Assembly (NCBI RefSeq): GCF_003115775.1
Contig: NZ_QEES01000002.1
Coordinates: 1 to 64,000 of the forward strand
Reading direction: 5' to 3'
DNA: 64,000 nucleotides
Source: Cellulomonas sp. WB94
GTDB lineage: Bacteria > Actinomycetota > Actinomycetes > Actinomycetales > Cellulomonadaceae
Below are positions 1-64,000 of the stretch, in pieces. The position numbers and the translations under genes are program-made. How positions within the stretch are numbered: position 1 is the first letter of the stretch; every line of letters starts with the position of its first letter. The notes under the pieces are model-generated. The model was given only the letters and a program-made list of their open reading frames with translations. It was not told the origin of the DNA and made no database searches.

Positions 1-732
1 CCGAGCGCGTCGACACCACCCCCGGCCGAGCCGACCTCCGTCCCCGATGCCGGGCAGGTCCTCGCCCTGCTCGCGACGGCGGACCGGACCGCGGCAGCCG
101 ATGCCGCCGACGTACCCGGCGGTTCGCTCGCGCGCCTCCTGGCCTCGATCGCCGCCTCACGTGCCGGCCTCGAGGCCCAGCTCGCCGCCGCCCTCGGCGT
201 GCCCGCCCCGGACGCAGGGTCGCCGGCAGTCGCGACTCCCGCCGACGCAGCGACGCCGGGCAGCCCCACCTCCACCGCAGGTGCACCGAGCCCGGCCGCA
301 CCGCAACCCGCCGACGTGCCGTCCACCGACCGCATCGGCATCGTCGCAGCCGAGGACCAGGCGGGCTACGGCTACGAGGTCCTCGCTGCCAAGCTCGACG
401 ACCCCAGCCGCTCAGCCGCGCGGGCGGCCGCGGCCGTCCACCGCGCACGAGCCGAGACCTGGGCGCAGGCGTGGGCCCTCGACGGCACGACGTCCGACCC
501 CCGGCGCGCGACGTACGCGCTCCCGGCGGGCCTCGACGATCCCGCGACCGCTCTCGCGCTGGCGCAGAGCCTCGAGGTGGGGCTCACCACGACGTACGCG
601 AGCGCCGTCGCGGACAGCGCACGCGCCAGCAGGCCCGAGCTTGTCGCTGCGCTCCTGGCGGCCAGTGCGGACGCGGCAGCCTGGGGAGCGCCGACGACGG
701 CGTTCCCCGGCCTACCCGAACGGGTCGACTGA
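1..732 (+). CDS. DUF4439 ferritin-like protein, C-terminal part
   Basis: The reading frame is open from the first base of the window, so the N-terminus (probably a signal or lipoprotein segment) lies outside. The visible 243 residues begin with Pro/Ala-rich linker and helical sequence (residues 1-110), followed by a helical domain with RIGIVAAEDQAGYGYEVLAA near its start and ending GLPERVD. This resembles the DUF4439 ferritin-like four-helix domain of actinobacterial secreted proteins often found beside proS. No function is established for the family. It converges with proS across a gap of 33 bp that shows no clear terminator. Family assignment is by pattern recognition only. Confidence 0.6.
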   Translation, partial: PSASTPPPAEPTSVPDAGQVLALLATADRTAAADAADVPGGSLARLLASIAASRAGLEAQLAAALGVPAPDAGSPAVATPADAATPGSPTSTAGAPSPAAPQPADVPSTDRIGIVAAEDQAGYGYEVLAAKLDDPSRSAARAAAAVHRARAETWAQAWALDGTTSDPRRATYALPAGLDDPATALALAQSLEVGLTTTYASAVADSARASRPELVAALLAASADAAAWGAPTTAFPGLPERVD

Positions 733-765
733 CAGCTCGCGGCGAACGACGCCGCCGACCGGACC

Positions 766-2577
766 TCAGCGCGCGAGGAGCCCGTCGACGAGCTCGGCGA
801 CCCGGTCGGCCGCGACGGCGACGGGAACCTGCTCCACACCGGTGCCGTCCTGGGCCGCGACGCGGGGACGAACCTCGACGACGCCCTCGGCCAGCCCGCG
901 CCCGACGACGACCACCAGAGGGACCCCGAACAGCTCGGCGTCGGCGAACTTCACCCCGGGCGACACCTTGGGACGGTCGTCGTACAGGACCTCGATGCCG
1001 CGCGCGGACAGCGTCGTCGCGAGCGCCTCGGCCACCTCGAACACCGCGGCGTCACGGCCCGTGGCCACGACGTGGACATGTGCCGGGGCCACCCCGGCCG
1101 GCCAGGCGAGCCCGCGCTCGTCATGGTTGGCCTCGGCGAGAGCGGCGAGCACCCGCGTGACGCCGATGCCGTAGGAGCCCATCGTCACGACGACCGACTT
1201 GCCGTTCTGGTTGAGGACCGACAGGCCCAGCGCCTGGGCGTACTTGCGACCGAGCGCGAAGATGTGGCCGATCTCGATGCCGCGGGCAAGCTCGAGCGGG
1301 CCCGAGCCGTCCGGTGCGGGGTCTCCGGCGCGCACGTCGGCGGCCTCCACGGTCCCGTCGGCGGTGAAGTCACGCCCGGCGACCAGGTCGAAGACGTGCC
1401 GGCCGGGCTCGTTCGCCCCGGTGATCCAGCGGGTTCCGGCCACGACGCGCGGATCGAGCAGGTACCGCACGGCGCGGCGGCCCTCGTCGTCCAGCGCAGT
1501 CCCGTCCGCGTTCGGACCCAGCACCGACGGCCCCAGGTACCCCTTGACCAGCTCGGGACGAGCGGCGAAGTCCGCCTCCCCCGCAGCCTCGACCTCGGCC
1601 GGGGCGACCGAGGCCTCGAGGCGCTTGAGGTCGACGTCGCGGTCGCCGGGCAGCCCGACGACGAGCAGCGTGCGCTCCCCCGTCGGCTGCACGAGCGCCA
1701 GGACGACGTTCTTCAGCGTGTCGGCGGCAACCCAGGGCCGATCGGCGCGCGGGAAGCGTTCGTTGGCCACCGCGACGAGCGTGTCGATGGTCGGGGTGTC
1801 CGGGGTGTCCTCGACGTGCGCGGCGGGCGCGTCGTCGAACGCGATCGCGTCCGGGACGACGGTGGTCACGGCCTCGACGTTCGCGGCGTACCCGCCCGGG
1901 GACCGCACGAACGTGTCCTCGCCGATCGGCGTCGGGGTGAGGAACTCCTCGCTGCGCGATCCGCCCATCGCTCCCGACGTCGCCGCCACGATGACGTAGT
2001 CGAGGCCGAGCCGGGTGAAGATCCGCTCGTAGGCGTCGCGCTGGCGCTGGTAGGACGCCGCGAGCCCGTCGTCGTCCACGTCGAACGAGTAGGCGTCCTT
2101 CATGATGAACTCGCGCCCGCGGATGAGACCCGCCCGCGGACGGGCCTCGTCGCGGTACTTCGTCTGGATCTGGTACAGCGCCAGGGGCAGGTCCTTGTAC
2201 GACGAGTACAGGTCCTTGACCAGCAGCGTGAACACCTCCTCGTGCGTCGGCGCGAGCAGGTAGTCACCGCCCTTGCGGTCCTTGAGCCGGAAGATGTTGG
2301 GGCCGTACTCGGTCCACCGCCCGGTCGCCTCGTACGGCTCACGCGGCAGGAGCGCCGGGAAGTGCACCTCCTGCGCACCGGCCTCGGCCATCTCCTCGCG
2401 GACGACCTGCTCGACCTTGGCGAGGACCCGCAGGCCGAGCGGGAGCCAGGTGTAGATGCCCGGCGCGGCACGACGGATGTAGCCGGCGCGGACGAGGAGC
2501 CGGTGGCTCGCGACCTCGGCGTCGACCGGGTCCTCTCGCAGGGTGCGGACGAAGAGCGTGGACAGACGAAGAAGCAT
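766..2577 (-). CDS. proS: Prolyl-tRNA synthetase
   Basis: Cytoplasmic class II aminoacyl-tRNA synthetase that charges tRNA-Pro. The start is the ATG giving [16 protein letters not shown], the usual N-terminus of the bacterial-type enzyme; the longer in-frame reading only runs into the divergent glycosylase gene. The product is 603 residues, normal for the form with an inserted editing domain. Motif 2 lies in the region with [18 protein letters not shown]. The INS editing domain occupies the middle third. The anticodon-binding domain is C-terminal ([20 protein letters not shown]). Its 5' end faces the Fpg-like gene across about 120 bp. Confidence 0.97.
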
Positions 2578-2698
2578 GGGCACGAGCCTAGTGCCGGTGC
2601 CGGAGGGCTCTGCGCGGGCGTCGCTGGGCCCGACCCGGTGCCCGGCACCCGACCGCAGCACGTGCGCAGGTCCGGTCTCGTGCGCCACGATGGGGACC

Positions 2699-3592
2699 GT
2701 GCCTGAGCTGCCCGAGGTCGCGGCGCTCGCGTTGTTCCTGCGCGAGCGCACCGTCGGGCGCGTCGTGACGCGCGTCGACGTGGCGGACATCAGCGCTCTC
2801 AAGACCTTCTCGCCGTCGCCGGCAGAGCTCGTCGGGCGACATGTCGCCGGCGTCACCCGGCACGGCAAGTGGATCGACCTGGCGACCGCCGCGGAGGCCG
2901 CCGGCGAGCCGCTGCACCTCGTCTTCCACCTGGCGCGGGCCGGATGGCTCCGCTGGCACGAGCACGTCCCCGAGACCCCCGTGCGACTGACCAGGTCGCC
3001 GCTCGCCCTGCGTGTCCGCTTCGACGACGGATCGGGCTTCTCGCTCACCGAGGCCGGCACCCGTCGACGGCTGGCGGTCCATGTGGTGACCGACCCGCAG
3101 CAGGTGCCCGCGATCGCGACGCTGGGGGTCGAGCCGCTGTCGGAGGCGTTCACCGTCCAACGCCTGGGCGAGCTCCTGGCCGCCCACCGCCAGCAGGTCA
3201 AGGGCCTGCTGCGCAACCAGGGCACCATCGCCGGGATCGGCAACGCCTACTCCGACGAGATCCTGCACGCGGCGCGACTGAGCCCGTTCGCCCCGACGAC
3301 CAGCTTCGACCCGGCGCGGACCGCGGAGCTGCACCGCGCGATCGTCGGGGTGCTCCGCGACGCGGTCGAGGCCGCCGCCGGGCGACCAGCCGACGAGCTC
3401 AAGGATGCGAAGCGACGGAACCTGCGCGTGCACGGTCGCACCGGTCTGCCCTGCCCCGGCTGGGACGGCACCCCGTGCGGCGACACCGTCCACGAGGTCG
3501 CGTTCGCGGACTCCTCGCTCCAGTACTGCCCGACGTGCCAGACCGGCGGGCACCCGCTCGCAGACCGGCGTCGCTCACGGCTGCTCCGCTGA
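2699..3592 (+). CDS. Fpg/Nei-family DNA glycosylase
   Basis: Base-excision repair glycosylase/AP lyase of the Fpg (MutM)/Nei superfamily, 297 residues. The start is set at the GTG that yields [10 protein letters not shown]: once Met is removed, Pro becomes the N-terminal nucleophile and Glu the next catalytic residue, an arrangement invariant in the family. An ATG nine bases upstream would bury this proline and is rejected. The helix-two-turn-helix lies around [20 protein letters not shown]. The C-terminal zinc finger is CPGWDGTPC followed by CPTC, so the first cysteine pair is spaced by seven residues instead of two. Such spacing occurs in an actinobacterial subgroup. Substrate preference (8-oxoG or oxidised pyrimidines) cannot be read from sequence. 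Confidence 0.9.
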
Positions 3593-3603
3593 ACTGCGCC
3601 GGG

Positions 3604-3621
3604 CGGCGCTGGACGGCGCCG
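3604..3621. terminator. Possible bidirectional terminator
   Basis: A six-base inverted repeat (CGGCGC, loop TGGACG, GCGCCG) lies in the 35-bp gap between the convergent glycosylase and GNAT genes. The stem is short and no T-run follows, so this is only a candidate. Confidence 0.25.
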
Positions 3622-3627
3622 GACGGC

Positions 3628-4548
3628 TCAGAACAGGACCGTCGCGTACGTGCCCACCTGGCGGAAGCCGACCGCACGATACGCGGCGAGCGCGCGGTCG
3701 TTGTAGTGGTTGGCGTAGAGCGACACCACCGGCGCGACATCCCGCCGGGCGGCCGCGACGACCGCCGCCATGCCCGACTCCGACAGCCCGCGGCCCCGGT
3801 AGGAGGGGTCGACCCAGACGCCCTGAACCTGCGCGACCCCACCGGCGATCGCCCCGAGCTCGGCCTTGAAGACCACGACGGGCGAACCCGAGCGCGCACC
3901 CTCCCCCTCGTCGATGCGCACGTACGACCGGCGGGAGTCGATGAGTGAGCGCACGCGGACCTCGTACGGGCCGTCGAACCCCGAGACCGGCGAGTAGCCG
4001 ACCTCCTCGACGAACATGCGCACGCACGCCGGCAGGATCAGGGGGTACTCGTCCGGGACCGACAGCCGCACGAGCGGGTCCGGCTCGATGAGGGGGTCGT
4101 GGTCGATGACGTAGGAGGGCTGATCGGCACGCACCTCGCGCGCCGGCGGCCAGATCGGCGAGAGAAGGCCCCACAGGCCGAGAACGGCCCAGTCCGTCCC
4201 CACGATCGACGACGAGCGCCGCCCGTGCGAGCGGCCGAGGGCGGCGAAGGCGTCGAGCGCGGCGGGATCCCGCGTGGGCACGACGGGCACCAGGTTGACA
4301 CCGGCCCAGCAGACCGCGACGAGCTCACCGTCGGCCTCGTAGCCCCACAGCTGACCTCCCGAGCGGCGCAGACCCTCTCGCGCGGCGGCCTCGATCCTCG
4401 ACGTCGCGAGCACGGAGGCGACGGGGTCGACGGCGCAGACCGCCAGCGCCGAGGCGAGGTCGACGTCGGCGAGGACCCGGCCTCCCGCCGGTCGACCGTC
4501 GATCGTCGACTCGCGCGCACGTCCGATCATGAAGGGATTGTGCACCAC
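3628..4548 (-). CDS. DUF4081-containing GNAT acetyltransferase
   Basis: GCN5-related N-acetyltransferase of about 306 residues. The N-terminal half fits the actinobacterial DUF4081 domain. The C-terminal half is the GNAT fold, with the acetyl-CoA loop in VWVDPSYRGRGLSESGMAAV and the family's final helix and strand in YNDRALAAYRAVGFRQVG. The gene follows ispG, the same place as Rv2867c in M. tuberculosis, and is probably co-transcribed with ispG. The start is uncertain: the GTG used here, or the ATG at 4530, six codons in; neither has a clear Shine-Dalgarno. The substrate is unknown. Confidence 0.85.
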   Translation of the reverse strand: MVHNPFMIGRARESTIDGRPAGGRVLADVDLASALAVCAVDPVASVLATSRIEAAAREGLRRSGGQLWGYEADGELVAVCWAGVNLVPVVPTRDPAALDAFAALGRSHGRRSSSIVGTDWAVLGLWGLLSPIWPPAREVRADQPSYVIDHDPLIEPDPLVRLSVPDEYPLILPACVRMFVEEVGYSPVSGFDGPYEVRVRSLIDSRRSYVRIDEGEGARSGSPVVVFKAELGAIAGGVAQVQGVWVDPSYRGRGLSESGMAAVVAAARRDVAPVVSLYANHYNDRALAAYRAVGFRQVGTYATVLF

Positions 4549-4633
4549 CGACCCGAGGGTCGGCGCGAGGTGACGCGCCGCAGGGCCCCGACGTCGTGCG
4601 GGCAGGGCCTGGCGACGGATGCGGGGCGCGGCG

Positions 4634-5797
4634 TCAGCCGACGGTGACGACCGGGGTCCGCGGGGCGCCGTCGCCGACGGGCTGCATGGACTCGGCGAGG
4701 CGCATGGCCTCCTCGATCAGCGTCTCGACGATCTGCGACTCGGGCACGGTCTTGATGACCTCGCCGCGCACGAAGATCTGGCCCTTGCCATTGCCCGACG
4801 CGACGCCGAGGTCGGCCTCGCGCGCCTCACCGGGACCGTTCACGACGCAGCCCATGACGGCGACGCGCAAGGGCACGTCGAGCCCCTCGAGTCCCGCGGT
4901 GACGCGCTCGGCGAGCGAGTACACGTCCACCTGCGCGCGACCGCAGGACGGGCAGGAGACGATCTCAAGCTTGCGGGGACGCAGGTTGAGCGACTGCAGG
5001 ATCTGGATCCCGACCTTGACCTCCTCGACGGGGGGCGCGGACAACGAGACACGGATCGTGTCGCCGATCCCCTTGCTCAGCAGCGCGCCGAACGCCGTCG
5101 CGGACTTGATGGTGCCCTGGAACGCGGGACCGGCCTCGGTCACGCCGAGGTGCAGCGGCCAGTCGCCCCGCTCGGAGAGCATCTCGTAGGCGCGCACCAT
5201 GATCACCGGGTCGTTGTGCTTGACGGAGATCTTGAAGTCGTGGAAGTCGTGCTCCTCGAACAGCGACGCCTCCCAGACGGCCGACTCGACGAGGGCCTCC
5301 GGAGTCGCCTTGCCGTACTTGGCGAGCAGCCGCGGGTCGAGCGAGCCGGCGTTCACGCCGATCCGGAGGGAGACGCCGGCATCCTTGGCGGTGCGGGCGA
5401 TCTCCTTGATCTGGTCGTCGAACTTGCGGATGTTGCCCGGGTTGACGCGCACGGCCGCACAGCCGGCCTCGATCGCCGCGAAGACGTACTTCGGCTGGAA
5501 GTGGATGTCGGCGATCACGGGGATCTGCGACTTGCGCGCGATCGTGGGCAGGGCGTCGGCATCGTCCTGCGTGGGGACGGCGACTCGCACGATGTCGCAG
5601 CCCGCGGCGGTGAGCGCCGCGATCTGCTGGAGGGTGGCGTTGATGTCGGTGGTCGGTGTGGTGCACATCGACTGGACGCTCACGGGTGCGTCGCCACCGA
5701 CGTCGACCTTGCCGACCTTGATCTTGCGGGTCGGACGTCGAGGGGCAAGCACCGGGGCTGGCGCCTCCGGCATGCCAAGGCTGATCGGGATGCTCAC
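4634..5797 (-). CDS. ispG: 4-hydroxy-3-methylbut-2-enyl diphosphate synthase
   Basis: IspG (GcpE) catalyses the penultimate step of the MEP isoprenoid pathway, reductive ring opening of methylerythritol cyclodiphosphate on a 4Fe-4S cluster. The GTG giving [13 protein letters not shown] yields 387 residues, the usual length. The N-terminal TIM barrel contains [18 protein letters not shown]. The C-terminal cluster domain has [11 protein letters not shown] and [15 protein letters not shown], supplying the Cys and Glu ligands. The gene lies between the GNAT gene and the site-2 protease, with dxr of the same pathway about 4.3 kb away. An ATG eight codons downstream is an alternative start. Confidence 0.97.
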
Positions 5798-5908
5798 CCG
5801 TCCATTATCGTCACTGCGGCCGCGCGCAACGCCCCAGGCAGTGTGTCTCGCACGACATCGGCACATCTCTCCCGCGTCGCCCGCCTGCCGCGCGGCCGGG
5901 CGAGCCCC

Positions 5909-7261
5909 TCAGCCGAGCGAGATCGGGTGGACGATGTCCGCGTAGATCAGCAGCACCCCGAGGCCCGCGAGCAGGACGAACACCCCGTAGGCGAGCGGGA
6001 CGAGCCGCGCGGTGTCGAACGGTCCGGGCCGGGGCAGGCCGCGCAGGCGCGCGATCTGCCGGCGACCGCCCTCCCACAGCGCCCCGAACACGTGTCCGCC
6101 GTCCAGCGGCAGCAGCGGGATGAGGTTGAACACGAACAGCGCGATGTTGAGCGAGGCGATGAGGCTGAGCAGGCTCGCGACCCGCTCGCCCATCCCGTAG
6201 CCGGTGGCCTGCTCGGAGGCGATCTCGCCGGCGAACCGACCGATCCCGACGATGCCGATGACCCCGGTCCCGTCGCGGGGTTCCGTCCCAGCGGCCGCCT
6301 TGGCGATGTCGACGACGCGTGCAGGGAGCGTGGCCACGACCTTCATCGTCTGCCACACCGCGGAGCCGGTCACGACCGGGACCTGGGCGAGCGACTGGCG
6401 CTCCAGCACGGTCCCGGGAGAGATCCCGAGGAAGCCCACGGACTGCGTGACGGGCGTGCCGTCCGCCGCGAGCTGCTGCGAGCCGTCCGCGGCGTACACC
6501 GGACGATCCGCGACGACCGGCGACACGGACGACGTGACCTGCTTGCCGTCGCGCTCGAGCACCACCTGGACCTCGCGGGCGCCCGTCGTGCGGATCAGCT
6601 CGGAGAGCTGCGCCCACGAGGTGATCTCGTGTCCGTCGTAGCTCGTGATCCGGTCCCCCGGCAGGAGGCCCGCGGCCGCAGCCGGCGCAAGCGGGTCGGT
6701 CGACGTGCAGGTGGCGGACGCGGCAGCGCTCGCTGGGAGCACGCACTGCGACACGCTGGCGAGCGTCGTCGACGCCACGGGCGATCCGAAGCCGACCATG
6801 ACGACAGCGAGCAGCACGGCTGCGATCACGAGGTTCATGACGGGTCCGCCGAGCATGACGACGAGCTTCTTCGGTGCCGAGAGCCGGTAGAAGGCCCGGT
6901 GGTCCTCGCCCGGGCGGATCTCCTCGGCGCTGACCTCGCGCGCCTGCGCAGCGATCCGCCCGAAGGCGGTGCGCGGCTCCGGGTTGCCCATCGCCGCGGC
7001 GGTCGGGTACATCCCGACCAGACGCACATACCCGCCGAGCGGGATCGCCTTGATGCCGTACTCGGTCTCACCGCGGGTGCGCGACCACACGGTGGGCCCG
7101 AACCCGACGAAGTAGTGGCTGACGCGCACGCCGAACCGCCGGGCGGGCACCATGTGCCCGACCTCGTGCAGCGCGATCGACACGAGCACGCCGACCAGCA
7201 TGACGAGTACACCGACGAGGTACGCCACCACAGCTCCGATCACGTCGTGCGGGCCCGACAC
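5909..7261 (-). CDS. rseP: Site-2 protease (RseP/Rip1 family)
   Basis: Intramembrane zinc metalloprotease that cleaves anti-sigma factors or other single-span membrane substrates, 450 residues. The zinc motif HEVGH lies in the first transmembrane helix. The second metal site is in the third (NLIPLLPLDGGHV). Four membrane segments lie near residues 8-30, 130-155, 370-395 and 415-440. A PDZ-like domain sits between helices two and three (AAGLLPGDRITSYDGHEI). It corresponds to Rip1 (Rv2869c) of M. tuberculosis, with ispG next to it in both. The GTG start places HEVGH at about residue 33, as expected. A large periplasmic insert follows the PDZ core. Confidence 0.93.
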   Translation of the reverse strand: MSGPHDVIGAVVAYLVGVLVMLVGVLVSIALHEVGHMVPARRFGVRVSHYFVGFGPTVWSRTRGETEYGIKAIPLGGYVRLVGMYPTAAAMGNPEPRTAFGRIAAQAREVSAEEIRPGEDHRAFYRLSAPKKLVVMLGGPVMNLVIAAVLLAVVMVGFGSPVASTTLASVSQCVLPASAAASATCTSTDPLAPAAAAGLLPGDRITSYDGHEITSWAQLSELIRTTGAREVQVVLERDGKQVTSSVSPVVADRPVYAADGSQQLAADGTPVTQSVGFLGISPGTVLERQSLAQVPVVTGSAVWQTMKVVATLPARVVDIAKAAAGTEPRDGTGVIGIVGIGRFAGEIASEQATGYGMGERVASLLSLIASLNIALFVFNLIPLLPLDGGHVFGALWEGGRRQIARLRGLPRPGPFDTARLVPLAYGVFVLLAGLGVLLIYADIVHPISLG

Positions 7262-7326
7262 CCGTCCCAGTCCTCCATCATCCCCTGTGATCCTGGGTGT
7301 GCGCTGCGTGCCGAGCCGTCGCTCGG

Positions 7327-8478
7327 TCAGTCGACGGCCGAGACCACGCGGTCGCGGCCGGAGCGCTTGGCGCGGTACATGAGCGCGTCGACGCGGGCGA
7401 GGACGTCTTCCGGCTCTTCACCCGGTCGCAGCTCCGTGACCCCGAAGCTCGCTGTCACGGCCGAGCCCGCGACGGCCGCGACGGCGTCGGGCAGCACGCT
7501 GCGGATGCGGTCGGCGAACTCGGCCGCCTCGGCCAGCGCCATGCCAGGCACCACGACCACGAACTCCTCCCCCCCGACGCGGGCCACGAGGTCGGTCTCG
7601 CGGACGTGACGCTGGAGGACCGTCGCGACCATGCAGAGGACCTCGTCGCCGACGAGATGACCCCGCTCGTCGTTGATCCGCTTGAAGTGGTCGACGTCCA
7701 GGTAGAGGACCGCGACCTGCGCACCTCCGGCAGCAGCGACGGACTGGTAGGTCAGCTCGTCGAGCAGGCGTCGCCGGTTCGCCGCGCCGGTCAGGGGGTC
7801 GCGGTACGCCATCTCCCGCATGGTCGCCGCCTCGATGGTCGCGTTCGCGGCCGCGCGGAAGGCCCGAGCTGCCCGCTCCTTCGCGCGCGACAGCACGTAG
7901 ACCATCCCGGTGAGCACCAGCATGTAGACGCCGTACCGCAGCAGGTCGGCGACGTGGGCGTCCTGGTCGGGGCCGGCGTGCAGAGCGATCAGACCGACGA
8001 CCGTCGAGGCCCCCGTCACAGCCAGGGCGTGCAGGAGGGCGACGCTCGTGGGGTACACGAGGTAGCCGATGACGGCGAAGAGCACGAAGCCCATGAACGT
8101 CTGCGGGAACAGTGCACCCCAGCCCTGCCCCGCATCTGGCGACGCGAGCAGGCGCTCGTCCATGACGACGAGCCAGGTGACCACGAGCACGGCGAGGAAG
8201 GCCCGGGAGAAGAAGATGACGACGCGCGGGCGACGCAGGATCACCCAGGCGAAGGTGCCGACCACCACGAGCAGGAACGGGAACGTGTAGCGGATGAAGG
8301 TGTCGCGCGTGCCCAGCACGATCATCTCCGCGATGATCGAGGTGCCGCCGACCGCCAGGCAGACCAGCAGCACGCGTCGCACGAGGCGCATGTTCTGCTC
8401 GCTGAACACCCTCGCCTCGACGTCCGCGTCGGAGGGATGTGCGGCCTGAGGCCACCGCATCCCCGTCAACCGGCGCAT
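7327..8478 (-). CDS. Membrane-bound GGDEF diguanylate cyclase
   Basis: A protein of about 383 residues with five or six transmembrane helices in the N-terminal half and a C-terminal GGDEF domain. The domain has the active-site signature RVGGEEFVVV and the nucleotide/metal segment YLDVDHFKRINDERGH, so synthesis of cyclic di-GMP is expected. No RxxD inhibitory site is evident just before GGEEF. The ATG at 8478 is preferred because a GGGG stretch precedes it; a GTG at 8523 would add 15 residues. It diverges from the FAD oxidoreductase gene across about 170 bp. A second GGDEF protein lies at 55-57 kb. Confidence 0.85.
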   Translation of the reverse strand: MRRLTGMRWPQAAHPSDADVEARVFSEQNMRLVRRVLLVCLAVGGTSIIAEMIVLGTRDTFIRYTFPFLLVVVGTFAWVILRRPRVVIFFSRAFLAVLVVTWLVVMDERLLASPDAGQGWGALFPQTFMGFVLFAVIGYLVYPTSVALLHALAVTGASTVVGLIALHAGPDQDAHVADLLRYGVYMLVLTGMVYVLSRAKERAARAFRAAANATIEAATMREMAYRDPLTGAANRRRLLDELTYQSVAAAGGAQVAVLYLDVDHFKRINDERGHLVGDEVLCMVATVLQRHVRETDLVARVGGEEFVVVVPGMALAEAAEFADRIRSVLPDAVAAVAGSAVTASFGVTELRPGEEPEDVLARVDALMYRAKRSGRDRVVSAVD

Positions 8479-8647
8479 CGACACACCCCACGTTCGCCCC
8501 TGGTCCGCGGGCAGCCGCGCCACCCCGTCCGCGCAGGCTAACCTCTCGACGATCTCGGCACATCACCCGCTGGTCCGTCTGGGTGTCGCGGCTCCGACGG
8601 ACGCGGCGCGACTTGCGCGCTCGGAGCTCACCCGTGACCATCGCACG

Positions 8648-10033
8648 GTGACAGATCCGCGCTCCCTCTCGCTCTGGTTCGACGCGCTCGGCGAGCCGGC
8701 AGACATCCCGTCGGGAGGGCTCGCACCCCGTTCGTCGATCGACGGCGACGCGCAGGCCGACGTGGTCGTGGTCGGGGCCGGGCTGACGGGCCTGTGGACC
8801 GCGTACTACCTCCTCGAGGCCGACCCGTCCCTCGAGGTGGTCGTCATCGAGCAAGCGACCGCCGGCTTCGGCGCGAGCGGTCGCGACGGCGGCTGGTGCT
8901 CGGCACGCTTCCCCATCTCCGCGCAGGGCCTCGCGCGTCAGCACGGCCTCGAGGCGGCCCTGGCGATGCGCGCAGCGATGCGGGACGCGGTCGTCGAGGT
9001 CGGCGGCGTCGCCGCGGCGGAGGAGATCGACTGCGACTTCGCCTACGGCGGCACGGTCAGCGTCGCCCGGACCGCGCCGCAGCTCGCCCGACTGACCGCG
9101 GACGCCGCCGGGAGCGCGCAGTGGGGCGACGAGGTGCACCTGCTCGACGCGTCTGCCGTCGCCGAGCACGTGGTCGTCGACGGCGTCATCGGCGGCACCT
9201 GGACGCCGGACTGCGCCCAGCTGCAGCCGCTCCGGCTCGTCCGCGGGCTCGTCGACGTGGTGACGGCGCGGGGTGCGCGGCTCGTCGAGCACACCCGGGC
9301 CCTGCGGCTGTCGCCGCGAGCGGTCGTCACCGACCAGGGCACGGTGCGCGCCCGTTCCGTGGTCCGTGCCACGGGTGCGTGGACGTCCCAGCTGCCCGGG
9401 AGCCGGCGTCAGGTCGCCGCCGTCGACCGCCGGATGATCGCGACCGAGCCGCTGCCGCCGTCGTTCTGGACCGAGGTCGGCCTCGCCCACGGGCAGACGT
9501 TCTCCGATGCCCGACTCCAGGCCGGGCACGGCCGCCGCACCAGCGACGACCGGATCGTCTTCGGCGGACGGCTCACGTATCGGCGGGGGTCGGCTCTCGG
9601 GCTCGGCCTCGACGACGACCCGCGCACCACGGAGCACCTGCGCGCCGCGCTCGCCGACCTCTTCCCCGGCGCGGCCAACGCACGGATCACGCACGCCTGG
9701 GGCAGCCCGCTCGCGATCCCCCGCGACCGGTACCCGGCGGTCGGGTACGACGAGGACACGCAGACGGCATGGGCAGGCGGGTACGTCGATGACGGCGTCG
9801 CGATGTCGAACCTCGCCGGGCGCACGATCGCCGACCTGGTCACGGGATCGAACAGCCCGCTCGTACACCTGCCATGGGTCGGTCACCGCTCACCGTCGTG
9901 GGAGCCGGAGCCGCTGCGCTGGGCGGGCATCACCGCCGGACTCCGCGGCGTGGCGCTCGCCGACCTCGAGGAGCGTCTGACCGGGCGCCCGAGCCGCGTC
10001 GCTCGCGCACTGAGCCCGCTGCTGGCGCACTGA
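8648..10033 (+). CDS. FAD-dependent amine/amino-acid oxidoreductase
   Basis: DAO-superfamily flavoenzyme, 461 residues, starting at a GTG (VTDPRSLSLWFDALGE). The Rossmann FAD motif VVVVGAGLTGLWTAYYLLEA begins near residue 39 and is followed by GFGASGRDGGW, typical of the glycine oxidase / gamma-glutamylputrescine oxidase branch. A second FAD-contacting region is WAGGYVDDGVAMSNLAGRTI near residue 380. Members of this branch oxidise secondary or primary amines to imines and reduce oxygen. The substrate here is unknown. It is monocistronic and converges with dxr. Confidence 0.8.
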   Translation: MTDPRSLSLWFDALGEPADIPSGGLAPRSSIDGDAQADVVVVGAGLTGLWTAYYLLEADPSLEVVVIEQATAGFGASGRDGGWCSARFPISAQGLARQHGLEAALAMRAAMRDAVVEVGGVAAAEEIDCDFAYGGTVSVARTAPQLARLTADAAGSAQWGDEVHLLDASAVAEHVVVDGVIGGTWTPDCAQLQPLRLVRGLVDVVTARGARLVEHTRALRLSPRAVVTDQGTVRARSVVRATGAWTSQLPGSRRQVAAVDRRMIATEPLPPSFWTEVGLAHGQTFSDARLQAGHGRRTSDDRIVFGGRLTYRRGSALGLGLDDDPRTTEHLRAALADLFPGAANARITHAWGSPLAIPRDRYPAVGYDEDTQTAWAGGYVDDGVAMSNLAGRTIADLVTGSNSPLVHLPWVGHRSPSWEPEPLRWAGITAGLRGVALADLEERLTGRPSRVARALSPLLAH

Positions 10034-10056
10034 GACCTGGCGGCCCCAGGACCGTC

Positions 10057-11259
10057 TCAGCGCCGCGCGAGCACCTCGTGCGTGCGTGCCCTCGCCCAGC
10101 TCTCGGCAGCGAGCACGTCCTCGAGCGAGAGACCCCCGCCGTCGCCCGACGCACGAGCCCCGTCGTGCTCCAGCAGCACCCGCTCGACGGTGTCGACGAT
10201 GTCCAGGAAGCCGATGCGTCCGGCCAGGAACGCGGCCACGCACTCCTCGTTCGCGGCGTTGTAGACCGCCGGGTGCGTCGCCGAGGTGCTCACGGCGTGG
10301 CGCGCGAGCCCGACCGCCCGGAACGTCTCCTCGTCGAGCGGCTCGAACGTCCACGCGGTCGCGCTCGACCAGTCGCACCCCGGGGCGACATCAGGTAGCC
10401 GGTCCGGCCACGACAGCCCGAGCGCGATCGGCAGGCGCATGTCGGGCGGTGACGCCTGGGCGATCGTCGCGCCGTCGGTGAACTCGACCATCGAGTGCAC
10501 CACGGACTGCGGGTGCACCACGACGGTGATGTCCTCGACCGGGACGTCGAACAGCAGGTGCGCCTCGATGAGCTCGAGGCCCTTGTTCATGAGCGTCGCG
10601 GAGTTGACGGTGACGACCGGTCCCATGGACCAGGTCGGGTGCGCGAGCGCCTGCTCCGGACGGACGGCCTTGACGTCGTCGCGCGACCAGCCACGGAACG
10701 GGCCCCCCGACGCGGTCAGGATGAGGCGGCGCACCTCGCTGCGCCGACCGGACCGCAGCGACTGGGCGATCGCCGAGTGCTCGGAGTCCACCGGGACGAT
10801 CTGGTCCGGTCGCTGCTGCGCGGCCTTGACCAGCCGGCCACCGACGACCAGCGACTCCTTGTTCGCGAGCGCGAGCGTGCTGCCTGCCCCGAGCGCCGCA
10901 AGGGTCGGACCGAGCCCGACCGAGCCTGTGATCCCGTTGAGGACGACGTCGACCTGGCGACCAGCGAGCTCGGTCGCGGCCTGCGGGCCGGCCAGCAGCT
11001 CGACGCCGACCTGGCGCAGCCCGGCCGCCGCGCTCGCGCGGGCGATCTCGGCGAACACGGCGGGTGCGGCGTCGGCATCCGCGACGGCGACGGTCTGCAC
11101 CCCGAGCGCGACCGCCTGCCGGGCGAGTGCGACGGGGTCGGCGCCGCCCGCACTGATCCCGGTGACGGTGAAGCGGTCAGGGTTGCGACCGATGACGTCG
11201 ATCGCCTGGGTGCCGATGGACCCGGTCGACCCGAGCAGGAGGACGCTGCGTTGGTTCAC
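10057..11259 (-). CDS. dxr: 1-deoxy-D-xylulose 5-phosphate reductoisomerase
   Basis: First committed enzyme of the MEP pathway: NADPH-dependent rearrangement and reduction of DXP to MEP, with a divalent metal. The GTG giving VNQRSVLLLGSTGSIGTQ makes 400 residues and puts the NADPH motif GSTGSIG at residues 10-16. Catalytic and metal residues lie in VDSEHSAIAQSL and ASGGPFRG. The C-terminal domain contains NAANEECVAAFL. Longer in-frame starts would overlap the divergent ABC transporter promoter region. Its pathway partner ispG is separated from it by the S2P, GGDEF and FAD genes, so the ancestral dxr-rip1-ispG run is interrupted here. Confidence 0.97.
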   Translation of the reverse strand: MNQRSVLLLGSTGSIGTQAIDVIGRNPDRFTVTGISAGGADPVALARQAVALGVQTVAVADADAAPAVFAEIARASAAAGLRQVGVELLAGPQAATELAGRQVDVVLNGITGSVGLGPTLAALGAGSTLALANKESLVVGGRLVKAAQQRPDQIVPVDSEHSAIAQSLRSGRRSEVRRLILTASGGPFRGWSRDDVKAVRPEQALAHPTWSMGPVVTVNSATLMNKGLELIEAHLLFDVPVEDITVVVHPQSVVHSMVEFTDGATIAQASPPDMRLPIALGLSWPDRLPDVAPGCDWSSATAWTFEPLDEETFRAVGLARHAVSTSATHPAVYNAANEECVAAFLAGRIGFLDIVDTVERVLLEHDGARASGDGGGLSLEDVLAAESWARARTHEVLARR

Positions 11260-11366
11260 CGACCTATCATCCCCCGGACCGCCGTGCCAGACTCCCGGGG
11301 TGGGTGCGCCGCACGTCGTCGGCGGCCCGGCCCATCGACATCGCCCGTCCCGTGGGGAGGCCTTCG

Positions 11367-12371
11367 ATGATCCATGCTCGTGGCTTGGCACGCACCTATC
11401 ACTCACGACGCGGCGACGTCGACGCCGTGCGCGGCGTCGACCTCGACGTCGCGGCAGGCGAGATCGTCGGGTTCCTCGGCCCGAACGGCGCGGGCAAGAC
11501 CACCACGCTGCGCATGCTCACGACCCTCCTCGCCCCGACCCGCGGCGAGGCGACCGTGGCGGGCATCGACCTGCGTCGCGACCCCGGTGGCGTCCGCCGG
11601 CGGATCGGCTACGTCGCCCAGTCCGGTTCCACGTCGGGCGCGGCCCGCGCTGGCGAGGAGGTCATCGACCACGCGCTGCTCTACGGCGTCGCCCGCTCCG
11701 AGGCCGCCGCCCGCGGCCGCGAGCTCTTCAGCCAGCTCGAGCTCGACGGCCTGTGGGACCGCAAGTGCTCCACCCTGTCGGGCGGTCAGCGCCGACGGCT
11801 CGACATCGCGATGGGCCTCGTCCACATCCCCGAGCTCGTGTTCCTCGACGAGCCGACGACCGGCCTCGACCCCCAGGCGCGCGCCAACCTGTGGGTGCAC
11901 GTCCGGGCGCTGCGCGACGACCGCGGCAGCACGGTGTTCCTGACGACGCACTACCTCGAGGAGGCCGACGCGCTGTGCGACCGGATCCTCGTCATCGACC
12001 ACGGCTCGATCGTCGCTGAGGGCACCCCGGAAGAGCTCAAGCAGCGCGTGAGCGGCGACGCGGTGGTCCTGACGGCCACCCGTCAGGACGACGTCGGGCG
12101 CCTCGTGGCGATCGCCGGTGCGCTGCCCGGAGCAGGCGCCCCCACCGTCGACGGCACGGTGGTCGAGGTGCGCGTGCCGGCGGGTCGCACGCTGCTCGCG
12201 GGCCTCCTGCGGGCGCTCGACGCCGACGGGATCGACCTGGCCGGGGTCGAGCTGCGCCGGCCGACGCTCGACGACGTCTTCCTCACCCTGACCGGACGGT
12301 CGCTGCGGGACGGCGAGCGACCCGACGGTCCCGCCGATCGGACGCCGACCTCGGACGGAGCGGCAGCATGA
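11367..12371 (+). CDS. ABC exporter ATPase, DrrA-like
   Basis: ATP-binding subunit, 334 residues, of an ABC-2 exporter resembling the daunorubicin-resistance DrrA family. A GGGGAGG Shine-Dalgarno lies six bases before the chosen ATG (MIHARGLARTYHSRRGD). Walker A is GPNGAGKTTT, the signature LSGGQRRRLDIAMGL, and Walker B LVFLDEPTTGLDPQAR. The C-terminal segment after about residue 220 matches the DrrA accessory domain. The stop overlaps the permease start by ATGA. DrrAB-type pumps export drugs or lipids; the substrate here is not predictable. Confidence 0.92.
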   Translation: MIHARGLARTYHSRRGDVDAVRGVDLDVAAGEIVGFLGPNGAGKTTTLRMLTTLLAPTRGEATVAGIDLRRDPGGVRRRIGYVAQSGSTSGAARAGEEVIDHALLYGVARSEAAARGRELFSQLELDGLWDRKCSTLSGGQRRRLDIAMGLVHIPELVFLDEPTTGLDPQARANLWVHVRALRDDRGSTVFLTTHYLEEADALCDRILVIDHGSIVAEGTPEELKQRVSGDAVVLTATRQDDVGRLVAIAGALPGAGAPTVDGTVVEVRVPAGRTLLAGLLRALDADGIDLAGVELRRPTLDDVFLTLTGRSLRDGERPDGPADRTPTSDGAAA

Positions 12372-13204
12372 CCGCCACGACGGGTCCCACGGTCGTCGAG
12401 CCCGACGGACGTCGACCGATTCACGACACCGAGCCCGCTCGCGGCACGTTCGTCCACGACACCCTCGTCGTGTTCCGCCGAGCGATGCGCATATCGCTGC
12501 GCAACCCGGTCTGGTCGATCATGGGGCTGCTCCAGCCCGTCCTGTACCTCAGCCTGTTCGGACCGCTGCTCGAGCCGCTGGCGCCGGCGCTCGGTGCGGC
12601 CAACGCCTACCAGCTCTTCGTCCCCGGGCTCCTCGTCCAGCTCGGCATGTTCGGGGCCCTGTTCGTCGGGTTCGGGCTCATCGCCGAGTGGCGCGACGGC
12701 GTCATCGAGTCCGAGCGGGTCACGCCCGCGCCCCGCTCGGCGCTCGTGCTGGGACGGGTCCTGCGGGACGTCCTGGTGATCCTCGTCCAGGGTGTCGTGC
12801 TCGTGGCGACGGCATTCCTGTTCGGCCTGGACGCACCGCTCGGCGGCATCGCGCTGGGCATCGTCTCCGCGGCCCTGCTCGGCGCCGCGTTCGCCTCGCT
12901 GTCCTACGCGGTCGCCCTGACGCTCAAGAGCGAGGACGCGCTGGCTCCGTTGCTCAACGGAATCGCGCTTCCGCTCCTGCTGCTGTCCGGGATCCTGCTG
13001 CCCATCACCGCCGCGTCAGCACCCTCGTGGCTCAACAGCCTCTCGGACGTGAACCCGCTCAAGCACATCGTCAGCGGCATCCGGGCTGAGTTCGCGGGCG
13101 ACATCACCAGCTCGACCGCGCTCTGGGGGTACGGCCTGACCATCGTCCTGGTCGGCCTCGGCCTGTGGTTCGGGACGCGCACGTTCCGCAACGAGGACGG
13201 CTGA
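12368..13204 (+). CDS. ABC-2 type permease, DrrB-like
   Basis: Membrane partner of the preceding ATPase, 278 residues with six predicted helices (around residues 50-70, 90-115, 138-160, 165-190, 200-218 and 250-270). It follows the ABC-2 pattern: a cytoplasmic N-terminal tail, then the helices, ending SDVNPLKHIVSGIRAEF and a last helix before LWFGTRTFRNEDG. Translation is coupled to the ATPase gene through the ATGA overlap. It converges with the DivIVA-repeat gene across 26 bp. Confidence 0.9.
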   Translation: MTATTGPTVVEPDGRRPIHDTEPARGTFVHDTLVVFRRAMRISLRNPVWSIMGLLQPVLYLSLFGPLLEPLAPALGAANAYQLFVPGLLVQLGMFGALFVGFGLIAEWRDGVIESERVTPAPRSALVLGRVLRDVLVILVQGVVLVATAFLFGLDAPLGGIALGIVSAALLGAAFASLSYAVALTLKSEDALAPLLNGIALPLLLLSGILLPITAASAPSWLNSLSDVNPLKHIVSGIRAEFAGDITSSTALWGYGLTIVLVGLGLWFGTRTFRNEDG

Positions 13205-13230
13205 GGGCTGCCGCGCGGAGTCCCGAGCGC

Positions 13231-13785
13231 TCACTCCGCGCCGAGCAGCACCTCGACCGCGCGATCGAAGAACGCATCCACCGATCCCTCGGCGTAGCCG
13301 GCGCGACCGTTGCGCTTGCGGAACGTCGCCGACCGGACCTCCTGCGCCGTGAGCGGGGCACCCCGGTCGAAGTACGCGACCAGCCGGCGGCACAGCGCGT
13401 CCACGTCGGCCGGCTCGTAGCCCGGCTTGCGCGCGTGCGCCGGGGCGAAGCGCTCGCCGTCCGGTCGCGTCAGGCGCGTGTACAGCGTGCGGGCCTGCTC
13501 GGCGAGCCGCGCCATCCAGGCTGCCTGGCCCTGCTCCGCGAGGAAGTCGGCGCGCGCACGCGCCACGAAGGCGGCCTCGAGCCGGTCCAGTGCCGCGTCG
13601 ACCGCCGACGTCTGGTATCCGCGTCGCACCAGGTCGAACGCGACCGAGCGGACGTCCCGTCCGGACAGCGCACCCGCCGGGCCGGACTCGTAGACCGCGC
13701 GCGCATGCTCGAAGAAGTCGTCGACCTCGTCCGGGTCGTAGCCGCTGTGCAGGCCGGAGACCGTTCGGAACATCGTCTCGCTCAC
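13231..13785 (-). CDS. DivIVA-motif repeat protein
   Basis: Small soluble protein, 184 residues, built from four similar units centred on [45 protein letters not shown] and [15 protein letters not shown]. Each fits the short DivIVA N-domain-like motif (a basic or small residue, GY, then VD and an amphipathic helix). There is no long coiled coil, so it is not a polar-growth DivIVA/Wag31. The GTG start overlaps the rlmN stop (GTGA) and has a strong GGAGGAGG upstream, which fixes it and shows translational coupling. Its role is unknown. Confidence 0.75.
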
Positions 13786-14915
13786 CCTTCCTCCTCCGCG
13801 GCGAGCTGGCCGCATGCGCCGTCGATGTCACTGCCGCGCGTGTCACGGATCGTGGTCGGGATCCCGTGCGCACGCAAGCGTTCCACGAACTCCCGCTCGA
13901 CGGCCGGATCGCTCGCCGTCCACTTCGAGCCCGGCGTCGGGTTCAGTGGGATCGGGTTGCAGTGCACCCAGCCGCGGCCACGGGCGTTGAGCTTCTCTCC
14001 GAGCAGGTCGGCGCGCCACGCGTGGTCGTTGATGTCGCGGATCAGCGCGTACTCGATCGACACGCGACGCCCCGTGGCCTCGAAGTAGCGGTGCGCGGCG
14101 TCGAGCGTCTCGTCCACGCTCCACCGGGTGTTGATCGGCACGAGCTCGTCGCGCAGCTCGTCGTCGGGAGCGTGCATCGAGACCGCGAGGGTCACCGGGA
14201 TGCCCTCCTTGATGAGCTTGTCGATCGCCGGGACGAGCCCGACCGTCGACACCACGATGTTGCGCGCCGACATCCCGAACCCGTCGGGCGTGGGGGCGAC
14301 GAGGCGGCGGACCGTCTCGATGACCGCCTTGTAGTTCGCGAGCGGCTCCCCCATGCCCATGAACACGAGGTTCGTGAGGCGGGTCGGGCCACCGGGCAGC
14401 TCGCCGTCCGCGAGGGACCTGCCCGCCGAGCGCACCTGCTCCACGATCTCGGCCGTCGACAGGTTGCGGGTCAGGCCGAGCTGGCCGGTCGCACAGAACG
14501 GGCAGGCCATGCCGCAGCCGGCCTGGCTCGACACGCACAGGGTCGCCCGGTTGGGGTAGCGCATGAGCACCGACTCGACCTTGACGTCGTCGAAGAGGTG
14601 CCACAACGTCTTGACGGTCGTGCCGCCGTCGGCCGTCAGCGTCCGCGTGGGGGTCAGCAGCCGCGGGAACAGGTCCTCGACGAGCTTGTCGCGGGTCGCC
14701 ATCGGCAGGTCGGTCATGGCCGCAGGATCCGCGGTCAGGTGCGTGAAGTAGTGCGTCGCGAGCTGCTTGGCGCGGAACGGCTGCTCCCCGAGCGCCGTCA
14801 CGGCCTCGACCCTCTCCTCCGGGGTCAGGTCGACGAAGTGGCGCGGCGGCTTGCCTCGGGCACCTCGGGTCGGTGCGGCAAGGTTCAGGGTGATGGGCGT
14901 GGGTGTCCCGCTCAT
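13782..14915 (-). CDS. rlmN: Dual-specificity 23S rRNA/tRNA (adenine-C2) methyltransferase
   Basis: Radical-SAM enzyme that methylates C2 of A2503 in 23S rRNA and A37 in some tRNAs. The product is 377 residues from the ATG giving [13 protein letters not shown]; a GTG three codons earlier is possible. The 4Fe-4S motif CGMACPFC (C-x3-C-x2-C) lies near residues 134-141. The SAM-contacting GMGEPLANY and the C-terminal region with the resolving cysteine ([10 protein letters not shown]) are present. It is followed by the overlapping DivIVA-repeat gene and preceded by cdsA, 44 bp upstream. Confidence 0.96.
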
Positions 14916-14959
14916 GCCGGGCACCCCCTCTCGGTCGATGGCTGTGGGACGCGCACGGG

Positions 14960-15820
14960 TCAGCTCACGACCGGCTGCAGCACGTTGAGAATGAGGTAGA
15001 CGGCCGGCGCCGTCAGGAGCATCGAGTCGATGCGGTCGAGCACGCCGCCGTGACCCGGCAGCAGCGAACCCATGTCCTTGAGCTCGAGGTCGCGCTTCAG
15101 CAGGGACTCGGCAAGGTCGCCGATCGAGGCCGTGAAGACCGTGGCAGCGCCCAGGAACACACCCACCATCGGCTCACCGTGGAACAGCAGCTGCAGGCCG
15201 ACGACACCGACGAAGCACGCCAGCACGATCGAGCCGAGCAGTCCCTCCCACGTCTTGTGCGGGCTCACCGAGGGTGCGAGCGGGTGGCGACCGATGAGGC
15301 TTCCGACGGCGTACCCGCCGGTGTCGCTCGCGACGCACAGGAGGATGAACAGCAGCACCCGCGACGCGCCGTCGGGCATCGCGAGCAGGAGCATGACGAA
15401 GCCCGCCAGGAACGGCAGGTACGCCGCCGCGAAGGTGCCCGCGGTCGAGTCGCGCAGCGCCGGCTCGCCGTTCCCGTCGAGCACACGCCACACGACCACC
15501 CCGCCGACGGTCAGCAGGAACGCGACGAACAGCGCCTCGGCGCCCGCCGTGTAGGCCGAGACGAGGATCCCGACGTCTCCCACGAGCAACGGCAGCAGCG
15601 GGAGGTGGATCCCGCGGCGACCGAACGCCTGCGCGAGCTCCCAGAGGCCGGCGCCGACGGCAAGGACCGCCAGGAGGACGAAGGCCTCCTTGCGGAAGAA
15701 CAGCGACGCGACCACGACCGCGATCAGCGTCACCCCGACGACGATGGCGACAGGCAGGTCTCGCCCGCTGCTCGGGGTGCGGGTGGCGGTCGTCTTCACG
15801 GCGGGTGCGACTATCGACAT
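14960..15820 (-). CDS. cdsA: Phosphatidate cytidylyltransferase
   Basis: Integral membrane enzyme making CDP-diacylglycerol from CTP and phosphatidic acid, 286 residues with about eight hydrophobic segments. The family signature is complete near the C-terminus, with the key residues in [20 protein letters not shown] followed by GVLDRID. Its ATG overlaps the frr stop codon (TGA at 15820-15822), so it is probably translated by coupling. The cytoplasmic N-terminus (first 20 residues) is Thr/Pro-rich. Confidence 0.95.
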
Positions 15821-16377
15821 CAGACCTCGAGCAGCTCGTTCTCCTTGGTGGCGAGCACGGTGTCGATCACGTCGACGTGCTTCTTCGTGAGGATCTCGAG
15901 CTCCTTCTCGGCGCGCACGACCTCGTCCTCACCCGTGACGCCGTCCTTGATCATGCGGTCCAGCTCGTCCTTGGCGCGTCGCCGGATGTTGCGCACCGAG
16001 ATCTTCGCGTCCTCGGCCTTCGTCCGGGCGAGCTTGACGAAGTCCTTGCGGCGCTCCTCCGTGAGGGCGGGCAGCATGACGCGGATGACGTTGCCGTCGT
16101 TAGACGGGTTCACGCCGAGGTCCGAGTCGCGCAGCGCCTTCTCGACAGCGGTCATCGAGGACTTGTCGAACGGAGCTATGAGGATCGTGCGGGCCTCGGT
16201 CACGTTGAACGACGCCAGCTGCTGCAGCGGTGTCGGGGTGCCGTAGTAGTCCACGAAGATCCTCGAGAACATCGCGGCGTTCGCGCGTCCCGTCCGGATC
16301 GTCGCGAAGTCCTCCTTCGCGACCTCGACCGCCTTGTCCATCTTCTCCTCGGCCTCGAGGAGGGTGTCGTCGATCAC
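15820..16377 (-). CDS. frr: Ribosome recycling factor
   Basis: RRF, 185 residues, splits post-termination ribosomes together with EF-G. The start [20 protein letters not shown] and the region [20 protein letters not shown] are typical; domain II follows around [14 protein letters not shown]. The C-terminal helix bundle contains [20 protein letters not shown]. It lies 53 bp after pyrH, the near-universal pyrH-frr order, and overlaps cdsA by one base. Confidence 0.97.
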
Positions 16378-16430
16378 CGGTGCTCCTTCATGTGCGTCTC
16401 GTGCGTGGGCTGTTCCCGGGCGAACCTCGT

Positions 16431-17189
16431 TCAGCTCGCGGTGACCAGCGTGCCGATCTTCTCACCCTGCAGGGCGCGCGTGACGTTGCCGGGTTCGGTC
16501 ATCCCGAACACCCGCATCCGCACGTCGTTGTCCCGGCACAGGCTCAGGGCCGTCGCGTCCATGACCTCGAGCCCGTTGACCAGCGCGTCGGTGAACGTGA
16601 GGTGCTCGAGCCGGACGGCGCTCGGGTCCGTGCGCGGGTCCGCGCTGTAGACCGCGTCGACCCCGTTCTTGCCCATGAGGACCTCCTGGCAGTGCGTCTC
16701 CAGGGCACGCTGCACCGAGACGGTGTCCGTCGAGAAGTAGGGCATCCCGGCGCCGGCACCGAAGATGACGACCCGACCCTTCTCGAGGTGGCGGATCGCG
16801 CGCAGCGGGATGTACGGCTCGGCGACCTGGCCCATCGTGATCGCGGTCTGCACCCGCGTCACCACGCCGGCCTGCTCGAGGAAGTCCTGGAGCGCCAGGC
16901 AGTTCATCACCGTGCCCAGCATGCCCATGTAGTCCGCGCGTGCCCGGTCCAGCCCGTGCCGCGACAGCTCGGCGCCACGGAAGAAGTTGCCTCCGCCGAC
17001 GACGATCGCGACCTGGACGCCGGAGCGCACCGCGACCGCGATCTCCGCGGCCACGCGCTGGACGACGTCAGGTGCCAGCCCGACCCCGCCGCCGCCGAAG
17101 GTCTCACCGGACAGCTTCAGGAGGACGCGCCGCGCCTCGCCCGACGCCGCCCCCGCGGGAACGGTCGGCTGTGTCGTGTCCTGGGCCAC
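16431..17189 (-). CDS. pyrH: Uridylate kinase
   Basis: UMP kinase of the amino-acid kinase fold, hexameric in bacteria, 252 residues. The GTG giving [13 protein letters not shown] has a GGAGG Shine-Dalgarno five bases upstream, so the 25-residue in-frame extension is rejected. The core begins [15 protein letters not shown] with the Lys and Gly-rich phosphate loop. VGGGNFFRG and [10 protein letters not shown] contact substrate. A short disordered N-terminal tail of about 18 residues is common in actinobacteria. It lies 92 bp downstream of tsf. Confidence 0.97.
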
Positions 17190-17281
17190 GGTTCCTCCAC
17201 CTCTGCGCTGCGCTGACTTGGGCTGTTCGTGACGGCGGCCCCAGCCCAGACGGGCCGGGGCCACCGATCACGCGTCGTGGA

Positions 17282-18127
17282 TCAGGCTCCCACGCGGAAC
17301 CGCACGAAGGCGGTCACATTGCCGCCGACCTCCGCGAGCACCTGGCTCACGGTCTTCTTCGGGTCCTTCGCGAAGGCCTGCTCGACGAGCACGTTCTCCT
17401 TGAAGAAGCCGTTGAGCCGGCCCTCGATGATCTTCGGTAGCGCGGCGTCGGGCTTGCCCTCGTTGCGCGCGGTCTCCTCGGCGATGTGACGCTCCGAGGC
17501 GACCAGGTCCGCGGGGACCTCGTCGCGCGAGAGGTACCGGGGCGAGTACGCCGCGATGTGCGTCGCGATGTCCCGGGCGACGGACGCAGCTGCAGCGTCG
17601 GTCGCGACCAGGACGCCGACCTGCGGGGGAAGGTCCTTGTTGACCTTGTGCAGGTAGACCTCGACGTGCTCACCGGCAACGCGACCGACGCGCCGCACGA
17701 CGAGCTTCTCGCCGATCATGCCGGCGGTCTCGTCGACGACGTTCTGGAGCGTCGAGCCGTCGACCTCGGCTGCGAGCAGCGCGTCGGCGTCCCGTGCACC
17801 CGACGCGACCGCCACGGCGATGACCTTCTCCGCAAGCGCGAGGAACGTGACGTTCTTCGCGACGAAGTCGGTCTCCGAGTTGATCTCGACGAGCACGCCG
17901 GACTGGCCCTCGCCGTCCGGCGTGGGGCCGACGTGGGCCGCGACGAGACCGTCGGAGGCCGAGCGGCCCTCGCGCTTGCCGACGCCCTTGAGTCCCTTGA
18001 CCCGGATGATCTCGAGCGCCTTGGCCGAGTCGCCTTCGGCCTCCTCGAGGGCCTTCTTGACGTCCATCATCCCGGCGCCGGTGGTCTCCCGGAGCGCCTT
18101 GATGTCAGCGAGGCTGTAGTTAGCCAT
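17282..18127 (-). CDS. tsf: Elongation factor Ts
   Basis: Guanine nucleotide exchange factor for EF-Tu, 281 residues, starting MANYSLADIKALRETTGAGM. The N-terminal UBA-like module with MMDVKKALEEAEGD is followed by the core containing SETDFVAKN, which contacts EF-Tu. The ATG has a GGACGG-like ribosome-binding sequence upstream. It follows rpsB by 49 bp in the conserved rpsB-tsf operon. The length matches the long actinobacterial form. Confidence 0.98.
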   Translation of the reverse strand: MANYSLADIKALRETTGAGMMDVKKALEEAEGDSAKALEIIRVKGLKGVGKREGRSASDGLVAAHVGPTPDGEGQSGVLVEINSETDFVAKNVTFLALAEKVIAVAVASGARDADALLAAEVDGSTLQNVVDETAGMIGEKLVVRRVGRVAGEHVEVYLHKVNKDLPPQVGVLVATDAAAASVARDIATHIAAYSPRYLSRDEVPADLVASERHIAEETARNEGKPDAALPKIIEGRLNGFFKENVLVEQAFAKDPKKTVSQVLAEVGGNVTAFVRFRVGA

Positions 18128-18176
18128 CAGTGTTCCGTCCTTGTCATGATGTAGCGGCAGTGCGGATGGACCGACG

Positions 18177-19175
18177 TCACTCGGACGCGGTGTCGTCCGC
18201 GGTCTCGGCGGTGGCGGGCTCGACGACCTCGGCGGCGGGCTCGGCAACCTCGGCAGCGGGCTCAGCCGCAACCTCGGCAACGGGCTCGACGACCTCGGCA
18301 GCAGGCTCAGCAGCCTCGACGACCGGCGCCTCGACGACCGCAGCGGCCTCGACCGGCGCGGCCTCGGCGACGGGCGCAGCGTCAGCGGCCAGCCCTGCCT
18401 CGGCGCCGGCGAGCAGCTCGCGCTCCCACTCGGCCAGCGGCTCGGCGTCGGCGTCGGCCGGGGCGTCCGTGCCGGTACGTGCGGCGTGGCGCTTGAGGAG
18501 ACCCTCGGCGGCCGCGTCCGCGATGACCCGCGTCAGGAGCGAGACGGCGCGGATCGCGTCGTCGTTGCCCGGGATCGGGTAGTCGACGACGTCGGGGTCG
18601 CAGTTGGTGTCGAGGATCGCGACGATCGGGATACCGAGCTTGCGCGCCTCGTCGACGGCGAGGTGCTCCTTGTTCGTGTCGACGATCCACACGACCGAGG
18701 GAACCTTGTTCATGTCCCGGATGCCGCCCAGGGTCTTCGCAAGCTTGTCGCGCTCGCGACGCATGATGAGCAGCTCCTTCTTGGTGAAGGAGCTCCCCGC
18801 GACGTCGGCGAAGTCGATGAGCTCGAGCTCCTTGAGGCGCTGCAGGCGCTTGTTGACCGTCTGGAAGTTGGTGAGCATCCCACCGAGCCAGCGCTGGTTC
18901 ACGTACGGCATGCCGACACGCACGGCCTGCTCGGCGACGGGCTCCTGCGCCTGCTTCTTCGTGCCGATGAACAGGATCGTCCCGCCGTGGGCGACCGTCT
19001 CCTTGACGAAGTCGTAAGCGGTGTCGATGTAGGTCAGCGACTGCTGCAGGTCGACGATGTAGATGCCGTTGCGCTCGGTGAAGATGAAGCGCTTCATCTT
19101 GGGGTTCCAGCGGCGGGTCTGGTGTCCGAAGTGGACACCGCTCTCGAGCAGCTGGCGCATGGTCACGACGGCCAT
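18177..19175 (-). CDS. rpsB: 30S ribosomal protein S2 with long acidic tail
   Basis: S2 of the small ribosomal subunit, starting [20 protein letters not shown] with a GGAAGGAC ribosome-binding site. Residues 1 to about 235 form the usual S2 core ([48 protein letters not shown]). The protein runs on to 332 residues with a tail made of Ala, Glu, Val and Pro in imperfect repeats of the type EPAAEVVEP. Tails of this kind are known in actinobacterial S2, but this one adds roughly 90 residues. It is the first gene of the rpsB-tsf operon. Confidence 0.97.
18211..18311 (-). repeat. Degenerate repeats encoding the S2 tail
   Basis: This stretch contains several imperfect copies of a GC-rich unit such as gacctcggcagcgggctc, spaced by 27-33 bp. 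It encodes EPAAEVVEP-like repeats at the C-terminus of ribosomal protein S2. The repeats stay in frame, consistent with slippage in multiples of three. Confidence 0.6.
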
Positions 19176-19632
19176 GGCACGTCCTTCCGCGCGCGCACCG
19201 TGAGGTGCGCGCAACTGAGCAGGTCCGCGTGCGGACCCGCATCTCGGTTGTCGGCAGCGGCCGGTCGGCCGATGCCCCTGGCGTCACGCCGTTGCTGGCG
19301 CCGGGCTCCAGGAGCCCGGACCGGTGCCAGCGCAGACCCTCGACCCCCGCGTGGCGACCGGGCGGGACCAGGTCGATGACGGTGATGGAGACGGTGACGC
19401 GCGATGTCGACCAGCACGTGCCGGTCGCGTGCGTCAGTCTAGCGGACACGGAGACGCCTGCGGTCCGCAGCCACCCGAGGTCCGCCCGTCGCACGACCGG
19501 CCGCACGACCGACCGCCCGACCAGCCGCTCCACCGGATCCGCGACCGCCCCCCAGCCAGGGCGCTCCGCACGCCCCCCACAGGCCGAGGGCCCCGTCCGA
19601 CGTGGAACGCCCGACCTCGGCACCGTGGGCGG
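19176..19632 (-). promoter_or_regulatory. rpsB leader / divergent intergenic region
   Basis: A 457-bp gene-free stretch between rpsB and the divergent M23 gene. It holds two perfect inverted repeats that would form hairpins in an rpsB 5' leader: GGTCCGC-GT-GCGGACC at 19222-19237 and CCGGGCTCC-A-GGAGCCCGG at 19301-19319. On the rpsB strand TAGACT (19436-19441) resembles a -10 box, which would give a leader of about 250 nt; I see no good -35. No open reading frame here has convincing coding character. A leader involved in S2 autoregulation is possible but unproven. Confidence 0.4.
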
Positions 19633-20214
19633 ATGACCCCGACCTTCGCGGCTGTCGGCGCCGCCGCTGCCGCTCTCGCGCTCGCCGCCAGCACCGTGAC
19701 GTGCGGCGGCCCGCCGCCCACCGGCCTCTCGGCGGGCGTCGACCGAGCAACCGTGACCGCGCGGCCAGCGGTGGCCGCGACCGCACACCCTATGACGCCG
19801 ACCTACGCACCCCCCGTCGATGTGCCCGTCACCGTCGTGCGCGCCTTCGAGCCGCCGCCCGCACCCTGGGCCGCTGGACACCGAGGTGTCGACCTGGCAG
19901 CGTCCGACGGAGCGCCCGTGCTCGCACCGGGCGACGGGATCGTGACCTTCGCGGGACCGGTAGCCGGTCGGCCGGTCGTGGTGGTCAGCCATCCGGACGG
20001 GCTGCGCAGCAGCCTCGAGCCGGTCGTGGGCTCGGTTCCTGTCGGCACCTCCGTCACCCGTGGCCAGGTCGTCGGGACGCTCGCGGACGTCGTCACGCAC
20101 TGCGCGCCCCGGCAGTGCGTGCACTGGGGCGTGCGCGACGGCGAGACCTACCTGGACCCGATGAGCCTGCTACCGATCCACGGGCCGGTCGTGCTCCTGC
20201 CGCTCGACGAGTGA
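19633..20214 (+). CDS. Exported M23 (LytM-like) peptidase domain protein
   Basis: Secreted protein of 193 residues: a signal peptide (hydrophobic residues 5-22, then cysteine in STVTCGG, not an ideal lipobox), a linker, and a LytM domain from about residue 65. The first zinc motif HRGVDLAA is intact. The second motif reads CVHWGVR, so the first histidine of the usual HxH is a cysteine, and another cysteine stands five residues before it (HCAPRQC). Activity is therefore doubtful: it could be a degenerate scaffold or use an altered site. It corresponds in position to Rv2891 beside rpsB. It converges with the sigma factor gene. Confidence 0.75.
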   Translation: MTPTFAAVGAAAAALALAASTVTCGGPPPTGLSAGVDRATVTARPAVAATAHPMTPTYAPPVDVPVTVVRAFEPPPAPWAAGHRGVDLAASDGAPVLAPGDGIVTFAGPVAGRPVVVVSHPDGLRSSLEPVVGSVPVGTSVTRGQVVGTLADVVTHCAPRQCVHWGVRDGETYLDPMSLLPIHGPVVLLPLDE

Positions 20215-20228
20215 GCGGCAGGCACCCG

Positions 20229-21197
20229 TCAGCTCCGCTCGCTCTCCGACAGCTTCGCGCGCAGGCGCAGCATCGCCGCGGTGTGCATCTGGGAGATCCG
20301 GGACTCGGTCACGCCGAGCACGCGGCCGATCTCCGCGAGGGTCATGCCCTCGTAGTAGTACAGGACCAGGACGATCTTCTCGCGCTCGCCGAGCTGCTCG
20401 ATGGCGCGGGCGAGCAGGAACTTGGTCTCCTGCACCTCGAAAGAGCCGGCCGGGTCCGGGGTGCGTGAGTCGCCGAGCATGTCGATCAACGTCACCTGGT
20501 CCGAGCGCTCCGCGCCCGAGCCGATGAGCTCGTCCAGGGCGACCACGTTCACGGTCGAGAGCTGGGTGAAGACTGCGCGCAGCTCGCCGACCCCGAGCTC
20601 GAGCCGCGCGGCGACCTCGCCCTCGCTCGGCGTCCGGTGCAGCTCGCTCTCGAGCTCGGCGTACGCGCGGTCCACGGCGCGTGCCTTGGTGCGGACCGAC
20701 CGCGGGACCCAGTCCATCGCGCGCAGCTCGTCGATGATCGCGCCGCGGATCCGCGCGCTCGCGTAGGTCTCGAACTTCACGGCGCGGTCGAGCTCGTACT
20801 TCTCGATCGCGTCGATGAGACCGAACATCCCGTAGGACACGAGGTCGGCCTGCTCGACGGAGCTCGGCAGACGCATGCCGACCCGCGACGCCACGGCAGT
20901 CACGAGAGGTGCGTAGTGCAGGATCAGCCGCTCCCGGACGAGTCGCCCGGCACCCGCCTTGAACTCCTGCCAGGCGGCGGTGATGGGGTCGACCTCGAGG
21001 GCCTCGACGGTCTCCACCAGCCCGTGCGGGCCGAGCTGCTGCGGGACGGCGTCAAGCTGGTGGGTCGGGGTTCCCACGGCGCCGCGCGGACGCGGGACGA
21101 CGCCGTCGGGCGCGGCCGCCGAGCGCCGCGTGTGCGCGGCCATGGACACGACCGTTTCCGGCTGCGCAGTCATGTTGTCCCCCATTTCCTTGATCAT
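20229..21197 (-). CDS. FliA/WhiG-family RNA polymerase sigma factor
   Basis: Alternative sigma factor of the sigma-28 family, up to 322 residues. Region 2 contains [20 protein letters not shown] and [19 protein letters not shown]. Region 3 follows ([15 protein letters not shown]). Region 4 ends [20 protein letters not shown] before the recognition helix [11 protein letters not shown]. In motile actinobacteria this family drives flagellar genes, in Streptomyces (WhiG, also near rpsB) sporulation; which applies here is not visible. The first ATG overlaps the xerC stop (ATGA), implying coupling; an internal ATG at 21173 with GGGGGA upstream could be the real start (314 residues). The N-terminal 60 residues are variable. 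Confidence 0.9.
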
Positions 21198-22126
21198 GCG
21201 CGTGGATGCGCCTGCTCGAACGACGTACGCAGGCGCTCAGCCGTGACGTGCGTGTACCGCTGAGTCGTCGCGAGGCTCGCGTGACCCAAGACTTCCTGGA
21301 CGCTGCGCAGGTCGGAGCCGCCCTCCAGCAGGTGTGTCGCAGCAGTGTGCCGCAACGCGTGCGGGGCGACGTCATCGACACCGGAGAGCGCGGCGACCGT
21401 GTGCGCGACCGCGCGGATCTGCCGCTGGTCGGCCCGCCCGCCGCGACGGCCCAGCAGCAGCGCGCGACCGGCCAGTTCACCGGCGAGCGACGGGCGCCCC
21501 CGGTCGAGCCACGCCTGTACCGCCTCCGCTGCGGGCACCCCGAACGGGACGACCCGCTCCTTGTCGCCCTTGCCGACGACGCGCAGCGTCCGCTCGGACA
21601 GGTCGAGGTCGTCCAGGTCGGCGCTGCAGAGCTCGCCGACCCGTACGCCCGTGGCGTAGAGCAGCTCGAGCGCCGCCCAGTCCCGCAGGTGGACCGGATC
21701 GGAGTCCTGCGCACGCGTACGCGCGACGTCGAGCAGCCGGGCCGTGGCGTCGACACCGAGGACGGTCGGCAGCGGGCTCGCCGGGCGCGCACTTGCGAGC
21801 CGGAGCGCGGGGTCGCTCGCCACGCGAGCGGTCCGACGCGCCCAGTCGAAGAAGGTCCGGGCTGCAGCTCCTCGCCGCGCGAGGGTCGCTCGGCTCCGCT
21901 CGGCCGCCGCCATGGAGGCGAGCCATGCGCGCAGCAGCCCCAGGTCGACGTCAGAGATCTCAGTCCGACCGTACCGACCGGCGAACGCCATGAGGTGCTC
22001 GATGTCACCCACGTACGCGCGCACGGTGTGCTCCGAAAGACCCCGTTGCGCCCGCAGATGCATGGCGAAGTCCGCGACAGCGGCACTTCGCACCGTTGCC
22101 GCGCTCGTGCCGGCGGCCGAGTGCAT
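21194..22126 (-). CDS. xerC: Tyrosine recombinase XerC
   Basis: Site-specific recombinase acting at dif for chromosome dimer resolution, 310 residues. The N-terminal SAM-like core-binding domain spans residues 15-105. The catalytic set is complete: R162 (ATGVRVGEL), K186 ([11 protein letters not shown]), H257 and R260 ([11 protein letters not shown]), H282 ([10 protein letters not shown]) and the nucleophile Y291. The position between the sigma factor and dprA matches XerC (Rv2894c) in other actinobacteria and argues against a phage integrase; no attachment site or phage gene is present. Confidence 0.93.
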
Positions 22127-22172
22127 GCCCCTACCGTGCCGTGCCGGACATGTGACTTACAAGCGAGGTCAA

Positions 22173-22193
22173 CCAGACTTCACCCTTGTCTGG
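22173..22193 (-). promoter_or_regulatory. Dyad in the dprA-xerC intergenic region
   Basis: CCAGAC and GTCTGG, separated by nine bases, form an inverted repeat in the relatively AT-rich 158-bp gap between dprA and xerC. On the gene strand TTGACC follows closely and could be a -35 element for xerC and the sigma factor, though I find no convincing -10. It may be an operator or a small leader hairpin. Confidence 0.3.
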
Positions 22194-22284
22194 GCGATAC
22201 GCGCCGCCTTGTCCGATTCCGGCTACAACGTTGCATGGCCCGACGGGCGTGCGGCGGTCGCCCTTCGTCGCCGTTCGTGACGGC

Positions 22285-23499
22285 TCACGAGCGGCCCATC
22301 GTGGTTCGGCCGACCGACCGCGCCCACCCCGCACCGACGCGACGCGTGAGGCCGGCGAGCTCCAGGACGCCCAGCGCTCCTCGCACCTCCCCGACGGACA
22401 GCCCCGCCGTGCGTGCGAGCTCCTCGTGCCCCACGGCCGAGCGACCCGGTAGGGCGTCGAGAAGCCGGCGCGACACCCAGTCGAGGTCGTCGCCCTCGCG
22501 GGCCTCGGCCATCCGCTCGGGCGCCAGGTCCTCGCCTGCGCGTCCCGCGAGCTCGAGGACCTCGGCCGCGTCGGTCACGCAGACTGCGGCACCGTCCCGC
22601 AACAGGCGATGGCACCCCGCTGAGGCCATCGACGTCACGGGCCCCGGCACCGCACCGACGGGGCGCAGCAGCGCGACCGCATGGTTGGCCGTGCTCAGCG
22701 CACCCGAGCGCCAGGCTGCCTCGACGACCACCGTGGCCCGGCTCACGGCCGCGATGAGCCGGTTGCGCATGAGGAACCTGCCCTTGCTCGGCACGCCGCC
22801 CGGCGGGACCTCGCTCAGCACGCTGCCGCCCTGCTCCAGGATGCGCTCGAGGAGCGGAGCGTTGCCCACCGGGTACGCACGGTCCACGCCACCCGCCAGC
22901 AGCGCCACGGTCGTTCCACCGGCAGCCAACGAGCCGCGGTGTGCGGCCGCGTCGATCCCGTAGGCGCCGCCGGAGACCACGCACGTGGAGTGCGCGGCGA
23001 GCCCGGCCGCGAGCTCGACCGCGACGCGCTCACCGTAGGACGTCGAGGCGCGCGCACCGACCAGCGCGATCGAGCGGTCCAGCACGGTCGACACCTCCAG
23101 TCGTCCGCGGACCCAGAGGCACATCGGAGCGGTGGGACCGAGGTCGTCGAGACCGACCGGCCACCCGACCGATCCGGGGTGCAGCACCCCGCCGCCGAGG
23201 CGCTGCATGCGCTCGAGGTCGCGGGCCGGGTCGAGGTCGGCGAGTCGCCCCGCCCAGCGTCCGACCGCAGTGCCGAGGCGGCGCCGCACGTCGTCGAGCG
23301 CGGGCTCGTTGTCGACGAGCTCCTTGACGAGCATGGGGACGTCTCGCGAGGTCGCGGCAGACCGAGCCCAGGCCAGTGCACGACCGGCCCCGAGCGTCCG
23401 GACGAGCTCCCCCGCGACGCCGTCACCGGGCTCGATCACGCGGCTCCATGCGACACGCGCCGAGAGCTCGTCGTCGACGTCGGTCTGTGGCGCGTTCAT
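22285..23499 (-). CDS. dprA: DNA-processing protein DprA
   Basis: DprA/Smf loads RecA on single-stranded DNA taken up in transformation and is retained in most actinobacteria, 404 residues. The Rossmann-like core contains IALVGARASTSYGERVA, SGGAYGIDAAAHRGSLAAGG, AGGVDRAYPVGN and RNRLIAAVSRATVVVEA. A C-terminal winged helix (residues 335-390, including RTAGLSVGEVRGALGVLELA) follows. The ATG overlaps the comM-like stop, in the conserved yraN-comM-dprA order. Confidence 0.94.
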   Translation of the reverse strand: MNAPQTDVDDELSARVAWSRVIEPGDGVAGELVRTLGAGRALAWARSAATSRDVPMLVKELVDNEPALDDVRRRLGTAVGRWAGRLADLDPARDLERMQRLGGGVLHPGSVGWPVGLDDLGPTAPMCLWVRGRLEVSTVLDRSIALVGARASTSYGERVAVELAAGLAAHSTCVVSGGAYGIDAAAHRGSLAAGGTTVALLAGGVDRAYPVGNAPLLERILEQGGSVLSEVPPGGVPSKGRFLMRNRLIAAVSRATVVVEAAWRSGALSTANHAVALLRPVGAVPGPVTSMASAGCHRLLRDGAAVCVTDAAEVLELAGRAGEDLAPERMAEAREGDDLDWVSRRLLDALPGRSAVGHEELARTAGLSVGEVRGALGVLELAGLTRRVGAGWARSVGRTTMGRS

Positions 23500-25034
23500 G
23501 CGAGCCCCTGACCACGCGTGCGCAGCAGCAGCGCCTGTCCGATGTCGTCACGCTGTGGCCCCTGCCGTCCGGCGAGGTCCGCGAGCGTCCAGGCGACCCG
23601 GAGCACCCGGTCGACGCCACGCAGGCTGAGGAGACCGCGGTCGAGCGCACGGTCGAGGTCGCTCACGAGCCGGCGATCCGGTCCGAGACGCTCACGCATC
23701 CACGCACCCGGAACCTCGGCGTTGGTCCGCCAGGGCGTTCGGGCGAGTCGCTCCGCCTGCACGGCGCGGGCCGCTGCGACGCGTGCGGCGACGGTGCCGC
23801 TCGCCTCCGTGGTGCTGCCAGGGTCGAGCGCTGACCGGGACACCGGGAGCACGTCGACCTGGAGGTCGACCCGGTCCAGCAGCGGTCCGGACAGCTTGCT
23901 GAAGTACCTGCGACGCTGCTCGGACCGGCACGTGCACTCGAGACCCTTGCCGACGCCGCGACCGCACGGGCAGGGGTTCGCCGCGAGCACCAGCTCGAAC
24001 CGGGCGGGAAAGCGCGCCACGCCCGACGCCCGGTGGATGACCAGCTCGCCGTGCTCGAGCGGCTGGCGAAGCGTCTGCAGGACTGCGGTGGAGAACTCAG
24101 GAGCCTCGTCCATGAACAGCACGCCGCGGTGGGCCCGGGACGCCGCGCCGGGCCGCGGGACGCCCGAGCCCCCGCCGACGATGCTGGCGGGCGTCGCGGT
24201 GTGATGAGGGTCCTCGAACGGCGGTCGACGCAGGAGCCCGCCGCCCGGGTCGAACGTCCCCGCGACCGAGTGGACGGCGGTGACCTCGACCGCCTCGGCC
24301 TCGGTGAGATCGGGCAAGAGCCCCGGCAGCCGCGCGGCGAGCATCGTCTTGCCGGAGCCCGGCGGGCCGACCATCAGCAGGTGGTGTCCCCCCGCTGCCG
24401 CCACCTCGAGCGCCGTGCGCGCCTCGTCCTGCCCGAGGACGTCGGCGAGGTCGGCATCAGGCGCCGCTCGGGCGACCTCGAGGTGGTCGGACGGGACCGG
24501 AACGACGTCGGGGACGTCGATGTCGGCCCCGTAGGCGTGCGCGACCTGGGCCAGGCTGTGCGCTCCGACCACCACGGCACCCGGGACGAGGCTCGCCTCG
24601 GGGGCATTGGCGGCGGGGACGACAACCCTGCGATGACCCGCGGCGACAGCCGCCGCCACGGCGGGGAGCACGCCACGGACGGGTCGCAGCCGCCCGTCGA
24701 GCCCGAGCTCACCGAGATGGACCACGCCGCGCGCTGCCGCCGGGTCGATGAGTCCGGCGCCGGCCAGGGTCGCGACGGCGATCGCCAGGTCGAACCCTGA
24801 GCCCGACTTCGGAAGGCTCGCCGGCGAGAGGTTCACGGTGATCCGACGGTTGGGCCACGGGAGCCCGCTCGAGGTCACGGCCGCCCGGACGCGGTCGCGC
24901 GCCTCAGCGAGCGAGGCGTCGGGCAGGCCCACCAGCGAGAACGCCGGCAACGATGCCGCGAGGTGCGCCTCGACCTCGACGACGTGCCCGGCGAGACCGA
25001 GCAGCGAGACAGCGAGCGTGCGACCGAGCGCCAC
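23496..25034 (-). CDS. comM: YifB/ComM-family Mg-chelatase-like AAA ATPase
   Basis: Hexameric AAA+ helicase-like protein of 512 residues; in Gram-negatives ComM promotes branch migration during integration of transforming DNA. The N-terminal domain (GRTLAVSLLGLAGHVVEVEA) resembles Lon substrate domains. Walker A is GPPGSGKTMLAARLPGL. The Walker B region is GVLFMDEAPEF and the sensor/finger region contains FELVLAANPCPCGRG with a cysteine cluster. A C-terminal Mg-chelatase domain follows. The GTG start follows the yraN stop with no gap. Confidence 0.93.
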   Translation of the reverse strand: MALGRTLAVSLLGLAGHVVEVEAHLAASLPAFSLVGLPDASLAEARDRVRAAVTSSGLPWPNRRITVNLSPASLPKSGSGFDLAIAVATLAGAGLIDPAAARGVVHLGELGLDGRLRPVRGVLPAVAAAVAAGHRRVVVPAANAPEASLVPGAVVVGAHSLAQVAHAYGADIDVPDVVPVPSDHLEVARAAPDADLADVLGQDEARTALEVAAAGGHHLLMVGPPGSGKTMLAARLPGLLPDLTEAEAVEVTAVHSVAGTFDPGGGLLRRPPFEDPHHTATPASIVGGGSGVPRPGAASRAHRGVLFMDEAPEFSTAVLQTLRQPLEHGELVIHRASGVARFPARFELVLAANPCPCGRGVGKGLECTCRSEQRRRYFSKLSGPLLDRVDLQVDVLPVSRSALDPGSTTEASGTVAARVAAARAVQAERLARTPWRTNAEVPGAWMRERLGPDRRLVSDLDRALDRGLLSLRGVDRVLRVAWTLADLAGRQGPQRDDIGQALLLRTRGQGLA

Positions 25035-25391
25035 TCACACCACCCCCACGAGGTGATCGACCTGTGCGGCGCCGCGACCGGTGACGAGCACCGCCACCAC
25101 GTCGATGCGCACCGAGGCGGGGTGCACCTCGTGGGCGGCGAGCCACTGGGCGGTCAGCCGGCGTACCCGCGCGAGCTTGCGGGGCGTCACCGCCTCCGCC
25201 GGGCTGCCGAACGTCGCGGTCCGGCGCGTCTTGACCTCGACCGCCACCAGCTCGGTGCCGTCGAGGGCGACCAGGTCGAGCTCGCCACGCTCACCGCGCC
25301 AGTTCCGGTCGAGCACGACCCACCCGGCGTCGCGCACGTAGGCCGCCGCCACGTCTTCCCCGTACCTGCCGACCGCGTCCTTCGCCCGCAT
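25035..25391 (-). CDS. yraN: YraN/UPF0102 endonuclease-fold protein
   Basis: Small restriction-endonuclease-like protein, 118 residues. The ATG (MRAKDAVGRYGEDVAAAYVR) has GGAGGTGG about six bases upstream, which selects it over longer in-frame starts. The nuclease-fold core is RNWRGERGELDLVALDGTEL followed by VAVEVKTR, i.e. the E-D-ExK pattern. The biochemical role is not established; constant linkage to dprA, comM and rnhB suggests nucleic-acid metabolism. Confidence 0.92.
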   Translation of the reverse strand: MRAKDAVGRYGEDVAAAYVRDAGWVVLDRNWRGERGELDLVALDGTELVAVEVKTRRTATFGSPAEAVTPRKLARVRRLTAQWLAAHEVHPASVRIDVVAVLVTGRGAAQVDHLVGVV

Positions 25392-25493
25392 GGCGACCAC
25401 CTCCGCGACCGAGCATCGCGGCTCGCCGCCGCGGGGACGGCGCGGGCGTTCCACCCAGGGGAAGGCTTCGGCGCCAGCGGGGCTGTGGGCAGG

Positions 25494-25533
25494 TCAGCGG
25501 ACGAGGCCGCCCGAATCAGCGGACGAAGCCGCC
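25494..25533 (-). repeat. 18-bp direct repeat at the DUF2469 stop codon
   Basis: tcagcggacgaggccgcc (25494-25511) and tcagcggacgaagccgcc (25516-25533) differ at one base. The second copy encodes the last residues and stop of the DUF2469 protein. The first lies directly beyond that stop, 22 bp away and out of frame. It looks like a local duplication of the gene end. Confidence 0.7.
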
Positions 25534-25839
25534 GCCGGCTCCGAGGTCCAGCTCCGCCTTGGCGAGCTCTTCGACGTTGACGTCCTTGAACGTCACGACA
25601 CGCACCGACTTCACGAACCGCGCCGAGCGGTACACGTCCCAGACCCACGCGTCGGCGAGGGTCACCTCGAAGTAGACCTCGCCCGCCGCCGACCGCACCT
25701 GCAGGTCGACGTGGTTCGCGAGGTAGAAGCGGCGTTCGGTCTCGACGACGTACGAGAAGAGCCCCACGGCATCGCGGTACTCGCGATACAGCGCGAGCTC
25801 CATGTCGGTCTCGTAGTTTTCCAGGTCCTCCGCGCTCAC
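25516..25839 (-). CDS. DUF2469 family protein
   Basis: Conserved actinobacterial protein of 107 residues, very close to Rv2901c (VSAEDLENYETDMELALYRE, then SYVVETERRFYLANHVDLQV and EVYFEVTLADAWVWDVYRSA). The GTG start matches the family N-terminus; six further in-frame codons upstream are not conserved. The function is unknown. It sits between yraN and rnhB in most actinobacteria. The extreme C-terminus (GAGGGFVR) overlaps the direct repeat noted here. Confidence 0.93.
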   Translation of the reverse strand: MSAEDLENYETDMELALYREYRDAVGLFSYVVETERRFYLANHVDLQVRSAAGEVYFEVTLADAWVWDVYRSARFVKSVRVVTFKDVNVEELAKAELDLGAGGGFVR

Positions 25840-25923
25840 CCGGCCATCATCCCCCATCGCTGCGCAGGTCGTGTCACGCGGGCACCCACCGCCCGGTGCG
25901 GCGCGAGGTTCACCCGGCCGCGT

Positions 25924-26724
25924 CTACTCGTCGACCGGGAGGTTCCAGCTGCACCGGTGCAGCGGGCTGGGTCCGTGGGCACGCAGCGCCGCGATGTGGT
26001 CGGGCGACCCGTACCCCTTGTTGGCGTCCCAGGCGTAGACCGGGAAGTCCGCTGCCAGTCGTTCCATGAGCGCGTCACGCTCGCACTTCGCCAGCACGCT
26101 CGCGGCTGCGACCGACGCGCAGGTCAGGTCGGCCTTGACGAGCATGCGGACCCGACGGACGTCCGTGCCCGGGCCGGCCAGGTCGAGAGGGGGATCGAGC
26201 TCCCCGCCGGGTCCGACGTCGTCGAAGAGCGCACCCTGCGCGGGCCGAGTGAGCCAGTCGTGCGACCCGTCGAGCAGCACCGTGTCGACCGGTCCGACGG
26301 CGAGCGCGACGGCGTCCAGCGCGCGGTTCCCCGCGAGCCGCAGGGCCCCGATGATCCCGACCGCGTCGATCTCCGCGGCACTGGCATGGCCGACGGCACG
26401 TGCCAGCCCCCACCGGCCGAGCGCCGGCAGCAGCGCCGTCCGAGCGACGGGGGTCAGCAGCTTGGAGTCCATCACGCCGACGGGACACGCCCGGGTCCGC
26501 GCGTCGACCACCACGACGCCCACGCTGACCGGACCGGCGAGCGACCCTCGCCCGACCTCGTCCATGCCCGCCACCAGGAGCGCGCCGTCGCGCAGCAGGG
26601 CCCGCTCGTGGCGCAGGTGCGGCGCGCGGCGCGACGAGGCGGACGACGGAACCACGCCGCGGCGCGCCGACAGCGGCGCCGCGGTCTGCCCCGGCGTCGG
26701 CGACAGGAGGCCGCGAGCGGTCAT
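25924..26724 (-). CDS. rnhB: Ribonuclease HII
   Basis: Removes ribonucleotides from DNA and RNA primers, 266 residues. The ATG overlaps the lepB stop (ATGA), fixing MTARGLLSPTPGQ. The catalytic core starts VAGMDEVGRGSLAGPVSVGV (Asp55, Glu56). Later acidic residues lie in the regions of TVLLDGSHDWL and VLAKCERDALM, and the substrate-sensing motif is YAWDANKGYGS. The first 45 residues are a non-conserved extension before the fold. Confidence 0.94.
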   Translation of the reverse strand: MTARGLLSPTPGQTAAPLSARRGVVPSSASSRRAPHLRHERALLRDGALLVAGMDEVGRGSLAGPVSVGVVVVDARTRACPVGVMDSKLLTPVARTALLPALGRWGLARAVGHASAAEIDAVGIIGALRLAGNRALDAVALAVGPVDTVLLDGSHDWLTRPAQGALFDDVGPGGELDPPLDLAGPGTDVRRVRMLVKADLTCASVAAASVLAKCERDALMERLAADFPVYAWDANKGYGSPDHIAALRAHGPSPLHRCSWNLPVDE

Positions 26725-27476
26725 GACGGGTCCGGGACCGCCGCGAACGTGTTCGACGGGTTCGTCAGCGCACCGAGCCGGTCGAAAGGCCAGACCGTCA
26801 CGAACGCGACGCCGACGACGTTGCCCATCGGGACGAACGGGCCGCCCGGCTTGCCCATGTTCCAGCGGGAGTCCGCCGAGTGCTGGCGGTTGTCCCCCAT
26901 CACCCACAGCTCGCCGGCGGGAACCGTCACGTCGAACGGGATCTCGCTCGGGATGGCTCCGGGCGCCAGGTACGGCTCGTCGAGGGCGACGCCGTTGACG
27001 GTGACGGGCGCACCCGCACCCGTCGACGCCACATGGTCGCCCGCAAGCCCGATGACCCGCTTGATGAGGTGCTCCCCGGCGTCCTGCGGCAGCAGCCCCA
27101 CGAACGTGAGGGCATCGCCCACTGCGGCCTGCAGCGGGCTCTCCTGCGGCTTCGTGACATCGGTCAGCCAGCCGCCCGGGTCCTTGAACACGACGATGTC
27201 ACCGCGGTGCACGTCGAACGGTCCCGGTGTCAGCTTGCTGACCAGGACGCGGTCGCCCTCGATCAGCGTGTCGTGCATCGACGGGCTCGGGATGAAGAAG
27301 GCCTGCACGAGGAAGGTCTTGACCAGCAACGACAGGACGAGGGCGCTCACCACGATGATCGCCGACTCGCGCAACCAGGCCACGCCCACGCTGCGTCCGG
27401 CCCGCCGGCGCTGCGCCCTCGGCGTCTCGAGCTCGACGTCGTCGCGCTCGGGCGCGTTCTGGTCTGTCACGCGCAC
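26721..27476 (-). CDS. lepB: Type I signal peptidase
   Basis: Membrane-anchored leader peptidase, 251 residues, removes signal peptides outside the membrane. There is a cytoplasmic charged tail, one transmembrane helix (residues 38-60), then catalytic Ser66 in FFIPSPSMHDTL and Lys139 in HLIKRVIGLAGD. Box E is WVMGDNRQHSADSR. The start is GTG; a second GTG two codons later is equally possible. A strong terminator hairpin separates it from rplS, so it probably has its own promoter in the 150 bp upstream. Confidence 0.95.
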   Translation of the reverse strand: MRVTDQNAPERDDVELETPRAQRRRAGRSVGVAWLRESAIIVVSALVLSLLVKTFLVQAFFIPSPSMHDTLIEGDRVLVSKLTPGPFDVHRGDIVVFKDPGGWLTDVTKPQESPLQAAVGDALTFVGLLPQDAGEHLIKRVIGLAGDHVASTGAGAPVTVNGVALDEPYLAPGAIPSEIPFDVTVPAGELWVMGDNRQHSADSRWNMGKPGGPFVPMGNVVGVAFVTVWPFDRLGALTNPSNTFAAVPDPS

Positions 27477-27563
27477 ACTCTCCCATGCCCAGATGATGAA
27501 CGACTGCCCGACCGCGCGCCGCCCCGCTGCGCTGACCCGGCACGTCGAGGGTGCGCCGCACGA

Positions 27564-27601
27564 CGACGAGCGGCCACCGGAACTCCGGTGACCGCTCGTC
27601 G
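27564..27601 (-). terminator. Terminator hairpin downstream of rplS
   Basis: A 17-bp stem with one mismatch (arms 27564-27580 and 27585-27601, cgacgagcggccaccgg pairing with ccggtgaccgctcgtcg) and an AACT loop lies about 30 bp after the rplS stop and before lepB. No U-tract follows, as is usual in high-GC actinobacteria. Confidence 0.75.
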
Positions 27602-27629
27602 GGACGTGCTGCGATACGTCGAGCCGACC

Positions 27630-27989
27630 TTACTTGGCCGGGACGGCGTCCCGCTTCTCCTTGATCTTGGCCTTCTTGCCGCGCAGGGCGCGCAGGTAGT
27701 ACAGCTTCGCGCGGCGCACGTCACCGCGCGTCACGACCTCGATCGACTCGAGGCTCGGGGAGTGCACCGGGAACGTGCGCTCGACACCGACGCCGAAGCT
27801 GACCTTGCGGACCGTGAAGGTCTCGCCGATCCCGCCGCCGCGGCGCGAGATGACGACGCCCTGGAACACCTGGATCCGTGCGCGGGTGCCTTCGACGACC
27901 TTGACGTTCACCTTGAGGGTGTCGCCGGGACGGAAGGGCGGGATGTCGGTTCGCAGCGATGCGGCATCGACCTGGTCGAGGGTATGCAT
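27630..27989 (-). CDS. rplS: 50S ribosomal protein L19
   Basis: L19 lies at the 30S-50S interface, 119 residues, [20 protein letters not shown] to [12 protein letters not shown]. The core contains [20 protein letters not shown] and [17 protein letters not shown]. The stop is TAA, rare in this window. The ATG has no obvious Shine-Dalgarno. The 213-bp gap to trmD upstream is long for this cluster and may carry a separate rplS promoter or leader. Confidence 0.97.
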
Positions 27990-28202
27990 GGAGGTTCGCT
28001 TTCTCGCACTGCCACAGGTCAGACACGTCGTCGAGGGCGCTCCGCTGGGCGGAGGTCCCGAGGGCTCATGGTCCGGTGCGTCCGGGGCCACGCACGAGGC
28101 GGGTCCTGGAGTGGTCGTGGTCGTCTCCCCTGTGGCAGAGACGCGACCGGCGCGCACCAACGAGCCAGTCTGCCACACCGGACGACCGGCGACGAATGCC
28201 GC

Positions 28203-28985
28203 TCAGGTCCCCCGGAGCGAGAGCTCGCCGTCCAGCACCGTCCAGCCGTGCTCGGCGAGGACCTCGAGGTCGCGCGCGTCGAGGTCGGCGACGTCGAGGG
28301 CTGCGACGAGGTCGGACCGAAGGCTCGCGGTCCGTGCGAGCGCCTCGTCGCGCCGCCACCGGGCGATCCGACCGTGGTGGCCGGAGAGCAGCACCTCGGG
28401 GACCTCGAGATCGGCCCACACGGGAGGTTTGGTGTAGACGGGGTACTCGAGCAGCCCGGCCGCGCCGTGCGACTCCTCCACGAGCGACTCGGGGTTCCCG
28501 ACGAACCCCGGCAGAAGCCGGACGACGGCCTCGACGAGCACGAGCGCCGCGACCTCGCCGCCGTTCAGCACGTAGTCGCCGATCGAGTACTCGGTGACCG
28601 TGACGTCGGGACGCGTCGCGTAGTGGGCCGCGACGCGCGCGTCGATGCCCTCGTACCGCCCGCACGCGATCACGAGGTGCGGCTCGTGCGCGAGAGCCTC
28701 GGCCGTGCGCTGGGTGAGCGGGGTGCCGGACGGCGTCGGCACGAGCAGGTGACCCCCGTCGGCGAGCACGTCGTCGAGGGCGGTCCCCCACACGTCCGGC
28801 CGCATCACCATGCCGGCGCCACCGCCGAACGGTGTGTCGTCGACCGTGCGGTGGCGATCGGTCGCCCAGTCCCGCAGGTCATGGACGCGCACGTCGACCA
28901 GGCCGGAGGTCCTCGCCTTGCCGACGAGCGACAGCTCGAGGGGCGACAGGTAGTCCGGGAAGATCGAGACGACGTCGATGCGCAC
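28203..28985 (-). CDS. trmD: tRNA (guanine-N1)-methyltransferase
   Basis: SPOUT-class enzyme that methylates G37 of tRNAs and prevents frameshifting, 260 residues. It begins at GTG ([16 protein letters not shown]). The deep-trefoil-knot SAM site contains [14 protein letters not shown] and [19 protein letters not shown]. The C-terminal RNA-binding region has [18 protein letters not shown]. The start is one base after the rimM stop. Confidence 0.96.
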
Positions 28986-28986
28986 G

Positions 28987-29544
28987 TCAGTCCTCGTCGG
29001 CGGGCTCGCCGCGGGTCTCGTCGCTCACGACGAGGTTCGCGGCGTCGGACGCGAGCAGGCCGCCCGGGGGGTCGATCACGACGCGTCCGCCCGGGACGTC
29101 GACGACGGGCACGATCGCACGGACGAACGGCACGAGCGTGCGCGCCCCGGACGGCTCGCGCAGCACCAGGGAGTCGTGCGCCGGCAGGTGCTCCAGGCCG
29201 ATGATCTCCCCGAGGATCGTGCCGTCCACGTGCTCGGCCCGCAGGCCGGCGAGCTCATGGGGGTACCACGCGTCGTCCTCGTCGGTCTCGTCCTGCTCGG
29301 CGACGATCTCGACCCCGCGCAGCGCCTCGGCAGCCGAGCGGTCGGCTGCCTGCTCGAAGGTGACGAACCAGCGCCCGTGCTGCTCTCGTGTTGCGGCGAC
29401 GGTCAGCGGGCCGGCTGTCGCGGGGACCGTCGTGAGGACAGCGCCGACGGCGAACCGGTCAGCCGGGGAGTCGGTGCGAAGGTCGAGCGCGACCTCGCCG
29501 CGCAGGCCGTGCGCGCGTCCGATGCGTGCGACGGTCATCTGCAT
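28987..29544 (-). CDS. rimM: 16S rRNA processing protein RimM
   Basis: Assembly factor for the 30S head that binds S19, 185 residues. The N-terminal beta-barrel starts [20 protein letters not shown] and the PRC-barrel domain lies around [20 protein letters not shown]. The chosen ATG has GAGAGGT about six bases upstream; an ATG two codons later is an alternative. A 13-bp tandem repeat and a terminator hairpin lie between it and khpA, so rimM-trmD may be initiated separately from rpsP-khpA. Confidence 0.93.
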
Positions 29545-29563
29545 GGGGGTACCTCTCACTCGG

Positions 29564-29619
29564 GTCGTGCTCGGGGGTCACGCTCGTGGGTCACGCTCGT
29601 GGGTCACGCTCGTAGGTCA
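29564..29619 (-). repeat. 13-bp tandem repeat upstream of rimM
   Basis: Three adjacent copies of a 13-bp unit (gtcacgctcgtgg, last copy with one change) start at 29577, 29590 and 29603. A degenerate copy at 29564 and a truncated gtca at 29616 flank them. The array lies in the short rimM 5' region, between the khpA terminator and the rimM ribosome-binding site. Confidence 0.85.
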
Positions 29620-29627
29620 GGATGGCC

Positions 29628-29663
29628 GAGAGGCCCGGCCCCCGCACGGGGACCGGGCCTCTC
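29628..29663 (-). terminator. Terminator hairpin after khpA
   Basis: A 16-bp stem with one mismatch (gagaggcccggccccc, loop GCAC, ggggaccgggcctctc) lies about 45 bp beyond the khpA stop. This is one of the two strongest factor-independent terminator candidates in the ribosomal part of the window and would separate rpsP-khpA from rimM-trmD. Confidence 0.75.
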
Positions 29664-29709
29664 GCTGTGCTCAACGTCTCTGCTGCACCTCTCGATGCCG
29701 CGGAGCTGG

Positions 29710-29949
29710 TCAGCGCCGGTCGACGTCCACGACGTCGATCCGGACCGGACCGTCCGTCGAGAGCGCGCCGACGACGGTCCGCAGCGCTCGCGCCGTGCGG
29801 CCGCCGCGACCAATGACACGCCCGAGGTCCTCGGGATGAACCCGGACCTCGAGCAGGTCGCCACGACGAAGAGTCTTGGCAGCGACCTGCACGTCGTCCG
29901 GGTGGTCGACGATGCCCCGCACCAGGTGCTCGAGCGCGTCGTCCAGCAT
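29710..29949 (-). CDS. khpA: KhpA-type KH-domain RNA-binding protein
   Basis: Single type II KH domain, 79 residues. The GxxG loop is GRGG within DLGRVIGRGGRTARALRTVV. Homologues pair with KhpB/Jag to bind RNA and influence cell elongation. The ATG overlaps the rpsP stop (ATGA), the standard rpsP-khpA arrangement, as in Rv2909c-Rv2908c. Confidence 0.93.
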   Translation of the reverse strand: MLDDALEHLVRGIVDHPDDVQVAAKTLRRGDLLEVRVHPEDLGRVIGRGGRTARALRTVVGALSTDGPVRIDVVDVDRR

Positions 29950-30389
29950 CAGGCCTGCTCGGCCTCGGCCGGCGCGTCAGAGGCGGCGGGCGCCTCCTTG
30001 GCGGCAGCGGCCTTCTTCTCCGACGCCTTCGCCTTGACCTTCTCGGCGTCGGTGGCGGCAGCCTCGACGGCGGCCTGGACCTCGGTGGCGTCGATCTTCA
30101 CCTTGGTGCGCAGGGTGCCTTCCTGGCCCGGAAGGTTCTTGAACTTCTGCCAGTCCCCCGTGATCTTGAGGAGCACGAGCACCTGCGGGGTCGGCTGTGC
30201 GCCGACGCCCAGCCAGTACTGCGCCCGCTCGGAGGCGATCTCGATGAACGAGGGCTCCTCGGTGGGGTGGTACTTGCCGATCTCCTCGATCACGCGGCCA
30301 TCACGCTTGGTGCGTGAGTCCGCGACGACGACGCGGTAGTACGGCGCCCGGATCTTGCCCAGACGCTTCAGACGAATCTTGGTGGCCAC
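29949..30389 (-). CDS. rpsP: 30S ribosomal protein S16 with Ala/Lys-rich tail
   Basis: S16, 146 residues from the GTG giving [25 protein letters not shown] lies about 11 bases upstream. The conserved domain ends near residue 85 ([19 protein letters not shown]). It is followed by about 60 residues rich in Ala, Lys and Glu ([20 protein letters not shown]), a common actinobacterial extension with no known role. It overlaps khpA. The 200-bp region upstream, before ffh ends, should hold the rpsP promoter. Confidence 0.96.
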
Positions 30390-30589
30390 AGGGTGGTCTC
30401 TCCTGGTTTCTGCTGTGGTGGTCTCGCGAGCCCTGCTCGTGGGGGAGTGGGCCGGCATGACCGGAAGGACGCGATGACAGTCGGATAGAGGGGCCGGCTG
30501 CACCGAGTACAGGCAGACATTCTGCCAGACCGCTGACACTCGCGGCACCACGGCCCCGCTCAGGACGCCCGGACCAGGCCGCGGAACGG

Positions 30590-32197
30590 TCAGCGACCGA
30601 ACAGCTTGTCCAGGCCGGCAGGCAGCTGCAGGGTCGCCGGGTCGATCGCGTCGGGCGCCGCGGACTGCTGGCCGAGCCCGAACGCCGATCCCTTCGGGGC
30701 GCTCGGTGCGACACCCGCGGCGCGGTCGCCGGCCAGGCGTTCCTCCTCGGCGCGCTTGGCCGGGTTGCCCGACTTCCCCTTGACCTTGCGGGGCGGCGGA
30801 GCCACGCGACCGCGCGACTTCTTGCCGCCCATGCCCGGCAGGTTGCCCATGCCCGGCAGGCCCATGCCGCCGCCGCGGGCCATCTGCTTCATCATCTTCT
30901 GAGCACCGTCGAAGCGGTCGAGCAGCTGGTTGACGTCCGAGGCCTTGGTGCCCGAGCCGCTCGCGATCCGTGAGCGTCGGGAGCCGTTGATGATCTTCGG
31001 TGCGCGCCGCTCTGCGGGCGTCATCGACCGGATGATCGCCTCGATGCGGTCGACCTCGCGCTCGTCGAAGTTGTCGAGCGCCTCGCGCATCTGCCCCATG
31101 CCGGGCAGCATGCCGAGCATCTTCTTCATCGAGCCCATGTTCTTCATGGCCTGCATCTGCTGCAGGAAGTCCTCGAGCGTGAAGTCCTCGCCGGCCGCGA
31201 GCTTGCCGGCCATGGCCTCGGCCTGCTCGGCGTCGAACGACTTCTCGGCGTGCTCGATGAGCGTGAGGATGTCGCCCATGTCGAGGATGCGGGAGGCCAT
31301 CCGGTCCGGGTGGAACACCTCGAAGTCGGTGAGCTTCTCGCCGGTCGAGGCGAACAGGATCGGGCGCCCGGTGACGCTCGCGACCGACAGCGCGGCGCCG
31401 CCGCGTGCGTCGCCGTCGAGCTTGGTCAGCACGACACCGGTGAAGCCGACGCCGTCCGCGAACGCCTGCGCGGTCGTGACCGCGTCCTGGCCGATCATCG
31501 CGTCGATGACGAACAGGATCTCGTCCGGGCTGATCGCGTCCCGGATGTCCGACGCCTGGGTCATGAGGTCGGCGTCGACGCCGAGCCGGCCGGCCGTGTC
31601 GACGATGAGCACGTCGTGCTGACGCGCCCGTGCCGTGGCCAGGCCCTCGCGGGCCACCGCGACGGGGTCGGCGCCCGCGACGAGGGCGTCGTCGGAGCCC
31701 TGGTTGCCGGGGTGCGGCGCGAACACCGGGACCCCCGCCCGCTCCCCGACGATCTGGAGCTGGGTGACGGCGTTCGGCCGCTGCAGGTCGGCCGCGACGA
31801 GGAGCGGTGTGTGCCCCTGCTCGCGCAGGTGCAGCGCGAGCTTGCCCGCGAGCGTCGTCTTGCCCGCGCCCTGGAGGCCCGCGAGCATGATCACGCTCGG
31901 CGGGGTCTTCGCGAGGTGCAGGGGGCGATTCGCTCCGCCCAGGATCGCGACGAGCTCCTCGTTGACGATCTTGACGACCTGCTGGGCCGGGTTGAGCGCA
32001 CCCGAGACCTCGGCCGAGAGCGACCGTTCCCGGACCGCCCCGGTGAACGCGCGCACGACGGGCACGGCGACGTCGGCGTCGAGCAGCGCTCGGCGGATCT
32101 CGCGCACGGTCGCATCGATGTCGGCCTCGGAGAGCCTGCCCTTGGTGCGCAGGTTCTTGAAGGTCGACGTCAGTCGGTCGGACAGGGTGGCGAACAC
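30590..32197 (-). CDS. ffh: Signal recognition particle protein Ffh
   Basis: SRP54 GTPase, 535 residues from a GTG ([20 protein letters not shown]). The N domain is followed by the G domain with G1 [23 protein letters not shown] and [13 protein letters not shown]. The methionine-rich M domain ([20 protein letters not shown]) binds 4.5S RNA and signal peptides, and the SRP RNA-binding helix contains [20 protein letters not shown]. The C-terminus has a Gly/Met then Lys-rich extension. It lies 27 bp after glnD. Its receptor ftsY is in the same window. Confidence 0.97.
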
Positions 32198-32224
32198 CGA
32201 TCGATCCTCACGCTCTCCTCGGGA

Positions 32225-33994
32225 TCACGGACGACCTAGGGTACCTGCCACCCGGCGCCTCGCCCGTGCGGTCAGGTCGTCCACCAGCCGGGCACGCCAC
32301 GAGCTCCACGCCGTCGGCCCCGCCGCTGTCGCATCGGACTCCGTGAGCACGCGCAGGACCTCGAGCAGGTCGCCGCGGTGGTCGACTGCCTCGAGCAGCG
32401 CGTCGACCGTGGCCGGGTCGTCCGGGTCCGCGGTCGTCGCCAGGTCGGCGAGCGTGAGGTGCTCGCGGACCAGTCGCGCGACGTCGGCGGCGTCCTGCGC
32501 GCTGAAGCCCATCCTCTCGACGATCGGGCCCGCGAGGCGGCCACCCTCGACCGAGTGGTCGCCCGCGCCGGCCCGCTTGCCGATGTCGTGCAGGAGCGCG
32601 GCGAGCAGCAGGAGGTCGCTGCGCTCGACGTCCCGCTTCGCGCGGCTGGCGATGGCCACGGTCTCGACGAGGTGCCGGTCGACCGTGTGCCGGTGGATCG
32701 GCGAGCGCTGCGGGCGGTTGCGCACCCCTGCCCACTCGGGGATCCAGGTCGTGACCACCCCCGCGAGGTCCAGCGCCTCCCACACAGGCACCTGGGCGTT
32801 CCCCGACGCGAGCAGCTGGAGCAACGACGTCCGCGCCGCCTTCGGCCACGGCGTGGGCAGCGGCGGCGTGCGGGTCAGGCTCGCGACCGTCACGGGCGAC
32901 AGGGTGAGCCCGGTGCGGGCGGCGGTCGCCGCGGCCCGCAACGAGAGCAGCGGGTCGTCCGCGGGATGCGCGTCGACGGCGAGCACGATCTCCCCGTCAT
33001 GCTCGACGAGACCCTCCCCGATGGGCCGCAGGCGGGGCGCGCCGCGTCGGCCACGGATCAGCACGGGCGGGCGCACGAGGGGTCGCTGGAGCGCCTGTCG
33101 CGCGTTGCGCACCGTCGTGTCGAGCGCGTAGGAGATGATCCGGCCGGCCTCGGCGAGGCTCGCGAGCAGGTCGTCGCGGTCGTCGAAGCCCGTCATCGCC
33201 GCGACCTCGTCCTGGTCGGCGAGGAGCAGGCGGTTCGTGTGCCGGCGCGTGACGACCTGGACGGCGTCGCGCACGTCGAGCAGGTGCTCGTAGGCCTTGT
33301 CGACGGCGCCGTGCGGACGGTCGGTGAGCCAGGTCGCGGCGAGAGCCGACAGGACGACGGCGTCGCGGATGCCGCCGCGCGCCTCCTTGAGGTCGGGCTC
33401 GATCAGGTACGCCAGCTCACCGTGCCGTTCCGCGCGCTGCTTCGTCGACGCGAGCAGCTCCGGCAACCGCCGACGCGCCGCCGATCGCCAGTCGGCGAGC
33501 AGAGCCGACTTGGCCCGGTGGATCACGACGGCGTCACCGGCGACCGGCTGGAGGTCGAGCAGCCCGACGGCCGCGGGCAGGTCCTTCGAGGCGACCTGGC
33601 GGCACTGGGCGAGCGAGCGCACCGAGTGGTCGAGGTCGAGGCCGGCATCCCAGATGGGGTACCAGAGCCGCTCGGCGAGCGCGCTGATCTCCTCGGCGGT
33701 CCTCCCCCGGCCCTCGTGCACCAGCAGCAGGTCGAGATCGCTGACGGGGCTCGCGTCGCCGCGACCCACGCTCCCGACCGCCCCCAGCGCGATGCCCGAG
33801 CCGTCGAGCCCCTCGGCGGCCTGCGCCCACAGCTCCCCGAGCCGCTCGTGGACGAGCTTCACGCCCGCGGCGCGGCGCGCGACCCCGTCGCTCCCGGGAC
33901 CCATGAGTCCCGAGGCGAGCTCGAGCCGCTCGACCCTGAGGTCCCGCACCCCGATCACGGGGTGCGGGACCTCAGGGTGACGGTCGTCCGTCAC
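32225..33994 (-). CDS. glnD: PII nucleotidyltransferase GlnD lacking ACT domains
   Basis: Enzyme that modifies and demodifies PII at the T-loop tyrosine (adenylylation in studied actinobacteria). The nucleotidyltransferase motif is [20 protein letters not shown]. The HD phosphohydrolase domain includes [12 protein letters not shown] and [20 protein letters not shown]. It stops at about residue 589, directly after the HD domain ([20 protein letters not shown]). Normal GlnD is 780-890 residues with two C-terminal glutamine-sensing ACT domains, and ffh begins 27 bp later, so there is no room for them. The start is uncertain: similarity to other GlnD proteins seems to extend upstream of the ATG at 33904, favouring this GTG or GTGs inside the hairpin at 33933-33978. 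Confidence 0.85.
33933..33978 (-). terminator. Perfect 21-bp hairpin at the glnB-glnD junction
   Basis: The arms 33933-33953 and 33958-33978 pair perfectly over 21 bp around a four-base loop. It begins about 40 bp after the glnB stop. It is either a terminator/attenuator behind amtB-glnB, or, because the glnD start candidates (33994, several GTGs in the arms, ATG 33904) lie in and around it, a structure that hides the glnD ribosome-binding region. Confidence 0.75.
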
Positions 33995-34016
33995 GGCCGG
34001 TCGCGGAGCGTCGGCG

Positions 34017-35662
<1,646 letters not shown>

Positions 35663-35748
35663 GTGGATCGCCTCTCCCTCGCACACCGGTCGGGCGACCG
35701 GTCGGACTCCAGAGTCGAGGGGGGCCGTTTCGCGGACTCGCGGCGGAC

Positions 35749-35764
35749 GTTACGGCCACGTGAC
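35749..35764 (-). promoter_or_regulatory. GlnR-like box, proximal
   Basis: On the amtB strand the site reads GTCAC-gtggcc-GTAAC, 87 bp before the amtB ATG. The actinobacterial GlnR consensus is GTnAC, six bases, GaAAC; one position differs. It suggests activation of amtB-glnB under nitrogen limitation. Confidence 0.55.
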
Positions 35765-35779
35765 AGGCGCCGCGCGCAG

Positions 35780-35795
35780 GTAAACGTTGCGTTTC
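35780..35795 (-). promoter_or_regulatory. GlnR-like box, distal
   Basis: On the amtB strand the site reads GAAAC-gcaacg-TTTAC: a perfect b-half (GaAAC) and an a-half with one difference, with the correct six-base spacing. Its centre is 31 bp, about three helical turns, from that of the proximal box. Confidence 0.5.
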
Positions 35796-35847
35796 GTCCT
35801 GGCCGAACGTCCAGCTTCGGGGGGTCTGCGGCGACAGGGTCGCTCGC

Positions 35848-37086
35848 CTACGCCTGGAGGAGGCCGTCCACGAACGCCTCCGGGTCGAACGGTGCGAGGT
35901 CGTCCGGGCCCTCGCCCAGTCCGATGAGCTTGACCGGCACACCCAGCTCGCGCTGGACGGCGATGACGATCCCACCCTTGGCCGTGCCGTCGAGCTTCGT
36001 CAGCACGATGCCGGTCACCCCTGCCACCTCGGCGAACACCCGGGCCTGGTTGAGGCCGTTCTGCCCGGTGGTGGCGTCCAGGACGAGGAGCACCTCCGCC
36101 AGCGGGGCCTCGCGTGTGATGACGCGCGTGATCTTGCCGAGCTCGTCCATCAGCCCGGCCTTGTTCTGGAGCCGCCCGGCGGTGTCGACGAGCACGACGT
36201 CGGCGCCGGTCCGCTTGCCGGTGCGCACGGCGTCGAACGCGACGGCTGCCGGGTCCGCGCCGTCGCGGTCCGAACGCACCGTCGGGACGCCGACGCGCGC
36301 ACCCCAGGTCTCGAGCTGGTCGGCGGCAGCGGCACGGAACGTGTCGGCCGCGCCGAGGACGACGGTGCGGCCCTCGGCGACGAGCACTCGCGCCAGCTTG
36401 CCGACGGTCGTGGTCTTGCCCGTGCCGTTCACACCGACCACGAGCACGACCGCGGGCACGTGCGCTGTCGGGACGCCGGGCTCGGGCCCCTCGGCATCGG
36501 GCGCAGGCACCTGCGCGACGGGACCTGTGGCGAGCGACCTGTCGAGGTTCGGGTCGACGAGCGCGATGAGCTGCTCGCGCAGCAGCGCCCGGACCTCGCC
36601 GGCATCCCGCAGGCCATGGACGCGCACCTGCGTGCGCAGCGCGGCGATGAGCTCGGCGGACGGACCTGCGCCGACGTCGGCGAGCAGCAGGGTCTCCTCG
36701 AGCTCGTCCCAGTCGTCCTCGGTGAGGTGATCGCGGGACAGCACCGCCAGCAGCCGCGTGCCGAGCGGCGACCCGGACCGCGCCAGCCGGTCCCGGAGCC
36801 GCGCCAGCCGTCCGGCGACGGGTGCCGGGACCTCGAGCGGCGGCGCCTCCTCGAGGCCGGGGAGCTCCTCGAGGAGGTCCTGGTCGGGAGCGGGGGCGGT
36901 CGGTGCCTCCACGACGGACGCGTCGGCCACCGCTGTCGTCGCGTGCTCGTCGACGACGGTCGTCCCGACTGTCGGGGCGTCCGGCGGGGTCGCGCCGCGG
37001 CGACGCACGAGCACGAGGGTTGCCCCGGCGGCTGCCGCGAGAGCAGGCACACCGACGACGAGCGCGGTCAGGAGGTCGTTGTCCAC
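35848..37086 (-). CDS. ftsY: SRP receptor FtsY
   Basis: Membrane-associated SRP GTPase, 412 residues. An N-terminal hydrophobic helix (residues 6-27) anchors it, as in other actinobacterial FtsY. It is followed by an acidic linker (residues 35-95), the N domain, and the G domain with GVNGTGKT at residues 218-225, DTFRAAAADQLETW, DTAGRLQNKAGLMDELGK and TKLDGTAKGG. It works with Ffh. The downstream gap before amtB holds that operon's promoter. Confidence 0.97.
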   Translation of the reverse strand: MDNDLLTALVVGVPALAAAAGATLVLVRRRGATPPDAPTVGTTVVDEHATTAVADASVVEAPTAPAPDQDLLEELPGLEEAPPLEVPAPVAGRLARLRDRLARSGSPLGTRLLAVLSRDHLTEDDWDELEETLLLADVGAGPSAELIAALRTQVRVHGLRDAGEVRALLREQLIALVDPNLDRSLATGPVAQVPAPDAEGPEPGVPTAHVPAVVLVVGVNGTGKTTTVGKLARVLVAEGRTVVLGAADTFRAAAADQLETWGARVGVPTVRSDRDGADPAAVAFDAVRTGKRTGADVVLVDTAGRLQNKAGLMDELGKITRVITREAPLAEVLLVLDATTGQNGLNQARVFAEVAGVTGIVLTKLDGTAKGGIVIAVQRELGVPVKLIGLGEGPDDLAPFDPEAFVDGLLQA

Positions 37087-37166
37087 GGCGACAGTCTCTC
37101 AGGCCGGTGCGCGCCGCGGCGCGCTCGGGAGGCGACGCCGGAGAGTCCGGGGCGCGCCGACGTGCG

Positions 37167-37505
37167 TCAGGCGGACCGGCCACCCAGGTGCTGCACGCTG
37201 TGGACGGCCCGGTCGCGCGCCTTCGTCAGCACGTCGCGCACCTCGTCGACCTGCAGGTAGCCGTCGTCGTCGACGGCCGTGGCCCGCAGGAACTCGTCGA
37301 GACGCACGTCCACGGGCTCGATCTCGGCGGCGCGCGCCGCGGCGGCGTCCTCGGCATCGGGGTGGCGTCGGGCGGACACGCCGGCACGCAGGTCCGCGAG
37401 GAACCCCGCTCCGCGAAGACCCCCGCCGCTCGCGGCGCTCGCGACCAGCACCACCGCGGCAGCGGCGACGAGGGCGACGAGGGTCCACACGAGCACAGTG
37501 AGCAT
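37167..37505 (-). CDS. Small membrane protein between smc and ftsY
   Basis: Unrecognised protein of 112 residues: an N-terminal transmembrane helix (residues 3-25), a Gly/Ala-rich turn, then a charged cytoplasmic part rich in Ala, Asp and Arg (VDVRLDEFLRATAVDDDGYL ... VRDVLTKARDRA). The ATG has TGGAG just upstream. Its position after smc suggests co-transcription. DDDGYLQVDEVRD looks superficially EF-hand-like, but one loop alone does not support calcium binding. Confidence 0.55.
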   Translation of the reverse strand: MLTVLVWTLVALVAAAAVVLVASAASGGGLRGAGFLADLRAGVSARRHPDAEDAAAARAAEIEPVDVRLDEFLRATAVDDDGYLQVDEVRDVLTKARDRAVHSVQHLGGRSA

Positions 37506-37600
37506 GACTCCAGTATGCGAGCCGGATCCGGGCCGACCGGCCGCGACCCGCGCGTCCCGCCCGAACCGCACACAACCTCCACACCGCCCCGTCCTGCGGT

Positions 37601-37617
37601 GCGCCCAGACCGGGCGC
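37601..37617 (-). terminator. Possible terminator after smc
   Basis: A six-base perfect stem (GCGCCC, loop AGACC, GGGCGC) lies 14 bp after the smc stop codon. It is short and lacks a U-tract. Confidence 0.35.
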
Positions 37618-37630
37618 AATGCCCCAGGAG

Positions 37631-40600
37631 TCAGGCGGAGACGTCCTCGCGCATCCGCTGGCTGATGACCGTCGTGACCCCGTCGCCGCGCATCGTGACG
37701 CCGTAGAGCGCGTCGGCAATCTCCATCGTGCGCTTCTGGTGCGTCACGACGATCAGCTGGGAGTCCTCTTGAAGCTCCTTGAACAGCTCGAGGAGCCGCC
37801 CCAGGTTGGCGTCGTCGAGCGCCGCCTCGACCTCGTCCATGACGTAGAACGGGCTCGGCCGCGCCTTGAAGATCGCGACCAGCAGGGCGACGGCCGTGAG
37901 CGAGCGCTCACCGCCCGAGAGCAGCGAGAGCCGCTTGACCTTCTTGCCGGCCGGCCGCGCCTCGACCTCGATGCCGGTCGTCAGCATGTTGTCAGGATCC
38001 GTGAGGACGAGCCTGCCCTCGCCGCCGGGGAACAGCCGGGGGAAGACGACGTCGAAGGCCGCGGCGGTGTCACGGTAGGCGTCCGCGAAGACCTGCTCGA
38101 CCCGCTCGTCGATCTCCCGGACGATCTCGAGCAGGTCGGTCCGTGTCTTCTTGAGGTCGGCCAGCTGGTCGACGAGGAACTTGTGCCGCTCCTCGAGCGC
38201 CGCGAACTCCTCGAGCGCGAGCGGGTTGACCCGGCCGAGCAGTGACAGCGCCCGCTCGGCGGACCGCAGCCGCTTCTCCTGCTGCTCGCGCACGTACGGG
38301 ACCTCGGTCGGCGCGTCGGGGTCCACGTCGGCGTCCGGCAGGTGCACGACGGGCACCGAGCGGTGCGGACCGAACTCCTCCAGCAGCACCGTGAGGTCGA
38401 GGCCGAGGTCGTCGATGGCCCGGGTCTGGAGCTGCTCGATGCGCAGGAGCTGCTGCGCCCGCGCGACCTCGTCGCGGTGCGCGACGTCCGTCAGCTCGGC
38501 CAGCTCGCGCGCCCGGGTCTCGACCTCGGCGCGCACGCGCTGGAGCGTGCCCTCCCGCTCGGTCCGTGCTGCCTCGGCAGCCTCGCGCTCCGACGCAGCC
38601 AGTCGCAGCGAGTCCTCGAGGGCCGCCAACGAACGGTTCGCGCCCTCGCGCACCGCTGCCGCGAGGACGGCCTGGCGGACCCGCGCTCGCTCCCGCTGCG
38701 CCGCGCGCTCGCGCGCCACCTGCTCGGCCCGCGCGGCACGTTCGAGCGACTCCGCGCGCCCTGCCAGAGCCCGGGCGCGTTCCTCGCTCGTGCGCAGGGT
38801 CAGCCGGGCCTCTGTCTCCCGGGCACGCGCGGCAGCGGCCAGCTCGGCGAGGCGGTCACGCTCGAGTCCACCGCCCGCGATGGCTGCCTCGGTCTCGGCC
38901 GGCTCCGACTCGGCGGCGGCGAGCCGTTCGGTCAGCTCCGCGAGCTCGTCCGCACCGGCCGCGAGCGTCGCCGTCGCGGCGTCGAGCGAGGCCTGCACGC
39001 GCTCCGCCTCGGCCCGGGCTGCCCGCGCCGTCGCGCCGAGGTGCCCGAGCTGCTCGGCCACGGCGGCCAGGGCGGCGTCGGACTGGTTGAGCCGGTCGAG
39101 CGTGTCCTCGTACCGCCCGCGGGCGGCAGCCTCGGCCGCCTGGGCACCGGGGAGCTCGAACCTCGCGCGCTCGGCGCGAGCCGCCGCGTCGGCGGCGTCG
39201 GCGCGCGCGGCGTCGAGCGCGGACTGCAGGTGCAGCGCGCTCGGCGCGGTCGCGGAACCTCCCGAGGCCCGCCGCCGGGCGAGCACGTCACCCGTGCGCG
39301 TGACGACGGTGAGCTCGGGCCGGTCCACCACGAGCGCACGGGCCGTCGCGAGGTCATCGACGACGACGACGTCGCGCAGCAGCGCCTCGACGGCCGGCCG
39401 TACCGCCGGTGGAGCCTGCACGAGGTCGATCGCACGATCCGCCCCGGGGGGCACGACCAGCACGCCTGCCACGCCCTCGTCAGCCGTGCCGGCCCCGGCG
39501 ATGACCAGGCTCGCGCGCCCCGAGTCGTCCGTGCGCAGCCGCCGGATCGCATCGACGGCGGCATCGACCGAGTCGACCGCGACCGCGTCAGCATGCAGCC
39601 CGAGCGCCGCGACGATCGCGTCCTCGTCGCGCGGTGTGACGCTGAGCAGGGCGGCGAGCGAGCCGATCGTGCCGGGCAGCCCGTCGGCGGCGAGCAGCGC
39701 GCCTGCGCCGTCCTTGCGCGTCAGGCTCAGCTCGAGGGTCTCGATCCGGGACGCGAGCGCTGCGCGGTCCTGCTCGGCCGTCGCGAGTGCGGCCTTGATC
39801 GCGGTGAGCTGCGCGGACGCCTGCTCGACCGCGTCGGCTGCCTGCTCGTGCTCCGCGTCGAGACCTTCCTCGCCCTCCTCGACCCCCGCGACCTGCGTCT
39901 CGAGCGCCGCGAACTCGGTGGTCGCGTCCTGGCCGCGGCGTTCGGCCGCCGCGAGCGACTCGCGCAGCCGACCGATCTCGGCCTCGGTGGCCTCGAGCCG
40001 GCTCCGGCGCGCGCCGACCTGGCCGGCGAGCCGGGCCACGCCCTCCCGGCGGTCGGCCGCGGAGCGCAGCGCGGTCGCGAGCTGCTTCTCGGCGGCGGCG
40101 GCGGCCTGCTCCGACTCCTGGCGCAGGACCACGGCGCCCTCGAGCGCCGCACGTGCGATCTCGACCTCCGCGGCCAGCTCGGCCTCCGCCGCGCGCACCC
40201 GCTCGGCCTGCGCGGCGAGGTCGGCCGGGTCCGAGCCACCGCTGCGTTCGGGAGCCGCGGTGCCGAGCAGGCGGACGCGCTCGCCGGCCAGCGTCGCGGT
40301 CCCACGCAGCCGCTCGCGCAGCGACGACAGCCGGTACCAGATCTCGCTCGCCTCGCTGAGCGCCGGCGCCGCCTCGGCGGCCTCACGCTCGAGGGCCGCG
40401 AGTCGTCCGCGCGAGTCCGTGAGCGTCGCCTCGACCTCGGCGCGCCGCACGAGTACCGCCGACTCGTCGGCGATCTCCTGCTCGAGCGTCGCCGACAGCT
40501 GGGCCAGGTCGTCAGCGAGGAGTCGGGCGCGCGCGTCGCGGAGGTCGGTCTGGACGACCTGGGCCTTGCGCGCCACCTGCGCCTGCCGGCCGAGCGGCCC

Positions 40601-41206
40601 GAGCTGACGCCGGATCTCGGCGGTGAGGTCGCCGAGCCGCAGCAGGTTCGCCTGCATCGCCTCGAGCTTGCGCAGCGCCTTGTCCTTGCGCTTGCGGTGC
40701 TTGAGGACGCCCGCGGCCTCCTCGATGAAGCCGCGGCGCTCCTCGGGCGTCGCACGCAGCACCGCGTCGAGCTGACCCTGGCCGACGATGACGTGCATCT
40801 CGCGGCCGAGGCCCGAGTCGGACAGCAGGTCCTGGATGTCGAGGAGGCGGCAGCCCTGGCCGTTGATCGCGTACTCGGACCCGCCGCTGCGGAACAGGGT
40901 CCTCGAGATCGTGACCTCGGTGTACTCGATCGGCAGGGCGCCGTCGGTGTTGTCGATCGTGAGGGAGACCTCGGCGCGACCCAGGGGTGCGCGGCCCGCG
41001 GTGCCGGCGAAGATGACGTCTTCCATCTTGCCGCCGCGGAGCGACTTGGCGCCCTGCTCGCCCATGACCCACGCGAGCGCGTCGACGACGTTGGACTTGC
41101 CCGAGCCGTTCGGGCCGACCACGCACGTGACGCCGGGTTCGAAGTGCAGCGTCGTCGCCGAGGCGAACGACTTGAACCCGCGCAGGGTCAGGGTCTTGAG
41201 GTGCAC
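37631..41206 (-). CDS. smc: Chromosome segregation protein SMC
   Basis: Condensin ATPase subunit of 1191 residues from a GTG (VHLKTLTLRGFKSFASATTL). Walker A is GPNGSGKS at residues 31-38. Two long coiled-coil arms (about 170-490 and 670-1010), very rich in Ala, Glu and Arg, flank a hinge around residues 510-640 (GLPGTIGSLAALLSVTPRDE). The ABC signature LSGGERSLTAVALL and Walker B FYVMDEVEAALDDAN are near the C-terminus. The small membrane protein gene and ftsY follow. Confidence 0.97.
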   Translation of the reverse strand: MHLKTLTLRGFKSFASATTLHFEPGVTCVVGPNGSGKSNVVDALAWVMGEQGAKSLRGGKMEDVIFAGTAGRAPLGRAEVSLTIDNTDGALPIEYTEVTISRTLFRSGGSEYAINGQGCRLLDIQDLLSDSGLGREMHVIVGQGQLDAVLRATPEERRGFIEEAAGVLKHRKRKDKALRKLEAMQANLLRLGDLTAEIRRQLGPLGRQAQVARKAQVVQTDLRDARARLLADDLAQLSATLEQEIADESAVLVRRAEVEATLTDSRGRLAALEREAAEAAPALSEASEIWYRLSSLRERLRGTATLAGERVRLLGTAAPERSGGSDPADLAAQAERVRAAEAELAAEVEIARAALEGAVVLRQESEQAAAAAEKQLATALRSAADRREGVARLAGQVGARRSRLEATEAEIGRLRESLAAAERRGQDATTEFAALETQVAGVEEGEEGLDAEHEQAADAVEQASAQLTAIKAALATAEQDRAALASRIETLELSLTRKDGAGALLAADGLPGTIGSLAALLSVTPRDEDAIVAALGLHADAVAVDSVDAAVDAIRRLRTDDSGRASLVIAGAGTADEGVAGVLVVPPGADRAIDLVQAPPAVRPAVEALLRDVVVVDDLATARALVVDRPELTVVTRTGDVLARRRASGGSATAPSALHLQSALDAARADAADAAARAERARFELPGAQAAEAAARGRYEDTLDRLNQSDAALAAVAEQLGHLGATARAARAEAERVQASLDAATATLAAGADELAELTERLAAAESEPAETEAAIAGGGLERDRLAELAAAARARETEARLTLRTSEERARALAGRAESLERAARAEQVARERAAQRERARVRQAVLAAAVREGANRSLAALEDSLRLAASEREAAEAARTEREGTLQRVRAEVETRARELAELTDVAHRDEVARAQQLLRIEQLQTRAIDDLGLDLTVLLEEFGPHRSVPVVHLPDADVDPDAPTEVPYVREQQEKRLRSAERALSLLGRVNPLALEEFAALEERHKFLVDQLADLKKTRTDLLEIVREIDERVEQVFADAYRDTAAAFDVVFPRLFPGGEGRLVLTDPDNMLTTGIEVEARPAGKKVKRLSLLSGGERSLTAVALLVAIFKARPSPFYVMDEVEAALDDANLGRLLELFKELQEDSQLIVVTHQKRTMEIADALYGVTMRGDGVTTVISQRMREDVSA

Positions 41207-41331
41207 TCCCCAACCCTAGGTGCTCGGCGGGTGCCGTCCGCGGAGGGCGCGACCGAGCCGATCGGCGCCGCGGGCGAAATGCCCGGAGCGTCCCGGTGCA
41301 GGCGCCCGGCCGCGCCGGAGTCGCGGAGCTC

Positions 41332-41766
41332 TCAGAGGGACGGGAACCAGAGGGCGATCTCCCGGGCGGCCGACTCCGCGGAGTCCGAGCCGTGGACGAG
41401 GTTCTGGGTCACGGACAGTCCCCAGTCCCGGCCGAGGTCGCCTCGGATCGTGCCGGGGGCAGCAGTCGTCGGCTCGGTCGTGCCGGCCAGGACCCGGAAG
41501 CCCTCGATCACCCGGTGACCCTCGACCACCACGGCGAGCACCGGGCCCGAGCCCATGAACTCGACGAGCGGCGCGAAGAAGCCCTTGCCCGCGTGCTCGG
41601 CGTAGTGCTCGGCGAGGAGCGCGTCGTCGGCGGTGCGCAGCTCGGCCGCGACGAGCGTGTAGCCCTTGGCCTCCACGCGGCGCAGCACCTCGCCGGTGAG
41701 CCCGCGACGGACGGCGTCCGGCTTGACGAGGACAAGGGTGCGCTCGGTCTTCGGTGCATCGGTCAT
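41332..41766 (-). CDS. ndk: Nucleoside diphosphate kinase
   Basis: Balances nucleoside triphosphate pools by phosphate transfer through a phosphohistidine, 144 residues. The ATG giving MTDAPKTERTLVLVKPDAVR has AGGGTG seven bases upstream. The active-site histidine is in NLVHGSDSAESA and the nucleotide-binding Lys in VLVKPDAVRRGL. It follows the DUF4233 gene as in many actinobacteria. Confidence 0.96.
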   Translation of the reverse strand: MTDAPKTERTLVLVKPDAVRRGLTGEVLRRVEAKGYTLVAAELRTADDALLAEHYAEHAGKGFFAPLVEFMGSGPVLAVVVEGHRVIEGFRVLAGTTEPTTAAPGTIRGDLGRDWGLSVTQNLVHGSDSAESAAREIALWFPSL

Positions 41767-41799
41767 GGCGGTCACCCTAGCGGCCGAGCGGCCACGACC

Positions 41800-43967
<2,168 letters not shown>

Positions 43968-44597
43968 TCAGGGCGCGCCAAGAAGGGACCGCAGGTCGCC
44001 GACGACGTCGGACAGGTGCGTGCGAGCGTCACCCGAACCGCCGGCGGCCTCCCAGCGCACGTACGTCATGTGGGTCAGGACCATGAGCAGCATGCCGACG
44101 AGGTCGCCGCCGGTCTCACCCGTCACGGCCAGCCGGCGCGTGACGAGCGCGTCGATGTCGTGACGGTGCTGCTCCATCCAGGTCAGGTGCCGCACGAGGA
44201 GCCGCGGTTCCTTGCGGGCGAGCTCGAACGCGGCGGCGATGCGCTCCTTGCCGAACGCGGGCTTGTCGAGCAGCTCCGTGACGACCACGAGCAGGTCCGC
44301 GGACAGGTTGCCGGTCGGCCCACCGGCCGCGAACGTGTCGGCGACCGCCGGGTCGAGCGTCCACGGGCCGATGCCGAGCACGGCGTCGTCCTTGGTCTCG
44401 AAGTAGTTGAAGAACGTGCGCGACGAGACGCCGACCTCGGCGCAGATGGCATCGACGGTGACGGCGTCGAGACCGCGCTCGGCGACGAGGCGATGGGTCG
44501 CGTCGATCAGCGCCTCGCGGCGGGCGAACTTCTTGCGTTCGCGCAGCCCAATCCCCGCGGGCGGGGCGGCGGCAGTCAGCACCCTCTCAGCTTGCAT
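43968..44597 (-). CDS. TetR-family transcriptional regulator
   Basis: Repressor of 209 residues starting MQAERVLTAAAPP. The N-terminal helix-turn-helix domain (residues 18-64) has the TetR pattern: RREALIDATHRLVAERGLDA, VTVDAICAEVGVSSRTFFNY, FETKDDAVLG. The C-terminal ligand domain is unassigned. A perfect operator-like palindrome lies just upstream, so autoregulation and control of the downstream pump are likely. It is on the same strand as dhaM but separated by an AT-rich promoter region. Confidence 0.9.
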   Translation of the reverse strand: MQAERVLTAAAPPAGIGLRERKKFARREALIDATHRLVAERGLDAVTVDAICAEVGVSSRTFFNYFETKDDAVLGIGPWTLDPAVADTFAAGGPTGNLSADLLVVVTELLDKPAFGKERIAAAFELARKEPRLLVRHLTWMEQHRHDIDALVTRRLAVTGETGGDLVGMLLMVLTHMTYVRWEAAGGSGDARTHLSDVVGDLRSLLGAP

Positions 44598-44615
44598 GAA
44601 CGCAATATTACATGC

Positions 44616-44631
44616 GGTGCAAAGTTGCACC
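44616..44631. promoter_or_regulatory. Operator-like palindrome before tetR
   Basis: GGTGCAA-AG-TTGCACC, perfect seven-base arms, lies 18 bp upstream of the tetR ATG in an AT-rich stretch (aatattacatg) unlike the surrounding sequence. A further TGCAC follows six bases on. It is the expected kind and place of a TetR-family operator. Confidence 0.6.
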
Positions 44632-44654
44632 CACTGCACATCGTGAGACGAGGG

Positions 44655-45386
44655 TCACACCTCGCCGAAGCCGCCCTCGACCGCCTCGACGAGTGCGGCG
44701 AGCGCCTCGGCGCGCTGCGGCCCGCTCACCCGGACGTCCAGCTCGCGCCCGCCCGCCGCTCCCAGTGTCATCAGCTCGAGCACGCTCGCCGCATTCACCC
44801 CGTCGACCACCACGACCGCGTCGAAGCCCGCCATGAGCCGCGCGAGGATCGCCGCGGGCCGGGCATGCAGGCCGAGGCGGTTGCGTAGCGTCACCTTCCG
44901 GACGAGCCCGTCGCCCGCGGCGGGAGCCTCGACGGCGCGAGCATCGTCGGCCCCGGCGACCGAGGCCGACCTCGCGAACGTCGCCCCGGCGCTCTCGGCC
45001 GCCGCCAGCACCCCGGCCAGGTCGGCCCCGCCGTCGGCGGTCACGGCCGCAGCGACGGCACCCTCGACGAACGGCGCGTCGGCGATCCGGACCCGCGCCG
45101 CGACGTCGTCGTCGAGCAGGTCGAGCACCGACTCCGTGGTCAGGACGGCCGACCCGAGGTCAGTGAGCACGACCGCGCTGCGACCGTCCGCCGTGGCGGC
45201 GGTGACGGCGCTCTCGACAGCCTCGAAGCTCGTGCCGAGACCCCCCGACCCGTCGCCCCCCGCAGCCAGAAGCGTCACGCGGGGTGCCATCTGGGCGGCG
45301 AGCTCGACGGCGCCCTCGGCGAGCGCACGGGAGTGCGACACCAGCACGAGCGCCACGCTCACCTGGGGCGGGGCCGACGTGCTCAC
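44655..45386 (-). CDS. dhaM: Dihydroxyacetone kinase phosphotransfer subunit DhaM
   Basis: Phosphoryl donor for DhaL-ADP, 243 residues. The GTG (VSTSAPPQVSVALVLVSHSR) overlaps the dhaL stop. Domain 1 is EIIA-Man-like with the phosphorylated histidine in LVSHSRALAEG (His18) and DLGSAVLTTE. Domain 2 (from about residue 160) is HPr-like with GLHARPAAI (His174). The enzyme I domain of the long E. coli form is absent, so phosphate must come from the general PTS enzyme I. Confidence 0.93.
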   Translation of the reverse strand: MSTSAPPQVSVALVLVSHSRALAEGAVELAAQMAPRVTLLAAGGDGSGGLGTSFEAVESAVTAATADGRSAVVLTDLGSAVLTTESVLDLLDDDVAARVRIADAPFVEGAVAAAVTADGGADLAGVLAAAESAGATFARSASVAGADDARAVEAPAAGDGLVRKVTLRNRLGLHARPAAILARLMAGFDAVVVVDGVNAASVLELMTLGAAGGRELDVRVSGPQRAEALAALVEAVEGGFGEV

Positions 45387-46027
45387 CCGTCGCGACCAGC
45401 CGCAGCGATCGCCGCCTCCCGCAGGATCAGCGCGCTCGACGTGGCGCCCGGGTCCTGATGGCCGATCGACCGCTCGCCGAGGTAGCTGGCACGGCCCTTC
45501 GTCGCCAGCAGCGGGATGGTCGCCACGGCACCGGCCTCGGCGGCCTCGGCGGCAGCCGCGAGCACGCCGGCGGGCTCCACCCCCGCCGTCGCGGCCGCGA
45601 CGGCGGCGGCGACCGCCGGGGTCCACGCGTCGACCATCGTCTTCTCCCCCGGCGACGCCTTGCCGCGCACGACGATGCCCTCGAGCCCTGCCTCGAGCAT
45701 CGCGACGACCCCCGCGCTGTCGAGCTCGGACAGCCCCGTCACCTTGGCTGCCCGCAGGTAGGCCGTCCCGTAGAGCGGACCGGCGGCACCGCCGACCGTC
45801 GACATGAGGGTCGTCGCGACGAGCCGCAGCACCTCACCGATGTCCGCCGGTGCCGCCTCGAGCGCGTCGAGCCGGGCCAGCACCGCGGTGAAGCCGCGCG
45901 CGAGGTTCTCGCCGTGGTCACCGTCACCGATCTGCCGGTCGAGCTCGATGAGCTCGTCCCGGTGCTCGAACACCGTGCGAGCCGAACCCCTGACCCACTC
46001 GGTCGCCCAGGTGACGTCGACCATCAT
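45383..46027 (-). CDS. dhaL: Dihydroxyacetone kinase ADP-binding subunit DhaL
   Basis: Carries a tightly bound ADP that cycles to ATP, about 214 residues. The helical-barrel signature is IELDRQIGDGDHGENLARGF, with the Asp residues that bind Mg-ADP, and the lid region includes TTLMSTVGGAAGPLYG and GEKTMVDAWTPA. The start is one of the adjacent ATGs (46027 or 46024) with GGAGCG upstream. It lies between dhaK and dhaM, overlapping the latter. Confidence 0.95.
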   Translation of the reverse strand: MMVDVTWATEWVRGSARTVFEHRDELIELDRQIGDGDHGENLARGFTAVLARLDALEAAPADIGEVLRLVATTLMSTVGGAAGPLYGTAYLRAAKVTGLSELDSAGVVAMLEAGLEGIVVRGKASPGEKTMVDAWTPAVAAAVAAATAGVEPAGVLAAAAEAAEAGAVATIPLLATKGRASYLGERSIGHQDPGATSSALILREAAIAAAGRDG

Positions 46028-46064
46028 GACCACGCTCCGCCCTGCGCCGCCGCACCGACCGCCG

Positions 46065-47060
46065 CTACCAGCGCAGCGCGGCCGTGTGCACCGGCGCGTC
46101 CCACAGGGCGGTCAGCTCGTCGTCCAGCCGGAGAACGGTCACCGAGACGCCCTGCATCTCCAGTGATGTCACATAGTTGCCGACGAGCGACCGGGTTACC
46201 TCGACCCCGCGCGCCTCGAGCAACCGGCGAGCCTGACGATAGACGACGTAGAGCTCCGAGGCGGGCGTACCGCCCATCCCGTTGACGAGCAGCAGCACCT
46301 TCTCGCCGCCCGCCAGCGCGAGGTCGTCGGCGACGGGGGTCAGGAGGAGCTCGGTGATCTCGTCGGCGCTCGCGAGCGGGATCCGCCGGCGTCCCGGCTC
46401 ACCGTGGATGCCGATGCCGATCTCGATCTCGTCCTCGGGGAGGTCGAAGCTCGGCTTGCCGGCATGCGGGACCGTGCAGGCCGTCAGGGCGACGCCCATC
46501 GTCCGGACGCCTGCGATGACCCGTTCGGCGATCGCGGCGACCGCATCGAGGTCGTCGCCGCGCTCGGCCGCCGCGCCCGCGATCTTCTCCACCGCGACCG
46601 TCCCGGCCACCCCGCGCCGACCGGCCGTGTAGAGCGAGTCCTCGACCGCGACGTCGTCGTTGACGATCACGGATCGCACGGTCACACCATCGGCCTCCGC
46701 AAGCTCGGCCGCTGTCTCGAAGTTCAGCACGTCGCCGGTGTAGTTCTTCACGATCGCCAGCACACCCGCACCGCCGTCGGCCGCGGCGAACGCGGGCGCG
46801 ATCTGGTCGGGGGTGGGCGAGGTGAAGACCGCGCCCGGGACCGCGGCGTCCAGCATCCCGACACCGACGAACCCGGCGTGCAGCGGCTCGTGCCCGCTGC
46901 CTCCGCCGCTGACCAGGCCGACCTTGCCCGGCGTCGCCCCGCCGGCACGGGCGACGTACGTGGGGTCGAGGTGCACGGCGACGACGTCGGCGTGCGCCAG
47001 GCCGAATCCCTCGACCGACTCGGAGACCACGGTCTGCGGGTCGTTGATGAGCTTCTTCAT
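46065..47060 (-). CDS. dhaK: Dihydroxyacetone kinase substrate-binding subunit DhaK
   Basis: Binds dihydroxyacetone covalently through a histidine and passes it for phosphorylation by DhaL, 331 residues. It starts [20 protein letters not shown]. Key regions are [31 protein letters not shown] and the hemiaminal histidine in [13 protein letters not shown]. The dhaK-dhaL-dhaM order gives a complete PTS-dependent kinase module. No glycerol dehydrogenase or DhaR/DhaS regulator is adjacent. Confidence 0.96.
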
Positions 47061-47082
47061 GACGGACTCCCGTCCGCACCGG

Positions 47083-47109
47083 CGGCCGGGGCCTTCGGTG
47101 CCCCGGCCG
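47083..47109 (-). terminator. Hairpin in the folC-dhaK gap
   Basis: A ten-base perfect stem (CGGCCGGGGC and GCCCCGGCCG) around CTTCGGT, which contains a stable TTCG-type loop, lies 23 bp before the dhaK ATG and about 130 bp after folC. It may end folC transcription or act in the dhaK leader. A smaller stem CTGCAC-GTTC-GTGCAG stands at 47205-47220, nearer folC. Confidence 0.45.
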
Positions 47110-47236
47110 GAACCTGCCGGGTCGAGGTGGCGCAGCGGGGCATCAGCGCTGTCCTCACCTTCGCGGGGGTCTGGTGGCCGTCAAGGGGAAGTCGTGCGGC
47201 GGGTCTGCACGTTCGTGCAGGCAGGCCGCCTCGAGC

Positions 47237-48628
47237 TCACGGCCTGCCGAGCAGGATCCGCGCCTCGGCCACGAGCACGACCGACCCCGTCACGAGCACG
47301 CCAGAGCCGTAGTCCTCCTCGCTCTCGGCCCGCGCGACCGCGAGGTCGATCGCGGCATCGAGCCGCTCCTCGACGTGCACGCGGTCCTCGCCGAAGACGT
47401 CGATCGCGATCTCGGCGAGGTCGTGGACGTCCATCGAGCGCGGGCTCGACACGTGGGTGATGACGACCTCGGCCAGCAGCGGCTCGAGCCCCGCGAGGAT
47501 GTTCTCCGGGTCCTTGTCGTTCAGGACGCCGACGACGCCGACGAGCCGCGTGAACTCGAACGCCTCCTCGACGGCCTCGACGAGCGCCGCGACGCCGGCC
47601 GGGTTGTGCGCCGCGTCGACCAGCACGGTCGGGCTCGTCCGGACGACCTCGAGCCGACCCGGGGAGTCGACGTCCGCGAAGGCCGCCCCCATGACGTCGC
47701 CGTCGAGCGCCGCGCCACCGTTCACGAGCGCCTCGACCGCAGCGAGCGCCGCGAGCGCGTTGTGCGCCTGGTGCTCGCCGTACAGGGGCAGGAACACGTC
47801 GGTGTACACCCCGCCCATGCCCCGCAGCGTCAGCAGCTGACCGCCGACCGCGATCTGCCGGTCGACGACCGCGAGGTCCACGCCGTCACGCACGACGCGG
47901 GCCCCGTGCTCGGCGGCGACCTGGAGCAGCACGCCCTCGACGTCGTCGTGCTGCGGCGCGAGCACCACCGTCGCACCGTCCTTGATGATCCCGGCCTTCT
48001 CGCCGGCGATCTCCACGAGCGTGTGCCCGAGGTAGCGCTCGTGGTCCAGCGCGATCGGCAGGATCACCGCGACGTCGCCGTCGGCCACGTTCGTCGCGTC
48101 CCAGCGACCGCCCATGCCGACCTCGAGCACCGCGACCTCGACGGGCGCGTCCGCGAACGCCGCGAAGGCCATCACGGTGAAGACCTCGAAGAAGCTCAGC
48201 CGGGACCCACCCTGCTCGAGCGAGCGGACGTCGACCATGTGCACGTACGGCGCGACGTCCTGCCACACCTCGACGAACCGCTCGTCGCTGATCGGTTCGC
48301 CGTCGATCGCGATCCGCTCGGTCACCCGCGTCAGGTGCGGGCTCGTGAACCGTCCCGTGCGGAGCCCGTGCTCGCGCAGCAGGCGCTCGACCATGCGGGA
48401 CGTCGACGTCTTGCCGTTCGTGCCCGTGAGGTGCACGACCCGGAAGGCGCGCTGCGGGTCGCCGAGCAGCTCGCACACGGCGAGCACGCGGTCCAGCGTC
48501 GGGTCGATGTCGTTCTCGGGCGCGCGCTCGAGGATCGCGGCGTACACCTCGTCGGCGGCCGACCGCGCGGCGCGTGCTGCCTCGCGGCGGACGTTCTCCG
48601 CACCGCTGTCCCGGACTGACGCGTTCAT
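47237..48628 (-). CDS. folC: Folylpolyglutamate/dihydrofolate synthase
   Basis: Mur-ligase-family enzyme adding glutamate to dihydropteroate and folates, 463 residues. The ATP loop is [37 protein letters not shown] and [15 protein letters not shown] bind substrate and metal. The C-terminal domain contains [17 protein letters not shown]. The ATG overlaps the ileS stop, the usual ileS/valS-folC arrangement. The DUF4233-ndk pair that normally follows is displaced by about 5 kb. Confidence 0.95.
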
Positions 48629-51600
48629 GCCTTCTCCACTCGAACGGCGAGCTCGCGGGCGTCCGAGGCCGTGATGACGACGTCGGTCGCGAGCGTCTCG
48701 GTCGCGATGAACTCCTGGTGGGTGCGGACCGCCTCGACCTCGGCACTCGGCACCTCGAGCGTGAGGCGGATCCGGTCGCTGACCTGAAGGCCGGCGGCCT
48801 TGCGGGCGTCCTGCACGACGCGCACGGCGTCGCGCGCGTAGCCCTCGGCGCGCAGCGCGTCGTCGAGCACGAGGTCCAGGACGACGAACCCGCCCGACGG
48901 CAGGACCGCGGCCGCGAGCTCGACCGTGCCGGGCGCTCCGCTCGCTGCCTCGGCAACCGTCGCGAGCTCGTACTCCCCCGCCACCAGGGGGACGTCCCCG
49001 CCGGGCGTGTGCACCACGACGACCCCGTCCGCGTCCTGCGACCAGTCCCCCGCCTTGGCGGCCCGGATGGCGTCCTGGACCCCCCGGCCGAGGCGCGGGC
49101 CGGCGGCGCGCGCGTTGACGCTCAGCTGCGTCGTCACCCCGACATCCCCCGCGGCGGCGTCCTCGAGCGACAGGAGCGTGACCCGCTTGACGTTGAGCTC
49201 GGCAGCGACGAGGCCGACGAACGGCGTGATCTGCGCCGGGTCGGTCACCGCGACGCGCAGCTCACGCAGCGGCTGGCGCACGCGCAGGGAGTGCGCCTTG
49301 CGCAGCCCGAGCGTCGCCGAGACGATCTCGCGCGTGCGGTCGACCGCAGCCACGAGGTCGTCGTCGGCCACGAGCGCGGCGTCGTCCGGCGATCCCGGGG
49401 TCAGGTCGGGCCAGTCGGTGAGGTGCACGCTGCGACCGCCCGTGAGGCCGCGCCAGATCTCCTCGGACAGCAGCGGGGCGAGCGGGGCCATGAGGCGTGT
49501 GAGGGTCTCGAGCGCGGTCCACAGGGTGTTGAAGGCACCGGCCTCCTCCGCCCAGAACCGCTCGCGCGACGTCCGGACGTACCAGTTGGTCAGGACGTCG
49601 AGGTGCTCGCGGACGGACTCGCACGCGCCCGGCACGTCGTACGCGTCGAGCTGCGCGGTGACCCGCGTGACGAGGTCCCGGGTGCGGGCGAGCAGGTAGC
49701 GGTCCATGGTCGCGAGACCCGCGTGGTCCTCAGCGGTCACGCGCCGCGCCTCGAGACCCTCGCCGTCGTTCGCGGCGCCCGCGTAGAGCGCGAAGAAGTA
49801 CCACGTGCTCCACAGCGGGAGCAGTACCTGACGCACCTCCGAACGGATGCCCTCCTCCGTGACGACGAGGTTGCCGCCGCGCAGGATCGGGCTCGCCATG
49901 AGGAACCAGCGCATCGCGTCCGAGCCGTCGCGGTCGAAGACCTCGTACACGTCCGGGTAGTTGCGCAGGGACTTGCTCATCTTGCGGCCGTCCGAGCCGA
50001 GCACGATGCCGTGGGACACCGACGTGCGGAACGCGGGCCGGTCGAAGAGGGCCGTGGCGAGCACGTGGAGCAGGTAGAACCAGCCGCGCGTCTGCCCGAT
50101 GTACTCCGTGATGAAGTCGCCCGGGTAGTGGTTCGTGAACCAGTCGACGTTCTCGAACGGGTAGTGGACCTGGGCGTACGGCATCGAGCCCGAGTCGAAC
50201 CACACGTCGAGGATGTCCGGGATGCGGCGCATCGTCGACCGGCCGGTCGGGTCGTCGGGGTTCGGCCGCGTCAGGTCGTCGATGAACGGGCGGTGCAGGT
50301 CCGTGACCGGCACCCCGAAGTCGGCCTCGAGCTCGGCGAGCGAGCCGTACACGTCGGTGCGCGGGTAGGCCGGGTCGTCGCTCGTCCACACGGGGATCGG
50401 CGTGCCCCAGTAGCGGTTCCGCGAGATCGACCAGTCGCGCGCGCCGGCGAGCCACTTGCCGAACTGCCCGTCCTGGATGTGCTCGGGCACCCAGGCGATC
50501 TCCTGGTTGAGCTCGACCATCCGGTCCCGGAACTGCGTCACGCGCACGAACCAGCTGGACACGGCCTTGTAGATCAGGGGGTTCCGGCAGCGCCAGCAGT
50601 GCGGGTAGGAGTGCTGGTAGGTCTCGTGGCGCAGGACGACGGCCCGGTGCGCCGCGTCGACGGCCGCGAGCGGCCCGGTGCCGGCCTTCAGGTCGGCGAT
50701 GATCGGCGCGTTGGCGTCGAAGACGAGGAGTGCCTCGTAGTCGGGGACCTCGCTGGTGAACCGGCCCTTGGAGCTGATGGGCACGACCGGGGTGATGCCG
50801 GCGGCGTCGCACACCACCATGTCGTCCTCGCCGAACGCGGGCGCGAGGTGCACGATGCCCGTGCCGTCCTCGGTCGTCACGAAGTCCGCGACGAGCACCT
50901 GGTGGGCGTTCGGGCGACCGGCGAAGTACCCGAACGGTGGCGTGTACGAGCGCCCGGCCAGGTCGCGACCAATGAGCCGATCGACGACGGCGGGGTCCTC
51001 GCCGAGCTCCTTGGCGTAGGAGGCCAGTCGCGACTGCGCGAGCACGACGCGCTCCCCGGCCAGCAGGCCCTCGGTGGGCACGACGACGACGTAGTCGATC
51101 TCCGGGCCGACCGCGAGCGCGAGGTTGCTCGGGAGCGTCCAGGGCGTCGTCGTCCACAGCAGCGCGAGCTCGCCGGTCTCCAGGCGCACGCCGACCGTCA
51201 GGGCCGGGTCCTGGCGCGACTGGTACACGTCGTCGTCCATGCGCAGCTCGTGGTTCGACAACGGCGTCTCGTCGCGCCAGCAGTACGGCAGCACGCGGTA
51301 GCCCTCGTAGGCGAGGCCCTTGTCGTAGAGCTGCTTGAACGCCCAGATGACCGACTCCATGTAGGTCAGGTCGAGCGTCTTGTAGTCGTGGTCGAAGTCC
51401 ACCCAGCGCGCCTGGCGCGTGACGTACTCCTCCCACTCCTTCGTGTACCGCAGGACCGACGTGCGGCAGGCGTCGTTGAACTCCGCGATGCCCATCTCGT
51501 CGATCTGCGACTTGTCGGTGATGCCGAGGATCCGCTCGGCCTCGAGCTCGGCCGGCAGCCCGTGGGTGTCCCAGCCGAAGCGGCGCTCGACCCGGCGGCC

Positions 51601-51858
51601 GCGCTGCGTCTGGTAGCGCCCGACGAGGTCCTTCGCGTAGCCCGTGAGCAGGTGGCCGTAGTGCGGCAGACCATTGGCGAACGGGGGGCCGTCATAGAAG
51701 ACGAACTCGTTCGCACCCTCGTCGCCCGCAGGGCGCTGGTCGATCGACGCCTGGAACGTGCGGTCGGTGTCCCAGTACGCGAGCACCTCGTTCTCGAGGG
51801 CGGGCAGGTCGGGGCTGGCGGGGACGCCGTCGTTGTCACGGTGCAGCGGATAGGCCAT
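48625..51858 (-). CDS. ileS: Isoleucyl-tRNA synthetase
   Basis: Class I synthetase for tRNA-Ile with an editing domain, 1077 residues from the ATG giving [16 protein letters not shown]; an ATG 33 bases upstream lacks a ribosome-binding site, whereas TGGAG precedes the chosen one. The HIGH-type motif is [16 protein letters not shown] is [12 protein letters not shown], and the CP1 editing domain lies around residues 190-390. The length and sequence style fit the large eukaryote-like IleRS of actinobacteria. Expression is probably set by the T-box upstream. Confidence 0.97.
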
Positions 51859-51861
51859 CGG

Positions 51862-52118
51862 TCGGGCTCCAGGGGTCGGTCGGTCGTTCACTCGTCATCA
51901 CCTGCACGAGGACGACGGCGCCCGGCTCGAACCGGACCACCACCGCGGTACCACCCCGCTTGCCGAACGCCGTCCCGGTGACCCGGTACCGCGCGCACGG
52001 CCGCTCCTTGACGGCTGTGACGGGCCTGCCCGTCCGGTTCTACTGGGCTCCCCCTGCGGAGAGCTGTTCTTCCGGAGGCTCTCCGGTGATGGCCGGGTCG
52101 ACGCCTGTGCCGTTCATG
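51862..52118 (-). promoter_or_regulatory. T-box riboswitch controlling ileS
   Basis: On the ileS strand GGGTGGTACCGCG (51944-51956) is an exact T-box core, which pairs with the acceptor end of uncharged tRNA. About 130 nt upstream an isoleucine codon ATC (52088-52090), followed by ACCGGAGAGCCTCCGGAAGA, looks like the specifier and hairpin of the short stem I known from actinobacterial ileS leaders. No terminator lies between the T-box and the ATG; instead the ileS GGAG (51862-51870) follows, so control is probably at translation initiation. The 5' boundary is approximate and lies inside the upstream gene. Confidence 0.85.
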
Positions 52119-52642
52119 CTAGCCGCTGCGCTCGCGGGTCGGTCGACCGGCGGCAGCGCGGACCACGGGAACGTGATCCACCGGTCGGTGCGTCGCCACA
52201 CGTAGTCGGGCGTGACGATGGAGTGCGGCTTCGCGTAGAGCACGGCGGTCCGCGCCTCGGCGCAGTGCGACGCCATGAGCTCGCGGACGAGGGCCAAGGT
52301 CTCCCCCGTGTCCGCGACGTCGTCGACGATGAGTGCCCGCAGGCCGTGGAACGCGTCGGTGTCGAGCAGCGGCGGGAGGACGACGGGCCCCGGGAGCCGG
52401 GTGTCGATGCCCGTGTAGAACTCGACGTTGAGAGTGCCGACCGCCTTCGTTCCGAGCGCGTACGACAGCGCTCCGCCAGGCAGCAGCCCGCCGCGGGCCA
52501 CGGCCACGACGATGTCCGGCTCGAACCCCGACGCGACGACGGCCCGGGCGAGAGCACGTGTCGCCTGCCCGAACAGCTCCCAGTCGAGGATCTCGCGGTC
52601 GTCGGGGAGCCGCTGTCCGGGTGCCGCCTCGGTCATCGCCAT
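52040..52642 (-). CDS. Phosphoribosyltransferase
   Basis: PRTase type I fold protein, 200 residues from the ATG giving MAMTEAAPGQRLPDDREILD. The PRPP loop is ALIVDDVADTGETLALVREL; DIVVAVARGGLLPGGALSYA precedes it. This resembles the xanthine/hypoxanthine-guanine phosphoribosyltransferase group, suggesting purine salvage; the base specificity is not certain. The last 26 or so codons (from MNGTGVDPAITGEPPEEQ) are not PRTase-like and coincide with the stem I region of the ileS T-box. Confidence 0.8.
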   Translation of the reverse strand: MAMTEAAPGQRLPDDREILDWELFGQATRALARAVVASGFEPDIVVAVARGGLLPGGALSYALGTKAVGTLNVEFYTGIDTRLPGPVVLPPLLDTDAFHGLRALIVDDVADTGETLALVRELMASHCAEARTAVLYAKPHSIVTPDYVWRRTDRWITFPWSALPPVDRPASAAASMNGTGVDPAITGEPPEEQLSAGGAQ

Positions 52643-52743
52643 GCCCGCAGCGTATGCGCCGAGCGCCGGCGCGTCCGTGCCCGCACGTCCCGGTCGCGGT
52701 CCCCTGGTCCGGGGTAGTGAGCCCCGCACGGCACAATCATGGG

Positions 52744-53427
52744 GTGAATGCCGCCCCCACCGCCCTCGTCCTGCTCGACCTCGACGGGACGCTCATGGAC
52801 TCCGCGCCCGGCATCGTGTCCTCCGCTGCCGAGGCGTACCGGACTCTCGGTCTGCCGGTGCCCGACGCGCCGACGCTGCGCTCGTTCGTCGGCCCGCCGA
52901 TCACGGACTCCTTCCCCCGCCACGGCGTGCCCCCGGAACGGCTCCGCGAGATGGTGCGGGCCTACCGGACCGTCTTCGAGGCCGGCGGCATGTTCGACAA
53001 CTCGGTGTTCGACGGCGTCCCGGACGCCCTGGCCCGGCTGCGCGCGGCGGGCTGCACGCTCGTCGTCGCCACGTCGAAGCCCGTCGTCTACGCGCGCCCG
53101 ATCTGCGACCACTTCGGGCTGAGCGACCTGGTCGACGCCGTCTACGGGGCGCCGCTCGACGAGCACACCTCGACCAAGGCGATGGTCATCGCCGAGGCGC
53201 TCGCAGGGCTGGGGTTCGCGCCGGGGACGCCCGGCGCCCGCGCCGTCATGGTCGGCGACCGTGCGCACGACGTGCGGGGCGCGGCCGAGAACGACCTCGA
53301 CTGCATCGGCGTCACGTGGGGGTACGCGGCCGACGGTGAGCTCGACCAGGCAGGCGCGGTCGCGGTGGTGGACGACCTCGACGCGCTCGTCGCCGAGGTG
53401 CTCGGGCGGGTCGGCGTCGCCGCGTGA
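52744..53427 (+). CDS. HAD-family phosphatase
   Basis: Haloacid dehalogenase superfamily hydrolase, 227 residues from a GTG (VNAAPTALVLLDLDGTLMDS). Motif I is DLDGT, motif II ATSKPV, and motif IV VMVGDRAHDVRGAAEN. The helical cap (residues 25-90) places it near phosphoglycolate phosphatase / PPase-like proteins. The physiological substrate is unknown. It is divergent from the phosphoribosyltransferase and followed after 34 bp by a membrane protein gene. Confidence 0.88.
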   Translation: MNAAPTALVLLDLDGTLMDSAPGIVSSAAEAYRTLGLPVPDAPTLRSFVGPPITDSFPRHGVPPERLREMVRAYRTVFEAGGMFDNSVFDGVPDALARLRAAGCTLVVATSKPVVYARPICDHFGLSDLVDAVYGAPLDEHTSTKAMVIAEALAGLGFAPGTPGARAVMVGDRAHDVRGAAENDLDCIGVTWGYAADGELDQAGAVAVVDDLDALVAEVLGRVGVAA

Positions 53428-53461
53428 CGGCTGGCTGCGCGCGGCTCGCTAGGCTCACGAC

Positions 53462-54115
53462 GTGAATCTCGTCGACGCCCTCGGATGGGCCGGATCCGCC
53501 CTGCTCGTCTACTCGGTGCTGCAGTCGCGCATGCTGCGGCTCCGCGTGCTCAACCTCGCGGCGTCCCTCGCGCTGGTGGCGTTCAACGCCATCATCGGCG
53601 TGTGGCCCATGGTCGCGATGAACGCCGCTCTGTGCCTGATCAACGGGTGGTTCGCCGTCTCGCTCGTCCGGCAGCGGAACCGCGGCAGCGCGTTCGACTG
53701 GGTCGGCGCCGGGCCTGACGACCCGTTCGTCCGCCGCTTCCTGACGCAGCACGGCGACGACGTCGCGGAGTTCTTCCCGGTGGCGCGCGACCTGCCCGCC
53801 GCGCTCGCGACGGTGAGCGCCGCAGACACGCTGTGCGCCCTCGTGCTGCACGGCGACGTCACGGTCGGCCTCGTCGTCGCGACAGCGGACGACAGCGCAC
53901 CGGGCGGCACGTGGCGACTTCTCATCGACTACGTCATCCCGGGGTATCGCGACTACACCGCAGGATCCTTCATCTACTCCCCCGCCGGACCGTTCGCCGC
54001 CCGCGGCGCGGGCCGCGTGGTCGCGGGCCCCGAGCTGGCCCCGGTGCGCACGTACCTCGGGCACGCGGGCTTCGACCCGGCCGAGCGCGGATGGGCCCGC
54101 GCGCTGCAGGCCTGA
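53462..54115 (+). CDS. YgjV-like membrane protein
   Basis: Protein of 217 residues from a GTG (VNLVDALGWAGSALLVYSVL). Three closely spaced helices (residues 5-22, 28-48 and 50-68) resemble the YgjV inner-membrane family; the rest (80-217) is soluble and looks GNAT-like in the middle, without a clear acetyl-CoA loop. The function is unknown. It probably shares a transcript with the HAD gene and converges with an SDR gene. Confidence 0.6.
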   Translation: MNLVDALGWAGSALLVYSVLQSRMLRLRVLNLAASLALVAFNAIIGVWPMVAMNAALCLINGWFAVSLVRQRNRGSAFDWVGAGPDDPFVRRFLTQHGDDVAEFFPVARDLPAALATVSAADTLCALVLHGDVTVGLVVATADDSAPGGTWRLLIDYVIPGYRDYTAGSFIYSPAGPFAARGAGRVVAGPELAPVRTYLGHAGFDPAERGWARALQA

Positions 54116-54147
54116 GAACCCCTGCCGCCACCGTCTCCGGCGGCGCG

Positions 54148-54939
54148 TCAGGCGCGAGCGACCATCGTGTTCGACACCTGGGCACGCGGCCGGATCACGA
54201 GCAGGTCGACGTTGACGTGGTGCGGCCGCGACAGCACCCAGGCGATCGCGTCGGCGACGTCCTCGGCCACCAGCGGTCCACCGACGACCCCCTCGTAGAC
54301 GGCGTCGGCCCGCGCCTGGTCGCCGCCGAACCTCGTCACGCTGAACTCGTCGGTGCGGACCATCCCCGGAGCGATCTCGAGGACGCGCACCGGCTCGCCG
54401 ACGAGCTCGAGGCGAAGCGTCGTCGCGATCTGACGCTCCGCATGCTTCGCCGCGACGTAGCCACCGCCCCCCGGGTACGTGTCGTGCGCCGCGGTCGAGC
54501 TGAGCACCAGAACGTCGCCACGGCCGCTCGCGCGCAGGGCCGGGAGCAGTGCCTGGGTGACCCGCAGGGTGCCGAGCACGTTGATCTCGTACATCTGACG
54601 CCACTGGTCGAGCGAGCCGGTCGCGACGGGGTCCTGGCCGAAGGCGCCGCCCGCGTTGTTGACGAGCGCATGCACCGGTCCGCCCGCGACGACCTCGCGC
54701 GCCAGCCGTGCGACGTCGTCGTCGGACGTCAGGTCGGCAACGATCGCCTCCGCACCCGTCTCGGCCGCGAGCGCCGCCAGCCGGTCCGCGCGCCGCGCCA
54801 CCGCCACGACCGCCCAGCCGTCGGCGCGCAGCCGTCGCACCGTCGCCGCGCCGATGCCCGACGACGCGCCGGTCACGACGGCTCGCAGCCCCGTGCCCGG
54901 GTCGCCGATGACTGTGGGTGTGCTGGCTGGTGTGCTCAT
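54148..54939 (-). CDS. Short-chain dehydrogenase/reductase, copy 1
   Basis: Classical NAD(P)-dependent SDR, 263 residues. The cofactor motif is TGASSGIG, NNAG is in ALVNNAGGAFG, and the catalytic residues are a Ser at 147-148, Tyr161 and Lys165 (YVAAKHAER). The sequence resembles the YdfG-like serine/3-hydroxy-acid dehydrogenase group (INVLGTLRVTQALLPALRAS, VRVLEIAPGMVRTDEFSVTR). It is a close paralogue of the SDR at 56756-57526. It diverges from the GGDEF gene. Confidence 0.9.
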   Translation of the reverse strand: MSTPASTPTVIGDPGTGLRAVVTGASSGIGAATVRRLRADGWAVVAVARRADRLAALAAETGAEAIVADLTSDDDVARLAREVVAGGPVHALVNNAGGAFGQDPVATGSLDQWRQMYEINVLGTLRVTQALLPALRASGRGDVLVLSSTAAHDTYPGGGGYVAAKHAERQIATTLRLELVGEPVRVLEIAPGMVRTDEFSVTRFGGDQARADAVYEGVVGGPLVAEDVADAIAWVLSRPHHVNVDLLVIRPRAQVSNTMVARA

Positions 54940-55086
54940 GGGCCCGACCCTATGCGGACTGGGCGCGGCGGTGCACGGCGGTGCGATGTGCTCACGTCCG
55001 GCGCCCGCGCGCCGATGGGGGAATCACGCAGCAGCGACGATGCCGTCGCGCGCACGAGGACGAGAGAGGCCAGGACCATTTCGGCG

Positions 55087-56727
55087 GTGGACGAGCGACC
55101 TGCCGCGATCGACCGTCCCGGCACGCCGGACTGGGACCTGCTCGTGGACGAGCTCGAGCTGCTGAGCGAGACCGACCCGCACGCGTGCGTCGCCCGGTCG
55201 GTCGGCGCGCTCGAGCTGGCCCGCGCCCTCGACGACGAGGACGCCGAGATGCGGCTGTCGTGCCTAACGGCCTACGCCCATCACGTGCTCGCCGACGACG
55301 CGGCAGCACTGGCCGCTGCGGCCCGCACCGAGACCCTCGCCCGCGAGCGCGGCGACCTCGTGTGGCAGTCGCGGGCGGCCGTCTGCCGGGCCCTCGTCCA
55401 CCACGAGATCGGCGACCTCGACACGGCGATCGACCTGTTGACGCAGGCGCTCGCACTGCGCCGTGCCGCCGGGGACGACGCCGGCACGGCTTCGGTCCTG
55501 AACAGCCTCGGCACCGTCTACACCGGCATGGCCCAGCTCGCACCCCAGGCGGCCCAGGTCCTCACGCAGGCCCGCCGGCTGTGGCTCGCAGCCGGTGACC
55601 CCGACCACGCGGCCATGGCGCTGACCAACCTGGCCATGACGTTCGTGGTCACCAGCCGCCGGCTCCAGCAGGAGAACCCCCGCGGCGCGCTGAGCGCCGT
55701 CCGGCACGCCCTGAAGATCGCGCGGCAGGCCGTCGACGAGGCCGATGCGACCGGCATGGGTCGCGTCGCGATCGACGCCCGGCTCGCCGTCGTCGGCGCC
55801 CACATGGTCGGCGGAGACCTCGAGGCCGCGGGCGAGGCGCTCGAGGCCACGCGCGTGATGCTGGCGCGCTTCCCCACGTCGCGCCAGCAGATCGCCCTTG
55901 CCGGCTTCCGTGGGCGCTGGCTGGTGCGCTCGGGACGGCTCGACGAGGCGGTCCTCGAGCTGTGCGACGGCCTCGACCGCTGCGAGGCGATCGGTCGCCC
56001 CGCCGAGCGCCTCGAGATGCTGGCTGCGCTCGTGGACGCGCACGAGGGTCGCGGCGACCTCGCGGCGGCGCTGCGCACGCTCCGCGAGCTGCACCTCGCG
56101 ACCACCCAGCAGCACGAGCGCGCCGCGGACCGTCGCGCCGACCTGCTCAGCTCGCGCCTCGAGCTCGAGCGGATCGAGCAGAGCGCCGCGGCCGAACGTC
56201 GCCGCGCGGCGGCTCTCGAGGAGCACAACGCCCGGCTCGAGCACGACGCCACCCACGACGCTCTCACAGGTCTCGCGAACCGCCGCGCGCTGGACACCGC
56301 GCTCGCGGACTGGGTCGCCTCTCGCGCGGAGCGGTTCGCCTGCGCGCTCATCGACGTCGACCACTTCAAGCGCGTCAACGACCGCTGGTCGCACCAGGTC
56401 GGTAACCAGGTCCTGGCCCGGATCGGCGCCCTCCTGACCGGCACGCTTCGAGCGAGCGACCGTGCGGCCCGCTACGGGGGCGAAGAGTTCGTCCTGCTGC
56501 TCGACGGCGTCGACGCCCTGTCCGCGGCCGAGGTCTGCGAACGCCTCCGCGACACCGTCCGGGACCACTCGTGGCACGACCTGGTTCCGGGCGGCGGGAT
56601 CACGGTGAGCATCGGGGTCGCCCAGCACCACGCCCACGAGACCGTGCCGGACCTGCTCGGGCGGGCGGACTCGGCCCTCTACCGGGCCAAGGCCGCCGGT
56701 CGGGACCGGGTCCGCTCCGCACCCTGA
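55087..56727 (+). CDS. TPR-like sensor with GGDEF domain
   Basis: Soluble diguanylate cyclase of about 546 residues. Residues 1 to about 360 are helical tetratricopeptide-like repeats (GTASVLNSLGTVYTGMAQLA, DHAAMALTNLAMTF, RLEMLAALVDAHEGRGDLAA). A short coiled coil (AAAERRRAAALEEHNARLEH) leads to the GGDEF domain with YGGEEFVLLL and CALIDVDHFKRVNDRWSHQV, so it should be active. There are no membrane segments. The GTG at 55087 is preferred because codons further upstream, to the ATG at 55015, include several rare for this genome (TCA, AGA, ATT). It lies between two SDR paralogues. Confidence 0.85.
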   Translation: MDERPAAIDRPGTPDWDLLVDELELLSETDPHACVARSVGALELARALDDEDAEMRLSCLTAYAHHVLADDAAALAAAARTETLARERGDLVWQSRAAVCRALVHHEIGDLDTAIDLLTQALALRRAAGDDAGTASVLNSLGTVYTGMAQLAPQAAQVLTQARRLWLAAGDPDHAAMALTNLAMTFVVTSRRLQQENPRGALSAVRHALKIARQAVDEADATGMGRVAIDARLAVVGAHMVGGDLEAAGEALEATRVMLARFPTSRQQIALAGFRGRWLVRSGRLDEAVLELCDGLDRCEAIGRPAERLEMLAALVDAHEGRGDLAAALRTLRELHLATTQQHERAADRRADLLSSRLELERIEQSAAAERRRAAALEEHNARLEHDATHDALTGLANRRALDTALADWVASRAERFACALIDVDHFKRVNDRWSHQVGNQVLARIGALLTGTLRASDRAARYGGEEFVLLLDGVDALSAAEVCERLRDTVRDHSWHDLVPGGGITVSIGVAQHHAHETVPDLLGRADSALYRAKAAGRDRVRSAP

Positions 56728-56755
56728 GACCGGGCCGCACCTGCGTGCGTGCGGC

Positions 56756-57526
56756 CTACGCTCGCCCGGCGGCCGCCGGTCGTCGGCCGATCTGGGTGTT
56801 CGAGACCTGGGCGCGCGGCCGGACGACGAGCGTGTCGATGTTCACGTGGTGCGGACGCGTGAGCGCGAAAGCGATGACGTCCGCGACGTCGTCGGCCACG
56901 AGCGGCTCGTAGCCCTCGTAGACCTTCGCGGCCCGCTCGGCGTCGCCGGCGAACCGGACGAGCGCGAACTCCTCCGTCGCGACGTTCCCCGGCGCGATGT
57001 CGATGACGCGCACCGGCTCCCCGATGAGCTCGAGGCGCAGCGTCGTCGTCAGCATCCGCTCGGCGTGCTTGACACCCGTGTACCCGGCGCCGCCCTCGTA
57101 CGGGGCGATGCCGGCGGTCGAGGTCACCACGAGGACGTCGCCGCGACCGCTCGCGCGCAGCGCCGGCAGGAGCGCCTGCGTGACGCGCAGGGTGCCGAGC
57201 ACGTTCGTCTCGTACATCGCGCGCCAGCCGTCGACGTCGGCCTGCTCGACCCGGTCGAGCCCGAGCGCGCCGCCGGCGTTGTTGACCAGCGACGTCAGCC
57301 CCCCGGTGTCGTCGATGAACGCCGCGAGCCGCGCGACGTCGTCGTCGGACGTCAGGTCGGCCGCGAACGCCTCAGCGCCGGTCTCGGCGGCCAGCGCCTC
57401 GAGACGGTCCGCGCGCCGCGCGACGGCCACGACGGCCCACCCGTCGGCGCGAAGCCGACGCACCGTGGCCGCGCCGATGCCGCTCGAGGCCCCGGTCACG
57501 ACGGCGCGCAGCCGACCGGCGGTCAC
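56756..57526 (-). CDS. Short-chain dehydrogenase/reductase, copy 2
   Basis: SDR of 256 residues starting at the GTG that overlaps the aminotransferase stop (GTGA). TGASSGIG, SLVNNAGGALG, the catalytic Tyr-Lys pair in YTGVKHAER and DIAPGNVATEEFALVRF are present. Large parts match copy 1, for instance GIGAATVRRLRADGWAVVAV is identical. Coupling to the aminotransferase suggests that it reduces the aldehyde or keto product of transamination, for example malonic semialdehyde to a hydroxy acid. This is inference from context. Confidence 0.9.
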   Translation of the reverse strand: MTAGRLRAVVTGASSGIGAATVRRLRADGWAVVAVARRADRLEALAAETGAEAFAADLTSDDDVARLAAFIDDTGGLTSLVNNAGGALGLDRVEQADVDGWRAMYETNVLGTLRVTQALLPALRASGRGDVLVVTSTAGIAPYEGGAGYTGVKHAERMLTTTLRLELIGEPVRVIDIAPGNVATEEFALVRFAGDAERAAKVYEGYEPLVADDVADVIAFALTRPHHVNIDTLVVRPRAQVSNTQIGRRPAAAGRA

Positions 57527-58845
57527 AGGGCACCGCCCACGACCGCGAGGGCCTCGTCGTAGATCGCGAGCGCCGTGCTCACCTGGTCGTCCGTGACGAT
57601 GCACGGCGGCACGACGTGGATGCGGTTGTCCGCGAGGAACGGCAGCAGGCCGCGCGCCATGAGCTCGCTCTTGACCTGGGACATCGCGCGGGCCGGCAGC
57701 GGCGCGCGCGTCGAGCGGTCGCTCACGAGCTCGAGCGCCCAGAAGACTCCGCGCCCCCGCACCTCGCCGATGACCTCGTGCCGCTCGGCCAGCTCCGCCA
57801 GGCCCGGTCCGAGCACGTCCGCGCCGATCCGGGCGGCGTTCTCGACGACGTGCTCGTCCTCCATCGCACCGATGGTCGCGACGATCGCCGCCATCGCGAG
57901 CGGGTGCCCCGAGTAGGTCAGGCCGCCGGGGAACACGCGGTCGTCGAACGCCGCCGCGATCGGGTCGGAGATGATGACGCCGCCCGCCGGCACGTACCCG
58001 GAGTTGACGCCCTTCGCGAAGGTGATGAGGTCCGGGACGACGCCGTCGTGGTCGAACGCGAACCACTCCCCGGTCCGCCCGAACCCGGCCATCACCTCGT
58101 CGAGGATCAGCAGCACGCCGTACCGGTCGGCGATCGCCCGGACGCCCGCGAGGTACCCCGGCGGCGGGACCAGGACACCAGCCGTCCCGACGATCGTCTC
58201 GATGAGGATCGCCGCGACGGACGACGGCCCCTCGGACTGCAGGACGCGCTCGAGGTGGACGAGCGCGCGCTCGCACTCCTGCTCGGGCGTGGTCGCCCAG
58301 AACTCGCTGCGGTACAGGTACGGGCCGAACACATGGACGTGGCCGCGCGCGTACTCGTTCGGGATCCGCCGCCAGTCGCCCGTCGCGACGACGGCCGAGC
58401 CGGTGTTGCCGTGGTACGAGCGGTAGAACGAGATCACCTTGTCGCGGCCGGTCACCTGGCGCGCCATCCGGATCGCGTTCTCGTTGGCGTCCGCGCCGCC
58501 GTTCGTGAAGAAGACCTTGGAGAACCCGGCGGGCGCATGCGCGACGATCGCCGCGGCCGCCTGACCCCGCGGGAGCACCGCATGGCCCGGGGCCACGGTC
58601 GTCAGCACCTGGGCCTGCGCCGCGATCGCCGCGACGACCCGCGGGTGCTGGTGGCCGATGTTCGTGTTGACCAGCTGGCTCGAGAAGTCCAGCAGCGTGC
58701 GCCCGTCCGCCGTCTGGACCTCGCACCCTGCCGCGCCCGTGATGACGATGGGGTCGAGGGTGCGCTGGGCGGACCAGGAGTGGAACACGTGGGCGCGGTC
58801 GAGCTCGTGCGCGAGCCGTCCGGCGTCGTCGAGCGGTGCGGTCAT
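57523..58845 (-). CDS. Class III (omega-type) aminotransferase
   Basis: PLP enzyme of fold type I, subgroup II, 440 residues. PLP contacts are NGGADANENAIRMARQVTGR, the Asp in LLILDEVMAGFGRTGEW (Asp249) and the Schiff-base lysine Lys278 in ITFAKGVNSGYVPAGGV. The group includes beta-alanine:pyruvate and omega-amino-acid transaminases. Beta-alanine is the end product of reductive pyrimidine degradation, which fits the hydantoinase upstream. A strong terminator lies between it and the ABC operon. GAGAGGC stands before the ATG. Confidence 0.92.
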   Translation of the reverse strand: MTAPLDDAGRLAHELDRAHVFHSWSAQRTLDPIVITGAAGCEVQTADGRTLLDFSSQLVNTNIGHQHPRVVAAIAAQAQVLTTVAPGHAVLPRGQAAAAIVAHAPAGFSKVFFTNGGADANENAIRMARQVTGRDKVISFYRSYHGNTGSAVVATGDWRRIPNEYARGHVHVFGPYLYRSEFWATTPEQECERALVHLERVLQSEGPSSVAAILIETIVGTAGVLVPPPGYLAGVRAIADRYGVLLILDEVMAGFGRTGEWFAFDHDGVVPDLITFAKGVNSGYVPAGGVIISDPIAAAFDDRVFPGGLTYSGHPLAMAAIVATIGAMEDEHVVENAARIGADVLGPGLAELAERHEVIGEVRGRGVFWALELVSDRSTRAPLPARAMSQVKSELMARGLLPFLADNRIHVVPPCIVTDDQVSTALAIYDEALAVVGGAL

Positions 58846-58881
58846 GCCTCTCGCCTCTTTCTCGGGTGGTGCCCGGACCCG

Positions 58882-58922
58882 CCGGGGTCGACGCCGCTGC
58901 GGTGCGGCGGCGCCGACCCCGG
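58882..58922 (-). terminator. Terminator hairpin after the ABC operon
   Basis: The outer arms CCGGGGTCG (58882-58890) and CGACCCCGG (58914-58922) and an inner stem around CGCCGC/GCGGCG make a nearly continuous stem of about 17 bp with one mismatch. It lies 42 bp after the substrate-binding-protein gene and 37 bp before the aminotransferase ATG. Confidence 0.7.
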
Positions 58923-58963
58923 TCAGGTGCCCGCGTGGTGCGGGTCCTGCGGTGCTGGCGTGG

Positions 58964-60142
58964 TCAGCTGCCGCCGGCCGCGAGGGTCACGGTGAGCGGC
59001 GCGAACGTCGTGCCCGTCACGTCGACCCCCTCGGCGGTGAGCTCCGCGAGCGCCTTCGTCACATACTCGTTGGTGTGCGCCTCGGCGTCCGGCTCCTTGG
59101 TGATGACACTCGCACCCTGGTCGTTCTTGGTCGTCAGGGCCACGTCGACCGTCTGCTTCCAGGCGGCCTCGTCGATCATGCCGATGCCGGCTTTGGACGG
59201 CCAGATGAGCTTGTTGACCTCGTTCGTCTGCCACAGCTGGTGGCTGTTGCCCAGCTGGGAGCCGGCGGCCACGACGGCGTCACGGGCGGCCTCCGGGTTG
59301 TCGCGGGCGTAGATCCAGCCCTCGAGGCTCGCCTTGATGAACTTCACGGTCGTGTCCTGGTACGCCTTGTCCGAGCTCAGCTTCTCGGTGTTCGCCCAGA
59401 TGGCGTCCTGGAGCATCGCCGTGCCCTCGGTGTTCCAGTCGATCACCGAGAAGTCGGACGGCTGGTACAGCGCACCCGTCGCCGGGTTCGTGGCCTCGAG
59501 GACCTGGGCGAACTCGTTGTAGGTCATCGCCTGGGCCGCGTCGATCTCACCGGAGAGCAGCGCGTTCATGTCGAACTGCTGCTGGACGAGCGTCACGTCC
59601 GTGGCCGGGTCGAGCCCCGCCTTGGTCATGCCCGCGAACAGCTCGAACTCGTTGCCGTAGCCCCAGTTGCCGACCTTCTTGCCCTTGAGGTCGGCCGCCG
59701 TCGTGATGCCGCTGCCGGCGAGGGCGACCTGCAGGGTGCCCGATCGCTGGAAGATCTGCGCGACGTCGGTGATCCCGGCGCCCTGCTCGCGTGAGGCGAG
59801 CGCCTTGGGCACCCACGCGATCGCGTAGTCGACCGAGCCGTCGGCCAGGACGGTCTGCGGCACGATGTCCACGCCGCCCTCGACGATCGTCACGTCGAGG
59901 CCCTCGGCCTTGTAGAAGCCCTGCTCGAGGGCCGCGTAGTAGCCGGCGAACTGCGCCTGCGTGAACCACTGCAGCTGGAGCCTGACCGGGGTGAGCGCGG
60001 CTGTCGTCGCGGCCGCCGTCGCGCCGGCCGTCCCCGTGGCCGCCGACTCGGTCGCGCTGCTGCTGCTGCACCCGGTGAGAGCGAGCGCCGCGGCAACGCC
60101 GACGGCGGCTGCGCCCCATCCGGTACGCCTGGTGAGTCTCAT
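58964..60142 (-). CDS. ABC importer substrate-binding lipoprotein, NMT1/THI5-like
   Basis: Lipoprotein of 392 residues: a signal peptide ending in the lipobox LALTGC, a Ser/Ala/Thr linker, then an NMT1-like periplasmic-binding domain ([54 protein letters not shown]). This family binds pyrimidine-like (thiamine precursor), riboflavin or sulfonate ligands. The ATG at 60142 has AGAGGG at correct distance; an ATG two codons earlier is too close to it. It is the last gene of the ABC operon. Confidence 0.92.
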
Positions 60143-60213
60143 CGTCATCCCTCTTCTCGGTGGGTGGTGATCGGCCGACCTGGCAGCACCGGCAGGCGGA
60201 CGTGGGTGGAGGG

Positions 60214-60981
60214 TCAGCGACCCTGGCGGCGCGCGACGACGCGTTCGAGCGCGAGCGTCGCGAGGTAGAAGACGAGACCCAGGGCGATCGCCCCGAGCAC
60301 GTAGGCCCAGGCCCGGGCATAGGCGCTGTTGGACGCGGCCGCGGTGATCCGCGACCCGAGACCGTTCTGCAGCCCGCCGAAGTACTCGGCGACGACCGCG
60401 GAGATGACGGCGGTCGACGAGGCGATGCGCAGTCCCGTGAACAGGAACGGCAGCGAGCCAGGGATCGTGAGCACGCGTGCCGTCTGACGGGGTGTCGCGG
60501 CGTAGGCGCGCAGGAGGTCGCGGTGCACCGGCTGGACCTCGCGCAGACCCCGCAGCATGTTGACGAACACGGGCACGAACACCACGACCGCGACGATCAT
60601 GCGGCGCGGGGTCGTGGACGTCGTCCCGAACATCGTGTTGAGCGCGGGGGCGAGCGCGACGATCGGCATGACCGAGACGGCCGCGGCCGTCGGGGACATC
60701 AGCGCGTCGATCCACCGGGCGCGCGTCGCGGCGATCGCCGCTCCGATCGCCACGACGGTCCCGACGACGAGCCCGACGAGCACGTTGGAGCCGGTCGCCA
60801 CAGCGGCGGTCCAGATCAGCGGTGCGAGCGCACCCGCCTGCGCGGCGATCGCCGTCGGGCTGGGCAGCAGGTACGGCTTGATGCCCGCGCCGACGACGAG
60901 CGCCTGCCAGCCGGCCAGCACGACCGACCCGAGGACGAGCGGCGGGAGCCAGGACCGGGCAGTGCGCGCGACGGCGGTCAT
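60214..60981 (-). CDS. ABC importer permease, second
   Basis: Permease of the SsuC/TauC (BPD_transp_1) type, 255 residues with six helices. The ATPase-contact EAA-like loop lies around [20 protein letters not shown]. The ATG overlaps the ATPase stop. It is one of two different permeases in this importer, suggesting a heterodimeric channel as in some riboflavin- or pyrimidine-type NMT1 systems. Confidence 0.92.
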
Positions 60982-61868
60982 CGGGCGTCCACGCCGCGCG
61001 GCATCGGGGTCGTCGCCGGTCCGTCCGCGGGGACCCGGTCGCCGTGGCCCTCGTGCAGGGCCTCGCGCACCGCGGTCACCGCGGCGAAGAACGAGGCGTC
61101 CTCGCGCAGCTCCTCGGAGCGCTCGGCGCCGCCGGTCAGGGTGATGGGCACGACCTGCCGGATGCGTCCCGGCCGCGGGGACATCACGACGACACGGTCG
61201 GAGAGGAAGACCGCCTCGGGGATCGAGTGCGTGACGAACACGACGGCGGCCTGGCTCTCCTGGCAGATCCGCACGAGCTCGGTCTGCATGCGCTCACGCG
61301 TCATCTCGTCGAGCGCCCCGAACGGCTCGTCCATGAGCAGCAGGCTCGGCTGCTCGGCGAGCGCGCGGGCGATCGCGACGCGCTGCTGCATGCCGCCGGA
61401 CAGCTGGTGGGGGAAGTGCCCGGCGAAGTCGGCCAGCCCGACGAGCTCGAGCAGCTCGGCCGCCCGTGCCGCCCTGCCTGCGCGACCGACCCCGTGCAGC
61501 TCGAGCGGCAGCTCGATGTTGGCGCGCACGGTCCGCCACGGGAGCAGCCCTGCCTGCTGGAACGCGATGCCGTAGTCCTGGTTCTCGCGGGCGACACGCG
61601 GCGCCTTGCCGAAGATCGACAGCTCCCCGGACGTCGGGGCGTCCAGGTCGGCGACGAGGCGCAGGAGCGTGGACTTGCCGCACCCGGACGGACCGATGAG
61701 GGACACGAACTCCCCCGGCGCGATGGTCAGGGAGACGTTCTCGAGCGCGGTGACCTCACCCGCCCTCGTGCGGAACACCTTGCCGACGCCGCGCGCCTCC
61801 ACGGCCGGGGTCAGGCCTGTCGGGCGTGGGGTGGCCGGCACCGTGCCGGTGGGGACCTGCGTGCTCAT
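60978..61868 (-). CDS. ABC importer ATPase
   Basis: SsuB/TauB-type ATP-binding subunit, 296 residues. Walker A is [17 protein letters not shown], the Q-loop is in [16 protein letters not shown], the signature [17 protein letters not shown] and Walker [17 protein letters not shown]. The switch histidine is in [18 protein letters not shown]. It overlaps both permease genes by ATGA, so the four subunits are made in one translational chain. Confidence 0.95.
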
Positions 61869-62761
61869 GAGACCTCCGCGATGCGGTAGCGGCCCAGCCC
61901 GAGGCCGAGCAGGGTGACGAGCCCGGCGGCGACGAGCCCCAGGGCCCCGGCCGCCACGATGGCGGCCCAGGGCTTCGCGGGGTCGCCGCTCGCCGCCTGG
62001 GCGTAGGCGATGATGAGGCGGCCGATGCCGCCCTTGGTGCCGGTCGACACCTCGGCGACGACGGCGCCGACGACGGCCGTGGCGGCGCCGAGCCGCAGCG
62101 CGGGCAGCACGTACGGGACGCTCGCCGGCAGCCGCAGCGACCTGAAAGTGCGCCAGGGGCTCGCGGCCTGCGCCCGGAACAGCTCGACGTGCGCCTGCTG
62201 CGGCGACTGGAGCCCGCGCAGGGCGCCGACCGCGACGGGGAAGAACGCGAGGTACGACGCGATCAGCGCGACCGACATCCAGCGCTCCCACACCAGGTCG
62301 CCGAGGTGGATCTTGCCGCCCCAGCCGACGACCAGCGGCGCGAGGGCGATGAGCGGGACCGTCTGGCTCAGGACGACCCAGGGGTAGACCGCAGACTCGG
62401 CGATCCGCGAGCCGTGCATGAGCACGGCGAGCGCGAACCCGCCCACGACCCCGGCGAGCCAGCCCGCGACCGAGACGCGCAGCGTGAACCAGCACGCCTG
62501 GAGCATCGCGACGCCGACGCTCGGGGAGCCGGCCGCCGAGCTCTCGGGCGTCGCCATCCGCGCGACGACGTCCCACACGTGCGGCATCGACCGGGCGTCG
62601 GCCCGTGGCAGCACGCTCGCGCCGAAGAGGTGGGCGCCGGTGTCGGGGCCGACGAGCTTGTAGAGCTCCCACAGCGCGCACGCGACGACGAGCGCGGCGA
62701 CGCCGACTCCCCCGCGGCGCAGCGGTGCCACCCAGCGCGCCGGGCCCGGCCGCGTGGTCAT
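61865..62761 (-). CDS. ABC importer permease, first
   Basis: Permease of 298 residues with six or seven helices; the EAA loop region is VELFRAQAASPWRTFRSLRL. An extracytoplasmic segment of some 50 residues follows the first helix, longer than in the other permease. It starts in an ATGA overlap with the LLM oxidoreductase stop and ends in one with the ATPase start. Confidence 0.9.
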   Translation of the reverse strand: MTTRPGPARWVAPLRRGGVGVAALVVACALWELYKLVGPDTGAHLFGASVLPRADARSMPHVWDVVARMATPESSAAGSPSVGVAMLQACWFTLRVSVAGWLAGVVGGFALAVLMHGSRIAESAVYPWVVLSQTVPLIALAPLVVGWGGKIHLGDLVWERWMSVALIASYLAFFPVAVGALRGLQSPQQAHVELFRAQAASPWRTFRSLRLPASVPYVLPALRLGAATAVVGAVVAEVSTGTKGGIGRLIIAYAQAASGDPAKPWAAIVAAGALGLVAAGLVTLLGLGLGRYRIAEVS

Positions 62762-63789
62762 GCGGTCGCCACGACGGTCTCGGCCATCGCCGGGATGACC
62801 CGCTCGCCGTAGGCCCGGAGCGTCTCCTCCTTGTTGTCGTGCTGGAGGTACCCCGCGAACTGCGTCACGCCCAGCTCGCGGAGCGCCTGCAGCTTCTCGA
62901 CGTGCTCGCGCGGGCTTCCCAGCAGGCAGAACCGTTCGACGATCTCGTCGGGCACGAAGTCCGCGTGCGTGTTCCCCGCGCGGCCGTGCTGGTTGTAGTC
63001 GTAGCCCTGGCGGTCCTGGATGTAGGCGGTGAGCGCCTTCGGCACCGTCGAGCCCTCGCCGTACTTCGTGACGATGTCGGCGACGTGGTTGCCGACCATC
63101 CCGCCGAACCACCGGCACTGCTCGCGCATGTGGGCGCGCTCGGCGGGCGACTCCCCGTTGCCGACGTACATGGGCGCGGCGACGCAGAACTTCACCGCGT
63201 CGGGGTCCCGGCCGGCCTTCTCGGCCGCGTCGCGCACCGCCTTGATCATCCAGGCCGCGATGTCGGGGTCGGCGAGCTGCAGGATGAAGCCGTCCCCGAC
63301 CTCACCCGTGAGCTTGAGCGCGAGCGGACCGTACGCCGCGACCCACACCTCGAGGGCGGACCCCTTGCTCCACGGGAAGCGCAGCGTGCGGTCGTTGACC
63401 GTGACCTCGCGGTCGTTCGCGAGCTCGCGGATGACGTGGATCGACTCGCGCAGGGTCGCGAGGTTCGACGGCCGCCCGTTGAGGGTACGGACCGCCGAGT
63501 CGCCGCGACCGATGCCGCACACCGTCCGGTTGCCGTACATCTCGTTGAGCGTCGCGAACAGCGAGGCGAGCACCGTCCAGTCCCGCGTCGCGGGGTTGGT
63601 GACCATGGGCCCGACCATGATCTTGCGGGTCGCGGCGAGGATCGCCGAGTAGATGACGAACGGCTCCTGCCACAGCAGGTGCGAGTCGAAGGTCCACACG
63701 TAGTCGAAGCCGTGCGTCTCGGCCTGGCGCGCCAGGTCGACCGTGCGCGAGGCGGGGGGGTTCGTCTGCAGGACGACGCCGAAGTCCAT
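62758..63789 (-). CDS. LLM-class flavin/F420-dependent oxidoreductase
   Basis: Luciferase-like TIM-barrel oxidoreductase of 343 residues (MDFGVVLQTNPPASRTVDLA). It contains DYVWTFDSHLLWQEPFVIYS, MVGPMVTNPATRDWTVLASL and the cofactor-phosphate region CGIGRGDSAVRTLNGRPSN. It looks like the putative F420-dependent subfamily that I recall as often neighbouring hydantoinases. The cofactor (F420 or FMN) and reaction are unproven. The start is 12 bp after the hydantoinase stop and the stop overlaps the permease, so it belongs to the catabolic operon. A dihydropyrimidine-forming or ring-oxidising role is the inferred possibility. Confidence 0.88.
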   Translation of the reverse strand: MDFGVVLQTNPPASRTVDLARQAETHGFDYVWTFDSHLLWQEPFVIYSAILAATRKIMVGPMVTNPATRDWTVLASLFATLNEMYGNRTVCGIGRGDSAVRTLNGRPSNLATLRESIHVIRELANDREVTVNDRTLRFPWSKGSALEVWVAAYGPLALKLTGEVGDGFILQLADPDIAAWMIKAVRDAAEKAGRDPDAVKFCVAAPMYVGNGESPAERAHMREQCRWFGGMVGNHVADIVTKYGEGSTVPKALTAYIQDRQGYDYNQHGRAGNTHADFVPDEIVERFCLLGSPREHVEKLQALRELGVTQFAGYLQHDNKEETLRAYGERVIPAMAETVVATA

Positions 63790-63801
63790 GATGTCTCCCG
63801 G

Positions 63802-64000
63802 TCAGATGAGGTACTGGGACAGCTCGCGCTTGATGTACCGGCCGTGACCGGCACGGCCGTGGAACGTCCCGTCGTCGACGACGACCGAGCCGCGCGAGAG
63901 GACGGTGTCGACGTGCCCGTCGATCTCGAAGCCCTCCCAGGCGGAGTAGTCCATGTTCATGTGGTGGGTCTTGCCGAGGCCGATCGACGTGTGCCCGTTC
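63802..64000 (-). CDS. Hydantoinase/dihydropyrimidinase, C-terminal fragment
   Basis: The reading frame is open to the edge of the window; the last 65 residues are visible. They read NGHTSIGLGKTHHMNMDYSA, then WEGFEIDGHVDTVLSRGSVV and end GRYIKRELSQYLI. The HMNxDYSxWEG pattern and the terminal GHGRYIKR match the cyclic amidohydrolase family of dihydropyrimidinase and D-hydantoinase, which opens dihydrouracil or hydantoin rings to N-carbamoyl amino acids. Metal ligands lie outside the window. It is upstream in the same operon as the LLM oxidoreductase and the ABC importer. Confidence 0.9.
   Translation of the reverse strand, partial: NGHTSIGLGKTHHMNMDYSAWEGFEIDGHVDTVLSRGSVVVDDGTFHGRAGHGRYIKRELSQYLI

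Follow-up and report, generated by a model that had tools for sequence, protein, structure and literature searches.

Operons of the PreT-PreA (PydA)/PydB/PydC pathway are among the closest described counterparts of a locus located at the end of a 64,000-nucleotide stretch of DNA (the window) from Cellulomonas sp. WB94. Both comprise a dihydropyrimidinase, a β-ureidopropionase-type amidase and an importer of the NMT1 ABC or NCS1 type, and in Leisingera a RutR-like regulator is shared as well, but the proposed first enzyme here is an unrelated F420-type LLM oxidoreductase, and PreA and PreT were not found. In the extended Pyd pathway, reportedly described by Yin et al. in 2019, PydD and PydE act after β-alanine; an aminotransferase and a reductase in that position are shared with our locus, where they are assigned by homology only, and the difference again lies in the first enzyme. 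RutA, an enzyme acting on uracil, also has the LLM fold, but it opens the ring oxidatively.

The ferredoxin-dependent PydA of Clostridium is presented, in the relevant passages of its report, as an electron-donor variant of the first step (PMC7332683); a variant donor is likewise proposed here, but the clostridial enzyme is a PydA homologue and none was found here. For the reductive uric acid pathway of Chloroflexota, the pertinent section places a putative F420 LLM in the position of YgfK/UacX, ahead of a cyclic amidohydrolase (PMC12507026), which is the same idea applied to a purine ring. A similar role in the reduction of the uracil C5=C6 bond, there in antibiotic tailoring, is ascribed to the putative F420/FMN oxidoreductase SSGG-03002 (NpsU); in the portion of the article concerned the evidence is genetic, and the authors' in vitro assay yielded no product (PMC10714638). 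Excerpts of a 2015 study state that the genes of the reductive uracil pathway of Mycobacterium smegmatis were not all identified (PMC4617892). No F420-dependent dihydropyrimidine dehydrogenase appeared among the matches listed in literature exclusive of preprints and most subscription journals, nor was "F420-dependent" paired with "dihydropyrimidinase" in the literature searched; four articles hold both kinds of term, yet are unrelated in the matching passages (PMC8305020, PMC10117117, PMC8844931 and PMC4959651). The locus offers a candidate first enzyme of a textbook pathway for bacteria lacking the usual gene.

Organization of the operon

The genes, their order and their minus-strand orientation in the window are all as first described (Table 1). 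This confirms the operon, which extends past the 64-kb window and includes more of the pathway than the window displays. Upstream of the LLM gene lie those for the dihydropyrimidinase and the nitrilase-type amidase, and downstream those for the importer, the aminotransferase and the SDR.

Table 1. Features of the operon and its surroundings (window positions unless indicated)
Feature	Position	Strand	Evidence
Nitrilase-type amidase, N-carbamoyl-β-alanine amidase candidate	contig 65251-66099, just past the window		CN_hydrolase, 224 bits
Dihydropyrimidinase (HydA/PydB), C-terminal part	63802..64000	-	TIGR02033; gene runs on to ~65219 of the contig
LLM oxidoreductase of the TIGR03842 family, proposed F420H2-dependent dihydropyrimidine dehydrogenase	62758..63789	-	TIGR03842 (F420_CPS_4043), 595.2 bits; curated cut-off 295.45
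ABC permease 1, pyrimidine-type importer	61865..62761	-	SaoP/TauC/SsuC-like permease matches, each under cut-off
ABC ATP-binding subunit	60978..61868	-	52% identity to the Qingshengfaniella PreT-PreA operon ATPase
ABC permease 2	60214..60981	-	4-bp overlap with the ATPase gene
NMT1/THI5 substrate-binding protein	58964..60148	-	PF09084, 129.5 bits
Spacer with strong hairpin, no T run	58846..58963	-	fold, -69.6 kcal/mol
Class III aminotransferase, probably β-alanine type (PydD-like)	57523..58845	-	PRK06062, 733.5 bits; cut-off 472
SDR, probably malonic semialdehyde reductase (YdfG/PydE-like)	56756..57526	-	YdfG as top NCBIfam hit, 174 bits; under the cut-off of 411
Another SDR, paralogous to the one above and possibly an additional member	54148..54939	-	72.7% identity to the first SDR across 245 residues

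The preliminary description had all genes from the dihydropyrimidinase to the end of the importer chained by overlaps or a 12-bp gap. This holds as far as permease 2, with 12 bp between dihydropyrimidinase and LLM and 4-bp overlaps at the LLM/permease 1, permease 1/ATPase and ATPase/permease 2 junctions, but not for the binding-protein gene, which follows permease 2 after 65 bp. The aminotransferase and SDR genes, described as coupled, do share 4 bp if the GTG at 57526, as read from the sequence, is taken as the SDR start codon. The terminator placed ahead of the aminotransferase has to be withdrawn: the 118-nt spacer, folded as a whole, forms a strong hairpin lacking a T run, and a scan for promoters and terminators detected neither.

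Only about 65 dihydropyrimidinase residues fall within the window, and shortly past its edge the gene as a whole breaks into two frames; searched apart, the C-terminal and N-terminal pieces scored 429.5 and 110.4 bits with TIGR02033, which was matched over its cut-off. The gene is thus frame-broken in this assembly, while in all 79 of the 80 named loci that have it (see below) it forms a single open frame with a minimum length of 440 residues.

Predicted functions of the flanking genes

The extension of the window, suggested earlier as a way to look for an N-carbamoyl-β-alanine amidase, brought a candidate to light. It scored 195 and 184 bits with the β-ureidopropionases of Drosophila and human, respectively, 197.5 with N-carbamoylputrescine amidase, and 110 or less with D-carbamoylases. 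The best PDB relative of the aminotransferase is a taurine:2-oxoglutarate aminotransferase (343 bits); the enzyme is probably of the β-alanine type. The binding protein has six PDB matches, among them a formylaminopyrimidine-binding protein and THI5, and is 37-40% identical to HydA-adjacent binding proteins of four alphaproteobacteria, two of which belong to PreT-PreA operons; the ATPase is 52% identical to that of the Qingshengfaniella PreT-PreA operon. The earlier suggestion that the importer would supply the base is better supported than before.

A quite improbable alternative is an operon for hydantoins or another cyclic ureide, in which HydA would be a D-hydantoinase, the nitrilase would cleave N-carbamoyl amino acids, and the LLM protein would modify the ring or a side group. 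In its favor, the solved proteins nearest to the intact HydA of locus L013 are mostly named D-hydantoinase, although this activity is common to dihydropyrimidinases, and on two other plasmids, of Aminobacter and Sulfitobacter, HydA adjoins N-carbamoyl-D-amino acid hydrolases; neither LLM nor PreA was seen within 7 kb of these two loci. Against it, hydantoin opening requires no redox enzyme, yet the LLM gene is constant, and PreT-PreA operons contain close homologues of the importer, M20 and HydA. A plain hydantoin-to-amino-acid operon was rejected on the amidase scores above, which, apart from N-carbamoylputrescine amidase, are highest with β-ureidopropionases, and on these plasmid loci.

Search for the classical enzymes

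A classical dihydropyrimidine dehydrogenase elsewhere in the genome was named in the preliminary description as a finding that would speak against its proposal. In the host genome, which is 99.6% complete, the best PreA/PydA match scored 22.5 bits where the cut-off is 335, and the single strong DHO_dh match is the quinone-dependent PyrD, so that a hidden PreA or a ferredoxin-type PydA was rejected. Likewise, a Rut pathway was rejected, RutA matching with 61.4 bits against a cut-off of 498.3. Homologues of the LLM protein, which might have been linked to an unrelated substrate, are instead tied to dihydropyrimidinase and ureidopropionase-type amidases. Replacement of the usual dehydrogenase by the LLM protein is better supported than when it was first suggested, with the substrate, cofactor and reaction predicted from sequence.

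Distribution of the LLM gene and its partners

Our actinobacterial sample comprised 396 genomes, 79 with (LLM+) and 317 without (LLM-) the TIGR03842 gene. Dihydropyrimidinase was over cut-off in 72 of the LLM+ but only 42 of the LLM- genomes (Fisher p ~1.8e-40, uncorrected for relatedness), a co-occurrence beyond chance; 7 of the 79 LLM+ genomes have no HydA above cut-off. Both genes lie within 15 kb of each other in 60/79, and on the same strand in 57 of those 60. The 79 sampled loci are 3.4-20 kb long (52 of them at least 15 kb), so absences from short pieces mean little. They contain hydA in 61 cases and an aminotransferase in 51, a nitrilase in 41 and M20 in 29 (both in 1), and NCS1 in 35 and an NMT1 binding protein in 21 (never both). 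Around LLM and dihydropyrimidinase, two amidases that are unrelated to each other alternate, and so do two unrelated importers. HydA and amidase are both missing from eight loci, seven on pieces shorter than 12 kb and one with HydA 50 kb away. In 80 named loci, the best 80 of 566 relatives and therefore biased towards close kin, hydA was present in 79, the nitrilase in 77 and the binding protein in 65.

PreA or PreT occurred in none of the 79 sampled loci and in none of these best 80 of 566; however, PreA is found in only 3 of the 396 genomes, and its exclusion from LLM loci in this phylum carries little weight. One actinobacterial locus reads PreT-PreA-M20-HydA without LLM. An amidase with neither LLM nor PreA in sight was found in three of 40 control HydA loci and, among eight proteobacterial HydA loci with 7-kb flanks, in those of Thalassospira and S. 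meliloti and, as D-carbamoylases, in the Aminobacter and Sulfitobacter loci mentioned above.

The LLM protein and its probable cofactor

The subfamily search called for earlier placed the LLM protein in TIGR03842, above the cut-off. Its nearest solved relatives, by sequence and profile and by fold, are F420-dependent Mer proteins, with which it shares the motifs GP-VTNP and GIG-GD; Mer has a separate family model, however, and its cut-off was not reached (TIGR03555, 126.6 against 348.7 bits). The structure model is of moderate quality (mean pLDDT 76.6). On the LLM tree, built after alignment-based trimming from 90 of 91 rows (L197 left out), the amidase partner has switched at least twice.

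The proteobacterial evidence comes from plasmid records (Leisingera, 2 of 10 records). In Leisingera, cofGHDCE-npdG-LLM is divergent from pntAB-aminotransferase-M20-HydA-NCS1, the LLM gene standing directly behind the F420-biosynthesis genes and ahead of a RutR-like regulator; no PreA or PreT was found in the two plasmid stretches. Its M20 and HydA are each 74% identical to their counterparts in a PreT-PreA operon, and M20 scored 631 bits with a solved N-carbamoyl-β-alanine amidohydrolase. The cof genes also immediately precede LLM in Paracoccus, where no HydA is annotated in 25 kb around the gene and the adjacent importer shares only 25-27% identity with its counterparts at the four alphaproteobacterial HydA loci used for comparison.

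The preliminary description left the choice between F420 and FMN open; kinship with Mer and linkage to cof genes now lean strongly towards F420. The same reduction with FMN as cofactor is very unlikely: FMN enzymes exist in the LLM superfamily, and 6/79 LLM+ genomes lack a cofD match and 12/79 a cofH match, but cofD is present in 73/79 LLM+ against 140/317 LLM- genomes, and two cofH-less genomes rated 100% complete (G225 and G268) each carry a putative F420-0 importer. In the host, no FO synthase (CofH/FbiC) was matched by TIGR03551 at E 0.001, an FGD-family LLM adjoins cofE, and npdG matched only weakly. A putative F420-0 importer (TIGR03868/69/73) is located beside the operon, two components being over cut-off (465.9 and 520.1 bits) and the ATPase under it (364.5 against 372.4); the pathway may thus depend on salvaged cofactor.

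Proposed pathway

We consider it highly probable that the LLM protein is an F420H2-dependent dihydropyrimidine dehydrogenase acting in place of PreTA. The support is sequence-based and consists of gene content, sub-threshold PreA and RutA, an association that recurs in different lineages, proximity to F420 genes, and the swapping of LLM and PreT-PreA between operons whose other genes are homologous. We infer the substrate (uracil, thymine or both) and the direction of the reaction from the neighboring genes. Uracil and/or thymine would be taken up by the NMT1-type ABC system, and the TIGR03842 enzyme would reduce the C5=C6 bond with F420H2 as the hydride donor. The resulting dihydropyrimidine would be opened by the dihydropyrimidinase and converted by the nitrilase-type amidase to CO2, ammonia and β-alanine, from which the aminotransferase and the SDR may form malonic semialdehyde and then 3-hydroxypropionate. 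F420H2 would be regenerated from NADPH via NpdG in Leisingera and Paracoccus, and by F420-reducing dehydrogenases in actinobacteria.

Several LLM enzymes, such as FGD and Adf, oxidize their substrates and reduce F420. The LLM protein could likewise reduce F420 in a later step, as a dehydrogenase of, say, malonic semialdehyde or 3-hydroxypropionate, with uracil reduced by an unrecognized enzyme. This is very unlikely, as LLM remains with HydA while amidase and importer are swapped, and its pairing in Leisingera with an NADPH-F420 reductase and a transhydrogenase is consistent with F420H2 production.

If LLM proteins do reduce pyrimidines, predictions relying solely on PreA/PydA would overlook pyrimidine use in such bacteria. 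For F420 in Alphaproteobacteria, passages of one review describe a minor or niche-specific role in two species with measured traces (PMC8498797); a primary-metabolic role in some of them, as proposed here, would if true be a new job for this cofactor. We further hypothesize, in a proposal that may as easily fail as hold, that pyrimidine catabolism usually begins with F420H2-dependent reduction of uracil or thymine across a wide variety of actinobacteria, as well as in certain roseobacters able to make F420, whose genes for the cofactor would serve mainly this purpose, and that strains with a putative F420-0 importer beside the operon and no FO synthase need their neighbors' deazaflavin for growth on pyrimidines, F420 precursors then being a shared vitamin. 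On plasmid records, cofH was found in 60 and TIGR03842 in 12, so cof genes also occur without this LLM. A likely actinobacterial example of the uric acid type was seen at another locus (L235), where SsnA is accompanied by a Mer-like LLM outside TIGR03842.

Results and Discussion

The oxidoreductase designated LLM in Cellulomonas sp. WB94 is, on sequence data, a well-supported candidate for a non-orthologous first enzyme of pyrimidine catabolism, namely an F420H2-dependent dihydropyrimidine dehydrogenase in place of PreT-PreA. A profile search placed LLM in TIGR03842, and with a profile of 14 LLM sequences its best solved relatives were the F420-dependent reductase Mer (172.6 bits), bacterial luciferases reaching at most 56 bits. 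Likewise, Mer structures, both with and without F420, ranked first against the AlphaFold model of LLM (mean pLDDT 76.6). F420H2 is a low-potential hydride donor, used reductively by Mer, and since NADPH suffices in the known uracil-reducing enzymes F420H2 should suffice as well; a hydride would be expected to reach C6 of uracil and a proton C5.

In the host genome (3.87 Mb, rated 99.6% complete), in which the window is positions 1-64000 of contig C2, the best match to the PreA model reached 22.5 bits, the cut-off being 335, RutA was far under its cut-off, and the only strong match to Pfam DHO_dh was the quinone-dependent PyrD, two others being weak and partial (20 bits). Therefore, no known uracil-reducing enzyme is encoded in this genome. 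Genes for the subsequent steps of the reductive pathway are present, the pathway's second gene being broken in the assembly: the dihydropyrimidinase (HydA) occupies two overlapping frames instead of one. At the loci of the best 80 of 566 LLM relatives the gene was found in 79, each time as one uninterrupted frame of 440 residues or more, and the split in the host may be an assembly error or a recent loss.

Features of the LLM locus and its surroundings (L008, fetched locus; positions without prefix are those of the window)
Feature	Position	Strand or orientation	Remark
LLM	62758-63789	minus	TIGR03842
Dihydropyrimidinase	contig 63802-65219 (L008:7802-9219), partly outside window	minus	frames split
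Nitrilase-family amidase	contig 65251-66099, past window end	minus	
Regulator, GntR-aminotransferase (MocR) type	contig 66272-67681	divergent from operon	
Putative F420-0 ABC importer cassette, cofD and cofE	L008:11839-17616 (contig 67839-73616)		beside operon

The minus-strand order is amidase, dihydropyrimidinase, LLM, permease, ATPase, permease and NMT1/THI5 binding protein, followed after a 118-nt hairpin spacer by a class III aminotransferase and an SDR on the same strand. A relative of the MocR-type regulator is present at 59 of those best 80 of 566, the nearest of which, among the matches listed, belong to Actinotalea and Cellulomonas. Two SDR paralogues in the window (54148-54939 and 56756-57526) are 72.7% identical and flank a convergent gene, presumably, by motif, for a GGDEF-domain protein.

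Among 396 sampled genomes of the phylum Actinomycetota, TIGR03842 was found in 79 and a dihydropyrimidinase above cut-off in 114, the latter in 72 of the 79 LLM-positive versus 42 of the 317 LLM-negative genomes (p 1.8e-40, relatedness uncorrected). The two genes lie at most 15 kb apart in 60 of the 79, on the same strand in 57 of these 60. PreA at E 1e-60 occurs in only three of the 396 genomes, none LLM-positive. All 79 LLM loci (the host and 78 others; 3.4 to 20 kb, 52 of at least 15 kb) were fetched and neighbors counted by blastp against reference proteins: hydA is present at 61, an aminotransferase at 51, a nitrilase at 41 and an M20 amidase at 29 (both in one), an NCS1 importer at 35 and an NMT1 binding protein at 21 (both in none), and PreA or PreT at none. 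HydA and amidase are both missing from eight, of which seven are shorter than 12 kb; in the eighth (genome G045) HydA lies 50 kb off. These counts indicate a constant core of LLM and HydA, accompanied by one or other of two unrelated amidases and likewise of two unrelated importers; the amidase partner switched at least twice along the LLM tree.

As a control, HydA loci were taken from 40 of the 42 genomes with HydA and without LLM, G208 and G218 lying outside it. An amidase was found at three of the 40. The first (L216) carries M20, aminotransferase and NCS1 genes on a fragment of 6 kb from a MAG that is 79% complete. The second (L217), from a genome without LLM, has amidase matches of 34-35% identity, Pfam showing an M20 enzyme, a CN hydrolase and an NMT1 importer. 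The third (L218) has a nitrilase 66% identical, LLM being absent from its 20 kb; it is either a genuine exception or the result of a gap. The G208 locus is a classical PreT-PreA-M20-HydA one without LLM. At L217, two amidohydrolases were also seen, an acyl-CoA dehydrogenase being the sole redox gene among nine ORFs scanned.

LLM was found at E 1e-50 in 12 plasmid records, ten of Leisingera, one of Paracoccus and one of Streptomyces. In Paracoccus alcaliphilus and in two Leisingera records (two of the ten were opened) cofGHDCE and npdG directly precede LLM. Both Leisingera records carry pntAB, an aminotransferase, an M20 amidase, HydA and an NCS1 nucleobase symporter on the divergent side, and a RutR-like regulator after LLM. 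An ABC importer follows LLM in P. alcaliphilus, HydA not being annotated in the surrounding 25 kb; LLM of the Streptomyces record has HydA and a nitrilase as neighbors.

Eight further HydA loci on proteobacterial plasmids were opened out of 220 matching records: four (Qingshengfaniella, Roseinatronobacter, Azospirillum, Burkholderia) hold PreT-PreA operons, two (Aminobacter, Sulfitobacter) D-carbamoylases, and in two (Thalassospira, Sinorhizobium meliloti) PreA and LLM are both absent within 7 kb of HydA. HydA and the M20 enzyme of Leisingera share 74% identity with their Qingshengfaniella counterparts, and this M20 enzyme scores 631 bits against an N-carbamoyl-beta-alanine amidohydrolase of solved structure. 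The window ATPase is 52% identical to that of Qingshengfaniella. The window binding protein shares 37-40% identity with its counterparts in Qingshengfaniella, Roseinatronobacter, Thalassospira and S. meliloti, the Paracoccus one being only 25-27% identical to these same four. These identities suggest that much the same supporting genes accompany either PreT-PreA or LLM.

Concerning the cofactor, cofD is present in 73 of the 79 LLM-positive versus 140 of the 317 LLM-negative genomes (p 2e-16), and cofH in 67 of the 79 (61 above cut-off). Within the best 80 of 566, cofD lies at most 10 kb from LLM at 26 loci, which carry 7 of the 26 genus-level labels (two are not genus names). In the host, cofD and cofE are 7-10 kb from LLM, adjoining the putative F420-0 importer cassette, and no match to CofH/FbiC (FO synthase) was found in the genome, an apparent salvage of deazaflavin precursors as judged from gene content; import of FO or F420-0 we infer from the importer family name and the missing gene. 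Importer genes were above cut-off in three of the 79 LLM-positive genomes (G000, G225, G268), all three without a CofH match; nine further ones without such a match have no such importer above cut-off.

No publication on an F420-dependent dihydropyrimidine dehydrogenase was found among the matches listed, and excerpts of PMC6279831, PMC7332683 and PMC7142369 make no mention of an F420-type one. Excerpts of other papers report that a putative F420/FMN oxidoreductase, SSGG-03002/NpsU, is genetically required for reducing the uracil C5=C6 bond in an antibiotic (PMC10714638), that the genes of the reductive uracil pathway of M. smegmatis are not all identified (PMC4617892), that F420 is minor or niche-specific in Paracoccus denitrificans and Oligotropha (PMC8498797, a review), and that a putative F420 LLM has been suggested to reduce the purine ring in Chloroflexota (PMC12507026). 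One fetched locus (L235) combines an ABC importer, a Mer-like LLM, a dihydropyrimidinase, SsnA and a transhydrogenase, and likely represents, in a genome of Actinomycetota, an F420-based form of the reductive breakdown of uric acid; another (L234) has similar LLM, HydA and transhydrogenase matches.

As cofH occurs in 60 plasmid records, most plasmid-borne F420 genes serve something else. Plasmid 3 of Variovorax sp. PBL-E5 carries a cof operon with npdG, an amidohydrolase, a carbon-nitrogen hydrolase and an LLM 34% identical to that of the window, perhaps a related ring-opening pathway. Another putative F420 catabolic island is found on S. meliloti pSymA, where F420 biosynthesis genes accompany a TIGR03619 LLM, an ArgE/DapE deacylase, a CoA-transferase, a transhydrogenase and a xanthine dehydrogenase family gene.
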